DNA of 64,000 bases from Plicaturopsis crispa FD-325 SS-3 (lineage: Eukaryota; Basidiomycota; Agaricomycetes; Amylocorticiales; Amylocorticiaceae), in contig KN832554.1 in the NCBI GenBank assembly GCA_000827205.1, positions 2,353,612-2,417,611 on the forward strand, read 5' to 3'. Position 1 is the first letter of the stretch. Each line of letters starts with the position of its first letter. Both the position numbers and the translations under genes were made by a program. Under the pieces are notes generated by a model that worked only from the letters and a program-made list of their open reading frames with translations, had not been told where the DNA came from and did no database searches. Shown in pieces: positions 1 through 64,000 of this stretch.

Positions 1-36
1 ACCTACTCTCTGGCTCTGTTCTTTTACCAGTCAAAC

Positions 37-640
37 ATGTGGTTAGTGGCCAACCTACTCGGTCTCTAGTTAGATGCCTTGAACGGCTCTTGCGCGTCTG
101 ATATCTGGCCGGCATTTTACTTTTGTTCGTCCTGTCTATAAGCAACATACCGACCACCGCCGCCTGCATACAGCAAACACATCCTCAACGCGCAAGTCTC
201 GATTCGTGCGCCATGCTGCAAGCAGTGGTATGACTGTGCAGAGTGCCACGCCGAGGCGCAGACGCACAGGCTCGCGAAAACGACGGAGATGGCGTTCATG
301 TGCAAGAAATGCAAAAAGGCATTCAGGAAGGATATGACAGCGTACGAGGAGAGCGACGAATACTGCCCGCATTGCGATAATCATTATGTGAGTCTGCGTG
401 CAGCTTGCATAGCTTTGACACTGAGCACCTTGGACTTGAATAGGTCATCGATGCCAAGACGCCACAGGCTGCCATTGGTGTCGAAGGAGAGGATGCTAGG
501 GTGAACGCTCGGTAAGTCATTTTTCGACTGGAGGCTCAGCAATCTCCTCATGCAGATCTAGGATGATCAAAGACGAGCGCACAAAGCAGGATCCTACGAA
601 GTCTTTGTTCAACCAGGACTTCACAGATCGTATTGGATGA
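37..640 (+). CDS. CHY zinc-finger protein (Hot13-like), 121 aa
   Basis: Four exons: 37-41, 174-387, 444-511 and 562-640. Phases agree and give 121 residues. The first exon is only ATGTG; splicing to CAAACAC gives the start M-C-K-H-I-L-N, the usual beginning of the CHY zinc-finger core. Visible metal ligands are Cys2, His4, a CC pair followed by WYDCAECHAE, a CKKC knuckle (about residues 44-47) and CPHC (about 67-70). Proteins of this family bind zinc; the yeast relative Hot13 works in the mitochondrial intermembrane space on Tim proteins, and animal and plant relatives fuse the domain to a RING. Here there is no RING and no targeting peptide, so the role is inferred only. The C-terminal part (IDAKTPQ, GVEGEDAR, MIKDER) looks family-typical. 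The 5-nt first exon is the unusual point; a gene model starting at a later ATG would lose two ligands. Confidence 0.85.
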
Positions 641-972
641 ACAGCCTACTCCTCTCCTGTCTATCATACCCATTTGCTTTGAATTAATGGCACGATCTCC
701 TTTATTCTCAAGCTGTTTTTCCTCCCTGGACGTGAACCGGTGTATCCAATACCCCTCACCAGCGCATCCGCTTCCTTCCGATTTCAGCTCCCGCCGCTAA
801 GCTCCGCATTTCTACCTCCTAGAAACGTCTGTCGTGTATCAGTAATTCAGTCCCTATTCTCATCCGCGGAAGCAAAGTATCCGACACCCTCCTCGCGATT
901 ACCCCGCCTCCGGTAACAATATTTGGATCCGCTCGAAGACTTTGACCTGTACGAAGGCCCCTAGGCAGCTGC

Positions 973-978
973 TATAAA
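973..978 (+). promoter_or_regulatory. TATA box of the opsin-related gene
   Basis: TATAAA lies 56 bases before the ATG at 1034, in the 393-bp gap between the CHY gene and the opsin-related gene. The gap shows no other gene. The spacing suits a short 5' leader and a strongly or conditionally expressed gene, as expected for Hsp30-type genes (inference). Confidence 0.5.
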
Positions 979-1033
979 TTCAAGCTCCCGTAATACGAGA
1001 TATGTAGCATCTTTCTACGCTACCGCGTTCATC

Positions 1034-2222
1034 ATGCCTCCTTCCGTCAGCACCAACCCCTCGTATGCGGATTTGCACATCACCAGCCATGCCTCCAACT
1101 GGCTGTGGGCTGTGTTCGCAGTCATGGCTCTTTCAACCCTGATTGCCTCTGCTTGGCAATTCACCGTATGATTTACCCTCTGATTATGTGTGCTTATTGT
1201 TGACGAAGTGTTGTATTTGCAGAGGCCTGTCGGCCAGAGGTTGTTCCATCAACTTCCGGTGATCATCCTCACCGTAGCGTCTCTGGCTTATTTTTCCATG
1301 GCATCCAACCTCGGACGCACCCCCATCTATGTGGAATACACCCATGGACGCGAAGGAAACATCACCCGTGACATCTTTGTGAGTTCCCAAAGCATTCCCT
1401 GTTGCTACCCCCTAACAAACCCTTCATTTTATTTAGTATGTTCGCTACATCCAATGGTTCATCAACGCGCCCCTCATTCTCCTCGAGCTGCTCCTCGTCT
1501 CGGGCGTATCTTACTCGGACATCTTCTCGACCATGTTCATGGCGTTTGTCCTCGTTGTCTCAGGTCTTGTCGGTGCCCTCGTGAATACCTCCTACAAATG
1601 GGGTTTCTTCGCCTTCGGCCTGTTCGCGTTGGCATACATCATGTGAGTAGATATATCTCGACAATATTCTACAGTACATCTGCTTATCCGCTCGTCCCGC
1701 AGGTATACTCTCGTCGGCTATGCCCCTCGCACCAACTTCTACGCTGGTGGCACACTCCGCCGCACCTTCCACGCGAGCGCCGTCTATCTTACCATCGTCT
1801 TTGCCATCTACCCCCTCGCTTGGGCGCTCTGCGAGGGCTCCAACGAGATTGGGCCCACTGGCGAGATGGTGTGGTACGGTATCCTCGACCTCCTCGCCGG
1901 GCCCGTCTTCTTGTTCTTCTTCCTCTTCCGCACTCGCCGCATCGACTATAACTCCTACGGATTGGGCAACCGCACCGGTGCCTATGCTGGAGCTGAAGGC
2001 GCGGATGCTGGTCTTGGTGCCAATGCGGGTCGCCACGGAGGCAACGAGAAAGGTGGTCGCTTCTCGTTCGGCCGCACGTCGAACTCGACCAACTACACCG
2101 GTTCCACTCATGAGCCGATCAATGGGCCAGCGCACCTCACTGGCGGTAATGCGGCTCCCCTCGGTGTAGGCCCCAACACCGGCGCGACTGGCATGCACAG
2201 CAACACGGCCAATGTCGTGTAA
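1034..2222 (+). CDS. Opsin-related (Hsp30/Mrh1/Yro2-type) seven-helix membrane protein, 337 aa
   Basis: Exons 1034-1165, 1223-1378, 1437-1642 and 1703-2222. The product has seven hydrophobic helices and belongs to the bacteriorhodopsin-like family. Helix C reads RYIQWFINAPLILLE: Arg99 and Trp103 are kept, but the proton acceptor Asp of pumping rhodopsins is Gln102 and the donor Asp is Glu113. In the last helix (WYGILDLLAGPVF) the retinal-binding Lys is Gly231. It therefore cannot bind retinal covalently and belongs to the opsin-related proteins, stress- and pH-responsive plasma-membrane proteins of fungi such as yeast Hsp30, Mrh1 and Yro2. The C-terminal tail of about 90 residues is Gly/Asn/Ala-rich and cytosolic by prediction. 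A TATA box at 973 and an AATAAA at 2331 frame the gene. Exact role (chaperone-like or H+-ATPase regulator) is not shown by the sequence. Confidence 0.9.
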
Positions 2223-2330
2223 ACGCCCATTTCCAATCTCCATGATCTCACAGAACTAATTTGTGCTTTACCCTTGTTGTCTGTAAAATTTGTCGAATAT
2301 CGCGCCGTACTTGTTTACATACCATGTTTG

Positions 2331-2336
2331 AATAAA
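2331..2336 (+). terminator. Poly(A) signal of the opsin-related gene
   Basis: AATAAA 109 bases after the stop codon at 2222, a plausible 3'-end signal. Confidence 0.4.
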
Positions 2337-4235
2337 CTCGAACGCTTATATGCCAGTTCTCGGTCGTTAATTGTTAGCTGACCAATGGCCTCGGAGTTAG
2401 GGTTAGCCACGCAATCCACGCAACCAGTTTATCGAGCAATGACCATGTCTTTTTCTTCGACTTTTTCCTACTTACCACTCGCTCACGTCTATACCCTTGT
2501 CGATCAATCACTCGCAAGACGGGTCGTGACAATAACATTGACAATATGGCGGCATGAGCAATGGTATCATAACAATCATTTGTACGTCCCTTTCGAACGA
2601 ACTCTTCGTCATGGAATGCACGCATTGCGCCGATTGACCGCTGGCTCCGGCTTAGATGAGGGCACACAGAAACGCGCAGTTGAACGAGGTGACGCGGTAC
2701 ATCGGGAGGACCTTCTGTGTCACCTCGTCGTTCGGGGCCCACGTCGACGCCGTTGTGTCCCCGCAACATCACGCTGTATTGTTGTCAGCGTCGACGCCAC
2801 CGCGACACCCCAGGCTATCTCAAACGTTCGTTCGCAATCAGAGTAACACAAAAACGACTACTTAGTACCCGAACGATGATGCCCTTCCGTGGTCGCTACT
2901 CTCCACATTTCTACCGACGCCCAAAGACTGTGTTGAGCGCTGTCAATGATGCTGTTGATGCTGCTTGCTTCCCCACCCACCCTCGGCGGCGTACGCGGGC
3001 TACACAACGGAACATGCGCGACGCAATTAATGCTGCAAGGCCTCGATGGAGATCAAAAGCTCCGTGCCATCTTGCCGTGTTTATCGATGAAATGCGGCGC
3101 CAGTGCCGAGGTGGTCTAGCTGAGTCTAGCTAACGATGATTGGGCAGACACAATCTCGATAGGTCCGGAGATGTGTGCAGGATGCCGGGGACTGGCGCAA
3201 CACATGGTCGCAGCAGGTCGCAGCGCGCCGAATGGCCGCTGAGATGAATTTGTCCCTCAATCCCGTGCGATCTGTGATCAGTAAGTAGTCTTGTTTAGTC
3301 TTGCGTCTCGTTACTCGCTCACTGCGACCGCTCTATCTCTGCAGTGGACTGGACGTGCCAAGCGATGTACCACCATCGATTTTCGGTGACAGTCTTGGGC
3401 GCACGGGGCTGTCTATGCTGTCGTTGATGACCCAAACTTGAATTCTGTGTGCAGCAGCCCCGCCGCGCCCCACCTGGCTTTGCCCCGAAGTTGTGAGATT
3501 CTCGGTACGTTTTGTCTCTGTATTCTTTATGCACCTACCTCGCTGTGGGCTTCGATTTACGCAGTGCTCGCCACCTAATATATTTGCACTCTTCTACTGA
3601 TTTTCCACTGAAACCTGCCGGCACCATGATGCTGGTATCTGCCACCGTCACAATTACCCCATCCCAAGGCCGTGCGCTTTATATACAATTTTTGTCCCAC
3701 TCCTGCTCCCACCCCCACGCAAGATAATTGTCCTCAAGGACGACTCGTGCACAATCGATTCGTTTACACATATGAAATGCGTCGTGTCCGATTTCGACGG
3801 TGCCGCCGGCTCAACAGACGACAAAATTAGCCTCTGTAACAATGTAAGACATGTCTTGGGCTAAGCCTTCAGGTCAACAGACATGGAAAACACGGGCGAG
3901 CTTCACGCTGTGCACCTCGATAGGCGCTTCGGCACGGTGCTTTACGAAGAAATAAGTCATAGGCGAGGGCCCAATTGTTGAAGAGCGTAATTCAAAGTCC
4001 GCGAACACAGATTTATCTCTTGTGATCGCGCCTGCAGCGTCGCGCGAAGGCATAAATGGCCAAGTCTGAGATGGGACACAGTCAGCCTCCTTCCTCTGCC
4101 CATCTATCAGATTCTGTGCGTATGCATCCTATAAATTCTCACTGTCCGTAGTCCTCATCTATTCTCTTTTCCCCGCAACCGCCTACACAGCTACACAGCG
4201 TTTGAGCACTAGCGGCCGTCGCCCAGTCCCAGTGC
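2337..4235. other. Gene-free interval
   Basis: About 1.9 kb with only short overlapping open frames on both strands. The longest (2385-2846 plus, 2374-2772 minus) overlap each other antisense, show no family motif and cannot be extended through splice sites. TATAAAT at 4130 and TATATAT at 4236 belong to the next gene. It could hold a decayed gene at 2600-2870, but nothing recognisable remains. Confidence 0.5.
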
Positions 4236-4242
4236 TATATAT
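4236..4242 (+). promoter_or_regulatory. TATA box of the 66-aa membrane protein gene
   Basis: TATATAT about 52 bases before the ATG at 4294; a second TATAAAT lies at 4130-4136. Confidence 0.4.
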
Positions 4243-4293
4243 CTATCCATTTGATCAAGGACTCACCCCACATCTCCCCTCGCACTCTTCATC

Positions 4294-4547
4294 ATGCGTG
4301 CCTACGCCATCTACGAGCATCCCCAATTCACCGCGTCGCCCAAGGACGCCCAGCGTTCCACCGTATTTGCCGTACTCGGCTCCTTGACGCTCGTCGCGGC
4401 CGCATCCACGCTTGCGGTATATCAGCTTGTCAACTCGGGAAGCGTCAAGCTAGATTGGATACCTGAGAGGTGTGTTACCAAGCACTTTATTGGCGTGCAA
4501 TTGTAGCTAACTGCTGTGTCAGTTTCAATGGTTTCCGGTTGCATTGA
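4294..4547 (+). CDS. Small single-pass membrane protein, 66 aa, unassigned
   Basis: Two exons, 4294-4469 and 4523-4547, joined at GTGTGT...TGTCAG. The product starts MRAYAIYEHPQF and has one hydrophobic segment at about residues 27-46 (FAVLGSLTLVAAASTLAVYQ), a short polar middle and the end SFNGFRLH. Without the splice it would read eight bases of intron-coded codons and then stop at a similar length (70 aa), so the C-terminus is the uncertain part. No family is recognised. Size and topology suit a small organelle-membrane subunit, but nothing in the sequence proves this. Strong upstream TATA boxes support a real, expressed gene. Confidence 0.6.
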
Positions 4548-5086
4548 TGGGGCGAGATGCGGCCCATGTAGGCCGTGAATAGCAGAGGCTCGCTTCGAGG
4601 ATTCAACATCATCGCTACGAAAGGAGACGGTCGCCCGTCGCTAGAGAGGACTCGGCGACCTCGAGATCAACCAGCGAGGACGCGGTGAACGTGTCAACCA
4701 CAATCCGCTCATTCATCTCGCATCATCGCCCGTCCGGTCGTGTAATCGCATCACCCCCCTCCCCCGCTACCACTCATTAGGGATCGCTTGGATTATTTAT
4801 TGGATCAACATGGGCACGGGGCATTGGCATCTGTACGTTGTATAACCAGGAACTGCATCTGTATAAAGTTTGTACGACTACTCAGTACTAGCACTCACGC
4901 ACGACTCCCATGATGTGGATTTGATATTCATCTACAATTATTACTTTCGTTCCGTTTATCACAGAAGGGATCACACCGAGCGAGGAATGAATGTATAGCG
5001 TTTGCAAGGAAGGTCAGGTATAAGCAGATGTGCTCAACATTATAGTACTTTGATTAATCATCGATTCTCCAACGCCATCCGTCCCC
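4548..5086. other. Intergenic 3' regions
   Basis: 539 bp between two genes that converge here (plus strand left, minus strand right). It should hold both 3' ends. No gene seen. Confidence 0.4.
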
Positions 5087-7902
5087 TCAGTTCCACGCCT
5101 TCTGTGCATACAGGCCGAGCGCCTCATTGGCGAGGATGGGGCTGTACGACTGGACGTCCGATGTGGTGTACTTCTTCACGCTCTGCACCGAGTTAAGGAT
5201 CTCGAGCAGCTGGGCCTCGATGAAGTCGACGAACACAAGGTCGATGGGGTCGGAGTCAGAGACCTTCGGCGGGACAGAGCCAATGAAGTCGGGGACGTCA
5301 TGGAATGGGAGCGGGGCATGGAGGGTATCGTCTCCCACACCGGGGCAAGTCTGTCACGCAGTCAGTATATCGGACAATATCATAGCCACACGCGTACGTA
5401 CGTCGTTAGTTACATAGCCGAGAGTGAGGTTGCCCGCAGCACGGCGCTCGAGGCCGTTTCGCCTGTCCATCTCTGCAAGCCACCTGCGGTAACGCGTGCC
5501 GACGTAGCCGCGGGAATACAGCTCCTCCTCGCGGTCCTCCACAGAGCGGCGGTTGTTCGCGCCGGCGTTGTTCAAGGCGGGGAGCACCTGGTTGGCTACG
5601 GACGCGGTGACGTTAGGAATGAAGAGGAACGCGTCGGCGAAGGGCGATGCGGTGAGCTGGTCATTCTTGGTGAAGGGACCGCTGATTGAAGACACCAAGG
5701 TCAGCGCAGTCACGGTGCACAGCGTGTGTATGGCTTACGAGTAGATGTCGAACCGCTGGGAGCCGGAATTGGTGATCATGACATTCGGGATCGACGCCCT
5801 CGTGTTATTGATCGCCAGTGCGACTGGAACAGCCTAGGAGAGAGTTGAGCGCAACTGTAGAGCTCAGACTATCAGATGCTCACATCCTCGATGAAAAGGG
5901 ACAGGAGGGAGCTGTTCGAGGGGTACGGCACTCTGGTTTATATAGATAAGTCACTGCTTTCTTCTCAAGCACTAAGCACGCACTGAGTGAGGGTGAAATC
6001 CTGCGGCGCGGTGCCGAACTGGAAGCTCAAGTCGAATTTCTTCGCGAGCGCGTTCAATCCCTTCGTGATCGAGGACCCGGACGATGTGTCGAATGTTGTG
6101 TTCCCAGTTCCAGCATGATACTAAACAAACTTAAGACAAACGCAAGCATCGACATGGGATAAGAGACATACCTCGTATGTTACGCGGTTGGGGTCGAGGT
6201 AGCGGCGCGTGAATGCGATGTCCTTTGTGCTGCCCTTCTTGTCGAGCTTCGCGGCTACCACACATATTTCAGATCGGTGCACTCGCGGAAGCAGCGCCCA
6301 TACTCACAAAGCCAACCTGTTTTTTGCAACGTTAGCGCTAAAAACGGCCTCTGGACTCGTGAATACGTACCAACAGTCTCCATGTACCGGCCACTCTCAA
6401 GAGCTATCGAGCGTCCATCCAGTTGGACTGCATCATCGTCATATCAGCGATCAAGTATCTGCGTAGAGATGTGATAACGATATTTACGGCAATCACGGAT
6501 GTGGGTGTGGCCTATGCAGTTAAATAAGTCGCCAGGTTTATGTTCAAAGTGGGAGAACGCACCGCCGAGAATCAAGATTGGCGTAGTCTTGTGGACTTTC
6601 CGGATGGCGTTGAACACCGTTGGCCCTGAAATTCAATGACCGCAAATTGAGTCTAACGTGTCCCGATTAATACCTTGGGGACGTACAGTTATCCTGGCGT
6701 ACGGGCATGTGTCTACGGGGACCGTCACTATCAGCAAGAGACGCCTCGATTGTATAGCCATACATGAATGGACTCACCCTGCAAGCAGGAAGAAATCCGG
6801 CTCGTCTTTGATAGCCTCTGCGAACTATTGAATCATGAGGGGCATGGCAGCAAGGATATAACACTGTGTCCGCACCCAAGTCTCGTTGACCATGTTCTCT
6901 ACCTTCTGCACCGTCGTGCCCTCGTCATTACCAGTGAAATCGAATAGCACGCCGAGTGCAGTGACTTGCTTTCCTCTGCATGCAAAGATGAGTTTTCGCA
7001 GGTTATTGGTAATACAGCGACTCACTTTCGGGTCTTGAACTTTGCGAATCGGCTGCCGACGGGAACACTGGTGTTCTTCCCGTTGACCTCTAGCGTGATG
7101 TTAGCATTCGAGGAGAGGTATCGGCCGGGGTACTTGGGGGCAAAGTTTTTGTGCCTGCGGGCGGTCAGTGGCTGGCGTAACATCATTCGTATAGACTCAC
7201 ACATCCAGAGTGTTGTTGTATACGTAGAGCTCGTGGCTGGCCAATTGAAATCAGCGCCGCGCAAGTTAAATCAAATTGAAGGGGACGCACTTTCCGATCG
7301 CCAGGACGTCGTAAGGCAATTGCGCGAAGAATTTGTTAGACTGGAGCCAGTGTGAGACGCAAAGAAAGTACGAGGAGTATATGGATATTCACGTCATGGG
7401 CGTCTACACCTCCCGCAGGATAGCCGTCCGAAAGCCCAGTGCCGTCGTGCAAGTCGCCTGAGTCGACAAGCAGCAGGTCCACATCGCGTTTCTAAGACCA
7501 GTTGTTTAGCATACGCTGCAACGCGTGATAAAAGGAGTCCTGACAATAGCCTGCTGCTTCATGTGCGCCACGAACGACGCGAAGTCGCCAAAGTCGCCGC
7601 TGTAATTCGGTTCCGGGACTACAAATTTGCCCCTAGTCAATTTGCCGCCCCCGGGCCAAGACATCGAAATGTCACGTACAGGAAGTTTTCTGGTGACCAA
7701 GGAGCCAGCCATGGCTGTCTGTGGTGTGGATGATGTTCACATCGCCCCACTCTAGCCCGCGAGTCGGACGAGTCAAGGGTGCCGACGGATATGCACGCTT
7801 GTGCAGAGAGTGGTCGTGGTCATGGCCGTGCTCGTCGGGGCAGGCGGCGACCTGGGACACACAGGTGACGAGCGCAAGCAGGAGCGCGAAGGTGTTCTGC
7901 AT
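5087..7902 (-). CDS. Secreted 5'-nucleotidase-like metallophosphoesterase
   Basis: A gene of more than a dozen exons, reading from ATG at 7902 to the stop at 5087, about 600 residues. It begins with a signal peptide ([20 protein letters not shown]) and a His/Asp-rich patch. The calcineurin-like phosphoesterase motifs appear in order: TTDSHGW (first metal site), DSGDLHDG (second), GNHE (third) and GGHTHIRDC (last His pair). The C-terminal half matches the layout of the 5'-nucleotidase family substrate-binding domain. The enzyme should hydrolyse nucleotides or other phosphomonoesters outside the cell or in the vacuole; yeast YHR202W is a family relative. Several NxT/S sites agree with secretion. 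It is transcribed divergently from the methyltransferase gene at 8511 across a 608-bp promoter region, with TATAA-like sites near 7976 on the minus strand. No frameshifts were seen in the exons I joined. Confidence 0.88.
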
Positions 7903-8510
7903 GGCTACCGGGACTGACTGAGATGGTGAGACCAGGTGAGAAAAGGACGTGACGCGTGAGGAGGCTCGAGGCCGGCTTATAACCTATAATAGACCACTCG
8001 ACGATAGGCTGTCGATAGCTCAAGCTGCACCGCATGGACCGTTTGACGACGTAGCCGGGTGTTGGGACCTGTGTATCTGCACGGCGCCCCACGTTCGCTA
8101 ACCGTGGCGCATCACTTTGCATCACCATATGTGCATCATATCAAGCATCAGGAATCGAGCGTGAAATGTCATCAAATTCAGCGGAGGAGGAGGAGATATG
8201 CCTGAGGATTATTATTGAAGAAACGGATTCCTGAAGAAGAGTGAAGTAGTACAATCAGAGTGCAATGGTGAAATTCAAAGGAGGTGCAGGGAGGTGCCCG
8301 GGAGTGACCGGTACCGCGTCGCTGCACAGACGCTGCTGTCGACGACCACGAGGAGTCGACGATTTTTGCTCCGGTTTATACATATCTCTCCAGTATCTCT
8401 CATCTCGACGTGCGCACGGTGGTCGATATTTTTGGCTTGAGCTCGCAGCGCTCTAAGCTTCATCGAACGTTTGGTGGAGGTGCGCATGACATGTACCTGG
8501 GCTATCCTTA
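7903..8510. promoter_or_regulatory. Shared divergent promoter region
   Basis: 608 bp between head-to-head genes (phosphoesterase to the left, methyltransferase to the right). TATAA-like sites near 7976-7988 serve the left gene. No other gene seen. Confidence 0.4.
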
Positions 8511-9789
8511 ATGTCGATTCAGAAAGTCGATCCGAGCTGGTTGAGTTCCGATACTCTGCTAGCATCGCTACTGCCTCTGGCGGTCCTGGTCCTCAGTATT
8601 CGCGTCCTACCGTCGACAAATTTGCGGGACTTGCGCAACCTCTTTGCATATCGCACCGGAGTCAAGTCACACGGGCCGTTCTCCCTCGAGCGTGCTGTGC
8701 AATGCTACATGCGGTACCCTACGCTGGCGGCGGGTGAACTCCAGCGGATGCGCGCGTCGTACTACAAGCTCGGACGCGCAGATAAACGGCTCGGGTATAC
8801 AGTTGGATACACCCAGAAGCTCGACAACCTCCAGGAAGTGACCGACGCGAATGCGCGCGTGGCGAGAGCGATCGCGGAGAATGCGAGGCAGGAATTTGAG
8901 ACGAAGCTCGACCCGATGGGGTGGAGTCATGTTCTAGACGCGGGTGACTTGGGCCGGACGCGGGAGTCGATGAAGCATTTCGTGCGGGACTGGAGTGAGC
9001 AGGGGGCCGAGGAGCGAAAGCGAATATTCACACCGATTCTCGATGTGCTGAAGGAAGTTGACGGAGAGCAGAGGGTAGGTATGAAGGTTCTGGTGCCAGG
9101 GTCAGGGCTTGGAAGATTAGCTTGGGAGGTCTCGGAACTAGGTGCGTACATCTTATGGCCACGACCTCCGACAGCCTTTCTGACAATGACTAGGATACGA
9201 CACGACTGCAAACGAAATATCATATTTCATGACTCTCGCGTTTCGTTTTCTTCTATCCCAATCCTCCACCACTTCGCCGAACCAGCACAGTATTCACCCG
9301 TACGCGCACTGGTTCTCGCACCAGTGCAAAAACGACGCGCTTTTCCGCGCCATCCGGTTCCCGGATGTACTACCCCGCTCGTCAAAATCCCTCCGTCTCG
9401 CAGAACAAGACTTCCTTTCCTTGCCCATACCACCTGCAGATTCCACGCATGGTCTCCCTGGATACGACTTCATCGTCACCCTCTTCTTCATTGACACTTC
9501 TGTCAATGTATTTGCGACGCTCAGGTACATCTACGCACTCCTGAAGCCGGGCGGTACGTGGATCAATCTTGGGCCGCTGCTATGGCTCGGCGGCGCCCAA
9601 GCGCGCGTCGAGCTCAGCTTAGAAGAGGTGTTGCATGCAGCGGAGGAAATCGGATTTAATATCGAGGGTGACGGTGCTGGCGGCGCAAGGCAGAGGAAGA
9701 CGGTCGAGTGTGAGTATACAGGAGATCAGGAGGCAATGATGCGCTGGATATACAAGTCCGAGTTCTGGGTGGCGACAAAATCAAAATAA
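8511..9789 (+). CDS. N2227-family methyltransferase (carnosine N-methyltransferase-like), 408 aa
   Basis: Two exons, 8511-9141 and 9194-9789. The product shows the N2227 layout: an N-terminal helical region (residues about 40-190), the SAM-binding loop VPGSGLGRLAWEVSELGY, then ANEISYFM, and a late Rossmann strand DFIVTLFFIDTS followed by LLKPGGTWINLGPLLW, which is the family's signature end. Human CARNMT1 and yeast YNL092W use S-adenosylmethionine to methylate the imidazole of carnosine/His-containing peptides, so a small-molecule or peptide N-methyltransferase is expected. An extra hydrophobic stretch at residues 14-31 suggests membrane anchoring and is not typical of the yeast protein. The 408-aa length agrees with the family. 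ATG 8511 is the first in frame and precedes the hydrophobic stretch. Confidence 0.88.
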
Positions 9790-10178
9790 GGTAGCTCTTC
9801 TTGTGCATAACATCTATCTAAATGCTACACACTCAACGCGTTGTTCTGACCTTGTAGCTAGGATGAAAATATAAAAGTTGCCAGAGTTGGAGGATCCGAG
9901 GTGCGTGGTCGCGTCCCGGGTACGTGACTTGATAATGACATCACGGGTCCTTAGCCGCGTGTTTTCCTGCCGCAGCAACAGTCTTGTTCTCGAAGCTCCG
10001 CAATAGTTAACGCCAGCTCTCGAAGACAAGAAACTGGGCAACCTTTTACATCCAGGGGTACAATAACATCTCACGTCAAAGCGTATCCAGAACAACATGC
10101 TCATGCGAAGCTATCGTAAATGGTAAGACCGAAACGCGGCGATAGTTTTCGCTTTGCCCCACTGCCTTCGCGCGCGCG
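9790..10178. other. Intergenic interval
   Basis: 389 bp with no gene seen; it holds the 3' end of the methyltransferase gene and the promoter of the next. Confidence 0.4.
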
Positions 10179-10185
10179 TATATAA
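10179..10185 (+). promoter_or_regulatory. TATA box of the 204-aa protein gene
   Basis: TATATAA 76 bases before the ATG at 10261. Confidence 0.45.
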
Positions 10186-10260
10186 TGCGTCACGAAGAGT
10201 GTCGCCCAGCGGTCATCAAATTCGTACACCCCCAAGCACGGCCACGCATCCTTGATCACA

Positions 10261-10930
10261 ATGGACATTGACGACAGCAATACCCACTCCGACTACAGCG
10301 ACCCACTCCCCATGGAAGGGAGACGGCGGCGTCGCGCTCCCGACGTCCGGGAAAGAGAACAGTCGAAAGCATCTCGCACCAAAGATGCTGTCGTGCAAAT
10401 TTGCCCTCCTTCCCAACCGCTAACACGACATATTCCCGCGGGTGCCATTCGTCCGCGACGCCGCGCCCCGCTCGGTGTTCGCCACAGTCGCACTGAAAAG
10501 CCGCACGCGCCCTCCGCGGAGCACCACTCTCCAGAAATATATAACAGCATTACAGCGACGCCGGGACTTTCGGAATGGTGTTTTGAGGTGAGCATTGCCC
10601 TAGTTTCCCTGCCCGCCACATGCTAATCGGTGCGTTCATTAGGAAATGCGTATCGAGGCGTATCTCCAGTCTTACCGCGCTACTGGCCGGGCTCCGGCAC
10701 CGCTCCCGCCAGATGCGCCGGAGTGGAAAATCCTGCCGCCTGCCTATGCGCCATTCATGGACGATGGGCGGCACAGTGCACTCGGGTCAGATCGCGAGAT
10801 GTCTGCCGCAGAATGGAGCTCGTCTCCTGCCATCACCCCTTCGAAGTCATTCGACAACGCCTTCGCATTTACATTCGATGTGCCTCAGGTAGTCTCGCCT
10901 CACGCCAAGGGTTGCATAAGTTGGTGTTAG
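10261..10930 (+). CDS. Unassigned protein, 204 aa
   Basis: Two exons, 10261-10587 and 10643-10930, joined in phase 0 (GAG / GAA). The N-terminal half is charged and disordered (MDIDDSNTHSDYSD, then GRRRRRAPD, which could act as a nuclear signal). The middle is Pro/His/Arg-rich. The second exon has EAYLQSYRATGRAP, PPDAPEWKILPPAYAPFMDD and a Ser-rich end. No domain is recognised. GTAGTC at 10890 could act as a further splice donor, so the last 15 residues are uncertain. A TATA box at 10179 and AATAAA at 11044 support a real gene. Confidence 0.6.
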
Positions 10931-11043
10931 ATGAGGGGTACATAGATCAAGGTACATATGGACGTTAGACGCGGGGGCATGTAGGTATTTTATGTATACA
11001 TAGTAAGGTCGGTGTAGAGTGCATGGTGGTATTGTAGTGATCT

Positions 11044-11049
11044 AATAAA
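11044..11049 (+). terminator. Possible poly(A) signal
   Basis: AATAAA 114 bases after the stop at 10930, in the 314-bp gap between two convergent genes. Confidence 0.35.
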
Positions 11050-11244
11050 ACAGAAAATGAATCGATACTTGACCGGGGCAGGATTGTAAGAGGAGGAGGC
11101 GGGCAAAGGTGTACTCTAGCACACAAAACATGAATGAGAGAAACTATGTACATACGGGTACGCACGCGTACGGGGGATGCGGTGTGACAGCTGAAATCCC
11201 GAAAGCATCATGGAAATCATGAGCGCGCCACCCGGAATCGACGC

Positions 11245-12569
11245 CTACAAGCTGCTGATCCTGGGTCTCTTCGAAGGATGGCCGTATGTCGTAACGTATG
11301 ATGTGGGGTGGTCCGTGCTAACAGAGTGCGCGTTTAGGTGTTTCTGGACACTTCGGATCTGCAGGGACTTGTCGCATGCGTCCCATAGACACCAGACGTA
11401 GGCCGTGATGGGCACCCGTTGGCCATCTTTAGTATCGACGCCATGGCATTCACGTACGTGGTCCCAGACGTCCGTGGCCGAGATGTCCAGGCCACACCCA
11501 CCATCCCACAAACAGCGGACGGGCCCTGAAGCATCCCTGATCTTGGGGCAATCTTTTCTCTTGATCCCGCGTCCCCGGACGGAGGAAGTCGAAAATGAAT
11601 TGGTGTTCTGTGTCGACGAGCTACCAGAGGAAGTCGAGCTGGTGATGGAAGATGAACGCGCTGAAGGACGAGCGTCGTGGTACGAGGCATGCGGCTGGGC
11701 GGGTGCTACAAACGTGAACGTCGGTTGGTTGCGGTGATCGTAGACTTGTGCGGGATTATAGCACGGTCTGGCAAGCGTGGCACTGGTACGCGAACCCATT
11801 AGCTTCAAGAAAATATGGAATAGAAAGCCAGCGCACTGAACATGCTCTTGGGCCCGCTTGATCGCTTCCGGAGAAAAGGCCGCTGCTACGGACTGTATCT
11901 CGAGATCCTGGCCAAACCGAAATGGTCTAAAACACCGCGTCAATACGTTGAAAGGAAAGAACATGGTATGGACCTACGAGGCGCCAGTGTTTGAAGGCGC
12001 CGGCGGTTGTGTTGACGCCGCGGCCGAGGGCTTTGGCTGATATTGGTAGGAAATGTTGGGATGAGGTGAAGGTCCTGAAACGTCGTGCGCCGCGCCTGTC
12101 AAAGGCGTGCGGGCACTGTCGGGCGCATCGTACTTCTTTTTCTCGGGGGAAGGTAGGGTGCGTCGCGATCCTTCGGTGGCGGCGTCGAGTAAAGAGCTGT
12201 CAAGTATTCTTTCAATTACTGCAAAGAAAGTGATCAAGAAAACTCACTGGTCATCATTTACCCGACTACTATCCTGATCTTGATTGGTTTCAGTCTCGGA
12301 AGTGGAGGGCGTTTCAAAGGGTGTAGCAGCATTGAGGTCGCTGAAGACAATACAGAATGAGCATACATGATATCATGTACAAATCTGGTAGAATACGCAC
12401 TCGATGAACTTGCTCCACCACTCCAAGCCGTAAACAGGAGCACCATCCATGCCCTCAGGCCAATTATGTTTCTGTGGAGTGGCGTTGCTGGAGCTGTCAA
12501 AGCAGTAGTGAGAAACGGTATCAGCGAGCAGGCAAAGCGAGTCGAATGCACTAACCAGTTGTTAAACAT
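11245..12569 (-). CDS. Putative zinc-finger nuclear protein, multi-exon, unassigned
   Basis: Read as one gene from ATG 12569 to stop 11245. A 14-nt first exon (12556-12569) joins in phase to an exon carrying WPEGMDGAPVYGLEWW, then to a Ser/Thr/Glu exon, a Pro-rich exon (SPEKKKYDAPDSARTPLTG), and by a GTAGGT...TTTTAG intron near 11974 to the last exon. The C-terminal 100 residues hold two atypical C2H2-like fingers: C-x4-GGC-x10-H-x4-H, then C-x4-C-x10-H-x3-H, spaced as in fungal CxWxxC fingers. A basic patch GRGIKRKDCPK precedes them and SKRPRISSL ends the protein. It may bind DNA or RNA (inference). One join (near 12235) is not settled: the best donor and acceptor do not agree in phase, so the protein may instead be two genes, with the finger part starting at 11964 or 11799. 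Confidence 0.5.
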
Positions 12570-12684
12570 TGCAGCTAGAAGAATGCGGAAGACTAGAGCG
12601 AGAGATTGAGCGAAACCTGCGAGAGCGCCACAGAACGGTCAATGGAATAGAACTGAGGAGAGAGAGAGGCTTGTAACGAACAGG

Positions 12685-12691
12685 TTTTATA
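12685..12691 (-). promoter_or_regulatory. TATA box for the minus-strand zinc-finger gene
   Basis: TATAAAA on the minus strand about 115 bases before the ATG at 12569. Confidence 0.35.
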
Positions 12692-13427
12692 AGAGAGATC
12701 TCCGGGCCACCCTAGCACGCGTCGACGCGACGCGACTACGGGCGAAATAGCTACAACGCTTGCTCAACAATGAGCTTCCCCTGAGTGCGGCCATGACCGA
12801 TTACCAAAATTGAACGTTCGCGTTCGTCCATTGTTCCTCGCAATAGACACAGACGTTTCTTCGTCACATGTCTACGTTCGAGGCGATTCCTGTTGTCGCA
12901 CGGGATGAGGGCGTTGGTATGAAATCCAAGGACTACAGTCAAAACTCACCATTTCATTTGCATGGGGAGACAGCAAGCCCTTTGAGCAATAACGCATGCA
13001 AGACTCGCTTTGGCCGTCGAGAACCCGGGGACCGTAGCCATGGGCACGCCGCTGCGTAACTTAGACTGCCAAAGCGTAGGATGCCAGCTGTTGATTCTGT
13101 TTCTCTACCCCACAGGCATCATGTATGTTTCCTTATATTTCCAAACGTCAGCCTGCGTGCTCCTAGATAGAACACTTAGGCATGCTCAGCCTGTATATCC
13201 TGCTACATCGGCTAAGAAATCGAAATCGAGGCGAGTGGCTCAGTTTGCTCACCAGGATATTTAATATTTGCAGCGTAGATTTTCGGATGGACGACTCATG
13301 CTGTCCTACGCCGATGCAAGAAGTCGAGCTGATTTTCATGGCCGTCTTATGGCCGATCTCTGCCAGTCCTGCTCAGATTTATTTGTCTCCGGACTTCGTT
13401 ACATCGACCGCCGCATTGCCCGTTTGT
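12692..13427. other. Gene-free interval
   Basis: 736 bp with no supported gene. Short plus-strand frames at 13010-13540 are mostly antisense to, or just upstream of, the NIF3-like gene's last exon and show no motif. Confidence 0.4.
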
Positions 13428-13901
13428 CTACTCGTCCTCGAGTCTGTAAACATCGTACGCAACCTCTTCATAAGGATGCACCTATGGACAATGACCAGAA
13501 ATATTTAGTGTCAGATAATTAGGATGTTTGCAAAGCAAGACCTTACTGCTTTCAATACACGAATTACATCCCGCAACTCGCTCCGTTCACCGAGATCATT
13601 CACAACCACCTCTACCCTGTCCTCCTCGACATATTCAAGTTTCCCAACGTCGCCGATGGTGGGGTTCGCGCCCGTCACCGGCTTAAATTGCCCTGCAAAC
13701 CACCAGAAAGAGCTACAACAGATAGTTTCCACTCAGCGAGTAATTTAGGATCTGACCGGTGCCCCGTGTGACGAATGCACAGTGCTCATAGTCCCCGATC
13801 TTTCCAACCGCGAGCGGGCGCGCAGTGAAAAGGTGGTTCAAGATATCGCGCGTTGTGTGAGACGGGGTGAAGAACACTAATTTGTAGCGAGAAAGCGCCA
13901 T
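13428..13901 (-). CDS. Small NIF3-like (COG3323-type) protein, 114 aa
   Basis: Three exons on the minus strand: 13757-13901, 13547-13692 and 13428-13481, all in phase (345 nt with stop). The product starts MALSRYKLVFFTPSH, continues with GKIGDYEHCAFVTRGTGQF, PTIG, a conserved EDRVEVVV strand and the C-terminal HPYEEVAYDVYRLEDE. This is the short single-domain relative of the NIF3/dimetal-binding fold, structurally like CutA, found as about 100-120-aa proteins in bacteria and fungi. HPYEE is the family's most conserved segment. The biochemical role of the family is unknown. The gene is divergent from coatomer zeta (302-bp shared promoter). Only exon 1 and 2 stand out as open frames; the 54-nt last exon is easy to miss. 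Confidence 0.88.
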
Positions 13902-14203
13902 CTTCGGATGGGTTAAGTTGTTTCGATATTTCGACAGGGAGAAATAGCACCAGGGCCTCTATTCGCCAACACTGTGATTCTGAAAGACGCCCGGGCCAGT
14001 ATACTGATCAAGATTATTTGGCGGCGTTCATGAGTGGGGAGAGGTATATGAAGTTCCGGGATCCGATTCTAGCAGTTCGGCGAGACCAGCGCGGCCACAG
14101 CTTTCGACGTGTTCAGCATTACAGCCACGGTGAGTAGCGCGTTGTTCCTCCTAGTTTCACAAATGCTGATTGAGGGCATATTCCAGCTCGTTCCTACCTA
14201 AAC

Positions 14204-14874
14204 ATGAATCTGTCGCTATATAGCGTGAGCGCTTTCTTGATACTCGACACCGAGGGCCATCGCGTGCTCGCCAAATACTATCACCCTACGGGCCATCCAG
14301 ACGGCGAGGCCAAGCACCTCCTCACACTTAAGGAGCAACGCGCTTTCGAGAAGGGATTGTGGCAAAAGACTAAAAAAGCTGGTGGTGAGTCCCATCCATT
14401 ATGCGATTATGCGTCATGCACTCATTTGACGTCGAATGCAGGCGACATCATCCTGTACGACGCGCACCTAGCCGTGTACCGGCATTCGCTCGACCTCATA
14501 TTTTACATTGTCGGTGGACCGTCGGAGAACGAGCTCATGCTGCATTCGGCGCTTGGCGCGTTTGCTGATGCGGTGCACATGCTCCTACGAAACTCGGTCG
14601 AGAAACGCAGTGTGCTGGAGAACCTCGACCTGGTTTTGCTTTGCTTAGACGAGACGATTGATGACGGGTGCGTTTGGACTCTTCGCGTGTCGGATACGTA
14701 TGAATGCTCAAGCCACTGCATAGCGTTATCGTCGAGACGGACTCGACGACCATCGCGTCGCGCGTCAGCCGGCCGCGCGCAGATACAACAGAAATCGTGA
14801 TCAACGAGCAGACGATCATGAGCGCCTACCAGACAGTCAAGGAGAAGATGCAGCAGCGGATAGGGCAACTGTAG
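14204..14874 (+). CDS. RET3: Coatomer subunit zeta, 185 aa
   Basis: Three exons, 14204-14384, 14442-14667 and 14724-14874, phase-consistent. The product is a longin-fold clathrin-adaptor small-chain protein: MNLSLYSVSAFLILDTEGHR, YYHP, FEKGLWQKTKK, GDIILYDAHLAVYR, LIFYIVGG, NELML, LDLVLLCLDETIDDGVI and the C-terminal helix IMSAYQTVKEKMQQRIGQL. These are the landmarks of the zeta subunit of the COPI coat, which with gamma-COP builds the adaptor layer for retrograde Golgi-to-ER vesicles. Length (about 180-190 aa) is normal. Zeta is preferred over sigma/mu adaptin chains because of LDETIDDGVI and the ILETD-like strand that follows. Confidence 0.93.
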
Positions 14875-15004
14875 CTTCCATATGTTTCGGTACACGCATA
14901 TTCAGTATTTATTTCTCGCAACGCCAAAAGACTGACATTCTCTTGTCGGTACACGTACAACTAGGCCGCGCCCTGAAGGCCTGACTACCCTTCCGATATC
15001 AAGC

Positions 15005-15307
15005 TCAAGATGGAGGCAAGCCTGATGGTGTCTGCCTACGAGACCGCCTCCCGATCCGCTTGGGGCTTACTGCTGGCTCGTAGGTACTAGCGCTTAATCG
15101 TGAACCCCATCCAGTGAAGCGAAAAGATCTGAAACGTGTATCCTCCATGTTTCCATACGACTTGAACGCTTCATGTATTGCACCCCAGAGTATGTCCTCC
15201 GGTACTGGATTAGTGTCCTCTGTCGCAGGAGCCTCAGCGTCATTCTGAGTGATCATGAAAGAACAACATATTTTGAAGCTGCTTGAAGCTTGATGTCTGG
15301 ATATCAT
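15005..15307 (-). CDS. Possible small protein, doubtful
   Basis: An open frame of 100 codons on the minus strand, ATG 15307 or 15256. From the second ATG it reads MITQNDAEAPATEDTNPVP, then DILWGAIHEAFKSYG, an acidic-then-amphipathic pattern that looks protein-like. It sits in the 587-bp gap between coatomer zeta and the F-BAR gene, and no domain is recognised. It may equally be chance. Confidence 0.25.
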   Translation of the reverse strand: MISRHQASSSFKICCSFMITQNDAEAPATEDTNPVPEDILWGAIHEAFKSYGNMEDTRFRSFRFTGWGSRLSASTYEPAVSPKRIGRRSRRQTPSGLPPS

Positions 15308-15461
15308 TGAGAGCTTGATCCGCCGGACACAACGGAAAGCGATGCAGGAGTTACAGGGTTTATAGGGGTCCCACCAGTAAATTGACCGATAGAGCGGGAG
15401 TCGACGGCAATCATATCTCTTTCAAATTCTAACGTCGACCACGACGACTCCCGACGATAAA

Positions 15462-18400
15462 ATGTCAGCTAGACGGCAGGCTTCGACGACCTCGCTTTCG
15501 CGCTATGCACGAGCAAATTCACCCGAGTTAGCACCACGCTCTGACGCTTTCTGCAATGCCTTCTGGGGTCTCGGTGATGGAGGAGTTGACGTTCTGTTTG
15601 CACGTATGCGCGGGGCAACGAGGACCATAGATGAACTGCAGGTCTTTTTCAAAGAACGGTATGTACGGCACTTAAGCAAGTTGACGCTAATGGTCTCATA
15701 TTCCATCCATAAGGTCTGCCATTGAAGAGGAGTACGCCAAGCGCCTCGCTAAACTTGCAAAGCAAACCCTAGGCAGAGACGAGATTGGGTCCGTACCAAA
15801 CCGTTGACGGATGCTCCGTAATTACTGACCCTCCACTAGAGAGCTCAGGAACTCGCTGGATACTCTGAGACTCGAAACCGACAAGCAAGCCGGCTTCCAT
15901 ACACAGCTCGCGCAGCAGATTCGCACCGACATCCTCGGCCAGACATCCGCCTTCGCCGCCAGACAGGCACACTTCAAAAAGGCGTACCAATCACAGATTG
16001 AGAAGGAATTCAAGGCCAAGCAAACACAAGAGTCATACGTGAACCGTGCGCGCGAGAAATACGAATCGGACTGCCTACGTATCAACTCGTACACGGCCCA
16101 GTCGACGCTTGTGCAGGGAAAGGATTTGGAGAAGATTCACCTGAAGCTTGAACGGGCACAGCAGACGGTGCAGGCGAATGAGCGCGATTTCGCTAATTTC
16201 GCGCGGGCATTCCAGGAGACGGTCGCTAAATGGGAACAAAACTGGAAGACATTCTGCGATAGTGCGCAGGACCTGGAGGAGGAGCGCATGGAGTTTATGA
16301 AGGACAACATGTGGGCATATGCGAATTCGGTGTCCACTGTATGCGTTTCCGACGACGAGGTAAATGTCTCCGTCATCGTTTGTGACCCGCATTGCCAATA
16401 CTTTTTTTTTTCGTTTACAGTCGTGCGAGCGTATGCGGCTCGCACTAGAACAACTTGAGCCAGACAAGGACATGGAAAACTTCGTCCGCGATTACGGCAC
16501 AGGGAACTCGATCCCTGACCCTCCTGCATTCGTTAACTACACTACCCCGGATGCCGTATCGTCCGCATCCACCCGCCCAACTACACATCCGGCGATGTTC
16601 TCTCGTGTCTCGCAGCGACCGGCGCCTCTGCGCGCACCACCGCCACAGACGCAGGAAGTAGAACCTGAACCCCCTGTCAATACAGCTGGCGTTGGTGCAG
16701 GCAACAGACGGCCCACCAACGGAGACGAAGGAGGGTTGACGAGACAGCCTACCCGAGGAAGCACTCGAGGCGGAGGCTCATATCAGGCATCCTCCCAAGC
16801 AAATGGTTCCATTTCCATGAGCAATGGTGCGGCGTCTTCTGGTTCAAGGCAGGGCACGCCTTCTCGGGATATCCAGGGATCATACAGGCCGCCCCAAGAC
16901 CCTAATGCGGAGCCTATTGATCCTACTGCGAAGACCATGATCAAGATCGGCGAGAAGGCCTACGAGGTGGACCCCAATAACGACCCGCAACAACAGAGCT
17001 CGAGTCGCACGGGTGGTAGTGTGAGGCGGAACGGAACGCTCTCGCATGGTAGGGTCGGTGAGCAGGGCGATCCCCTCGCGCAGACCATGCAAGAGCTTAA
17101 CGCGGGATCTGGATCGAGCGCTACCAAACGAAACAGCATATACCGCCCAGCTCAAACGCAACCCGGTCCTTCGCGCAAGGGCACGATGGACTCTGTAGGT
17201 CCGGGATCCTCTTCCTTGTCTCCCCCTGGCTCTAGTAGCAGTGTTGCCCAAGGATCCTCGAACAACCGGAATACCGACTACCGTAACTCAGCTGAGGTCG
17301 TTGTTGGAGCCTACCCGGGCACTTCGAGGCCGTCGTCGCCCAATCCGCCGAAGGCAAACTTCTTCCCGGGCCAAAAGCCCGTGTCTCCGTCAAACTCTGG
17401 GATGCCTGTAGAGACTGTCCTGAATGACTACCACCAGTCCTTCCCTGGTGAGGGTAAATCACCCAGCCGCCGCAACAGCTTCAATGCTCCCCCACCGCCA
17501 TCATCTGGGCCAAGTGGGAGTACTCACAGCCGCAACCAGAGCCGCAACCAGAGTCAAGGGCAAAACTTTGTTCGCCCCGTGAGCCGGGAAGGTCACGCCG
17601 GCATTGGAGCTGGGCGTGGGACGAGCCCGCAACCTATCTCGCGGAACCCAAGCCCAGGCATTCCGCCTGGTGGTGCGGGCCTCAGGAACAGTGGCATGAA
17701 TGTTCCGCCCACGAGCGCGTCGGCGCTTGCCACAGGTGCGAGCGGGGGCTTCAATCTCGGCCGGTCGGGTTCTATCGCACAGCGTGCCACCAGCCCTAAC
17801 AGCGTTGGTATCGCGCTCGATCCGAACGGGCGGGTTGCCGTCGACGAGATGGCGGACAGGTACCGGCAGCAACCCCCACAACAGCAGCCTTACCAACAAG
17901 GACCCCACCGCCAAACCAGCTATACCGCTGGAGGGAGTGCAATCGTCGCGCCACCACCTCAACAGCCCAACTATGGTTACGGTACGTCGCCGGCGCCGCG
18001 CGCACCCGGGTACCCGGCCCAGCAGCCATACACGCCGCACCCGTCGGCGCCTCAGCAACAGCCGTATAACCCGCCTCCACCAGCACACTATAATCCGCCC
18101 CCGTCGGCACAACCGGTCTACCAGCCGCAGCCACAGGCGTACCCTAATGGAAATGGCGTTCAACGCGGAGCCTCCGTTGGAGGCGGTGGTAGTGGCTCTT
18201 ACAATTATGGCCAATCACAGCCTTCAGCTCGCACTGTCAATGGCCAGTATAGCTCTCAAGGATACCGGGAGACGAGCCCGGCTGTCGTGCGTACTCCCTC
18301 GCCCCAGCCGGCGCCTCAGCAAGGCCCCCCGCCCACGAACCAATATACAGAAGATGGGCGAGGCATCCTATTTTATGGTACGTCCAAGTTTAATCTTTAC

Positions 18401-18614
18401 TTTCGCGTTCTTATTGATTTGGTTGTTCTAAATAGTCAAAGCACTGTACGATTACACCGCGTCTATCGAGGAGGAGTTCGACTTCCAGTCCGGCGACATC
18501 ATCGCCGTTACTGCGACTCCAGAAGATGGTTGGTGGAGTGGCGAGCTCCTGGACGAGTCGAGACGACAGCCCGGGCGCCATGTCTTCCCAAGCAATTTTG
18601 TTTGCCTCTTCTGA
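15462..18614 (+). CDS. F-BAR and SH3 domain protein (Cdc15/Imp2-type), about 975 aa
   Basis: Five exons with introns near 15659-15713, 15790-15838, 16360-16420 and 18378-18435. The N-terminus (residues about 25-270) is an FCH/F-BAR domain: FCNAFWGLGDGGVDVLFARM, then ERSAIEEEYAKRLAKLAK and long amphipathic helices with YVNRAREKYESDC. A very long Ser/Pro/Gln/Asn-rich disordered middle follows (about residues 310-900), including AYEVDPNND and repeated PSRRNS-like phosphosite patches. The last exon encodes an SH3 domain: ALYDYTASIEEEFDFQ, GDIIAVT, DGWWSGELLD and FPSNFVCLF. Order and length match the fungal septation/endocytosis F-BAR proteins (Cdc15, Imp2, Hof1): membrane-bending scaffolds that recruit formins and WASP-type proteins to the contractile ring. 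Cdc15/Imp2 rather than Bzz1 is favoured by the single SH3 and the long linker. Confidence 0.9.
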
Positions 18615-19288
18615 TTGCGCCCACGTCTTCGGAGGCCCCACATCTACGATACATCTACCTCCCTATCGTTCTAGGTATGCCTGTTAACGAGCACATCTGT
18701 ATAATCCCGTTTCACCGTCTTTTTTTGGTCAGCTTGGTGATACTCTCCACGGATGCGTGTCACTGGCTGGCTCGCATCTCACCTCATGTATCCCAGTACT
18801 CCGCCCTCGTTTCTCCAATTTGTTTCGTTTCGACTGATCACCTACCCTCCTTTTTTTGCGTTTCCTTGCTCTTTCAGTCTATATGATGTGTCTATAGTAC
18901 TTTCAGGACGCTCGTCGTCTGCAATCTTGCGAAGTAAATTATTTATGCATGTATATACACATACATACCCATTGTTACGCAGAAACGCTCCACCGCAAGA
19001 CATCTGTGATAGCCTTCGGATTAATCTTCGTCCAAGGAAGATATCTAGGGGGTGAGACGGACTAATCAGAGTTCGATGGGGGACATACAGCAGACGCGCG
19101 TGTAGAATATGTAGTCCGGAAGCCGGTAATTCCGCGCTGGTAGTACCGTGCCGGAAGACTCCTCCTCCTCTAAAAGGCGCAGCAGTTGACGATGTGAGAA
19201 GGCCTCGATGTATTTGAATGCATGGGAGTCGCATCCTCGTTGGAAGTGTAACGAGGACGGCGGAGTTGATTGCCTCGCAGAACAAGCA
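18615..19288. other. Intergenic 3' regions of convergent genes
   Basis: 674 bp between the F-BAR gene and the minus-strand SANT-domain gene. T-rich stretches are visible; no gene is supported. Confidence 0.4.
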
Positions 19289-21296
19289 CTAAGGTGCCAT
19301 GTCGTACCCGAACTCAGCCCACAGTCCCTCTTCAAATTTGCTTTCGGCACCACAATCATCAGCATCGAGTTTCTCTTCCTCCGAGAGCTCCGCAAGCAAT
19401 GCGTCCTCATCGATATCCAGTGGCATTAGCGGGTCGATATCCAATGCCGACGCAGGAAGTCGCAAGAATGGAGCATATATTTGTCTGTGAAGACGATTGA
19501 CAGAGCCGTGGTGTTTTTTGTCGCGCATTTCTAGCTCCTTGTCGTGTGCGTACTCGTGGCCCTCGGAGTCCAGGTCGGGTTCGTCCCTTTTCCGTTTCTT
19601 GGTCTTTTTGACATCGATATCCAGCCGCTCAAGCAGGCCCGCGAACTGGCCCTGCCTGTCCAAGGTTTTGCCTGCCATCATCTCCAAGGCCTGCCGCACG
19701 TTTGAGGCGACGAGCTAGCTGTACTAATCAGTACACTGTTCATTAGAAAATCAATTGCTAGGGGCGGTACCGATTCGGTTGAAACTCTCCACACTTTTGC
19801 GTGGGATTTGAGACGGAGCTCCTGCTCGCGCGCTACGACAGTGCGGTGCACGAGCTCAGTCGTGAATGCGACGATGTGGGCGTGCAAAAACCGTATAGTC
19901 TCTGCTGATATACGAGATACCACCTCGGAAGGGACGTCGTGTAATTCGCGATATGTGCTATACCATGACTACTGCGTTAGACGCATACGAAAAAAGAAAA
20001 AGGGTTGACGCACTTCATAAATTTACCAAGTTTTCCCAGGTAGAACAAATCGAGGTTGTCGGTGTGCAGAGTGTCCACGGTGATACCGGCGTCAATAAAC
20101 TGAGCCATTCTTTTTGAAGGTCGAGGGATGTGGCCACCGTTTGGTTCGTCGGCGTTCTCGTTCGCTTTGGACCGCTGAGCCTCTTCACCGCCGACAACGG
20201 TTTCTGTAACATGTGCTGCTTCACGGACGTCATCTAGTGCCTTGGCTTTGGCTTTGGCTTTGCGCCCGGGAGGCTTGATGAGCCCGACTTGGGTACAGAC
20301 GGGCTCACCTGTAAGAAGAGCTTTTTTGCGCCGCATGTACTGGCGCTTTTGGTATCGAATGCGCGAGGCTGGCGAGAGTCCGACGAGTGGGTCGGGCGCC
20401 GGGGATGGCGTCCTCGCTGTGAAGGAAGGTGGCGGGCCTATATTCGTCGACGAGAAAATGAACTCCGTGGGAGGTGGGTGGGCTTGGCTGTTTGACATGA
20501 TATTGTCAAATGTTGTTGCGTCCATGAATCCCTCGGTTGCATGAGATGGATTAGGAATTTCGGATGGAATTTGAGCGCCAGTGGGAGGGGGGACGGATGG
20601 GTCGCCTGCGTCTATCGATTGTGCATGGCCCTGCGGTGCATCATCTTGGTCAGGCTGAGGGCCAGTTTGTTCTCCGTCCCGAAGCAAGCGGTCAATGACC
20701 CGAAGATGTGGAAGGTCAAGGCCCGCAAGAATATCTTCCATTGCCCACTGCACCGCATGCTCCTGTCGCAGTCTCTTCCCCTCCTCTCTCCGCGCTTTAC
20801 CACCCGCTGACCAGTCGACGCGGTGCATGCCTTCCTTCACCAGGGTCTCCCTGCGCCTCCTCACATGGCTGTCCTCCCACGTCGGCTCGGCTTCCGCCAA
20901 CGCGCCCGCCATGCCCTCCTCAAACTCCGTCCAAGCCTCTGACACTTCCATAGCCGCGGGCAGCGCACGCTTATTCCGGGTCGGTGGGCCTGAGTTCTGG
21001 GCGCTCTCTAGCGCGTCAATATACACACAGACGTCCACCACAGTCTTCGTTTTGATACATTCCGCTATCAGGTCCGGGCGGAGGCGCGAATGAATGCTCA
21101 ACGCGTGGAAAAAGGAGTTTTTCTCGGCAGGGGTCCAGTGCCCTGCGGGAGGCAGGTAGAAAGGAGGCAGGTCAGGTCCATCGCTTCCTATGAGATGGCG
21201 CTGGAATTGCGATACGTGTTTCTGGTAGTGCGAGATGTAGCGGGCGTCGAGGGTCGGGCGGACCGAGGCCTCTGCGGGGTCGTCGTCTTCGGTCAT
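19289..21296 (-). CDS. SANT/Myb-domain nuclear protein (Rrn5-like), 631 aa
   Basis: Three exons: 20014-21296, 19771-19957 and 19289-19714; phases agree exactly. Near the N-terminus (residues about 50-98) is a SANT/Myb-like domain: GHWTPAEKNSFFHALSIHSR then KTKTVVDVCVYIDALE, the pattern of the RNA polymerase I upstream activating factor subunit Rrn5. Later parts include SRIRYQKRQYMRRKKALLTG (basic), KPPGRKAKAKAKAL (basic, nuclear-signal-like), FLHAHIVAFTTELVHRTVVARE (helical), KKTKKRKRDEPD and HRQIYAPFLRLPASALDID, which ends in an acidic tail. A nuclear DNA-associated role is well supported; the Rrn5 assignment rests on the SANT segment and the overall plan and is tentative. The second acceptor choice (CTATAG before ACATATCGC) keeps the frame open and was preferred over the nearer one. 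Confidence 0.75.
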
Positions 21297-21637
21297 CGTC
21301 AGACATTAATCTTTACGCAGCTTTAGCGCCTTGGGCTGACGCCTACGAGTACTCGTGTCACTTGATAGTCAGTAGAACCTCAGCAGAGCAGAAATGAGAA
21401 TGTGGCAGCTCGAGCAATGGCAAAGCTTGGACTTGAGGCGCGTCGAAACTTTCATAGCCCCTGATTCAGCCCGAGGCCCGAGGGGCATCTGTTGCAAGCG
21501 CTCGCCGTCGAACGAAATATTTATTTACTCCAAGTTAACACTGATAGAACGCATACTCCGACCAAGTTCCAGTGTGATAGATAAAAATACAATGGCATGG
21601 GTATAAGTAATAGATACAAAATGTTTGAAGTCCACGT

Positions 21638-22537
21638 CTAGTCCATCTCCTTGCGAGCTGCAACCTCCTCTAGAAACTCTTTGCCATCAAGCGACATTGA
21701 GCCTTTCCAAAACACGGGTAGATCCTCCTCTGCATTGAAGGTCTCCATCACGCCCTGGACCTCCTTCTTCGCCACATACGCCATGTAGCATATAGCAATC
21801 GATACCGCGTCCACGGCGCGTCCCCCGGGCGTGGTGATCAGCACACGTGCGGTCAGGTCGCGCCCGGTGTTGTCTTCAGGGCGGTCCGAATACGGCAGCG
21901 CGAGGGAGCAAAAATCGCGCGCCGCGATGAGTTGGTCGCCGGAGAGCTGCGTGACACCGTCGTCGGTTGCGAGAACAGGCACGACCAGCCGCAGCCGCTG
22001 TGCGCCGTTGTCGTCGAGGGAGACTGCCACATTGCCGACATCTCTGTCGCCTTCGTGAGAGGGCGCGACACAGATCATGTGCGTGAAGCAGTCTGCGTGG
22101 TACCAGGGGTAGGAGCGGAGCTCGGCGCCGGGCAAGAGGTCCTGCGAGAATGCGACGTGCAGGCCAGGGATCATCTCCTGTAAGCCATACAACTCGGCCT
22201 GCGGCGGACATGCACTGGGTGCCATGCCGCTTGCACCGAATGAAAACCTCGGTGCAAGGGGCGACACACGTCTCTTGGTCGAGCGGAATAGAGTGCTAGG
22301 ATACGGCACAGAGTCCTTGAGTGGTGTAAGAGGCGTGGGCTCGCTGGAAAGGGCTTTATCGGTGTCGATTTTGAGCCGGACGGCACAGCGCTCATTCAGG
22401 GTACGGCGACCGGGGTTGTAGAATTCGTCGTCTGAGGACGTCATGCTGATAGACGAGCTCGAGGACGCTCCCGGCGTAGAGGCCATGGAGGAAGGCGTAT
22501 TGAATACGTGCTCCGGCGTGGAAAAATAGGATGGCAT
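21638..22537 (-). CDS. Unassigned protein, 299 aa, possible inactive phosphatase fold
   Basis: A single uninterrupted frame; the ATG at 22537 (MPSYFSTPEHVFNTPSS) is preferred over one at 22639 because the intervening residues look untranslated. The first 130 residues are Ser/Pro-rich and disordered (TSSDDEFYNPGRRTLN, TPLTPLKDSVPYPS). The ordered C-terminal half has HMICVAPSHEGDRD, RLRLVVPVLATDDG, RVLITTPGGRAVDAVSIAIC and EEDLPVFWKGSMSLDGKEFL. The strand-loop-helix RVLITTPGGRAVDAVSI resembles the position of the CX5R loop of tyrosine/dual-specificity phosphatases, but the Cys is absent, so if the fold is right the enzyme is inactive. I am confident it is a gene but not of the fold. Confidence 0.7.
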   Translation of the reverse strand: MPSYFSTPEHVFNTPSSMASTPGASSSSSISMTSSDDEFYNPGRRTLNERCAVRLKIDTDKALSSEPTPLTPLKDSVPYPSTLFRSTKRRVSPLAPRFSFGASGMAPSACPPQAELYGLQEMIPGLHVAFSQDLLPGAELRSYPWYHADCFTHMICVAPSHEGDRDVGNVAVSLDDNGAQRLRLVVPVLATDDGVTQLSGDQLIAARDFCSLALPYSDRPEDNTGRDLTARVLITTPGGRAVDAVSIAICYMAYVAKKEVQGVMETFNAEEDLPVFWKGSMSLDGKEFLEEVAARKEMD

Positions 22538-23975
22538 CGCTGACGGCTGGAGACACTGTGAGTGACTGTGTGCCGCAAAACAGGACGACCTTACCATGCT
22601 GAGGGGTAACGGACAATAGGAAAGACCCTGGCAATACACAGATTTTGAGGCCAGAGTGGCGTTGAGGTATCTGAGTTGGTGTGGTTATCTTGATGCGCCT
22701 GTGGGGGTCAGTCCTTTATGCCGCGAAAACAAAGGAGAAGTGGCCAGCACTAGTCAAGATTTGAGTTGGGTTGTATAGAGGTGGAATAGAATGTTTGGCG
22801 ATCAAAGGGAAGAATGTCGAAGGATTGTGAACTGAATGCAATCCTCCATTTCATTAGCAGCTGCATCCGTGCTGTACTTATCTGAATGTGCATAGGAGGC
22901 GGCGTCCCTCTCTGCAGTATACGGATGTCTCAGGAGTACCTTTCGGCGTCCGCTGTGTCTGTAAGGTATGTCGGCCCTGTCGGGATATGCGCTGTTTTGC
23001 GCAAGTTCTGCGTACCAAGATCGCGCCTGTGCTCTCCCGAGACATCATCTCCGAGTTGTTAAGCTGAGCCCGCCCGATAGTTTGTATGAGACATACCCCG
23101 AAAGCCATGTAAGCGAGGTCAACCGCGTAGACTGCGTCTTCAGTTAATTTTGTATGATCCTGCACAGTGCAGGGCGTTTACTGCAGCTGCAACGGTTGGT
23201 CAAACGTTCATGATCAGGCAACATGCGATCGTGCTACCGACGCCACCTCTGAGTCTGTGCGGCGCGCTGAAAATTAGCAGTGAAACTTAAGTGAAACAGT
23301 GAAAACGACCAGTCGCATACCATCGCCCAACAAAATCCTATATGCCTCTCGCCGTCGAGAATGTACAAGGAAGTGATTCATTACTCCGTTTTCTTGCTAT
23401 TCGACAGTACACGCAGACAAGAACAAAGGCTACGAGAAACCGAACCAGGAGCACCTAATATATCGAGGCGGATAGGTAGACGGGGAGATCAGCAATTAGC
23501 ACATCGTCGAATAGAGGCAGAGGTATCGGTATGTATGTCAGAGGAGGTGGCGCGGGACACAATTAACGGGTGTTGGTAAAGACTGCAGCGCGGAAGGCGA
23601 TATACACTTCGCGGACGAAGACGGCAAAGGAAGGCATAAAGACGAGAACGGAAAGATATGGAAACGGCAGGAAGAAAAGAGAGAAGAAAACAAGGAGACA
23701 GAGACGAAGGTCAAGTTGATAAAGAGGGACAACCAATAGCCCAAAAGACCACCACCGAGCAAACCCTTATGTCCACCCGCCCGCACGAGCGGGAAAGGCA
23801 GGAGATAGACAGAGCGGGCGTTGGCCGGTGTATCAGGAGCCATCTTCATTCCATCCACTTGAGAGTATGTGGGTTTTGTCGGGTATTATTCTTTGACTAA
23901 CGGAGCTCGAGCGGGGGAGGAAATCGCATATGCACAGGGTATCGAGGCCAGGAGGAAGGACGCTAGCTAGGAAAT
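22538..23975. other. Gene-free interval
   Basis: About 1.4 kb between two minus-strand genes. The left part should carry the promoter of the 299-aa protein gene, the right part (about 23600-23975, purine-rich) the 3' UTR of the RRM gene. The minus frame 22878-23165 has no motif or splice support. Confidence 0.4.
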
Positions 23976-26151
23976 TTAACTGGTCTCCTCGGGCTTGACG
24001 TCGACGTGCATTTCCTGCGCAGGCTCAGGAGCGGCAGGCGCCTCTTCCTGAGCCTCTTCGCCGCCCAAGAGCACGGCGTCGCTCTCCTCGGGGAGTTCGT
24101 CCCCACCGTCGAGTTCGGCAGAGCTAGGGCCATTGCCACTGGCAGTCCTTCGGTTACCCGACGCACCCTGGGGGCCAGAGCGCGGGGGGTTAGCGCAACG
24201 GTCCTTGCCGTGGGCAATGCGGAGGTTCGCGTATTCCGCCTTGTTCTTGATGCCGTCAATAGCCTTGATCGCGTTCGAGATGTTCGTGAAGTTCACGAAC
24301 GCGCAGTTCCTGAAGGATAGTTGCATAAGCATGGGACATAAACACAACAAGAACTGCACAAGCTTACTTTTCCTTTAGGAAGTTGACCAGTTCGATATCT
24401 CCATATTCACCGAAATCCCTCTTCAGCCTGTCATCGGTGAATGTCTCGAAGTCCTCTATGTTTCCGATGTAAACGTTTCTAGTCGCTCCCGAGTGGACGG
24501 CAAGCGCGAGGGTGGGGGGAAGAGGCCCTGAGTTCTTTCCCCAGCCAACCTTCAGACGACGGTTGTTCAGGGTGAGGCCTTGGTACGACGCGACTTGGAA
24601 GAACGTGAACGCCGCCGTAGGATCAATGAACGTGACGAACGCAATGTGCTTGTCCTGCATGTAGCGCATGCTCTGCAGCACACCGCCCCTGATCGAGTTG
24701 CAAAGGTCCTCGGTCGTCGTCTCGGGGTGGATGTTCCCGAGGTAGACTGTGCGGTTCAGGCCATGAGTACCACCCATTGTCTGCATTTCGGGACTGAAAG
24801 GCGAATACGGGCTGAAAGTCGCGCTCTGCGGGGGCGGGGAGAAGGACGCGGCGGCTGACTGGGCGACGAGTGATTGCGCCGCGGCGGCTTGCGCAGCCTG
24901 AGCGGCTGCCTGCTGCGACTTGGGAATGTAGGCGCAGCGGTCCTTGCCATAGTTGACGCGTTTGCCAGCCCAGGATGGCTCGGTAGGGAGGGTGTTCACA
25001 ACCTAGGTAGAGTATGGTTAGTTCGGGGGAACGAAGGTGAGGGAGGGATCAGAACGCACCTTGGTGGCAACGGAAATACTGAGGAAGTGCACGAAGCCAA
25101 TGTTCTTGTCTCGCACGATTTTGACCTGGTCGATCAAACCGAACCGGCTCAGATCGTCTCTCAGCTGCTCCTCCGTCAAGTTCTCGTCGAGACCGCCCAG
25201 GTAAACGTTGCGGCTCGCGTTACTTTGGCTGATAGCAAGGGCGACTTGTGCGGGGACGGGGCTAGGCTTGCCCCAGCCAATCTTGAGTTCCTGGCCGTGC
25301 AACGCGAGCTTCTTGATGGTGGCGTCGGCGTGGAAAGCCGCTGCGGTGGAGCCATCGAGGAAGGAAAGAAAGACACAGGACTTCTCCGGGAGTACGCGAA
25401 TGGACTCAAGGGGTCCAAAGTGGACAAGGTTGAGGAGCTCGTCGACAGAGGCCGTGGAAGGCAAGTTGCCAACATACACGGTGCGGCCTGTCGCGTTAGA
25501 GGATGCGGACAGAGCGGCGGAGAGAGCGGCGGGGGAATATGAAGCCTGAGCGGCGGGAATGTTGAGGTTAAGGGATGGCAGGCGCTGCTGGCCAAAGTTC
25601 TGCTGGCCGAAGCCTCCCATCTGCGCGTTGTAGGGGAATCCGCCGAGCATACCCATGCCGGGGAGACCCATGCCGAGCATGCCATTGTATCCGGGGAATC
25701 CACCGTAATTTCCGTTCTGCTGCTGCTGTTGTTGCTGCTGTTGTTGCTGCTGCTGATGGTGCTGCTGAACCTGTTGCTGGGCGAATGCAGTGACCGCGTT
25801 AGGGCTGAGTTGCTGGCCATTCATATTCGGGCTACCGCCGTTAACGCCGAGAGAGGGGGTAGAGTAGAGTGCGTTGGGGGAGCCGTTGAAGCCGTTCTGT
25901 GCAAGAGCAGCCTGAGGGCCATAGCCATAGTTGGCGAACGCGTCGCGCGCCGAGCCATTCGTGGCGCCCACAGTGGGCGACCACCTGGCTTTTTTGGCAT
26001 CTGGACCACCGACGGCATCCATGGATCTCTGCGGGGGGTTGTAAGTAGTAGAAAAGAGACAACAGGTGCGACGCGTGCGTACCTTCATCATGTCGAGGTC
26101 AAATCCGTACGAAGAATAAGGAGCCGCAAAAGCTGTCTGGGAGTCGTCCAT
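23976..26151 (-). CDS. Four-RRM RNA-binding protein (Nrd1/Msa2-type), about 668 aa
   Basis: Four exons from ATG 26151 to stop 23976; introns near 26029-26082, 25001-25060 and 24308-24366. The N-terminus is Gln/Asn/Gly-rich with a poly-Gln tract. Four RNA-recognition motifs follow: RRM1 [21 protein letters not shown]2 [20 protein letters not shown]3 [17 protein letters not shown] and RRM4 [17 protein letters not shown]. Each carries RNP2 and RNP1, and RRM1-3 are followed by the conserved KIGWGK / GKDRCA-type linkers. This arrangement is that of S. pombe Nrd1 and Msa2, which bind mRNAs and repress sexual differentiation and stabilise myosin light-chain mRNA. The C-terminus is acidic ([21 protein letters not shown]). 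A cytoplasmic mRNA regulator is expected; the target set cannot be read from sequence. Confidence 0.9.
25717..25775 (-). repeat. CAG/CAA repeat (poly-Gln tract)
   Basis: Trinucleotide run in the first third of the RRM gene encoding about 13 consecutive Gln, followed upstream by a His/Gln patch. Mixed CAG and CAA codons make it less slippage-prone than a pure repeat. Confidence 0.8.
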
Positions 26152-26976
26152 TTTTGCGGGTGGGGGGTGTAACGGATGCAAATGAATGGAGGAGAAGGCA
26201 ACGAGGAAAGCAACAAGAAAAAAAGTTAGAGAGTGCTAAAGCGAGTGTGGGGGGTTGGAGAGGGTAGGACGGTAACGAGTGTGGTTGAGTTGGTAAAAAT
26301 TGGACACGCACAAGAAAAGAGAGGCAAGGTGCGTTATAGATAGATAAAGAAAACTTATTCTTGACTTTTCGACAGCCCACCCAACGAATAAAAAGGGCAG
26401 CTGAACGGGGCGGGCGACGACAAGAACGATGAACAGGATGAGCAGAACGAAGACAGCGAACAGCCGAGCCACCCAGTGAAATTTCATTATTTCCCACAAT
26501 CTTTGCGCACGGACCCCGACGCCGCCTTTGTTTCACTACCATCACCGTCGGCGGATTCATCAATCGCAATCTATTTCCTCGTCGTGCATCGTGTGCAGCT
26601 GTCTCGCCGGTATATCCATTGCCTTGTCCTCGCGTGTGCAATCGCATCGAAATTGGTTTCAATCGAGTCCGGATGTTGAACGCGCCATACCGTCTTGAGA
26701 TCGTCCAGCACGAACGGTGGCCAGGACACGAAAAGACACGAATGCAAAGCTGATTGCCGCGCTCGAATTCAATTGACGAGGCGATTTCTGACAGTATGGA
26801 ATATCATTGACAGGCAAGGATGACCGAGCCCGCGAGCCTCGAGGTGTCGCGCGATCACTTCTTTACTTCCTAGCTGTCCAATGCAACAATTATAGTATTA
26901 TTTGTACGATGGGATGATAGCAATCAGAAACGATATGATAAAATGTACAGTACTGTCGTGTGCAGCGTGCAGAAAA
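26152..26976. other. Promoter of the RRM gene and 3' region of the transporter gene
   Basis: 825 bp. Pyrimidine-rich leader-like sequence (on the minus strand) lies just upstream of the RRM start. No gene seen. Confidence 0.4.
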
Positions 26977-29496
26977 TCATTCCTCCTCGCTGGTGAGCTC
27001 TTTGATCAAGTCCCGCAACCCCAAGTCGCGTTCGATCTGCATGCTCTTCAGCATGGAGAATGCTCGAGATCAACAAACGGCCCACCTGTACTTTCAGCTG
27101 CGCATCCTCCTGCCCCGCAGACGACGCGAACATCGCGTCGATGAGCTCGAGCGAGACGGATCCCGTCTCCGGGACTATATAAGTCGACCAGAAGTAGCCC
27201 GCAGCGCATGCACATGCAAACACCATAAAGGTAGCGCTGCAAGTGCACCCAAGTGTCAGCGAACTCCACTAGCTCTCGTTGTGACTGAGGACGTACGACG
27301 CAGACAATTCCATTATCGCAGGCGTTATGAGCCCGATTAAAACTATCACCGTCCGTCAGCAAGTGCGCAATATAAGAATTACAGGAAAGTCTAAGAACGA
27401 ATGGCGCACAATTATTAATCCAATTCGACGCAGTCGACACGGCGACGCCTTTGCTGCGCATCGAGAGGGGAAACACCTCGCTCGGCAGCACCCATCCAAT
27501 GACGCCGTAGCTCATTCCATAGGCAGCCGTGAATACGTAGACACCGCTGCAAGACATTCGGAGCACAAATCAGCACGAGCATTCACAATATTGAGCCACA
27601 AGTTCAACGTACCCCACCGCAATCCAAGCCGCAGTAGTATGTGCAGACCAGTCTGCTTCGCATTGACGGATCTAGTCTCGCAGAAACTAAATCAAATAAC
27701 AGGAGACTTCTTGGTAGGCAGGTAAGCGTACCAAAAGGGCGATGGTCATATGCGACATAGCCATGACGGCGCTTCCACCTATACTGGCCTCAGCAGCCAA
27801 GATGCAGTTTCATTCACAAGGACGTACCTCGCAGCAATGGCTTTCGCCCTAGCATCAGAGCTATGTCAGCGATATGAAGGCGCGACATTATAGGACCCCA
27901 CCTAATCGGTCGATATACATGATAGCAGGGAACACCGCGAGGAACTGGACCACGCCGATACCACCCGAGACCATCAGGCTCGCAGTGTCACTACGCATGC
28001 CGATACTTTTCACCAATGTCGGGCCATAATACAGCAAAGCATTGATACCACTCCATTCTATCCGGACATAACGAGGTCAGCTTCAACGGCGGGGTGAGCG
28101 TGCATAAGGACTACACTCACGTTGGAAGAACATCATCACAATACCGATCAGGGTGCGGTCAATATATCGACGGTCAAAAAGGCGGGCCCATGCAAGGGCT
28201 TCGGAGCGCAGACTGTATTTTCCCTCCGCCGAAACTGTGCGATTGATTAGAGTCGTCTCGACACGCATTTCGAGTAGTTCAATCTGTGCACATGTAGGTG
28301 ATTTGAGTCTCGCAAGGATCGAAAGTATCTACCTGAAGGAGCGGATCAGAGAGCGCTTCTTCCGGTGTGCGCCTGCGCAGGGTAGCCAGAGATGCTAAGG
28401 CTTCCTCGTTCTTTCCATGCAGCACTGAAAGTCGTGGAGAGGGAGGGAGAAAGAAACACCCAACAGCAAGCAATACCCCCGGGAATATCTGCGCGCCGAG
28501 TGGTATCCGCCATGACGCAGAACTTTCAACTGTGCATCATCAGTCACAGAGATGGCCCCCATGATTTAATGGTAGGCGTACTTGATCGAGTGAGGAAGCC
28601 TGTCCAGAACCCGCAGACTACACCGAGGACAATGGAAAATTGTTCGAGGGCCATGAGCGATCCTCGCACCTCCGGAGGGCTGATCTCTGCCATGTAGAGC
28701 GGAGAAAGCATACTGTGGATGGCCGTCAGTGCTCCAAGGCAATAAGAGACATCAAGTTGGCTGCAAAGCACCTGAGGGCGCCGACACCGACGCCTCCGAT
28801 TGCTCGACCCAACACAAGGTCGCTTAAAGTGCGTGCTCCGCATTGAAATCCAGAGCCAATGCAAAAGATGACTGGAAATGTAGGGGTGTTCTATTGAGTA
28901 TATATTGCGAACTTGTCTAAGTACATTGGTACGCACCACACGCAAGGAATATGGAATGTCTTCGAGAATACCTATCCGCCAATGTTCCGGCGGCAAGAGC
29001 GCCGAATAAGGCTCCAAGCTCAAGTACAGCAGCTGTATTCCAGATAATATAACTTCTCCGTTAATGAGCACTGTTTCAAACGCACTCATGAGGCCCTTCT
29101 CCCAAGCACCTATTGGCCACCGCGCGGTGAAGTCCTTCATGACGAGCACATTTGCGATGACACCTTGATCGTACCCAAACGTGAGACCACCGATAGAGGC
29201 GAATATTGCGCATCCGAGCGCATAGTAGTTGTGCAGCAAGCCCGAAAGCCCCTTCGGCCCATAGGAATAGCTGTATCCATGGCCGTCTTCATGTATAATT
29301 AGCGAGCCGTTGTACGCGGTCTTCCGCACGAATCCACCGCTATCCGAGTTTGGGAGGAGAGGGTCAGATGCTTGTGTCCGTTCAGTGTCGTGCACCCCTG
29401 GGGAGTCGGCAGCCAGCTCTGTATAGCCCGACGGCCCTGTCTGGAATATAACGCTCAGGAGGACCACTCAAAAGAAGCAACCCTCGAGCGCACCAT
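26977..29496 (-). CDS. MFS sugar transporter
   Basis: Minus-strand gene with about ten short exons ending at 26977 (LIKELTSEEE then stop). The N-terminal cytosolic part (GPSGYTELAADSPGVHD, SDPLLPNSDSGG) is followed by the first transmembrane helix with the family signature GGLTFGYDQGVIANVLVM. Later helices include the segment around 28000-28060 with an INALLYYGP-like motif and the minus-strand AAYGMSYGVIGWVLPSEVFPLSMRSKG, the diagnostic loop after helix 10. Helix 12 and the tail read VPETG-SVSLELIDAMF. These mark a proton-coupled or facilitative sugar transporter of the plasma membrane. Substrate (hexose, quinate, disaccharide) is not decided. The start is uncertain: ATG 29496 with a five-codon exon (MVRSR) spliced by a weak GTTGCT donor is the best choice I found. 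Confidence 0.82.
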
Positions 29497-29894
29497 TGTT
29501 TCTGTTCTGGATGCCCAGCTTAGCTGGTTCGCTATGCGGCGCCGGTGTTCGATGAAGCAGCCAGAGACGTGCGCCTCTATTGAACGTGATACAAGTAGGC
29601 GCGTTTCGATCGAGAAGAGCAAGGAGGACGGCCGCACGTCGATGCCTCCAAGGCTCCGACTATTGGACCGGAGTCACCGGACCGGAGTTCCGATGTTCTA
29701 CGCTCGACTGGCTTCACTTTAGCTGGCGGATCCAATTTCTACCAACAGACAAGCAAGGTGATAAACGAAAAAATAATTGACCGTAAACAGCTAAGTAGGA
29801 CAGTAGTGATACAATGGGTCTTTACTAATTCTCTTTCACTACATCGACGCTCGTCTGTTTCACGTCTCTAGCAGTCGCAACGCCGCTATCGAAT
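29497..29894. other. Intergenic interval
   Basis: 398 bp between the transporter start and the aldo-keto reductase stop, both on the minus strand. No gene seen. Confidence 0.4.
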
Positions 29895-31158
29895 CTACAA
29901 GATCTTGAAGGTGGCCTCCGCCTCCTCCTCAACGGGCTCGTTGAATAGCTTGATGCTCCATCGCGGCTTGTACGTGAAGGGGATGTTAAACCTATCCGAA
30001 GACATGAGCAAATATTACGATAGACACACAGAACATATTTACGCACCGAGTGTGGTTCCCGTGCCCAACGCTGCTGATCTTCTCGTAGTCCTCCTTGCTA
30101 AGGACGACTTGCTGGAAGTTCGAGATGATGCGCTCGTTCTGAACAGACTTCGGGATGACGCTGTATCCGCGGGCGCTGCCCCACGCGACAAGGACCTGAG
30201 CGGGTGTCGCGTTGAGCTTCTCGGCAACTTCCTTTACCACGGGGTGCTCCGTGAGCTTGGGCTTGTCGACAAGGTTGTTACCGAGGGGCGAGTATGCGGT
30301 GAGGTGGATATTGTGCTCCTTGCTGAAAGCGACGAGGTCGTCTTGTGGGAGGAGAGGGTGCGCCTCAATCTGGTTAACAACCTGCGGAGAATCTATCAGA
30401 TCGGGGATCGGAAAGTAAGTGCTTAAAGGGCTTACTGGTGTCTCGCCAGTGGCAGCAATGATTCCTTTGATCTGCTCAATCGTGAAGTTGGAGACACCAA
30501 TCGCCTTGACCTGAACGTGAAAGAGGGTGATCAAGAAATGTCCCGCATTCGATCTCTGTATGTAGTCTTCTTACCTTGCCGGTCTTTTTCAACTCGATCA
30601 CCGCTTTCCAGGTGTCAACAAGCGAGGTCTCAGTGTCCAGCTCGACCTCTCCTGGTTTTGTCGGGTGGGGCGGGTAGAATCCTCTCCCAGGAACGAATGC
30701 GACAGGCCAGTGGATGACTGGCAAGATTTCATTAGAATCAGAAAATCGCATTTACGCGCGCAGGATCCTCACGGTAGAGATCGACGTAATCAGTGCCGAG
30801 CTGCTTGAGTGTCTCGTCGAGTTCCTTTTCGACAAGGGCAGGCTGGTGGGAGGAGTTCCACAGCTTAGAAGTGATGAACAACTCCTCGCGCTTGACGACG
30901 CTCGGAATGACTTTCTTGAGCGCCGCGCCGACCTCATCCTGGTTCTCGTAGATCATGGCAAGATCTAAGTGCCGATAACCATGGCGAACCGCGAACTCGA
31001 CCTAGAAGAGACTATGAGTTCACTTGGGGGGAAGGGTAGGCATATCTGATCAGACTCACGGCGTGTTCGACCTCTTTCGGCTTGGACAGCCAAGTACCCA
31101 ACCCGAGGGCGGGGATGAGTGCACCGGTGGAGAGCTTGATGTGGTTGTTGAGAGACAT
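29895..31158 (-). CDS. Aldo-keto reductase
   Basis: Minus-strand gene, ATG 31158 ([20 protein letters not shown]) to stop 29895, with introns near 31003-31060, 30715-30768, 30513-30575, 30377-30435 and 29990-30045. The catalytic tetrad of the superfamily is present: Asp in [16 protein letters not shown], Tyr in the same segment, Lys in [10 protein letters not shown] and His in LIHWPVAF. The cofactor part follows with [40 protein letters not shown] and [15 protein letters not shown] (NADPH-contacting). It is a cytosolic NADPH-dependent carbonyl reductase of the AKR1/AKR2/3 type; yeast Gcy1/Ypr1 are relatives. About 325 residues, normal. The intron before VVNQIEAHP is 54 nt and open in frame, so a retained-intron isoform would still be translated. 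A TATA box lies at 31197. Confidence 0.9.
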
Positions 31159-31196
31159 TGTGTGGAGAAGTGGAGAAATCGTTGGACTCTTGAGCC

Positions 31197-31202
31197 TTTA
31201 TA
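31197..31202 (-). promoter_or_regulatory. TATA box of the aldo-keto reductase gene
   Basis: TATAAA on the minus strand, about 40 bases before the ATG at 31158. Confidence 0.45.
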
Positions 31203-31379
31203 CCATATCGTAGAGGAATGGCCCGGATCGGGACGGTCGGCCCGGGTAGTGCGGCACTGCTAAATACCGCTGAAGATTCACCGCTCCAGTGACCGATTTT
31301 CGTATCGATTTATCGATTGGCTGGCTGGTGCACATAGCGACACCGACGATCATGCATATGCACTCTAGGGGTTGACTAC

Positions 31380-31641
31380 AAGTCTGCCGTGCGAGGGATC
31401 CGGGGACATGAACATGGTCCGGAGATTCTCGCCGCAAAGTGAGCAGTTCCCGCTACCGATAAACGGCCGTATGCGGCGTCGATGAGAGTTGGAGTCGTAT
31501 AATTTGGTCGGCTGTACCATAAATATCAGTTCCAAGGGACGGGAGCGATACGGAGTCGATGACTTGGACTTGAGGAGTCACAAACCGGGGTAAGTGGGGA
31601 GCAAGTGAAGGCATAACGGCTGCGAACAGGCACCCCGTCAT
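31380..31641 (-). pseudogene. Decayed F-box gene fragment
   Basis: A minus-strand stretch reads QVQVIDSVSLPSLGTDIYG, closely matching NVEVIDSMALPSLGIDICG of the intact F-box protein at 32418-33896, followed by GTAD and LSS shared by both. After a frame change the next block (GENLRTM) matches its GENFRSML. There is no F-box, no proper start and at least one frameshift, so this is a truncated duplicate of the neighbouring gene, in the same orientation. Confidence 0.7.
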
Positions 31642-32417
31642 GCGCAGCTGCCCTCGTAGCCGCTATCGCGGCGTCAAAGCATGACACCCTCCTCCAAGAA
31701 TGAGAATTGCAACGCGGACTCAGTCCGGCATCCTACTCAAGCTCAAGTTCATACAGTACCTTCTCCAGAGAAATGCTCCTCCGGGGGACGCGTAGGGGGT
31801 ACAGCAGAGTGCCAGGCTACGAGGGGATAAAGCGCAGTTTGCTGAAGCAGAGGCATCAAAGAGCTGGAAGCCACCAGAGCCCTCGGCGACGACCTCTTGC
31901 CTGCTGAAAATGGGCAGGAGCAACAAAAGTCGGGCCAAAGCCGTGGTCGAAAGGAATTCCAGCATTTTGAAGTCAAAGTTGACCGTATGAGCATCAAGAT
32001 TCGACGAGACTCGCAGAGGGCGTGGCCGCAGCCACCTGTGTGACGGTTTGCGAGAGCTCCCCTTCAGTACCGCGAGCCCTCGAGCAGTGATTACTTCTTA
32101 GCGGCTGGTAGTGCAAGAAATCTAATTCGATAGCTTGGAATACTACACTTTCTACATCGTTTGTCAGTTATTCAGTCGGTAAAAGGAAGGAAATCACTCG
32201 CGTTGAAAAGTTTAGGCCATCGGTCTACACGTCCGCTGAGCAAGTCCTACTCATTCCTCATCTTTCTGAGGCAATGTAGACTTCGATAGTCGAGCTCACT
32301 CAGAGGGCTGTCTTGATGACCACAAATAAATCCCTAGAAAAAGTAGGACAATGTCATTGGCTGCTCTGCATGGCTCATAGAATGAAGTGGGCAAAGTACC
32401 GTTGAACAGCCTGACCG
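31642..32417. other. Gene-free interval
   Basis: 776 bp. Overlapping short frames at 31720-31997 (minus) have no motif. Might hold more remnants of the duplicated F-box gene, but none is recognisable. Confidence 0.35.
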
Positions 32418-33896
32418 TCATTCATGCAAGGTGCCATAGAAGGAGGTTACGCCCGATTCACGGAGAAACCATTCCCGGTCCTCCCTGGTAATCTCGCCAT
32501 CATACCCCAAGGTCTCTATCATGGACACGGCGAGTTCCATATTCTCCGCACCCGGATCCTCCTGCGCAGCGACCAACGAAGCTTTCCGACGGGCTTCTAC
32601 TAACTTCCGTATTGCGTGCGCTGATACACCAGGGCAGTCGGTGACGGTGAGGGATTGAAGGTTGGGAAACATGCATTCCTGCTCGATGCATTGAATGACA
32701 TGGTCGTCGACGGAAGGGGAATTAAGGATGCTAAGCTCGCGAGTGTCACCGGCCCGAAGGAAAGTCTCGACATTGCCGCTAACGTCATCCAAAGTGAGAT
32801 AGAAACAGTCGTAATGTGAGCGTTGGCCGTCCGGAATTGGGGGGAGAACGCTCGAAGAAATATCGTAGGACTCGAGATCACCGAAGGACACTGTTCGGAA
32901 TAAGTCTGCTAGGTTTTCTGTCGATATGCCCACGAGGTGACAAGAGTGCCACGACAGCTCAACGACCGTAGATTCGGGACCGGTAGGGTCGAATGAGACG
33001 TGGTTAATCTCAACATATGAAAGACGTGGATGATCTTTCAGCTGCCTCGCCATGTCGTATAGCGACAAGCCTTTTCCGAGACCTCCACGACTAACGTGGT
33101 TCTTGACCGTAAGACCGAGCATATTGGGTAATTGCTTGCGCCACGGGTAGTTGGATGAGAGCATTGAGCGGAAATTCTCGCCATCCAAGGTCAGATATTC
33201 CAATTTTGGAGCCATGAAGGACTGGGGATCATCCGGAACAAAAGGTCGACACTCGCGACCGTGGTCAATTTTCGAGGAGAGTGTCATTCTCTGCATCCAG
33301 TCGGCTGTCCCGCAGATGTCGATTCCCAGAGATGGAAGAGCCATGGAGTCGATGACCTCGACGTTGAGAGTCAAAATTCGGTGTAGGTGAGGGTTAAGGA
33401 GACTCGCAACGGCAGCAACTCGCGCACGTTCCAATATTGTGTCGCTACGCTCATAACCGTCCCTTCGGAGGATGGTTACGTCGATCCCTAGGTCTCGAGA
33501 CCATTTCAGGTAGGAAGTGACATATTGAAGGGGCGTCGCGTCACTACCGACGTTGATGACAAGGCGAGTCCAATACTCCGGCACTGTGCCCAGGATTTCA
33601 TGCCACCTAGGACACACGTCGGAAAGAGAGTATGGAAAGACTGTGTGCGACGCCAGATCCACCGCTTTCCATTTTGTGCCCTTTAAGTATATCTTCTCGC
33701 GTTCTTGTTGCGTCGTAGACGGGTCGTACGAGCCGAACCTCTTGTAGTGCATGGGCGTGGTACGAGATTGGAAGAAAGCGCATTTGAAAATCTCAGCGAG
33801 TATTTCCGTCGGAAGATATGTTGCTGAAGCGGGTAGTGGGGCAAGGATCGCGCTGTGCAGCGCAAACTGTGCGCCGGCGGTATGCGGTAACTCCAT
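32418..33896 (-). CDS. F-box protein of a mushroom-type family, 492 aa
   Basis: A single intronless frame from ATG 33896 (MELPHTAGAQFALHS) to stop 32418. The F-box-like motif LPTEILAEIFKCAFF is at about residues 27-41. Next come VFPYSLSDVCPRWHEILGTVPEYWTRL, the W-x-x-I-L-x-x-x-P-x-x-W pattern that follows the F-box in this basidiomycete family, and a long region with weak leucine-rich-repeat character ending VTDCPGVSAHAIRKLVEAR. Such proteins are substrate receptors of SCF ubiquitin ligases, greatly expanded in Agaricomycetes; the substrate is unknown. A decayed copy lies at 31380-31641 and a truncated relative on the other strand at 42599. Confidence 0.85.
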   Translation of the reverse strand: MELPHTAGAQFALHSAILAPLPASATYLPTEILAEIFKCAFFQSRTTPMHYKRFGSYDPSTTQQEREKIYLKGTKWKAVDLASHTVFPYSLSDVCPRWHEILGTVPEYWTRLVINVGSDATPLQYVTSYLKWSRDLGIDVTILRRDGYERSDTILERARVAAVASLLNPHLHRILTLNVEVIDSMALPSLGIDICGTADWMQRMTLSSKIDHGRECRPFVPDDPQSFMAPKLEYLTLDGENFRSMLSSNYPWRKQLPNMLGLTVKNHVSRGGLGKGLSLYDMARQLKDHPRLSYVEINHVSFDPTGPESTVVELSWHSCHLVGISTENLADLFRTVSFGDLESYDISSSVLPPIPDGQRSHYDCFYLTLDDVSGNVETFLRAGDTRELSILNSPSVDDHVIQCIEQECMFPNLQSLTVTDCPGVSAHAIRKLVEARRKASLVAAQEDPGAENMELAVSMIETLGYDGEITREDREWFLRESGVTSFYGTLHE

Positions 33897-34689
33897 GGCA
33901 AGCGGCAAGCTTCTCCAAATTTTTTCCCACTGAACCAGCCAACTATGATCCTGTCGGCTCGTCAGATAAAGAAACCAAGAAAGTAGAGCACCAGTAGTCT
34001 AACCGTGGGCTACGTCTTCGAAAGGTAGAGACGTTTGTGCTTGTCACGGTAGCGACGCGTTCCCGGCGCGTTGAATGTCTTGAACTGACAGGATAATCAT
34101 CGGACACGTCTGCTAACAACAGAATATGACAGACATACTGGTGAATAGTGCTCTGATAATCGTGTTGGAACGTTGAAGCTCCAAATATCGTGACGGCTTG
34201 AGCAAGGGAGGCCGGGCAGAAAGGCCTGCCACATATTTTGACATCGGATTCGTAGACGCGGCGTCGTGAAAATGGACACGGGCGCGGGCCGTCTGTGCCG
34301 CGTCTCTCCTCCTCGCTCACGCCGAGTACTCGACGGGATATCCTTGGGAACCAAGAAAGAAGACGTGGTACAGATATTGGGAGTTACAGTACATGAAGCA
34401 GTTAAACAAGGTAAACTAACAAAAGCAAACCGCCCCTACAGCAACCGTGGACAAAAAGCTACAACACATATGCTGCCCAATGGAACGAGCAACCAATGGA
34501 GAAAGTTAGAGACCCTGATGGGTAGTAAGTACATTGGCGAAGAGACATACGATGGATATTTAGATAGATGGAAACATATGTTTTCATGGTCCGCGGAAGT
34601 GATGATGGTGAGCAGTGAGCGATGAGGCGTAGATGGTATAGGAAGCCAAACGGTAGAAATAACAGCATAAGTGAACAGAGTTTTGGGCG
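33897..34689. other. Gene-free interval
   Basis: 793 bp between the F-box start and the 3' end of the receptor-like gene. Overlapping frames at 33943-34354 have no motif. Confidence 0.4.
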
Positions 34690-36972
34690 TTAAATAGCGT
34701 AGGGGCCATCGTCGTCGGGAAGATCTAGGCATGAAGTAAGACATATTGCAGGGACAGAACGGAGGGGAGCACTCACCGATAGGCGACGTGAAACTCGTAA
34801 CGTACGGGTGTAGGGTCGACAGACCCAGTCGTTCAACGTCGTACGGCGCAGACGGTTGTCGTAGATCCGCTAAGGATTTGTGATGTCGAGGATGGACATG
34901 GTGTGGTTCATCGGAGTAGAAAAAGGCTCCGGTGTCCTGCGTTGGTTCTTGTGTTGCCCACACTGTTTCTCGCGCGTTACGCACGGCCGGCACCGGCAAG
35001 GATGTCCGGTTGACATTCTGAACATCATAGTCTAGAGTCGAGTATTCTGGCGTCAGCTCTATTGAGGAAGGGCGGTACATTGTCGTATCCACAGGCATGG
35101 CATAGGCTTTTGGGGATCTTGGCGACGGCGGTTGATAGCCCAGCGAGTGTTTATGGTGGATATATTCCTGATGAGGAGACATGGGTGGGGAAATGTGACC
35201 GGCCACTGGATTCGGCGCTTCGACGTTGGATCGGGGGAAAAATATCTGATTGCACAACGCCACTTAGGACGGCCGTAGGAAACTTTAGAGAGACTTACCA
35301 AAAGCGTTATCGCGGACGACGAGAAGCAGCCGAGCCCGCTGATCATTAGCAAAAAATCTGACCAAAACCTATTTTGAGAAGCCAGAGCGGCGTCAGGAAA
35401 TGGAACCTACGTAGTTATGGGAAACGCTGGTTACTCACGGGTCGAAGACAATATCACGCTTCCCCACAATGCTGTCTATCGCAAGAACGAATAGAGGCAC
35501 GGTGAATAGGAACCGGAAGCACACCCGAGCACGCTGGGGAAAGCGTCGATTGAGCAGATGTCATGTCAATTTTCAGAAAGAAACGAGCCCACATTTAGGT
35601 GATAAAATGTGGTGAGCCTGACAACAACGTCTGGGGTTGCACCTTCGTGTTTGACGTGACGAAGGAAGCGAGGGAATCGGGCCAGGACGTAGAGGAATAG
35701 AATGGTTGTAGCGGTGCCCGCGGATGAGCCGACAAGGAATATCCATGCTTCCGACTATGCGTCGGATTTGAGCATCCACAGGTTCGTGAAAGACATGCAC
35801 TCACCTGGTCGAGATCAGTCCTTGATACCAATGCAACAAGAGGCATGCCGAGGAGGGCGGTGAGGCTCCCTAAGTACCCATAGTAAATGATTTGAGCTTA
35901 AATCCCAAGGATGCGCAGAGCTCGATTGGCACGTACCTATATACCACGCACGGCACTCTGAGCTGCCAAACCATTCGCGCTTTCCAGGTCCCTGATTGAA
36001 TAAAAATACCCAAAACAACAGCTCTGAAGTACGCGCGCATGAGGAAAAATAATTGATGAGAATGTAGAGACGAGCATGGCATACCTTCTAGATGGGTTAC
36101 GCTAGACAGTCGAAGAGAGTCAGAAGCAGACTCATAATGAATGGGAACAAACATACAGCTCAAACGCCCAGCCACCGCAAAACACGAAATACAGTGGGAG
36201 AATCCACCGGCGATGGTCATCACGCCAATCCCTATGGAGTTTCGGTATGACTAGCAACAGCTATGTTTAACACATATCAGTATTGTAGAGTGGAGTCACG
36301 CACTCGTCCCATCAGGTTTCACCGTGAAGCCTTGTTGGGAGGTTAGAACTGGTCTGACCATGGGATGGGCATACGCAACGCACCCTCTTTGAATTTCAGG
36401 ACCGTCATCGCTACCCCAAATACCAAAAACAACGGAACAGATATGAGATAGGAATACTGCGTGTCACGTCGAGTCGGTTCAGTTGGTTGGGCATGAGATT
36501 GTGCGGGTTCTCACTGTCATAATCCGCTTGAACGCGCCCGGTTGTCGCCCAGAATTCCAACGCAAGCATTGGAACTTATCGTAGCACCATAAGTGGTATA
36601 TGATAAATCCCCAAAACTGTAAAGCGGCCAGATAAGTAGTGAGAATACACGGCCGGTGAGAGGGAAAGCCGTGAGGCAGACGTACCACAGAAGCCAATAT
36701 AGCCCACAGAAGGTACGCGGTGGGAGACCCGACACTCATGAACGTTAACCAGTAACAAGGCAAAATTAGATACCACAAGTGCGCTGCGTCGACTTGAGAG
36801 TGGAAGGCAAGAAAAGGAATGATTAGTGCTGTGTTGAAAGATAGTGGAATGAGCCTGCGATGGAGGTAGCCGATAGAAATGAAACAGACACAGACGATTC
36901 AGGAACAGATGGGGAAGATTTGCCACCGCCTCCAGATTGCTTAAACTTAGTACCTCCTTGGCTTCGATACAT
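34690..36972 (-). CDS. Multi-pass membrane protein, putative G-protein-coupled receptor-like
   Basis: About a dozen exons, from ATG 36972 (MYRSQG, spliced to ALIIPFLAFHSQVDAAHLW) to stop 34690. The joined frame gives at least seven hydrophobic helices, among them WYLILPCYWLTFMSVG, LLWAILASVFWGFIIYHLW, YLISVPLFLVFGVAMTVL, ILPLYFVFCGGWAFELVTHL, SLTALLGMPLVALV, FLVGSSAGTATTILFLYVLA, FRFLFTVPLFVLAI and FLLMISGLGCFSSSAITLL. A conserved-looking cytosolic loop RLTTFYHLNRARVCFRF precedes the last pair. The C-terminal tail is long, Pro/Ser/His-rich and cytosolic (SPPMSPHQEYIHHKHS, GAFFYSDEPHH). Helix number, loop and tail resemble basidiomycete GPCR candidates; no ligand class can be given, and a non-receptor membrane protein is possible. 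All joins kept phase. Confidence 0.65.
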
Positions 36973-37138
36973 TTCGAATCATACAGGATGCATGAGTGTT
37001 GCGATTGACTGCACTTGAGCTCGACGGGATTCAGATCCAGGAGAGGGAGAGAAAGGTAATCGATACATTATTAAGCCGCCTTAACAAAATAGTCGCTACA
37101 ACAAGTGCTACAAGATATCAAATGCAGTTTGAGTGCAG

Positions 37139-40100
37139 TCATCTTGCACTCGTTTTCACAGGGTAGGAATTTTCTACCTCAAATAGCCTCATTAACCAGT
37201 CACCTACTGAGATGACCGGCTTTGGAACCCGCTCCATGGGACTTGTCTGCTTGGCCGTTTCGATCTCTTGCATTCGAGTCGCCCAAGTGTCCTCCCCGGA
37301 GGCTGTCTTGTTCTGTGTGTCCGAGGGCTTCTTCCATATTTCCTCCAAAGCCGCGTCTAGCTCGAGCTCAAAGCTGCGAAGGTGGTCCTGAAGAGTCATC
37401 CCTTCATCGCGATGCTCGGCAGAGAACTGGAGGAGATGTGGGAGGAGACTCGTGACTTCACCTGTACAAGAAGATCAATTTTCGCATCAAACAGAAAATG
37501 GGACGGAAATTTACTTCGTGTTGTAGTGAACCTGACGGTCAGTTTGGTGACCGACTTGAGGAGATACTCCTCTTCATCGACCGTTCCTTTCTTTCCCGAC
37601 CCCACTTTGCGTTCCATCTTCCGCTTTGTCTTCGAGCTCATTCTGGAACAGAAAATATTAGTGGGGTAGAATTGCTGGAAAGGCGCGGTCCTTACTTTGA
37701 TACCCGCGAGGCACTCGTAGGAGCAACCGTATAGCGGGTGAATGCAGTTGCAGGCATCGACACGTCCGTCATCACATCGACGTTGTGTAGGTTTGTATCT
37801 TCGACCCCGTAGAAAGCGTCTATATCGTGGGTGGCCCTTTAGCCAGGGTACTGTGTTTCGTGACCAGACATACCTGGTTCTTCAGCTCGCTTCACGCGTA
37901 GCTCTCGTAGTCGTTGGACTTGTTTCCGGAGCTGATCTCTCATTTCACCGATTTCTTCCACGAGCTGCGTACAGCTTTCCAAAGCACCAGGATGTATGAT
38001 ATCCGTGAGCATCTCTGGAGCTGCATGGAGCGCTGTCTAGAGCACAGATGAGCATCCATTTCTGAGAGGAAATATTTTTCGCTGACTATTCTCCGTGCTT
38101 CAGAGAAGTGATTACCCTGAACAAGGGCAATCACAGCCTCCCTCACGTCCTTCGCATAATCTAGCAGTACCCGAGCGGCATCTGCATGGCGTTTCTTCGA
38201 TGAGAGGTCCTCTTATTAAAAACACGTTAGCTTAGCGGCATTACACAACACGGGCCTAGAAGCATACCAGCGACACGGTATCCCATGGTTTTGATATCAC
38301 TCAGAGGTGTGTTCTCACGGAAAGCAATGTCGAAAAGCTCCTGCCATTCGAGGGCCTTTTCGTGGGCAATCATAGCTTTGGACATCTGTCCCGCCTCGAC
38401 AAAGACTGAGGTGATCGTCTGTCAGCGGCTTATCTTGGATAGATATAATCTTTCGTAACCTACTGGATGCCGCTTGTCTCCATTCTCTCCGCTCGAAAAG
38501 CCAATCTCCGTATACGCTGAGAACAGACTATGTAGCGTGATACGATCCGTTATTGCCAGACTCGGGAAGACAATGTCACCACTTACGTTGTACTGTTCGG
38601 AATCCTTCCAAATCGCTAGAGCATACTGATATAGCTGGTGATGCTCAATGTACGATATGGCTTCTTCGAAATGAGTTGGACCTGTTGATCGTTTGAGATT
38701 GAATTTCAGAAATGGTCGGCCGCGTAACAACTCACCTGCGAGGCGAAGGTTTTGGAGTGCCAACTCGTATCGCTTAAGGTGGTCATTGATTTTGAATCTT
38801 TGGTAGTACTTTTCAAGCGCCCTTAATTCTCGTAGAAAGGGCAAATATTCTCGCGGGTCCTGTACGAGTGGTTCAGTATTTATGAACCTGGACGGAGAAC
38901 AGACGACTCACCTTCTGTGCATGCTGGGCGATCATGAGGACAAGCGAGAAATCGTACATGCCCAGCGCGTTATCGAATAACTGATCCGCATCTACGAGAA
39001 AGATAATATATTTAACCGCATCCTCGACCAAGTGTGGTTCACTGGCTAAACAGTCCGCGTCAGTCCATGATAAACGTCAAAGGAATCAGAAGAAGCTGAC
39101 GTCGTAGACGCAGCAACAGTGCAAGGCCTGCCTCACGATCGGGCGGCGTTTTCACCACGTACGCTGTTAGGATCGAATTGACATATCTTGATAGATCCTT
39201 CTTTTCTAACACCGCTCGAGTGGCATCACACAATCTGGCAACGGTCTCAGGAGACTGATTACCTCTCCTGTTACGTGCAATTAAGTGGCAATTGGATTGA
39301 CGAGAAGTCAAAATATAACGCACCCTATACTTGTTAGGAATAAATTAATATGATCAACTTCGTCAATCTGGTCCACGAAAGCGTCGAGGTGGTCGAGGAA
39401 GCCGGCCTCGTCATGTTCCACGAGCACGTTCAGATCAATGCGGTGTTTGCGGCATGCAAAAAAGGCCTTTCGGTAGTTTCCTCTAATGTGCAAAGACTGG
39501 GTAAGAAGAAAACCAGGGAGATAGAGATGGAGAAAATACGCACGCATCCAAATCTTGTCTCACGAGTTCCATTACTAGCGGCCGTGGATTGATAGTCTCG
39601 AGATTTCCTCTGGGCATCTGCAGTACCAGGCTCATTGTACTAGGTACCGCTGTGACAATCCTAGACCCCCTCTCGACCCGGCGCGGTTGCCAGTCCGTAG
39701 GCGACTCCTTGCTGTTAGGTTCGGAGGCTAGCAGAGCAGCTAGCACGGTGAATGGGGCGAAAAGGGCCTCGTGGGCGGTGGTGGTGCAGATCACAAACCC
39801 AGAGGCGCTGGTAAACGAGTTGACATTGGTCGCCACGACCTTGCTCGTTGAGGAATTGCAGTAGTGGAGTTTTCCAGATGCAGAAAGTCCGACATAAAAT
39901 GGCGAGGGAGGGACACTCGCGAAAGATATTCGCTCATACGTAGCGCAAAATTCGGGGAAACGTGCGACGCCCGTGGTCAGCTCGTTTTCGTACGCCACTG
40001 TAAGGGGTCAGTATGCGGAGAGTGGACAGGTTCACTCAGACTGACCTTCAAACAATTCTCCGTCTGCAGCTTGCCAAACAAGCACACCGTCATGAGAGGA

Positions 40101-42135
40101 GGCCAGGCGGCCATTCCGACCTGGCATTCGCACCGTAAAAAGTCTCTCTGACTCCGCGAACAATTCGTGGACAACCAGAATATCCTGCAAACCCTGCTCT
40201 GAACCTAACATCGCAACGAAATCTGTGGATGCATTCCGGTTTCCTAAGACAACCTGTCTCATTTGACGCGGGAGTGTTGCATCAGCGGGTGCATCCCATA
40301 CTTTGATTTTCGTAGGTGCCATGGCTTGTCCGCGGCCTGGACCGAGACGTATTCGCAGATCCCATAAGTCCAGATGCCCCGATTCCCATAGGACAGCTAA
40401 TCTGTCGTCCACTGGTGAAAATGCAGCATAGGCCGGATTACGCGTCAAGGGAGCCATTGGCGCGGACTCGGCTGTAAGATTCGACGAAATCGGCAACTGA
40501 TAAGAGGACATTGGCGGCGGGACATTTTGAGTTCGGAACGGAGTGAGAAGGATGTGGGCTGCGGCAGAGAATCAGCATAGATAATCGACAACAGAGGAGA
40601 TTGGCTTACATGCGTCGAATACAGCAACGCATCCTGAATCATTAGGTGATACACGAGCAGAGGCGAACGTCTCCCATGCATATCGCCTATGGATTATTTC
40701 GGCTGTTGGGATATGCGTCAGGGCTTTTGAAATGACACCAGTAGAAAGCACGCACTAGTCGTTGTGATTATTATATGCAAGGGGCGCTCGGGATGCCAGC
40801 GAACGGACGTAAATCGGCTGGGAGAAGAGGAGGAGTACTCGTGCTTGAGGTACCAGTGATAATTGGACGTTGTCCACAATTGCACTTTTCACAAAAGTGA
40901 GCCCGCAATTCGTCGCATATAGAATGGGAAAACGTACCGACATCCTCGCCGTCGCGTTGAATCCAAAGGGCGAGCACAGTCGAGTCAGAGCTCCAGCTTA
41001 ACTCGCGGACCTTGTATCCCCAGGTCCCGTCATCCCGTCGTTTAAAATGACCTTCCCCTAGTCCAAATTCACCATGCCGAAGGCCATTTTTTTCGAAGAA
41101 TACGACGTCGTGGCGTCCTTCTTTGCCTGCACCCCCGCCTTCGAATCCAAATCGCTGCGTAGTCGCGATCAGATTCCCGGATGGGCGCCATGAAAGAACA
41201 TGTTCTAGTCCAGCAATAGCTTCCGCGGTTGATTGTAGAGACGCCTGTCGGTCGTACACGCGCAGCACCCGACGTGAAGGCGCACCATCGGCACCAGGCG
41301 GGGACAACGTTGAAACGACAAAGAGAGAGCCGTCTCCGCGCCATGAAATACGAGGGAGGCCGTCATCGTCTGGACTTGCGCCGATGGATGCAAGCGGTGA
41401 AGCCTGGGCTTGGGCTGCTGATTTACCAAGAGAGCCGTGGAACTGGGTTTGTTTAGATCCCCAGCCAACATTGATCGGGGCATCTGTGAGTTGATTCAGT
41501 GTAGAGCCTAACGGCAGACACGTATATTACTTACCTCCGCCAAACTCGGATGCATGGAGTGATGTCTCGGACAAAACGTCAAAAGTTGAGGTCATGAGGA
41601 TAAGTTTCTCGTCCGCTGAACTTGATCAGAATATACAGGCCAAGAGAATGAATGTTCGTACCTGTTGCAAGGACGAGAAGCGATTCGTCGGGACTCCAGC
41701 TAGCACCTGTTATACCAGCCTCGACGGAGCCTTCTACCTCAAACTGGTCTCCCTCATCCAGTGACAGCATCGCAATATCACCCCCACGCATTATCAATGC
41801 TAAGCGGTGCTCTTCAGGGATCACATTGAACGCGATGACCTGGGACGAAGAGGAAGGCGCGACTGTCGTCGCGAACCTAGCCACTACGAGAGGCGAAGTT
41901 ACCTAACATATTGTCAATTCAGCAATTGTGAGGGGAAAAATCTCTTTAGTACCTCTATAGAGTTCCCCTTCTCATCCAAGTTGATCTTGTGTATCTCAAC
42001 CTCAACATCTGCATCCAGATTTTGCCGTTCCGAGATCGCATAGAGAACATTTTCGTCGAGATCAATTGCGGTAGAGACAAAGTTGGCACTAGGAGAGACT
42101 GTCGATGCCGAAGCTGACAGAGAGAGGTTTCGCAT
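37139..42135 (-). CDS. ELP1: Elongator complex protein 1 (IKI3 family)
   Basis: The largest gene, ATG 42135 (MRNLSLSASASTVS) to stop 37139, with roughly 15 introns and about 1,330 residues, the usual size. The N-terminal half is a WD40-type double propeller: GASWSPDESLLVLATG, LPRISWRGDGSLFVVS, VLSWRPSGNLIATTQ, FTSVRWHPERPLHIII and YAAFSPVDDRLAVLWESG. The C-terminal half is helical (TPR-like): GNYRKAFFACRKHRIDLN, FLDHLDAFVDQI, EYLPFLRELRALEKYYQRF, HHQLYQYALAIWKD and KALEWQELF. Near the end is the basic stretch KRKMERKVGSGKKGTVDEEE, the tRNA-binding region of Elp1. The protein is the scaffold of cytosolic Elongator, which adds carboxymethyl groups to wobble uridines of tRNAs. No frame break was noticed. 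Confidence 0.92.
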
Positions 42136-42243
42136 ATTTACAAAGTTCTAATTTGTGCGAATCTCGAGCGAACGGTCATCGAGGTCGAGGAGCAGGCTGG
42201 AGCAGGAGGGTACAATAAATAGCCCCTATCTAGAAAAATCGCG

Positions 42244-42278
42244 GGGATCGACTTGGGATCGACTCTGGATCGACTCGG
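42244..42278. repeat. Three 12-bp direct repeats
   Basis: GGATCGACT occurs three times with 2-4 bp between (consensus GGATCGACTYKG), 110 bp upstream of the ELP1 start. It lies in the 463-bp gap between ELP1 and the truncated F-box gene and could be a promoter element array or chance slippage. Confidence 0.5.
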
Positions 42279-42598
42279 ACTCGTGGTGCAACGCGTGTTG
42301 TCTCTCCGACCCTCAACGCCCTTTGCAATATGGCTCTTTGTCTGCTCAAACTCACGGCGGCTCGGCGGCTCTGCCATAAAGACTGCACCCAGCTTTCAAC
42401 CCTGACGCCCCTCACGATCCACCACCAAGCTTGACCGTGGCGCTTGGGAGGCACTTTCTTAGTCTATAATCCTCAGGCATCACATCCAATAGGACTGAAT
42501 TGGTGGGGCCGTATGCCATGCGGTATGTAGACGTGCCATCTATTCTTTGAGCCCCCGAAAGATGAACATTGCGTTTTACAGGCAGAGAAAACTGTGCC

Positions 42599-43204
42599 AT
42601 GCTTATAGACGCACATCCCGACGCTCCCAGTGCTCCCCCGAGGCAGTATTCGTTCACAGATCCCGTTTCTATCACACATCTTCCGAACGAGCTGCTTGTG
42701 GTCATATTCAAACATGTCTACCGGTATTCGCGTGACTATATCTACCCCACCGTTTCCCAGTTTAATGGTCTAAACTACGGGGATGACCGTGAATACACTC
42801 GGGAGGAAATCGCGCTGTCGCATGCACAGCAGTGGCCCAGGCGGACGAACCTTCGGTCCCGGAGGATATTCCCGTACGCAGTTGCTGCCGTGTGTCCCCT
42901 ATGGCACGCCGTGTTAGGCACTGTCCCCGAATTCTGGACACGCCTTGTCATCAACATCGATAGAAACGCTTCATCCTTCTCGGACGTCCAATCCCATCTC
43001 TCATGGTCTCAAAACCTACCGTTAGAGGTCACAGTTTGGCGTCATGATCGTGACTATGGCAGCGACGACCCTCTCGAACGTGATCGTGTGGCCCTAGTCA
43101 CGCAACTTCTTTCCCCCCATTTCCACCGATTCAAGCGTGCACACATCGAGGTTACCGCGAGATGGTCGAAGCGCGTCAACAGATTTCTCACTTCTACAAG
43201 CTAA
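42599..43204 (+). pseudogene. Truncated F-box gene, 201 codons
   Basis: Open frame from ATG 42599 to TAA 43204. It reads ITHLPNELLVVIFKHVYRYS (F-box), then IFPYAVAAVCPLWHAVLGTV and PEFWTRLVINIDRNAS, SHLSWSQNLPLEVTVWR and LLSPHFHRFKRAHIEV, collinear with residues 25-190 of the F-box protein at 32418-33896. After HIEV the homology stops and the frame ends in 17 unrelated residues. The family's 300-residue C-terminal region is missing; short frames to about 43450 do not align by eye. A deletion or frameshift has removed the substrate-binding part, so this is a broken gene or a protein reduced to its F-box. Confidence 0.65.
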
Positions 43205-43778
43205 ATACGCATCCTTACGATGTGGAGAGCATCCGCCTCAAGGTCTCAGCAATTTCAAACTTTTCTCTACGCCGGGCTCCCAATGGCTCTCGGACGAGTC
43301 ACATTTCTTCAAAGGACGTCAAGTGGCTCCAGAAAACAATACGGAGCTGCAGCATCTTGTAGATCCCAATGGCGTAGTATTGGAGGTATGTGACGCTCGG
43401 ACATCTTCCGTCATCCTGCTGACCACAAGATCAGATAGGGTAGACTGAACCATACACAAGTATTCTATACGTTGGCTGGCGCATAGCACATTCAATGTAT
43501 TTTCATGTTCTCACTTCATCCTCAGATTGTGAATCTCCTCGTTATGGCACAGGCAAGTACTGAACGTAGTGAATTATATGCTAATGAAGACAACTCAGAA
43601 CGAGACAGCGGGTGGACTCTGACGTCGTAATAGATATTTCCCTCCGACTTTCTAGCACTGCCTTTCATCAGGCCAGGCCTTGTACACCTGTGGTTGAGTG
43701 CGGCGCAGGTGCCACGCGCTTGATACACGCCTACCAGGTATGACTGTACTGCAGCACTGAGTACGTCCTTTCTTTCAA
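43205..43778. other. Gene-free interval
   Basis: 574 bp following the truncated F-box gene; short frames without motif, probably decayed remnant plus promoter of the next gene. Confidence 0.35.
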
Positions 43779-43784
43779 TATAAA
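43779..43784 (+). promoter_or_regulatory. TATA box of the first BTB gene
   Basis: TATAAA 54 bases before the ATG at 43838. Confidence 0.45.
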
Positions 43785-43837
43785 GAGGTGAGCATGACAG
43801 TCGCATCTCTCTCTCAACAACACCACTCTCGACAGCC

Positions 43838-44936
43838 ATGCATTCAAGTCCATCCTTGGCACCCAGCGATATCACGTCTCCCATCCGTGGAATTCAGTTG
43901 CCTGACCCCGGCGCGCTCGTCGAGAGGCCTAAGACTTCCATGTCTTTCTCTGCCATGTCGCGGTCGAGTTTTGGGGCGGACCCAATGCCGTCTCCATCAA
44001 CGCGTCCGCACAGGCACGACACCTATTTTCTCCCTGACGGAAACATCATATTTCGTGTACGTTGTGCTCGTCTCAACACGTTCTCAGCTATACTGACTGC
44101 CCAGATAGATTGAGAACACGTTATTCAATGTCCACCGTTTCTTTCTGACCCGGGACTCGTCCTTTTTTCGAGACCTGTTGTCGTTCTATGTCGGGCCAGG
44201 GCTCGACAGCTTCCCCTTGCATGATCCCATTGCGTTGGATGGTATTCATAGCATCGACTTTGAGTGTCTTCTCGGCATCTTCTATCCTCGGTACGCCACT
44301 TCATGTTGTTTGTTAACAAAGGCATGTCCCTAACACGCTTATAGCGACTACGGCACATACACCGCTACTACGGTAGAGGAATGGACATCAATCCTGAACT
44401 TGGCCGCTCTATGGGAGTTCGACTCGATCAAGGCTCTTGCCATCCGCGAGCTCGCGAAGATCGCGACACCTGTTGACAAAATTGTCCTTGGAAGAAAACA
44501 CGACATCGACGAATGGCTCTTCGACGCGTACCGTTCCCTGTGTGTACGGCCCGACGCCCTGAGCCTGGAGGAGGGCCTCCGTTTGGGCATGCAGGAGACT
44601 ATCAGCATCTCGGAGGCCCGCCAGGAGATCCGCAGGTCACGCATCATCACTGACGCCGTCCCCGTTGTCGTGTCCCGTAAATTTGGCGTCGAGTGCCCGA
44701 GTGCCCTCTCGTCGAAGGCCCATGCCACCAATCGTGAGCCGAGCGTATCACCACACCGGTTAGCAAGTCCGAGGAGTTGGACCTCCAGCTCTGAGGTTCT
44801 GAACCATGCTCGCACGGGCAACGGTGGATCCTCCCGCACACTTGTAGGTAGACCGGCTAGCGCTGCCTCTAGTTTCATGTGGCCCCGGGCACGCACGCCC
44901 AGTCCGAGTTTCGGATTCGCTTGTGATGCCCTTTGA
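43838..44936 (+). CDS. BTB/POZ domain protein 1, 330 aa
   Basis: Exons 43838-44056, 44109-44290 and 44345-44936. After a disordered leader comes the BTB core: DTYFLPDGNIIFRIENTLFN, VHRFFLTRDSSFFRDLL, DPIALDGIHSIDFECLLGIFYPR and EEWTSILNLAALWEFDSI, then ALAIRELAKIATPVDKIVLGRKHDIDEWLFDAY. This form of BTB (FPDG-x-V, VHR-FL, FxxLLxxLYP) is typical of a large mushroom-specific family and mediates dimerisation, often with Cullin-3 or in transcriptional complexes; the partner here is unknown. The C-terminal 100 residues are Ser/Pro/Arg-rich. Intron 1 is phase 0 and intron 2 phase 2, at the same places as in the three BTB genes that follow. It is the most diverged of the four: it lacks the SLPDSDMD leader motif. 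Confidence 0.85.
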
Positions 44937-45451
44937 GAGGTGCGCAGACAATTTTTACTTATTCACTTCAGACATTCATTTGTTGACAGGCATTTGGTCA
45001 TGCTTGGGACGTATTAACCCAGTGGAGGGCGACACAGTGTGTATGAGACGAGCGTGATGACCGCGTCGACCCTAAGGAGTATGGACATTTCCAAGCCAAC
45101 CTTGTAAAGTTTGACCAGAGCAATCCTTATTCTGCAATATGTTACGGCAGAGCTGCAGCAGATGCACACGCTCGAAAGCATTTGACTCAGGTGCCTACTT
45201 TGGAGAGTCAGCATGAAGTTCTATTCCTATATTGAGTGTAGGGTCTATACTCTCGGGCGTATCATCTTTGCCTCAGCAGGCGAACACGCGAAAATGGCCC
45301 GCTCCTGGGCGTTCGATAAGGTCCAGGGTGTCCTCCGTCTAACTTATCTTGGAGAAGATGTCCTTGAGGCCAACGTACACTGAATCCGCAGCAGCGCCCC
45401 ATGGAATGCTAAGCATCATATATCATCTCTGGATGACTGCCCAGTACGCCC
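44937..45451. other. Intergenic, with a block shared with the next BTB promoter
   Basis: 515 bp, no gene seen. Bases near 45358-45398 (GTCC-TGAGGC-AACGTA-A-TGAA-CCGCAGCAGC) resemble 47917-47955 upstream of BTB gene 3, so the duplicated unit included 5' flanking DNA. Confidence 0.5.
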
Positions 45452-46811
45452 ATGTGCTCTCAGTATTCCCCCGACTTTTCAGTCGAGTCTCTCCCCGATA
45501 GTGACATGGACACCACCTTCAGTTCGCCAGTAGTGAATGGCATGTCAGTGCGGTCAACTTCGGAGTCGTCTGAAGTCTCGTGCGCCGCTGCAGACGCTAC
45601 GAAGAACGCCAGCGACTCAGCCCTTCGCCGGCATGAGAAATATTTCATGTCTGATGGAAACATAACCTTCATCGTGAGTCGGACGTGCAGGTAATACGAT
45701 AGAATGAAAACTGACTGGCATGCTCACCTAGGTCGAGAATGATATGTACTGTGTCCATCGCTACTTCCTGCAGCAGCACTCGCCGTGGTTCCGCGACCTC
45801 TTCGAGCGCTACGGCATAGCGCCATCGGACGCAAAGTTCGCTGGTCAGGATCCCATTTTGCTGGCAGGCATCCGGTCGCTAGATTTCGCGCGGTTTTTGA
45901 GTGTACTATATCCATCGTGAGCGTGTTACGCCCAATATTGAGACGCTCACTAACGGGATGTCCGTGCACACAGGAAATTCGGCATGCACGACGTGTCGAC
46001 TGTGGATGAATGGACATCTATCCTCGAACTCTCCGCGCAGTGGAACTTCGTCGACATCATCTCGCTTGCGACCAAGGAGCTCGCCCGCATCGTGTCGCCG
46101 GTGGAGAAAGTCGTCCTCATCCGCAAATACCATGTCCACATCGCCGCAGCGTGGCCAGCCATCGTCAAGGGCTGTGAGGGGCTTTTCGGCGCAGAGAGAT
46201 GCGACATGGAGGAATGGCTCGGCGGGGCGTACCACGCAATCTTCACGCGCGACGAAGATTTGACGCTGGAGGAGGGTGAGAGACTGGGGATGGCAGAGGT
46301 GATCAAGATCGCGCATGCGCGTCGGGCCATGCGGGTATCCATGACGTTTGTAGACGAAGAGACCAAGGAGAAGATTATCGAGGAGGCCATTGGGTGTGAC
46401 GAGCGCGTCGTGGCTCCAGACGCACCTGTCGTCACTGCCGAAGCGCCTGTCGCTACTCCGAACGTGACTGCGGATGCATCTGCTGCACCGGTCCCACCTG
46501 TCCTTGGCTCTGGCGGGCCTCCCGTCACGCCGCACGCAGTCCCCTGTTCAGTTTCCGGAGGTCACGACCGCAGACCGACGAAGGCGAGGCTGTCGAGCTC
46601 ATGGCTGGCAGAATTTGCGAGGGATACACCTTCGCAATACTGCGAGGAGACTAATGACTGTTCAGAAGGGGGTGAGACGGGTAAGAAGGGGAGCAAGGCA
46701 AAAAAGAAAGACGACGAGAGAAGGGAAAGAAACGAACTCGGCAAAATGAAGGAGGGGAAAGGAAGAAAGAAGAGAAAAGGGTTGGCACGGGAGCTCACAT
46801 CACGCATATAG
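45452..46811 (+). CDS. BTB/POZ domain protein 2, 414 aa
   Basis: Exons 45452-45673, 45732-45916 and 45974-46811. The leader carries FSVESLPDSDMD, a motif shared with BTB proteins 3 and 4. The BTB core reads KYFMSDGNITFIVENDMY, VHRYFLQQHSPWFRDLFERY, SLDFARFLSVLYPS and DEWTSILELSAQWNFVDI. A helical follow-on (LARIVSPVEKVVLIRKYHV, EDLTLEEGERLGMAEVIK, IAHARR) is common to the set. The tail is Ala/Pro/Val-rich, then very basic and acidic by turns (KKGSKAKKKDDERRERNE). A nuclear or adaptor role is likely but unproven. Intron positions and phases equal those of its neighbours. Confidence 0.87.
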
Positions 46812-48008
46812 TCACAGGTGACAGCGACGGACAACCAGGACTGTGCGATAAAAAACCAGGTTCGGGGCGCGTGCAAATGTAGGCTGTATGTTGATTGATC
46901 TTGAACGGCTTTGGCAGACACTGCTAGCGGCAGAGTAGCACGAAATATTCACTGGAATAAGATACATGAGCACTATAACTTTGAAGACAAGGCGACACAC
47001 ACCTTCTATTTAGCGGCACCATGGGCGCTTGCAAATCGGCGTGATAAATAAAGTGTAGTTGCGGACTCATCGACTCATGATTTGCTTGCTGAAGGAGAGA
47101 ACATTGTCAATAGGGATCAATATGTCTACAGTCAATTGCGACTTCAAGCATAAGCTCGATGTCTACTTGTATATGTGTAGACTAAGTCACGAAGCTAGTG
47201 CCGCGAGATGATATGAGCTTCTGCCAATGTCTCTGGAGGTTTTGGATACGGCGCACCTCTTATAATGGCGTCGAATGCAAGGGCGGGGCAGGCAAGACAC
47301 ACACCCAGACCTTGACCACAAGTGCTTGAGCTGCTGCCTCGACGTATACTCAACATCGGCGTGCAAGTGCACCTGTAACGGATTCGTCGTAGCTCGAGTC
47401 CTAGAAATCGCACGAAAACGCCACGCCGCCAGTCCGCACGTCGGTGCGCCGTCATTGCAACTTGAGGATACGGCCATTGAACGCGTTGTTGGCATAACGC
47501 CTTCATTTGCTTGTTACTAGCCGGTTTATGGCGGGAAGTGTAGCATGTTCAAGTAGCAGCAGCTCGGACAAGTCTAAAGATGAGGCCTAGGAGGTGCGTT
47601 GGACCGATTCTTGGGCGCTTCAGCGTCGGTCAAGCAAAATCGCGGAGTTCAAAACCTGACTTCGTACTTCGTCGGTTTCGTCGGACGCCCACCAGCAGGT
47701 GCACTCCTCATAAGTAACTCGTTATAAGCTGTAAGTACACCCACCGTCTCTGACCGAACGCGTACGATGTTCTTGTTTTTGCATTCACCACAGGGCCACG
47801 TACATGTCCCCCGGGCGTATCTTCCCCTCCCCAGCTGGCGGGCACGCTAAACCCACGCGGCACGTCAAAAACCCGCAGCGAAATGCCAATTGCACCGAGT
47901 CTTGTCCCCGAAGCACGTCCTCGAGGCAGACGTAGATAGAACCCGCAGCAGCAGCATACAGTAGCACTTAAGCCTCGATTCCCAGGGCAGACGCCCGCTT
48001 GAGCACCC
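46812..48008. other. Gene-free interval
   Basis: About 1.2 kb. No supported gene. The last 100 bases resemble the flank of BTB gene 2 (see 44937-45451). The minus frame 47708-48397 runs antisense through BTB gene 3 and was not accepted. Confidence 0.4.
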
Positions 48009-49377
48009 ATGTACTCACAGCATTCCCCCAGCATCTCAGTCGAGTCCCTGCCCGACAGCGATATGGACAGCGCCCCGAGCTCGCCCATCATGATGGACGA
48101 AAGCCCCCTCGTTGATAAAATCAACGCTCCTCGCAAAATCGACGAGAATCCCCAAAAACCTGTCGAGGCAAAGGACGACAGCCGCTCGCCGTTCCTCCAG
48201 AACGGGAAATACTTCTTCCCGGACGGGACAGTGACCTTCGTGGTGCGTCTGCTGCACCCGACTGCCAGTATAGATAAACGGGCTAACACGTGTGATACGC
48301 AGGTCGAGGACGAGCTGTACAGCGTACACCGCTCCTTCCTGGAGCAGCATGCGCCGTGGTTCCGCGGCCTCCCACGCGGGAGCCACACGCACCCCATCCC
48401 GCTCCCCGGCGTCCGCGCGCGCGATTTCGACAGGTTCCTCAGCGTGCTCTACCCATCGTACGTCTCCCTGCATATTCATTTCGTACTGTTCACTCACAGT
48501 GCTGCACAGGAAAATCAGCGCGCGCGACGCGTCGAGCGTAGAGGAGTGGACGTCCGTGCTGGACCTCGCGGCCCGCTGGGGCGCCGCGGACATCGTGCTC
48601 CTCGCGACCACGGAGCTCGCGCCCATCGCCTCGCCCGTCGACAAGATCGTCCTCGGGCGCAAATACTACGCGCCCATCGCCGCGGCGTGCCCTATCACAG
48701 TATCATTTTGGGGAAGTGTGGACAGCACAATAGAAAATATCGGGGAGTGGCTGCGCCGGGCATACCGCCCGCTCTTCGCGCGGGAGGAAGATTTGACGCT
48801 AGAGGAGGGCGAGCGCCTGGGGATGGCGGAGGTGATTAAGATTGCGCACGCGCGGCGTGAGAGGCTGCTTATGAGACGGACGCCGAAGTCGCGACAGAAA
48901 GGCTACGAAAACATTGACCGCGCTACGGAGAACCTCGTCCAAGAGGCGGTCGGCGTCGAGGAGCCCCCCGTCGTGGCCATTCCGCCGGACGCTACCCCAA
49001 ATGAGGCTCTCGCTTCCCCGAACGTGGTCGTTCCTTCCCCTGGTGAGGCTGGTGCTGCCCCGAATGAGGTGGCTGCTAGCCCGAACGAGGCTACTGCTGC
49101 CTCAAATGAGGTCGCTGCCGCTCCGAATGATATTCGCGCTGCTCGCGATGCTCTCTTCATGCGCATCTTTAACCCAGGCGGTGCCCCCGCAGTTCCGTGC
49201 AAAGACACCGGCGACAGCGCAGACAAGACCGACGTGGACGAGCCGAAGGGACCAATGTCTGAGGAAGAAGACGATGCGAAAGGAAAGAAAATAGGCAAGA
49301 AAGGGGGCACTGAGGAGAAGCTATTCACGGATGAGTACGCTGGCAGCAAGAGAGCAAGAAAGGGAAACACGTGGTGA
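48009..49377 (+). CDS. BTB/POZ domain protein 3, 418 aa
   Basis: Exons 48009-48242, 48303-48457 and 48510-49377. Leader ISVESLPDSDMDSAPSSP; BTB core GKYFFPDGTVTFVVEDELYS, VHRSFLEQHAPWFRGL, RARDFDRFLSVLYPS and EEWTSVLDLAARWGAADIVL; follow-on ELAPIASPVDKIVLGRKYYA, IGEWLRRAYRPLF and EDLTLEEGERLGMAEVIK. The core is about 13 residues shorter than in protein 2 in the loop after WFRGL. The tail holds about six degenerate 7-13-residue repeats of the type xAPNEVAA (bases 48990-49130) and a Lys-rich end. The stop TGA lies inside GTGAGT, a perfect splice-donor sequence, so a further 3' exon is conceivable. Confidence 0.87.
48990..49135 (+). repeat. Coding repeats (APNEVAA-type)
   Basis: Degenerate in-frame repeats in the tail of BTB protein 3, each with Pro-Asn-Glu or Pro-Asn-Asp/Val as the constant core. 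Absent from the neighbouring paralogues, so a recent internal expansion. Confidence 0.6.
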
Positions 49378-50051
49378 GTCCGTCTCAGATATGTTATATT
49401 AGAGACTCCTCCTACTAGTGACCTTCATCAGGAAAAACCTGTATCGCGAATTTGAAATTCTTGGAAAAGTATCGATTCTTGCAATCCGGGAGGTCCAAAG
49501 AATTTCTCACTCGCGTTTATTATGAATTTGCGTAGCATTTCGACTCGGATAGAATCTGTCCCAATTCATCTGACTTTGTTATCTAATTTTTCTCTTATTG
49601 ACCGAAATGGCAAGACATTCAAGACATGACAAAATCAATCGCATTAATAATTGACTACTTACGATGATACTAGACGGTCATTTCTGCGCTCCGTGTCGTC
49701 CGCTCCGGCGACGGCCTCCGAGAATAACATGTACAAACAATTTTCAAAGGGCACTACATAGTATCTGCGAGCCTGCTTGAAACTAAGCTCATGGGAGACA
49801 TCCTGTCGCCACTACTTACTAATACTGGTGCTACTAATCTGTAGTGCTCGCATACTGTGGTTCGCAAGTGCCACGAAAAGCCGCCGCCCTTGTATCGCGA
49901 TGCCAGTCTATCTCTCGCCGCCGCCTCAACTGGCGCGACTCGAACGATCCAGCAACAGCAAGAATGATAGACTAGATGACTCTGTCAACTAAAGCATGAC
50001 ATTAATGATGCGCGCCCTGAGGTCGTATACTGCAATTGCGTCCCAAAGAGT
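49378..50051. other. Gene-free interval
   Basis: 674 bp between two convergent BTB genes; 3' flanks only. AT-richer than its surroundings. No gene seen. Confidence 0.4.
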
Positions 50052-51119
50052 TCACTTCTTCCCTTTCTTCCCCTTCTTCGAACAACAGCATTCCTCAGGA
50101 TCACACTTGCCGCCCTTCTTCTTCTTACTTCCTACCTTGCTGCCCTCCTCGTCCCCTTGCACTTCCACGCCCACAGCAGGCATCTCCTCCTCCACCCCAA
50201 CTGCCTCCTCGACGATTCGCAGCATCTTGTCCTTCCGATCCGAGTCATACCCGCCGCCGCTTACAAGCACTGCCTCGCGCCGCGCCCGCGCGATCTTCAC
50301 CACCTCGACCATCCCGAGCCGCTCGGCCTCCTCCAGCGTCAGGTCCTCCGCGCGCTCGACGATCGCGCGGTACGCCCCGCCGAGCCACGCGCGCAGGTCG
50401 CATGCGGCGCCGAGGGGGACGGGGTACGTGCGCCCGAGGACGAGCTTGTCGAGGGGGGCGGCGACGCGTGCGAGCTCCGTGGTGGCGAGGAGGATGATGT
50501 CTGCGGCGCCGAAGCGGGCGGCGAGGGCAAGGATGGACGTCCACTCGTCGACGGTCTTTGCGTCGCGCTCGCTCACTTTCCTGCGGATACTTAGGGTGTG
50601 AGTATTATGGGACGCGGGGAGGGAGGGAGGGGGAGACGCACTCTGGGTACAGCACGCTGAGGAATCTGTCAAAGTCGAGCGCGCGGATGTCTGGGAGCGG
50701 GATGGGGGCGACTTCGTTGTGCGCGATGAGCTCGCGGAACCACGGCGCGTGTTTCTGCAGCAGCGAGCCTTGGACGTTGTAGAGCTCGTTCTCGACCTGG
50801 GGACATATAGAAGATTCGTTAGCGCGTGAGCTGAGGAGTCGTGGGGCGGACGCACGACGAAGATGGCGGTCCCGTCGGGGAAGAAGTATCTGGCGTTTTT
50901 GCTGGGCGGGGGGCTGTCATCCTTCAAGAGCTCTGCAGGCTCAGCGTCGAGCATAGGCTCTGGGGACTTTTCGTCAGGAGGAAAGCTGGCATTGCTCCCC
51001 AAGAAGTCCTCAGTCTCGAGCGGAGGCTTCTCCATGGGCGAGCGTGGGGCGCTGTCCATATCGCTATCGGGCAAAGACTTGATGGAAAGGCTGGGAGAGG
51101 GCGCAGTGTACATGGGCAT
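50052..51119 (-). CDS. BTB/POZ domain protein 4, 315 aa
   Basis: Minus-strand exons 50856-51119, 50642-50796 and 50052-50580. Leader LSIKSLPDSDMDSAPRSP, nearly the same as in protein 3. BTB core ARYFFPDGTAIFVVENELYN, VQGSLLQKHAPWFRELI, RALDFDRFLSVLYPE and DEWTSILALAARFGAADIIL; follow-on ELARVAAPLDKLVLGRTYPV, LRAWLGGAYRAI and EDLTLEEAERLGMVEVVK. In place of the usual VHR/VHRSFL it has VQGSLL. The tail is shorter than in the others and ends in a Cys/Lys cluster (KCDPEECCCSKKGKKGKK), which could bind metal or be lipidated. The gene is inverted relative to its three paralogues, so the array includes an inversion. Confidence 0.87.
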   Translation of the reverse strand: MPMYTAPSPSLSIKSLPDSDMDSAPRSPMEKPPLETEDFLGSNASFPPDEKSPEPMLDAEPAELLKDDSPPPSKNARYFFPDGTAIFVVRPPHDSSAHALTNLLYVPRSRTSSTTSKARCCRNTRRGSASSSRTTKSPPSRSQTSARSTLTDSSACCTQSASPPPSLPASHNTHTLSIRRKVSERDAKTVDEWTSILALAARFGAADIILLATTELARVAAPLDKLVLGRTYPVPLGAACDLRAWLGGAYRAIVERAEDLTLEEAERLGMVEVVKIARARREAVLVSGGGYDSDRKDKMLRIVEEAVGVEEEMPAVGVEVQGDEEGSKVGSKKKKGGKCDPEECCCSKKGKKGKK

Positions 51120-51629
51120 ACTCGATGGGGGGTGTTAGACCTAGCATCTAAGGCTTAAGAGCCATCGACTGCTGCGGGTTCTATGCGCGTTGGCCTCGAG
51201 GACCTGTTTCGATGACGCGAGTGGGCTTGATATATACTGTGCAGGTCTTTATTGAGCGAGCGGGACCGCGTGACGTCAGCGTAACCGTGAAGTAATGAAG
51301 GCAAAATGCTATTGCAGGCTTCCGAATTAGAGCTAGATTTGATTGCGACGTTGCCAAAGCGTCGCCGCACAACGTACGTAGAGTGCGGGATGTCTCCAGC
51401 GCACGGTAGCTCGTGCGGCCCAGCTTGTACGACCTGGTGAGGCGGACGTGGAGGCGTTGTTGTGTCGTCGTAGTCTCTGCGATAGCCGGAACCTGCAAGC
51501 TACCAGCATATATCACCAATCAAACCAACATTCCAGCAGTCAGAAATGCCATTCGGAGCCGAGGTAGTCGCATAGTAAGTACGGGCAACCGTCCCTTGCT
51601 CGTCTCGCTGCACACATGACCAACAGAGC
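51120..51629. other. Promoter flank of BTB gene 4
   Basis: 510 bp upstream of BTB gene 4. No gene seen; short frames on both strands only. Confidence 0.35.
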
Positions 51630-52720
51630 GGTCGGCGGCTTGCAAGTCGTGACCGAGACACTTCTGCCTGTAAGCCGGCACGGAGCGCCCTTGCGACTTC
51701 GATCGGTGACCGCGGACAATTGCAATTGTGACCGCCGTGCTTCCGATTGGTGAACGATTGGCCGCATATGCAATCAGTGACTCTAGGGCCTTCGAGCGCC
51801 TGGAATTGGTGTGTGCTTGGTCTGCAGCCGGTGACCAGGAACCCTTGAGATCGCGACCACCACTCCTTGGAATCCTGACCGCGCGCCTGCAATCGGCGAC
51901 CGCGAGTGAATAATCGGTGAGAGCCAATATTTGGGCGGTGTCCGCGAAACATGCGATCGGTGACCCCAGACATTTGGGCGGTCACCGTGGACTCTCGAGA
52001 TTATGCCCGCGCGCCAACGATCGGTGACTGCAAATTGAACGGAGACCGCGAAACATTTGGATCGGGACCACAAGCCAGCGATCGGGAATCGCAAACATTT
52101 CGGTGCAGACCACCAAACATCCAGGCGGTGACCGAAAAATATTCGGGCGGGGACCACGCAGCGTGTAAATGCTGACTGCGAAACAGGGCGCCCACGATCA
52201 TTAGGATCGAGACCACCGAGCCTTGAGATTGAGAATGCGCTGGGCCCGCGATTGGTAGCCACGAAACATCTGGACGTCGAAACATTGAAACGTTTGGGTG
52301 CGCAAACGTTTGGGTATAGACCGCAAACGTTTGGGTGCAGACCGCCTACGATCGGAAGGAAGGAAGGAAGGAAGGAGCTGGATATTAAGGTCCCCACTGG
52401 AAACTCCAGAGTGCGTACTACACATACGGACGTAAATATGTGCTACTGCCTATACCTGAGTCGTGTCGCTCTGAGCAGCCATCCTTCGAAATATACAGAC
52501 CCCGGCCAAGCAGTAAATCGGTGTAGACGGGTTCTCAAATGTTCGGGTGCGGACCACGGATGTTTGAAGGTGATACAGCAAGCCAGCGATCGGTGTTCGC
52601 AGGGCCTTTGATTGACGACCGCGAACCTATGAGGTAGAGACCACTGCGCCTGCAAGTAGCGACTTGAGCTAGCAATCGATGGCTGCTGCGCGTAGAATCG
52701 GTGACCACTGCCACTGTCGG
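51630..52720. repeat. Degenerate ~21-bp tandem repeat array
   Basis: Over about 1.1 kb the plus strand repeatedly shows CGGTGACCGC or a variant (TGGTGAAC, CGGCGACC, CGGGACCAC, CAGTGACT), followed after 6-10 bases by GCAAT, GCGAT or GAGAT. Unit length is about 20-23 bp, with some double units. A subset inserts AAACATTTGGG (51940-52350). Units differ by 20-40 percent, so it is an old minisatellite. The array breaks around 52380-52530, where a spacer and a GGAA microsatellite sit, and resumes to about 52720. Minus-strand frames of up to 204 codons inside it are by-products of repeat composition. Confidence 0.7.
52354..52376. repeat. (GGAA)n microsatellite
   Basis: Nearly six consecutive GGAA units inside the spacer of the ~21-bp repeat array. 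Confidence 0.9.
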
Positions 52721-53008
52721 CGTCGATCATTCCCCAGTCATAAGCAGCAGCCACGGTATATTCACGTCGACGTACGTACGGGGTGTACAGATGCGTGGGA
52801 GGTGCACACAAGCACGTCCGTCTCGAAGTCTGCACCGAAACGCGTCTCCTTCAAGGCCCAAGCCGGTCCCATGCAGACGGCATAGGCGTGTGCGTTCGAG
52901 CGGACTGGGAGGTGGTGGCGTGGACAAGATAGACTTGGGCTTATGCATCGTGTATCTCTCGCCGTCTTCGCCGTCGTCGTCCTACACTCCTTCTTGAACC
53001 AGAAATGA

Positions 53009-53607
53009 TCACGCCTTCCTTCTCCCCGAGCTCACCCTCCCTAAGAACAGACCGTCACGGGCCTCCGCCATGCTCACGACCTCCCCAAGTGCACCCCACC
53101 CACGCGCGTTGACGCGAGCGAGGCGGGCTTCCTTTGCCTCGCGTAGCTGCTTCGCGGGGTTCGTGCTTGTGGACGCACGGGCAGGCGATGATGGAGCGGG
53201 GGGAGGGCTCTGCGGGTTCCAGCGTCCACGAGTTTTGTAAAACGCCGCACGCGTCCATGCGAGGTGGGTGGTGCGGAGGCGGAGGAGGTTGAGCGTGAGG
53301 GCGTGGGGGAGGCCGCGGGACGCAGCCGCGCGCGTGAGGAAGGAGAGCGTTCCATCGACTGTGCATCTTAGTCAGCGTGTAGTAAGAGGGTCAGCAAAAG
53401 GGACGCACGCCTATTGTCCCATATCGTCTGCCAGTGCGGGCGCGATTTGCGGCCGCGGTAGAGGAGGTGGGCGTTGCGGGCCGCGGCGCGGAACACGGGG
53501 CGGTACAGTCTGCGTAGTGCGCGCGTGGCTGGTGGCTGGGCGAGTGTTGCAGCCCGGGAAACGCGGAGGAAGAGGCGGTAGGCGGCGCGCAGACTCGGGG
53601 GCAACAT
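53009..53607 (-). CDS. Small basic protein, possible LYR-motif mitochondrial protein, 182 aa
   Basis: Two exons, 53409-53607 and 53009-53358, joined in phase. The protein begins MLPPSLRAAYRLFLRVSRAA; the AYRLFLR stretch near the start and the following RRLYRPVFRAAARN resemble Complex1_LYR proteins, which act in mitochondrial Fe-S transfer or respiratory-complex assembly. The N-terminal 60 residues are Arg/Ala-rich without acids, as in a mitochondrial presequence. The C-terminal half (LRLRTTHLAWTRAAFYKTRG, then AKQLREAKEARLARVNARGW) is basic and helical. The exact LYR tripeptide context differs from the consensus, so the family call is tentative. It is divergent from the GGPP synthase gene with only 93 bp between the starts. 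Confidence 0.6.
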
Positions 53608-54829
53608 CGCCGTGAGTGACTTGTGAGTGACGTCGAGAAAGAGGGAGGTGTCACGTTATGGAGTAGAGAGAACGCGCGTGACTAGCGTGACGCGCCTGAT
53701 ATGGAGCCGTACCACGACCTGCTCGCGTCCCTCCGCGCATCATCCTTGTCGCCCCCCGCACCCCAAGACGACTCTGCCCTGCTCGAGCCGTACACGTACC
53801 TCGCTAGCCACCCGGGAAAGGATGTCCGCACCCTCCTCATCCACGCTTTCGACCAGTGGCTCCACGTCCCCCCGCAACGTCTCGCCCGCCTCACCCGCAT
53901 CGTGTCCATGCTCCATACTGCGAGCCTCATGATCGACGATATCGAGGACGATAGCCAGTTGAGGAGGGGCGTGCCGGTGGTGCATAAGATTTATGGCGTT
54001 CCGCAGACGATTAATAGCGCGAATTATGTGTATTTTTTGGCGTATGAGGAGTTGAGCGCGTTGAGGAGAGAGATACCGGACGCGCCTCAAACGCCATCTC
54101 CGTCTGCGAGCAACGAGGCCGCGCGCCAGCCACCCGAACGACTCATTGAGGAAAAGGACCTCGATAACATCGTCACCGGTGAGTGCTGTCTCTTTCGTTT
54201 GCCCTCCGCCCCCTGTGACTTCCACTTCGGGCGGGCTCGCGTCGTATGCTGCTATTGAATATGCCCTCCCGTCCCTCCCGCGTATTTATCCTGTCCGTCC
54301 TTACTGCCATGTCTTTATTGCGCCCGTTTCCCTTCATTGGAACTATTCGCGCGCACCTACCTTCCCTCTTCACGTCGTCCCACCGCGTTCACTGCTTTTA
54401 AATTCGATTCATGCGCGTCTTCCTGGCCCACTATCTGGCACCCCCTCCCACCCAGTCCGATGCTTCGCTTCGCCGCATTTCGTGCATCTTCGTCGGTCAT
54501 CGCAGAATTTAGATTTCGTTCACATCCCCAAGTCGACTCTCATGCAGCGTCCTTCCTGTTATAACGCTACTCCGGCTATTACACCGCTCGTGTTCCACCC
54601 TTGCGCATCGTTCAGCGCGTTCTCGAGGGGGCCCGGGTTTTATTTCTCGCTGGTGCTCTGTCATGTTCCGCCCCATCGTCTCCGTTTCCGCCACGCGTCG
54701 TCTAGTCTCTTTGGTTACAACTCGCTTTAACTACGCGTCACTCTTCACTTCGACCGTTCTCTCGTCTGCTTCTGCCGCGCATCTCACAACTCTAGCGCGC
54801 GGCTGTCTCTCACCCTCACCCTCCTCTTC

Positions 54830-55705
54830 CTCACCCTAACTAACCCCCAGCCCTTCACAGCGGAGCTCCTCGCCCTCCACCGCGGCCAGGGCCGCGAGCT
54901 GCTCTGGCGCGATACCCTGCATTGCCCGACGGAGGCGGAGTATGTGAGCATGGTTAATGATAGTGGGTGTTTTGTTACGTTCTTTTGGGTTGGGTGGTTG
55001 CTCACTAAATATTTGAATGACTTGACGTACCGCGACCAATTCGAACGACTACCAATCACGCTGCGATGTGATGAACGTACCAATCCACCGAACACCGACG
55101 TACCACGACCGACTACGGCGAACACGCACACAGAGACGGGCGGCCTGTTCCGCATCGCGATCAAGCTCATGATGGCGTGCGCGACGACGAGGCTCCAGCT
55201 CTCCTCTACTTCACACCTTTTTATTCCACGACTCTCTTCATTGCACATTCTCCCGTCTTTTACGCGCTTTCCCCAACCCTAACTAACTAACCCCCCTCCC
55301 CCTTCACAGCGGAGCTCCTCGCCCTGCACCGCGGCCAGGGCCGCGAGCTGCTCTGGCGCGACACGCTCCAGTGCCCGACGGAGGCGGAGTATGTGAGCAT
55401 GGTCAATGATAGTGGGTGGTATTTCCTTTTGGGTGTTTTTTGGGGGAGGGCTGACCGTGCCAACGACCGAAATTAATGATGACCACCGACGATGTACCGA
55501 CACCCACCATTACTACCGATACATATCGCTCACCAATCACCGACTCACCGCCGACACCTACCACCGACGCTAACCTGCACGACGTACCGCCACCACCGAC
55601 CACCCACCTCCCCGAATGACGAACGCACGCACAGAGACAGGCGGCCTGTTCCGCATCGCGATCAAGCTGATGATGGCGTGCGCGACGACGAATGTGGACG
55701 TGTGC
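54830..55705 (+). repeat. Tandem duplication of an exon pair in the GGPP synthase gene
   Basis: Copy 1 exons at 54861-54962 and 55134-55195; copy 2 at 55310-55411 and 55635-55701. The 102-bp exon pair members differ by only a few bases and code the same residues save His/Gln at one place; the splice acceptors (CTTCACAG, CACACAG) are also shared. Introns have diverged far more than exons and differ in length. Copy 1 has no donor after CGACGACGAG, where copy 2 has GTGTGCGTG. Confidence 0.85.
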
Positions 55706-56003
55706 GTGTCTCATCCTCTCCTCCCATTCTCCCCTTCTCTTCCTCGTGCTCTTTCGCGTTCTCCTTCATGTGCCCTGTGCTCGGGCATCATAAGTCACGA
55801 GTATGAGACCGCATGCTAACCTGACGCGGGCACCCAGGGACTACATCCCGCTCGTGAACCTCATCGGCATCTTCTTCCAGATCAGGGACGATTATACACT
55901 ATGCCCAAAAACTTGTGTCCGGTTGTCCAATACGTATTTTAGGCCTCTAGACCTTAGATCTTCAGAGGGGCGTAAGCACCGCCGCCAGCGCGCTGATGTG
56001 GAC

Positions 56004-56068
56004 GCGCATCGAAGGTGTCGCAAACGCGCATCGAAGGTGTGGCCGCGCATCGAAGGTGTCGCAAACGT
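56004..56068. repeat. ~22-bp tandem repeat, three copies
   Basis: CGCATCGAAGGTGT occurs three times, twice followed by CGCAAACG. It lies in the foreign tail of the GGPP synthase frame, 110 bp after homology ends. Confidence 0.85.
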
Positions 56069-56073
56069 AGTCC

Positions 56074-56122
56074 GAGGCGCTGACATGTGCGTAAGTCGAG
56101 CGCTGACATGTGCGCAAGTGAA
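56074..56122. repeat. ~22-bp tandem repeat, two copies
   Basis: GAGCGCTGACATGTGCGYAAGT-type unit twice in direct succession, right after the previous repeat. Confidence 0.8.
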
Positions 56123-56382
56123 AGAGTTCGCAGGCATATGCATGCCATTTAATTATGTGCAGAAGCGATGCCAGTCTATGAAGAGAGGGGGACGAGGCCG
56201 AGCGGCAATGTTCTAGTATCAGAATGATGGTAACTTTGAGCGGGTGCGGTCGCCCCCCGACGATATCCCCAGCACACATTAACTAAGCAGTATCCTGCGA
56301 ATGCGTCGGTGAGCGGCGTGGGGAACAGGGAATGATGCCCAGTGAAAATCGGAGACCGATGAGACTACTGGGGATATTTCGG

Positions 56383-57501
56383 TAGTCTCGGATCCAGCCG
56401 TTGTCGGAGGTTGAAAACACACGACCCAAAACCTCCTACAACGTCTGGTGCACTCAGTAAGAGACACCCCCCATCGGGTCACTTCAGGGGCGTCACGCCC
56501 CCAAAATGGTGCAATCCGTTACCACTTGTAACTTTCTGTGACCGATGTCACTCCCGAGCAAGGTGCGCGCGATCTGCACTTACTTACCGTTCGACGTTCA
56601 ACACTGTACTTATCAGCTGAGTACAGGACGCGCCAAGTACGCGCTCTATATGACACATATGCTCTCTGATGTATTCGCTGGGCAAGCTTGAAACCTCGCT
56701 TCTTGGGTCTCGCCGGTTGACTTGCTCAACGCGACGCTCCCGCTGTCCTCGATCTTTACGCGGCAACAAATGACTCGGATGGTTGTCTCTTGTGAGAGGG
56801 CCTGCTGGACTGAAATGTTTGGTGGCCTACGTCTCTTGCTGGTGGGAACGGAAATGGGGCTTCACAGACGCGGCAGAGGACGGTAGGTGATAGTAGAGTT
56901 TGTCTGAAGGTGCGTTGACAGTTACTGGGAGCTCAAGTTGCACGCTAATCACGTCTTCAGCCTGCGAGCTAGTGCTGGCTCGTCACCACCATCGTCGGCC
57001 GTCCTTTCCGAGACATGCCTGTCGTACGGGCGTTCCGAAACCGCTAGATGCCGCCCTGCACCCCTCGCCCTCCATTTGCTGCTTCGACGACTCGGAACTC
57101 TGTATCAAGCTTCGAGGTCTACGTCGCCGTTACTCTCCTCCTTCGGTATCGTCTGCTTAGCAGTGCTCGGAGTCTTCGGTTTGGCCGCGTACATGTTGGG
57201 TGTGTATTTATCGCATATGTGCATACCATACTTTGAATCCATACTTTTCTCGACTACACGATATGGACATGTGTGAGATTGGTTTGTACTATGTACGTGC
57301 CAACAGCACATTGTGTATTTTATACAGCTTCAAGTGCAAGTGCGGCCTGCGCCCGTAGGCGAAAATTCGGGTTACTGTATTTGGGGCGTGACACCCCTGA
57401 AGTGACTCGATGGGGGGTGTCTCTTACTAAGTACACCAGACGTTGTAGGAGGTTTTGAGTCGTGTATTTTCAACCTCCGACAACGGATGGGGACGAGACT
57501 A
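56383..57501. mobile_element. Inner inverted-repeat element (element A), Mutator-like, 1,119 bp
   Basis: Ends are TAGTCTCG...CGAGACTA. The terminal inverted repeats are about 125 bp: 56383-56508 matches the reverse complement of 57377-57501 with only scattered differences (shared blocks CCGTTGTCGGAGGTTGAAAA, AAAACCTCCTACAACGTCTG, AAGAGACACCCCCCATCG, TCACTTCAGGGG). The 9-bp direct repeat ATATTTCGG flanks it at 56374-56382 and 57502-57510. Long inverted repeats with 9-bp duplications fit Mutator-like elements. The 870-bp interior has no transposase; frames at 56900-57276 show one possible hydrophobic stretch but no motif. It inserted into the left arm of element B, so it is the younger of the two. 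Confidence 0.8.
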
Positions 57502-57860
57502 ATATTTCGGAAACTTTCCGAAACTCGAAAAATCCCTCCAGGCATATTTTAGTAAATAACTGTCCGGGCTCTTGTACCTTACACAGACCGTGAGTAGCTG
57601 CAATCCTTGTAAGTTATCCCTTTAGGTGTTTTAGCTTGATAATGCCTCGAGGGATATGCTTAGGTCTTTCCCTTGAGGAGAATTAATATCAAATGTCCTT
57701 GAATGTCCCCGGGATAGATTGCTCTGGAGGTACTTATTCAAAGGGTTATATTACCTGAAGTGATTTCAGAGCTAAAAAGCGTGGACACCTTTGGGTGATA
57801 TTCCGCCTTAACAGATATCTGTTTCGATTAGTCCAAAGCGAGGGACCGTAAAAATGAAAT

Positions 57861-57945
57861 CATGCGGTCGTGCGCGGCTCGAACGAGCGCCTACCGAGCA
57901 CCACACCCAATCCGCCATGCGCTGAACCGCTAGACCATAGTGTCG
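57861..57945 (-). other. tRNA-like sequence with box A and box B
   Basis: On the minus strand, TGGTCTAGCGGTT (57925-57937) matches the RNA polymerase III box A and GTTCGAGCC (57876-57884) matches box B, 40 bases apart as in tRNA genes. The T-arm stem can pair, but the seven bases before box A cannot pair with those after the T arm, so no acceptor stem forms. It is a tRNA pseudogene or the head of a tRNA-derived SINE carried in element B. Confidence 0.5.
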
Positions 57946-58399
57946 AATAGACTGATTGTTTTTACCATCATTATAATCTGTAATCTTTGCCCGACATATG
58001 TATAAGTCTTGAACCCCATTCAACGCTGAAACCGGTCCACAAATATTGTGCGCAAAATCACTCCATGGAAATTGATACATATCTAGCTGAATCTCAGTAA
58101 AGGTTAACATCTATGAAGACATTTTTGCATAAATGTGGCTTAAGACATTAATGAGATGTTTTACATCAAGTTGGATAACCTTTCATTTTCCCTCAAGGCA
58201 AGAAGCACCTGAAACCCCTCAATGGTTTTTACCAAGAAAAGGCGTGGAGCATTGGTCCTCCAGGGATTTACTGCACGATTTGGCCTAGACTCGTGTCCAG
58301 TCTTCGCACGCAAGCCACGTGCCTTTTTGAAGACAGATAGGGAAGGCGCGAGCTTGCGAGCGGACTGGTCTTACTGGTCGCGCTTTTGGCAGGGAGCCA

Positions 58400-58906
58400 C
58401 TTTCCCCCGCCAACTGTGACTCGGCACTTAAAAAAATACTGGCTCTCAACACTAAAAAAAGTCATTTTTCTGACCTATATAAGAGTGATTTTTGAAGCAT
58501 TTGGATGCGTATGAACGCAACTTTTTTGTCGAAAATTTTTCGGAGTGGATTTCAACCATCCGCGAAACTGTGAAGTCCCCGACCTCGCCGCGCCGCGCGT
58601 CAGTTTGACACCGATTGGCGCTTTGCAGCGTGCTTCCGCAACGACGTGGTCCTTTCTCAACCTCCGGAACGTGTTCATCCTATTCATTGGGCACTGAAAT
58701 GTATTATACAGCACAACTAGCAAAGAAAACGAGCCCGAAATGAGTGGTACAGTGCAGTTAATCGCAAAAAACCCCGATTTTTTTTCTTTGCACCATCGCA
58801 TTCGCAACGCCGCAAAATCGGTTTTTTGTTATATCAATTTGAGCACTTTTTTTCGACTTGGAGGCCTCGAAAATTCTAAGTCCAAAGTCACACTTGGCGG
58901 GGGAAG
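58400..58906. repeat. Inverted repeat pair inside element B
   Basis: 58400-58430 and the reverse complement of 58877-58906 share CTTTCCCCCGCCAA, GTGACT and ACTTA in register (about 30 bp, few mismatches). This may delimit a third, about 0.5-kb nested element; weaker similarity continues outward to TGGC on each side. No convincing target duplication was found. Confidence 0.5.
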
Positions 58907-59133
58907 CTGTGACTACGCCATGTGACTGACCAGTAAGTCCAGCCGCTTCGCCCGAACGTGTGAGGTCCGAAGTGGCTGGATATATCGAGCCTAGATTTGG
59001 CCGAAGAGATCTTTCAACAAAAGTACGTCCAGATGAATTGACCCGAATCGGCCTTGAGGGATTTTTCGAGTTTCCGAAACTTTCGGAAACTTTCCGAAAT
59101 ATCCCCGGTAATCTTAGTGTTCTGGAAAATCGG

Positions 59134-60541
59134 TGCGTGGGATATTGAATCCCTTGGAATAATATCGAACTTTTTGTGTGCAAATCGGAAAATATTGAAC
59201 TCTGTGGAAAGAAGCGCCACACGTGTCGGCGGTGTCAGTGAACGCGGCGAAAGTTGCGTGCCATTTCCCTTTGCGTTTCTCCTCATGGAATTATATCGAC
59301 TTTCCTCGAATTTCTCGCTTACTGCATCTTCACTTCGCTTTAAAGCATCTGCTGGCTTATTACGGACTTCGCACCTTTGGATCCATACCTCGGCCGCATT
59401 CCGAGCGGTGTTTGAAAAACTTGGCAGAATGTTTGTCTCCTCGCTCGTCCTCTTCCTCTCTACTACCACCACCACGGCTTTATACATGTTGCCCTTTGCG
59501 CCCGGAAACCCACGACGACGACGACGACGAGGGCAGTGCCCCACTGTCGCCTCCTCCAATACCCCCACTACCCCAACGTGCTCACAGTCCGTGCTACACG
59601 CGCCATCTCCGCTACTACCACCTCACCGCCATTAACACCCTAGGCTAGACACCAGCAACCAACTCGCATTGCAGTACCGCACGTACCGGCCGTGCAAACA
59701 CGCCGCGTACGCCCGCACCGCGCACGCGCTTTGGTTACCGACTACGCATGGTGCGATAGCTGTCGACATACCAGGTGGGTGGGTGAGACTGCTCCTCTAC
59801 GGCACAACCTTCTGATAGTACATTTTTAGCAGAGAATCGGGCAGCCGGGGGCACCACACGCAGGTAAGCCTCGATATTTCAATTTTATTGTGCTTCGTCC
59901 GAACTAACTCCTCTGGTCGTGTTCTTAGTTTCTCGCGAAGGCAACCCGCTCAGTAAGAAATCGGCGAGTAAGTTGTCCTCTCCGTCTGTTCGCTCCCCTA
60001 CTTACGAGCTTTGTTACACAGGATATACCCGCGCAACCGAGCATAGGAGCACCCGTCCAGATGGTGGCGAGTATCCTAGTGGTAACGACCTTTCCTCTAC
60101 GCACTCCCTACGGTAGACTACATGTTTGTACATACCTATATAGAACCGAATGAAAGTCAGTTTTTATGGTACCAATGGCGTGATTCAAATGCCAGCAGTC
60201 CTCGGCTAAGCCGAAATAGAGATTCGACCATATTCAATATTGTTGCAAACGGCCTGTCGGTTACGTTCGGCTACGCAGACGAAGTTCAACATAATACGAT
60301 ATCTTTACATTGAGTGTGCAAAAAATATAATAATGTTGAAGGTCTTGGAACGATTTTGAACTTCGCTTAAGAATTCAAAATTCTTCGACAGAATTCGATA
60401 TTATTACAGTCGATTCTCACTGGGAATGATGATGCGTGCATGACAATAGTCATGTTCTGTTCAGTGCAAGGGACTATTGGACCGAAAGCAGATGTGTATT
60501 GTGTATTGGCTGCATACCGAAAATGATCCTCGCACACATGA
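59134..60541. other. Gene-poor interval with a decayed coding-like stretch
   Basis: About 1.4 kb. At 59500-59795 the plus strand has strong coding character (GC3, Pro-rich then RTYRPCKHAAYARTAHALW). An in-frame TAG in CCCTAGGCTAGACACC interrupts it; removing the repeated GCTAG restores the frame. Candidate splice sites follow at 59770, 59831, 59862 and 59929. I do not recognise the product. The 59054-59635 frame starts inside element B and was not accepted. Confidence 0.35.
59512..59530. repeat. (CGA)n trinucleotide run
   Basis: Six CGA/ACG units in succession; in one frame a poly-Asp run. Confidence 0.85.
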
Positions 60542-62620
60542 TTATTTTTCGTACATGTCCTGAGGAAACCATGACTCCTTGAGAACTTGTGCATTGATGT
60601 CTGTCTCTATGAGGATATTCTCTACCGTCTCGTAGTCGGTAGTGAGCGGAGTGCCGTTGCTGTCGGCGAGCCACAGTAGTGCGAAGGCGAAATCGATGAA
60701 CACGATGTCAGGCGGCAAGGTGCCGCCGTCTTGCGGACAGAGGAACTGATCGAGATGCCAGTCCGATTGGTCGACGCCAGCATACTTGAGCGCGCGCAGT
60801 CCGTGCCGGATGCGGCTGACCTTCGGAAACATCAGTCGGTCGGTAGTACGCGAAAGTACGAGACAGTAGCGCAAACGTACTAAGGTTGTTTGGGCGTCCA
60901 AGGAGTATTCGGCTAAAGGAAGGTCTTGCAGTGAGGGGCCGTCAATAGGTTCTGTGAACATTCCCCATAGGCGCCAGCCAACGGGTAACACAAACTTGTA
61001 TAGGTCAGATCAGTACTAAATGTGTGAACACAATAACAACGAAAGGGTGCGTACCTCGTGGAAGCCGTAACAGTGCGGAACAAGCGAGCCTTGCAGATGC
61101 GAAAGTCTATCGTAAACGCTCTCCTCGCGCCTCATCATATCCGTCGCCCGATTGAAGGTCAGCAGCCGGTGCTCGGGAGGACGCTCGTCATAACCGTCGA
61201 GGTCGGGCAGATGGAAAAGGCGGTCGTCGAACAGTTTGATGCAGACCAACTGTGAAGACCCCCGTACCCGCCCAAAAAACACCTGGGACCAGTGGTCCGG
61301 ACCGCTCCGCACCACGCTGGTGATCTCGAAGGTGGGACAGCGTTCATTGGCCAAGATATTGTCTAGCTCGATACATCGAGGTCTGCAGTGTCGGGTGACG
61401 ATGTCCAGGGTTTCGCGCGGAGGCAAGACTCGCGGATAGGGCGATCTGAGCATAGCGTGGCGAGCATGGAATGCGGAGGGATTGATGGCAAGTATCGTAC
61501 CGGGCCCCAACGGCGCTTCGATAGCGGCAGACTCAACAAGCTCCTTCCAGTGCAAGAAATCGTCCAGCGCGTCCCAGTCGCGCTGCATAGTGTAGAGGTC
61601 AAAGTCCTCGAAACTCCGCCAGTTCGCTATGACTTGAGCATCCGTGGTTGGGCGGGGAGGGGCTCGGTAGATCCGGTCGGATGCCCCCTGGCAGGAATGA
61701 TTTACCGGGTAGCCAGTGAACGTACAAAGACCGAGGCGCTGTGCTTCACTCCAGATTGCAAATACGAGAGCTTTTCGAGGACCGGCGTGACGAGGTCTAT
61801 CAGACGCGACGCTGATACTCGCACGTCCTGGTTCATAAACGTCTGGGGAATGGCGGTAAATGACAGAGACACTTCCGTCTGTGAGAAACCCGCATCGGCA
61901 GTCATTTTCGATGCACAGCATGCGAAGTTCAGCAATAAGGCGCCACACCACAACCTTATTCTTGATCTCTGTAGTACCCCTCTCGAAATCGGCTGGGGTA
62001 AGGTTACCTGCAGCCTTCGAGATGTCATTACAAGGATAGAATCACGAACGACCGGAACTTACGACGAAAATGGCTGCACATATATGTTTGTTGTTAGCAG
62101 GTTCATTGCCATCCGTTATGATACCCGCTGATAATACTGCGGTCTTCCATAGTCCTGAATGACGACGTTTGAGGGTTTTTGACAAATGATATGATAAGTA
62201 GCAGCATACCATGTTCATTTGCCTTGACCGAGAATGTATACGAGGTGACGAACTCTCGCGCGTGAAAGAATCTATTCGCAACCTCAACAGCCGGTTGAAT
62301 ATATTTCTCCTCAACCGTGTTCCTATAACGCGCGTTGAGCATACACCAGCAAAGGTATAGCGAGCGTCACTCACATTTCCGATACATCTGCATCGAATTT
62401 TTCAAACCGTTGGGCTCTTAAAGCCAAATCGAAAGTGCGAAACATGGGTGGAGAGTCGTATAAGTAAAACTCCCAACGTAAGCTGAAGGAAATCTTCAAG
62501 GTACATGTACGGAGGCATGCCACAAGATGCCGCCGATATCAGTACGACTGAGGCTACCGTGAGCGCTTGAACCTGAAAGGAGAGACTGCAGACTGTAAAG
62601 AGCGGTCTGCCCAAGTCCCA
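60542..62620 (-). CDS. Protein-kinase-like protein of a basidiomycete family, 5' end unresolved
   Basis: Minus-strand exons from about 62620 to stop 60542. Readable order: YDSPPMFRTFDLALRAQRFE, NTVEEKYIQPAVEVANRFFH, GLWKTAVLSAGIITDGNEPA, EIKNKVVVWRLIAELRML, a long middle exon (61951-61016) and a last exon (60991-60542). The middle exon has TSVVRSGPDHWSQVFFGRV, LVCIKLFDDRLF and ESVYDRLSHLQGSLVPHCYG, which fit a kinase N-lobe (VCIKLF as the Lys strand) and hinge. The last exon has GVDQSDWHLDQFLCP as the catalytic loop (H-x-D) and IVFIDFAFAL as the DFG-like metal site. It is an atypical kinase or aminoglycoside-phosphotransferase-like fold, common in mushrooms and of unknown substrate. I could not place the ATG; exons before 62500 are uncertain. 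Confidence 0.65.
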
Positions 62621-64000
62621 CACGGAGCGTTCCAGGAGGCCTCCATGTGTGCACCTGCACGCAACCTGTATGCTGCAGACGAGAGTTCCGATTACGCGAC
62701 GTCGAACGTACACGGCCAGGAAGTGGAGATGAGTTTAAACCGTGTTGACGGCCGTATGCGTTCAACTCGAGTTCGGAAAGTAATAGCTGCATTTAATCAC
62801 CCACAGGTTGAACACACATTTGATCAAACTCGCGTTCAACTCGTCTTCGGCTAGCATTCGGACCGATTTCGACCGACCACTGCTGGCAACCGTTCGCGGT
62901 CGCTCGCACCTCGAAATTCTCTATACCCTGGCCCCTTGCCTGATTCACAACCGGTAGAATAGGGAATAAAATGCTATTTTCACTACTGTACGGTACATTG
63001 AGGATCTACTTTACAATAGTATGCAAACCTACGGTGTCGAGAGGCGCTGGTAATACACGAAAGGAACCCCTTGCATACCTGGGTGGGGCTGGGCGCGGGT
63101 GACGCAATGGACACAGGTGGCGGGTGCTCGCAAGAACACTCGCGGGTGGTGCGCTGATGCTTGTTGTTGGCAGACGCGTGCTCGCTGCGGGCGGGGCACG
63201 ATGGAGCTCCTGTAAAAACTTCATAAGCCAAAAGTGTCATTTAAGGGGGAGGGAAGGCGTACCGCTGTGATACTGCCATGGCACACCTTTGGAGCCCCCG
63301 AAGATATAACTGCGCCAGTCGAAAAAATGTCAGTCAAGTCAATGGACGAAGAATGGACTCATCTGTGTCCTGTCATCAAAACGGCGTTGCGACGGCAGAC
63401 GGGGGAAGGAGACGTGTCCTCGAGTAGCAGTCATAAGTGATTTCCTTGACGGCCCAAAGCGGGACCGACAAGGTAAACCTCTTCGGAGAGGAAGGTGGGA
63501 GGAATGGGGGACTCAGAGGGAAGAGGGAAGAGAAAGGCGGCGAAAGGGCAGGCTCCTAAAACCAGCCTCTCGTATCGTGTTGCAGCTCGATGAAATAACA
63601 AACATAAAGATAGAAAGAAATAAGAGACCCGAGACATCCGAAACCCGACACCGAGACCCACTGCAACACGATAGAGAGGCTGGCAAAACACATTTCGGAA
63701 GCGAGCAAGCGGACGACCTCGACGCGGCACAACGCGGCGGTCACCGTATTTGGCGCGCGGTGGCGCGACAACACCGCTCGTCTTTTGTCTCGTGTACGCC
63801 ATGAACGGAAGCAGGAGCATCTCAGAATGTCGGTCGCGCGTTTTCTGGCGCCTTCGAGCATGCCATGAATTTCAAGGGATTTTTCCTTGTTCCTAATGAG
63901 TCCTAGAACGGTGTTTGCCCTCATTTTCGTGTAACTTGCCCCCAGCTCGTCGAAAGAGGGCGCAAAATATTAGCAAAACTATACGGTCCTCTCACACTGC
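62621..64000. other. Gene-poor end of the window
   Basis: About 1.4 kb without a supported gene. Frames at 63006-63240 and 63431-63924 (minus) lack motifs and splice support; the one starting at 63924 (MRANTVLGLIRNKEKSLEIH) looks protein-like only in its first 35 codons. Confidence 0.35.

Follow-up and report, generated by a model that had tools for sequence, protein, structure and literature searches.

A broken GGPP synthase copy with exons 2 and 3 doubled: relic of a truncated gene or fault of assembly

The closest described relatives of the gene analysed here are the GGPP (geranylgeranyl diphosphate) synthases deposited in the PDB, such as 6c56, 6r4v and the yeast protein YPL069C (2dh4), together with chains labelled as terpene synthases (6v0k and 7s0m) and the Pfam family PF00348 (polyprenyl synthetase). 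We take this group of GGPP synthases, common enzymes that build lipids, to be the one designated type III. The N-terminal three quarters of the domain are common to these proteins and to the present gene, as are DDIEDD, FQIRDDY and the HRGQG block, whereas the part that follows FQIRDDY is missing from the gene and its exons 2 and 3 are doubled. Truncated gene relics beside transposons are generally known, and the locus is like them in its mid-exon break, in that no conserved remainder was found within the window (the whole stretch of DNA that was analysed, 64,000 nucleotides) and in the nested inverted-repeat elements that lie downstream. It differs from them in that the exon parts before the break are free of stops and frameshifts on the path through the second exon copies and in that the break is not an element edge. 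The elements themselves recall Mutator-like elements, which are characterized by long terminal inverted repeats and a target duplication of 9-11 bp, and the non-autonomous copies of which lack a transposase.

A second basis for comparison is provided by haplotype duplications in fungal assemblies and by divergence between fungal strains. Haplotype duplications have been reported as a difficulty in assembling the genome of a dikaryotic fungus (PMC10995626); one would expect them to appear as near-copies in series, with exons that are alike and introns that have diverged, whereas the duplication seen here extends over only about 450-500 bp and is a single case in the window. In at least one mushroom, strains have diverged strongly: the parents of an S. 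commune cross were reported to be 14% apart, with crossovers located preferentially in exons under stronger negative selection (PMC4209137), and S. commune has been called the most polymorphic species known (PMC9187340).

In this study, the frames and splice sites of the gene, which opens with the ATG at 53701, were read from the sequence, and the reading was compared with Pfam and PDB matches. The features of the gene and of its continuation, given as positions in the window, are as follows.

53701-54178, + strand: exon 1, from ATG to ...DLDNIVT, with DDIEDD inside; the frame and the donor GTGAGT at 54179 were read directly, and the best PDB matches cover residues 22-122 of the query.
54861-54962, + strand: exon 2, first copy (exon 2a), 34 residues; the donor GTGGGT at 54963 is present.
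55134-55190, + strand: exon 3, first copy (exon 3a), cut inside the exon and so without a donor.
55191-55282, + strand: stretch of 92 bp between the copies, with a faint, unconvincing likeness to the end of intron 1.
55310-55411, + strand: exon 2, second copy (exon 2b), with one amino-acid difference (H to Q).
55635-55701, + strand: exon 3, second copy (exon 3b), with the donor GTGCGT at 55702.
55838-55895, + strand: exon 4, broken off after FQIRDDY, from the sequence reading and PDB alignment.
55896-56216, + strand: non-homologous continuation of 106 open codons with a TAG stop at 56214-56216 and a 22-bp tandem repeat inside, from frame reading and codon statistics.

The spliced path runs through exon 1, exon 2b, exon 3b and exon 4 and comprises 235 enzyme codons, open and in frame through the second exon pair, which end with FQIRDDY at 55895; the exon parts before the break contain no stop or frameshift on this path, in which the donor of exon 3b was picked for keeping the frame. 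The spliced product matches PF00348 with 168.1 bits against a cut-off of 27 (E = 2.6e-49), covering profile positions 3-189 of 251 only, and the Pfam search returned no other family for it. PDB chains labelled as GGPP synthase or terpene synthase match with E values down to 1.2e-57, and DDIEDD, the first Asp-rich motif, is encoded in exon 1 and aligned with the PDB members. Both searches bear out the identification of the locus as a GGPP synthase gene, which had been proposed in a preliminary description made from the letters of the sequence. In protein searches, relatives were confirmed in 13 of 49 candidate stretches from prokaryote genome contigs, all of them distant (28-37% identity), and in none of 21 candidate stretches from viral contigs. 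Intron 1, taken up to the first copy (54179-54860), is 682 bp long, which is longer than expected for a fungal intron, and appears pyrimidine-rich by eye.

Exons 2 and 3 are present twice, in tandem and in the same orientation, and each of the two repeated blocks takes in one of these exons together with the last part of the intron before it (intron 1 for exon 2, intron 2 for exon 3). The first direct repeat pairs 54844-54969 with 55293-55418 (spacing 449 bp, 93% identity) and the second pairs 55093-55190 with 55594-55691 (spacing 501 bp, 84% over the block). BLAST self-matches agree with them and lie far beyond chance (54836-54969 with 55283-55418, 92.6%, E = 1e-50; 55119-55190 with 55620-55691, 93.1%, E = 2e-23). 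The two copies of intron 2 are diverged, with many indels, yet they remain alignable and homologous, with a score of 87.0 against a shuffle mean of 42.3 (s.d. 6.3) that was reached by none of 300 shuffles. Both copies of exon 2 possess a donor and a TTCACAG acceptor, the donor of exon 2a being identical to that of exon 2b, and the match of the first copy stops at 55190, within exon 3 and ahead of the position of the donor. The preliminary description had reported the two exons twice, 449-501 bp apart, with diverged introns and a frame kept by the second copy, all of which agrees with these repeats and with the open path; its further statement that the first copy lacks a splice donor applies to exon 3a but not to exon 2a.

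Recognizable homology to the enzyme stops at FQIRDDY, as had been read earlier from the translation: Pfam matches up to residue 236, the one directly after the Y, and the PDB alignments run on to residue 241 with almost no identities there. The loss of the C-terminus that had been claimed on this basis was also found when a C-terminal probe was compared with the six frames of the whole 64-kb window by tblastn, which gave no credible continuation. With E values up to 50 allowed, the probe produced 95 rows, two of which had E <= 0.1; these two (E = 0.012 and 0.049, at 17 kb and 38.7 kb, far upstream) were rejected as being without a conserved motif, and the best row downstream of the break had an E value of 6.0. 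Neither a complete second Asp-rich region nor the C-terminal helices were found by the profile match, which ends at 189 of 251, or by tblastn with this probe. With the C-terminal quarter of the domain gone, and with it the remainder of the second Asp-rich region, the product would be expected, judging from the family, to have no GGPP synthase activity.

Downstream of the break lie two nested elements.

56353-59124, no strand assigned: outer element, the ends of which are Mutator-like and form degenerate terminal inverted repeats; it lies between exact copies of GAAAATCGG (56344-56352 and 59125-59133) and is interrupted by the inner element.
56383-57501, no strand assigned: inner element of 1119 bp, the ends of which are Mutator-like and form inverted repeats of 122 nt (91%); it lies between exact copies of ATATTTCGG (56374-56382 and 57502-57510).

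The inner element lies within the left-hand terminal repeat of the outer one, and its flanks, when joined, give a sequence that matches 59017-59123 inverted; the two ends of the outer element fit each other with a one-base asymmetry. On the + strand of the window, GAAAATCGG occurs only at the two outer flanks, with one further occurrence on the minus strand at 31293, and ATATTTCGG only at the flanks of the inner element, with one occurrence on the minus strand at 59094, in the other end of the outer element. The inner element combines long terminal inverted repeats with a 9-bp flanking duplication, the features by which an element is recognized as Mutator-like, and both elements resemble non-autonomous Mutator-like elements in their terminal inverted repeats and in the 9-bp duplications at their flanks. 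Two nested inverted-repeat elements with 9-bp duplications are, we assume, traces typical of this class. No transposase was found by Pfam in the few open frames searched, and the one frame of the inner element that was searched (56908-57273) had no Pfam match. The break at 55895 coincides with the edge of neither element, being separated from them by 448 bases that contain the 22-bp repeat. A Tc1-like terminal repeat directly after the break had been suspected by eye and was rejected, there being no second end within the window. The 24 bases after the break match only themselves in the window at up to three mismatches and had no match as a pattern in viral contigs, and the best other window stretch for the 36 bases after the break has 16 mismatches.

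Elsewhere in the window, 19 frames (10 + 9) were searched against Pfam and 10 of them had any match. Those above the cut-offs were ELP1, BTB, sugar transporter, aldo-keto reductase, clathrin adaptor small chain, RRM and carnosine N-methyltransferase; F-box-like and bacteriorhodopsin-like matches fell below the cut-offs. Together with the introns, this set of families suggests a fungal source, perhaps a basidiomycete. A possible two-exon gene on the minus strand at 53000-53607 stands head to head with the GGPP synthase gene, with its ATG at 53607 and 93 bp between the start codons. The start of this neighbour resembles an LYR motif by eye and had no Pfam match, either as frames or spliced, and its being an LYR-motif protein is a guess. 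A cluster of three related stretches occupies 45449-51211, with 66-82% DNA identity in pieces and one stretch inverted, and one of three frames searched in it had a BTB domain match. Short tandem repeats of about 21 bp, some with AAACGTTTGGG, occur at 51915-52345. A stretch on the minus strand at 57857-57950 looks tRNA-like by eye, and ARAGORN and Rfam report nothing for it; over the whole window, nothing was found by ARAGORN (bacterial code) or by Rfam at gathering scores.

The differences between the exon copies bear most directly on the origin of the duplication. A count of synonymous and non-synonymous differences, which the preliminary description had proposed as a check, gave seven synonymous and one non-synonymous difference (H/Q) among the eight found over 53 compared codons (159 bp), corresponding to dS = 0.21, dN = 0.008 and omega = 0.04. 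The compared exon parts of the first copy contain no stop and no frameshift. The probability of at most one non-synonymous difference in eight is 0.0003 with both copies free and 0.007 with one copy free, as calculated from a simple binomial without mutation bias and from few differences. This pattern suggests that both exon copies were under constraint during their divergence, which probably took place while they belonged to two functioning genes. Since a redundant pair inside one gene has no clear reason for constraint, the divergence is better placed in separate homologues before the join. The earlier proposal that selection acted for a while after the duplication is thus upheld with regard to constraint on the copies but not with regard to its timing, which would fit better before the two were brought together.

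The account that we regard as rather probable is that two diverged homologues were joined, in the cell or in the assembler, with the pure assembly form included. The upstream part, from exon 1 to the cut exon 3a, would derive from one homologue and the downstream part, from exon 2b to the cut exon 4, from another; the homologues may have been paralogues or else alleles, if the fungus carries two nuclei or is highly polymorphic. They would have diverged while separate, after which an out-of-register join inside the gene would have left exons 2 and 3 twice; exon 4 then breaks off into non-coding DNA next to the mobile elements. Both the join and the truncation may have arisen either in the cell, through unequal recombination or the insertion or deletion of an element, or in the assembler. 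This account is favoured because constraint on both copies is hard to explain in one gene with a donorless exon 3a. In its simple form, it predicts that 55191-55282 comes from intron 1 of the second homologue, and the alignment of this stretch is unconvincing: its score was reached by 7 of 300 shuffles against the tail of intron 1 with free ends, by 38 of 300 when almost the whole of intron 1 (54185-54835) was used and by 71 of 200 in an anchored alignment, and the stretch is about as alike to intron 3 (12 of 300). Such weak likeness either counts against the simplest join or would mean that intron 1 has diverged beyond recognition. The small number of differences (eight in 159 bp) and the use of a simple binomial without mutation bias also speak against the account.

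The joining of two homologues could be a pure artefact, in which the assembler strung together both haplotypes of a single intact GGPP synthase gene before running into a repeat, and the locus would then not exist; we regard this form as possible but doubtful. The 5' part of one homologue followed by the 3' part of the other is the order that a haplotype switch would give, the break at 55895 is near mobile elements, and dS = 0.21 would fit very diverged alleles if compared with the 14% between S. commune parents (PMC4209137). However, N runs are absent from the 64 kb, and in the self-comparison of the window (blastn, E up to 1e-5) the four remaining same-strand matches show 71-82% identity, with no second near-identical local duplication. 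The absence of N runs and the low identity of these self-matches argue mildly against a general assembly problem. An assembly error that duplicated 450 bp, as considered in the preliminary description, may nonetheless have occurred.

A tandem duplication inside one gene, with the second pair in use, the first pair decayed and the 3' end later lost to mobile elements, which comes near to the pseudogene of the preliminary description, appears unlikely. The same orientation of the tandem copies, the open path kept by the second copy and the homology of the intron 2 copies, which no shuffle of 300 equalled, are all as this reading would have them. However, an unused copy should carry non-synonymous changes, and one in eight is few even with only one copy neutral (P = 0.007); in addition, neither a stop nor a frameshift has arisen in those parts of the first copy's exons that were compared. 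That the pairs are alternative exons subject to mutually exclusive splicing is highly improbable since, although both copies of exon 2 have a donor and the TTCACAG acceptor and both coding copies show signs of constraint, exon 3a is cut at 55190 and lacks a donor and the splice sites of the first pair are incomplete, and the products would differ at one of 53 compared residues, which leaves nothing to choose between.

The sequence after the break had been described as 107 foreign codons running through 22-bp repeats; the open tail and its repeat (3.1 copies at 56002-56067) are present, but the count is 106 codons and a stop. The GC content at codon positions 1, 2 and 3 is 0.62, 0.40 and 0.80 in the enzyme part and 0.58, 0.54 and 0.54 in the tail, which is therefore without codon-position bias, and none of the six frames has a lower codon score than the tail frame (-0.136), although this score is rough, having been trained on few window frames and the enzyme part itself. 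Because of the absent bias and the low score, the tail does not look like evolved coding sequence, as judged by composition. A functional chimaera of a truncated prenyltransferase with a new 106-residue tail is hardly credible: the frame does stay open, and 106 open codons in that very frame were reached by 46 of 5000 shuffles of 55896-56343, but a frame of this length somewhere in the six was reached by 717 of 2000 shuffles, one minus frame of the same stretch is likewise open for 106 codons, a tandem repeat lies inside the tail and no Pfam family other than polyprenyl synthetase is matched. Where the preliminary description had left a choice between a pseudogene and a chimaeric transcript, the pseudogene is the better of the two, and a selected new tail finds no support in a sequence without codon-position bias. 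It is also very far-fetched that intragenic recombination of two diverged alleles gave rise to a catalytically dead GGPP synthase fragment with a newly captured tail, which an intact promoter would express and which would regulate or partner the real enzyme.

In the sequence as given, this apparently fungal GGPP synthase copy is broken, and the locus looks like what is left of a truncated gene or like a fault of assembly rather than a new protein; as biology it is ordinary. If the locus is real, it would be one example of the out-of-register joining of diverged homologues within a fungal gene, in which exons but not introns are conserved. In the case of an assembly fault, it would caution that a join of this kind may be annotated as an exon duplication. 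Either way, knowledge of GGPP synthases would be unchanged.
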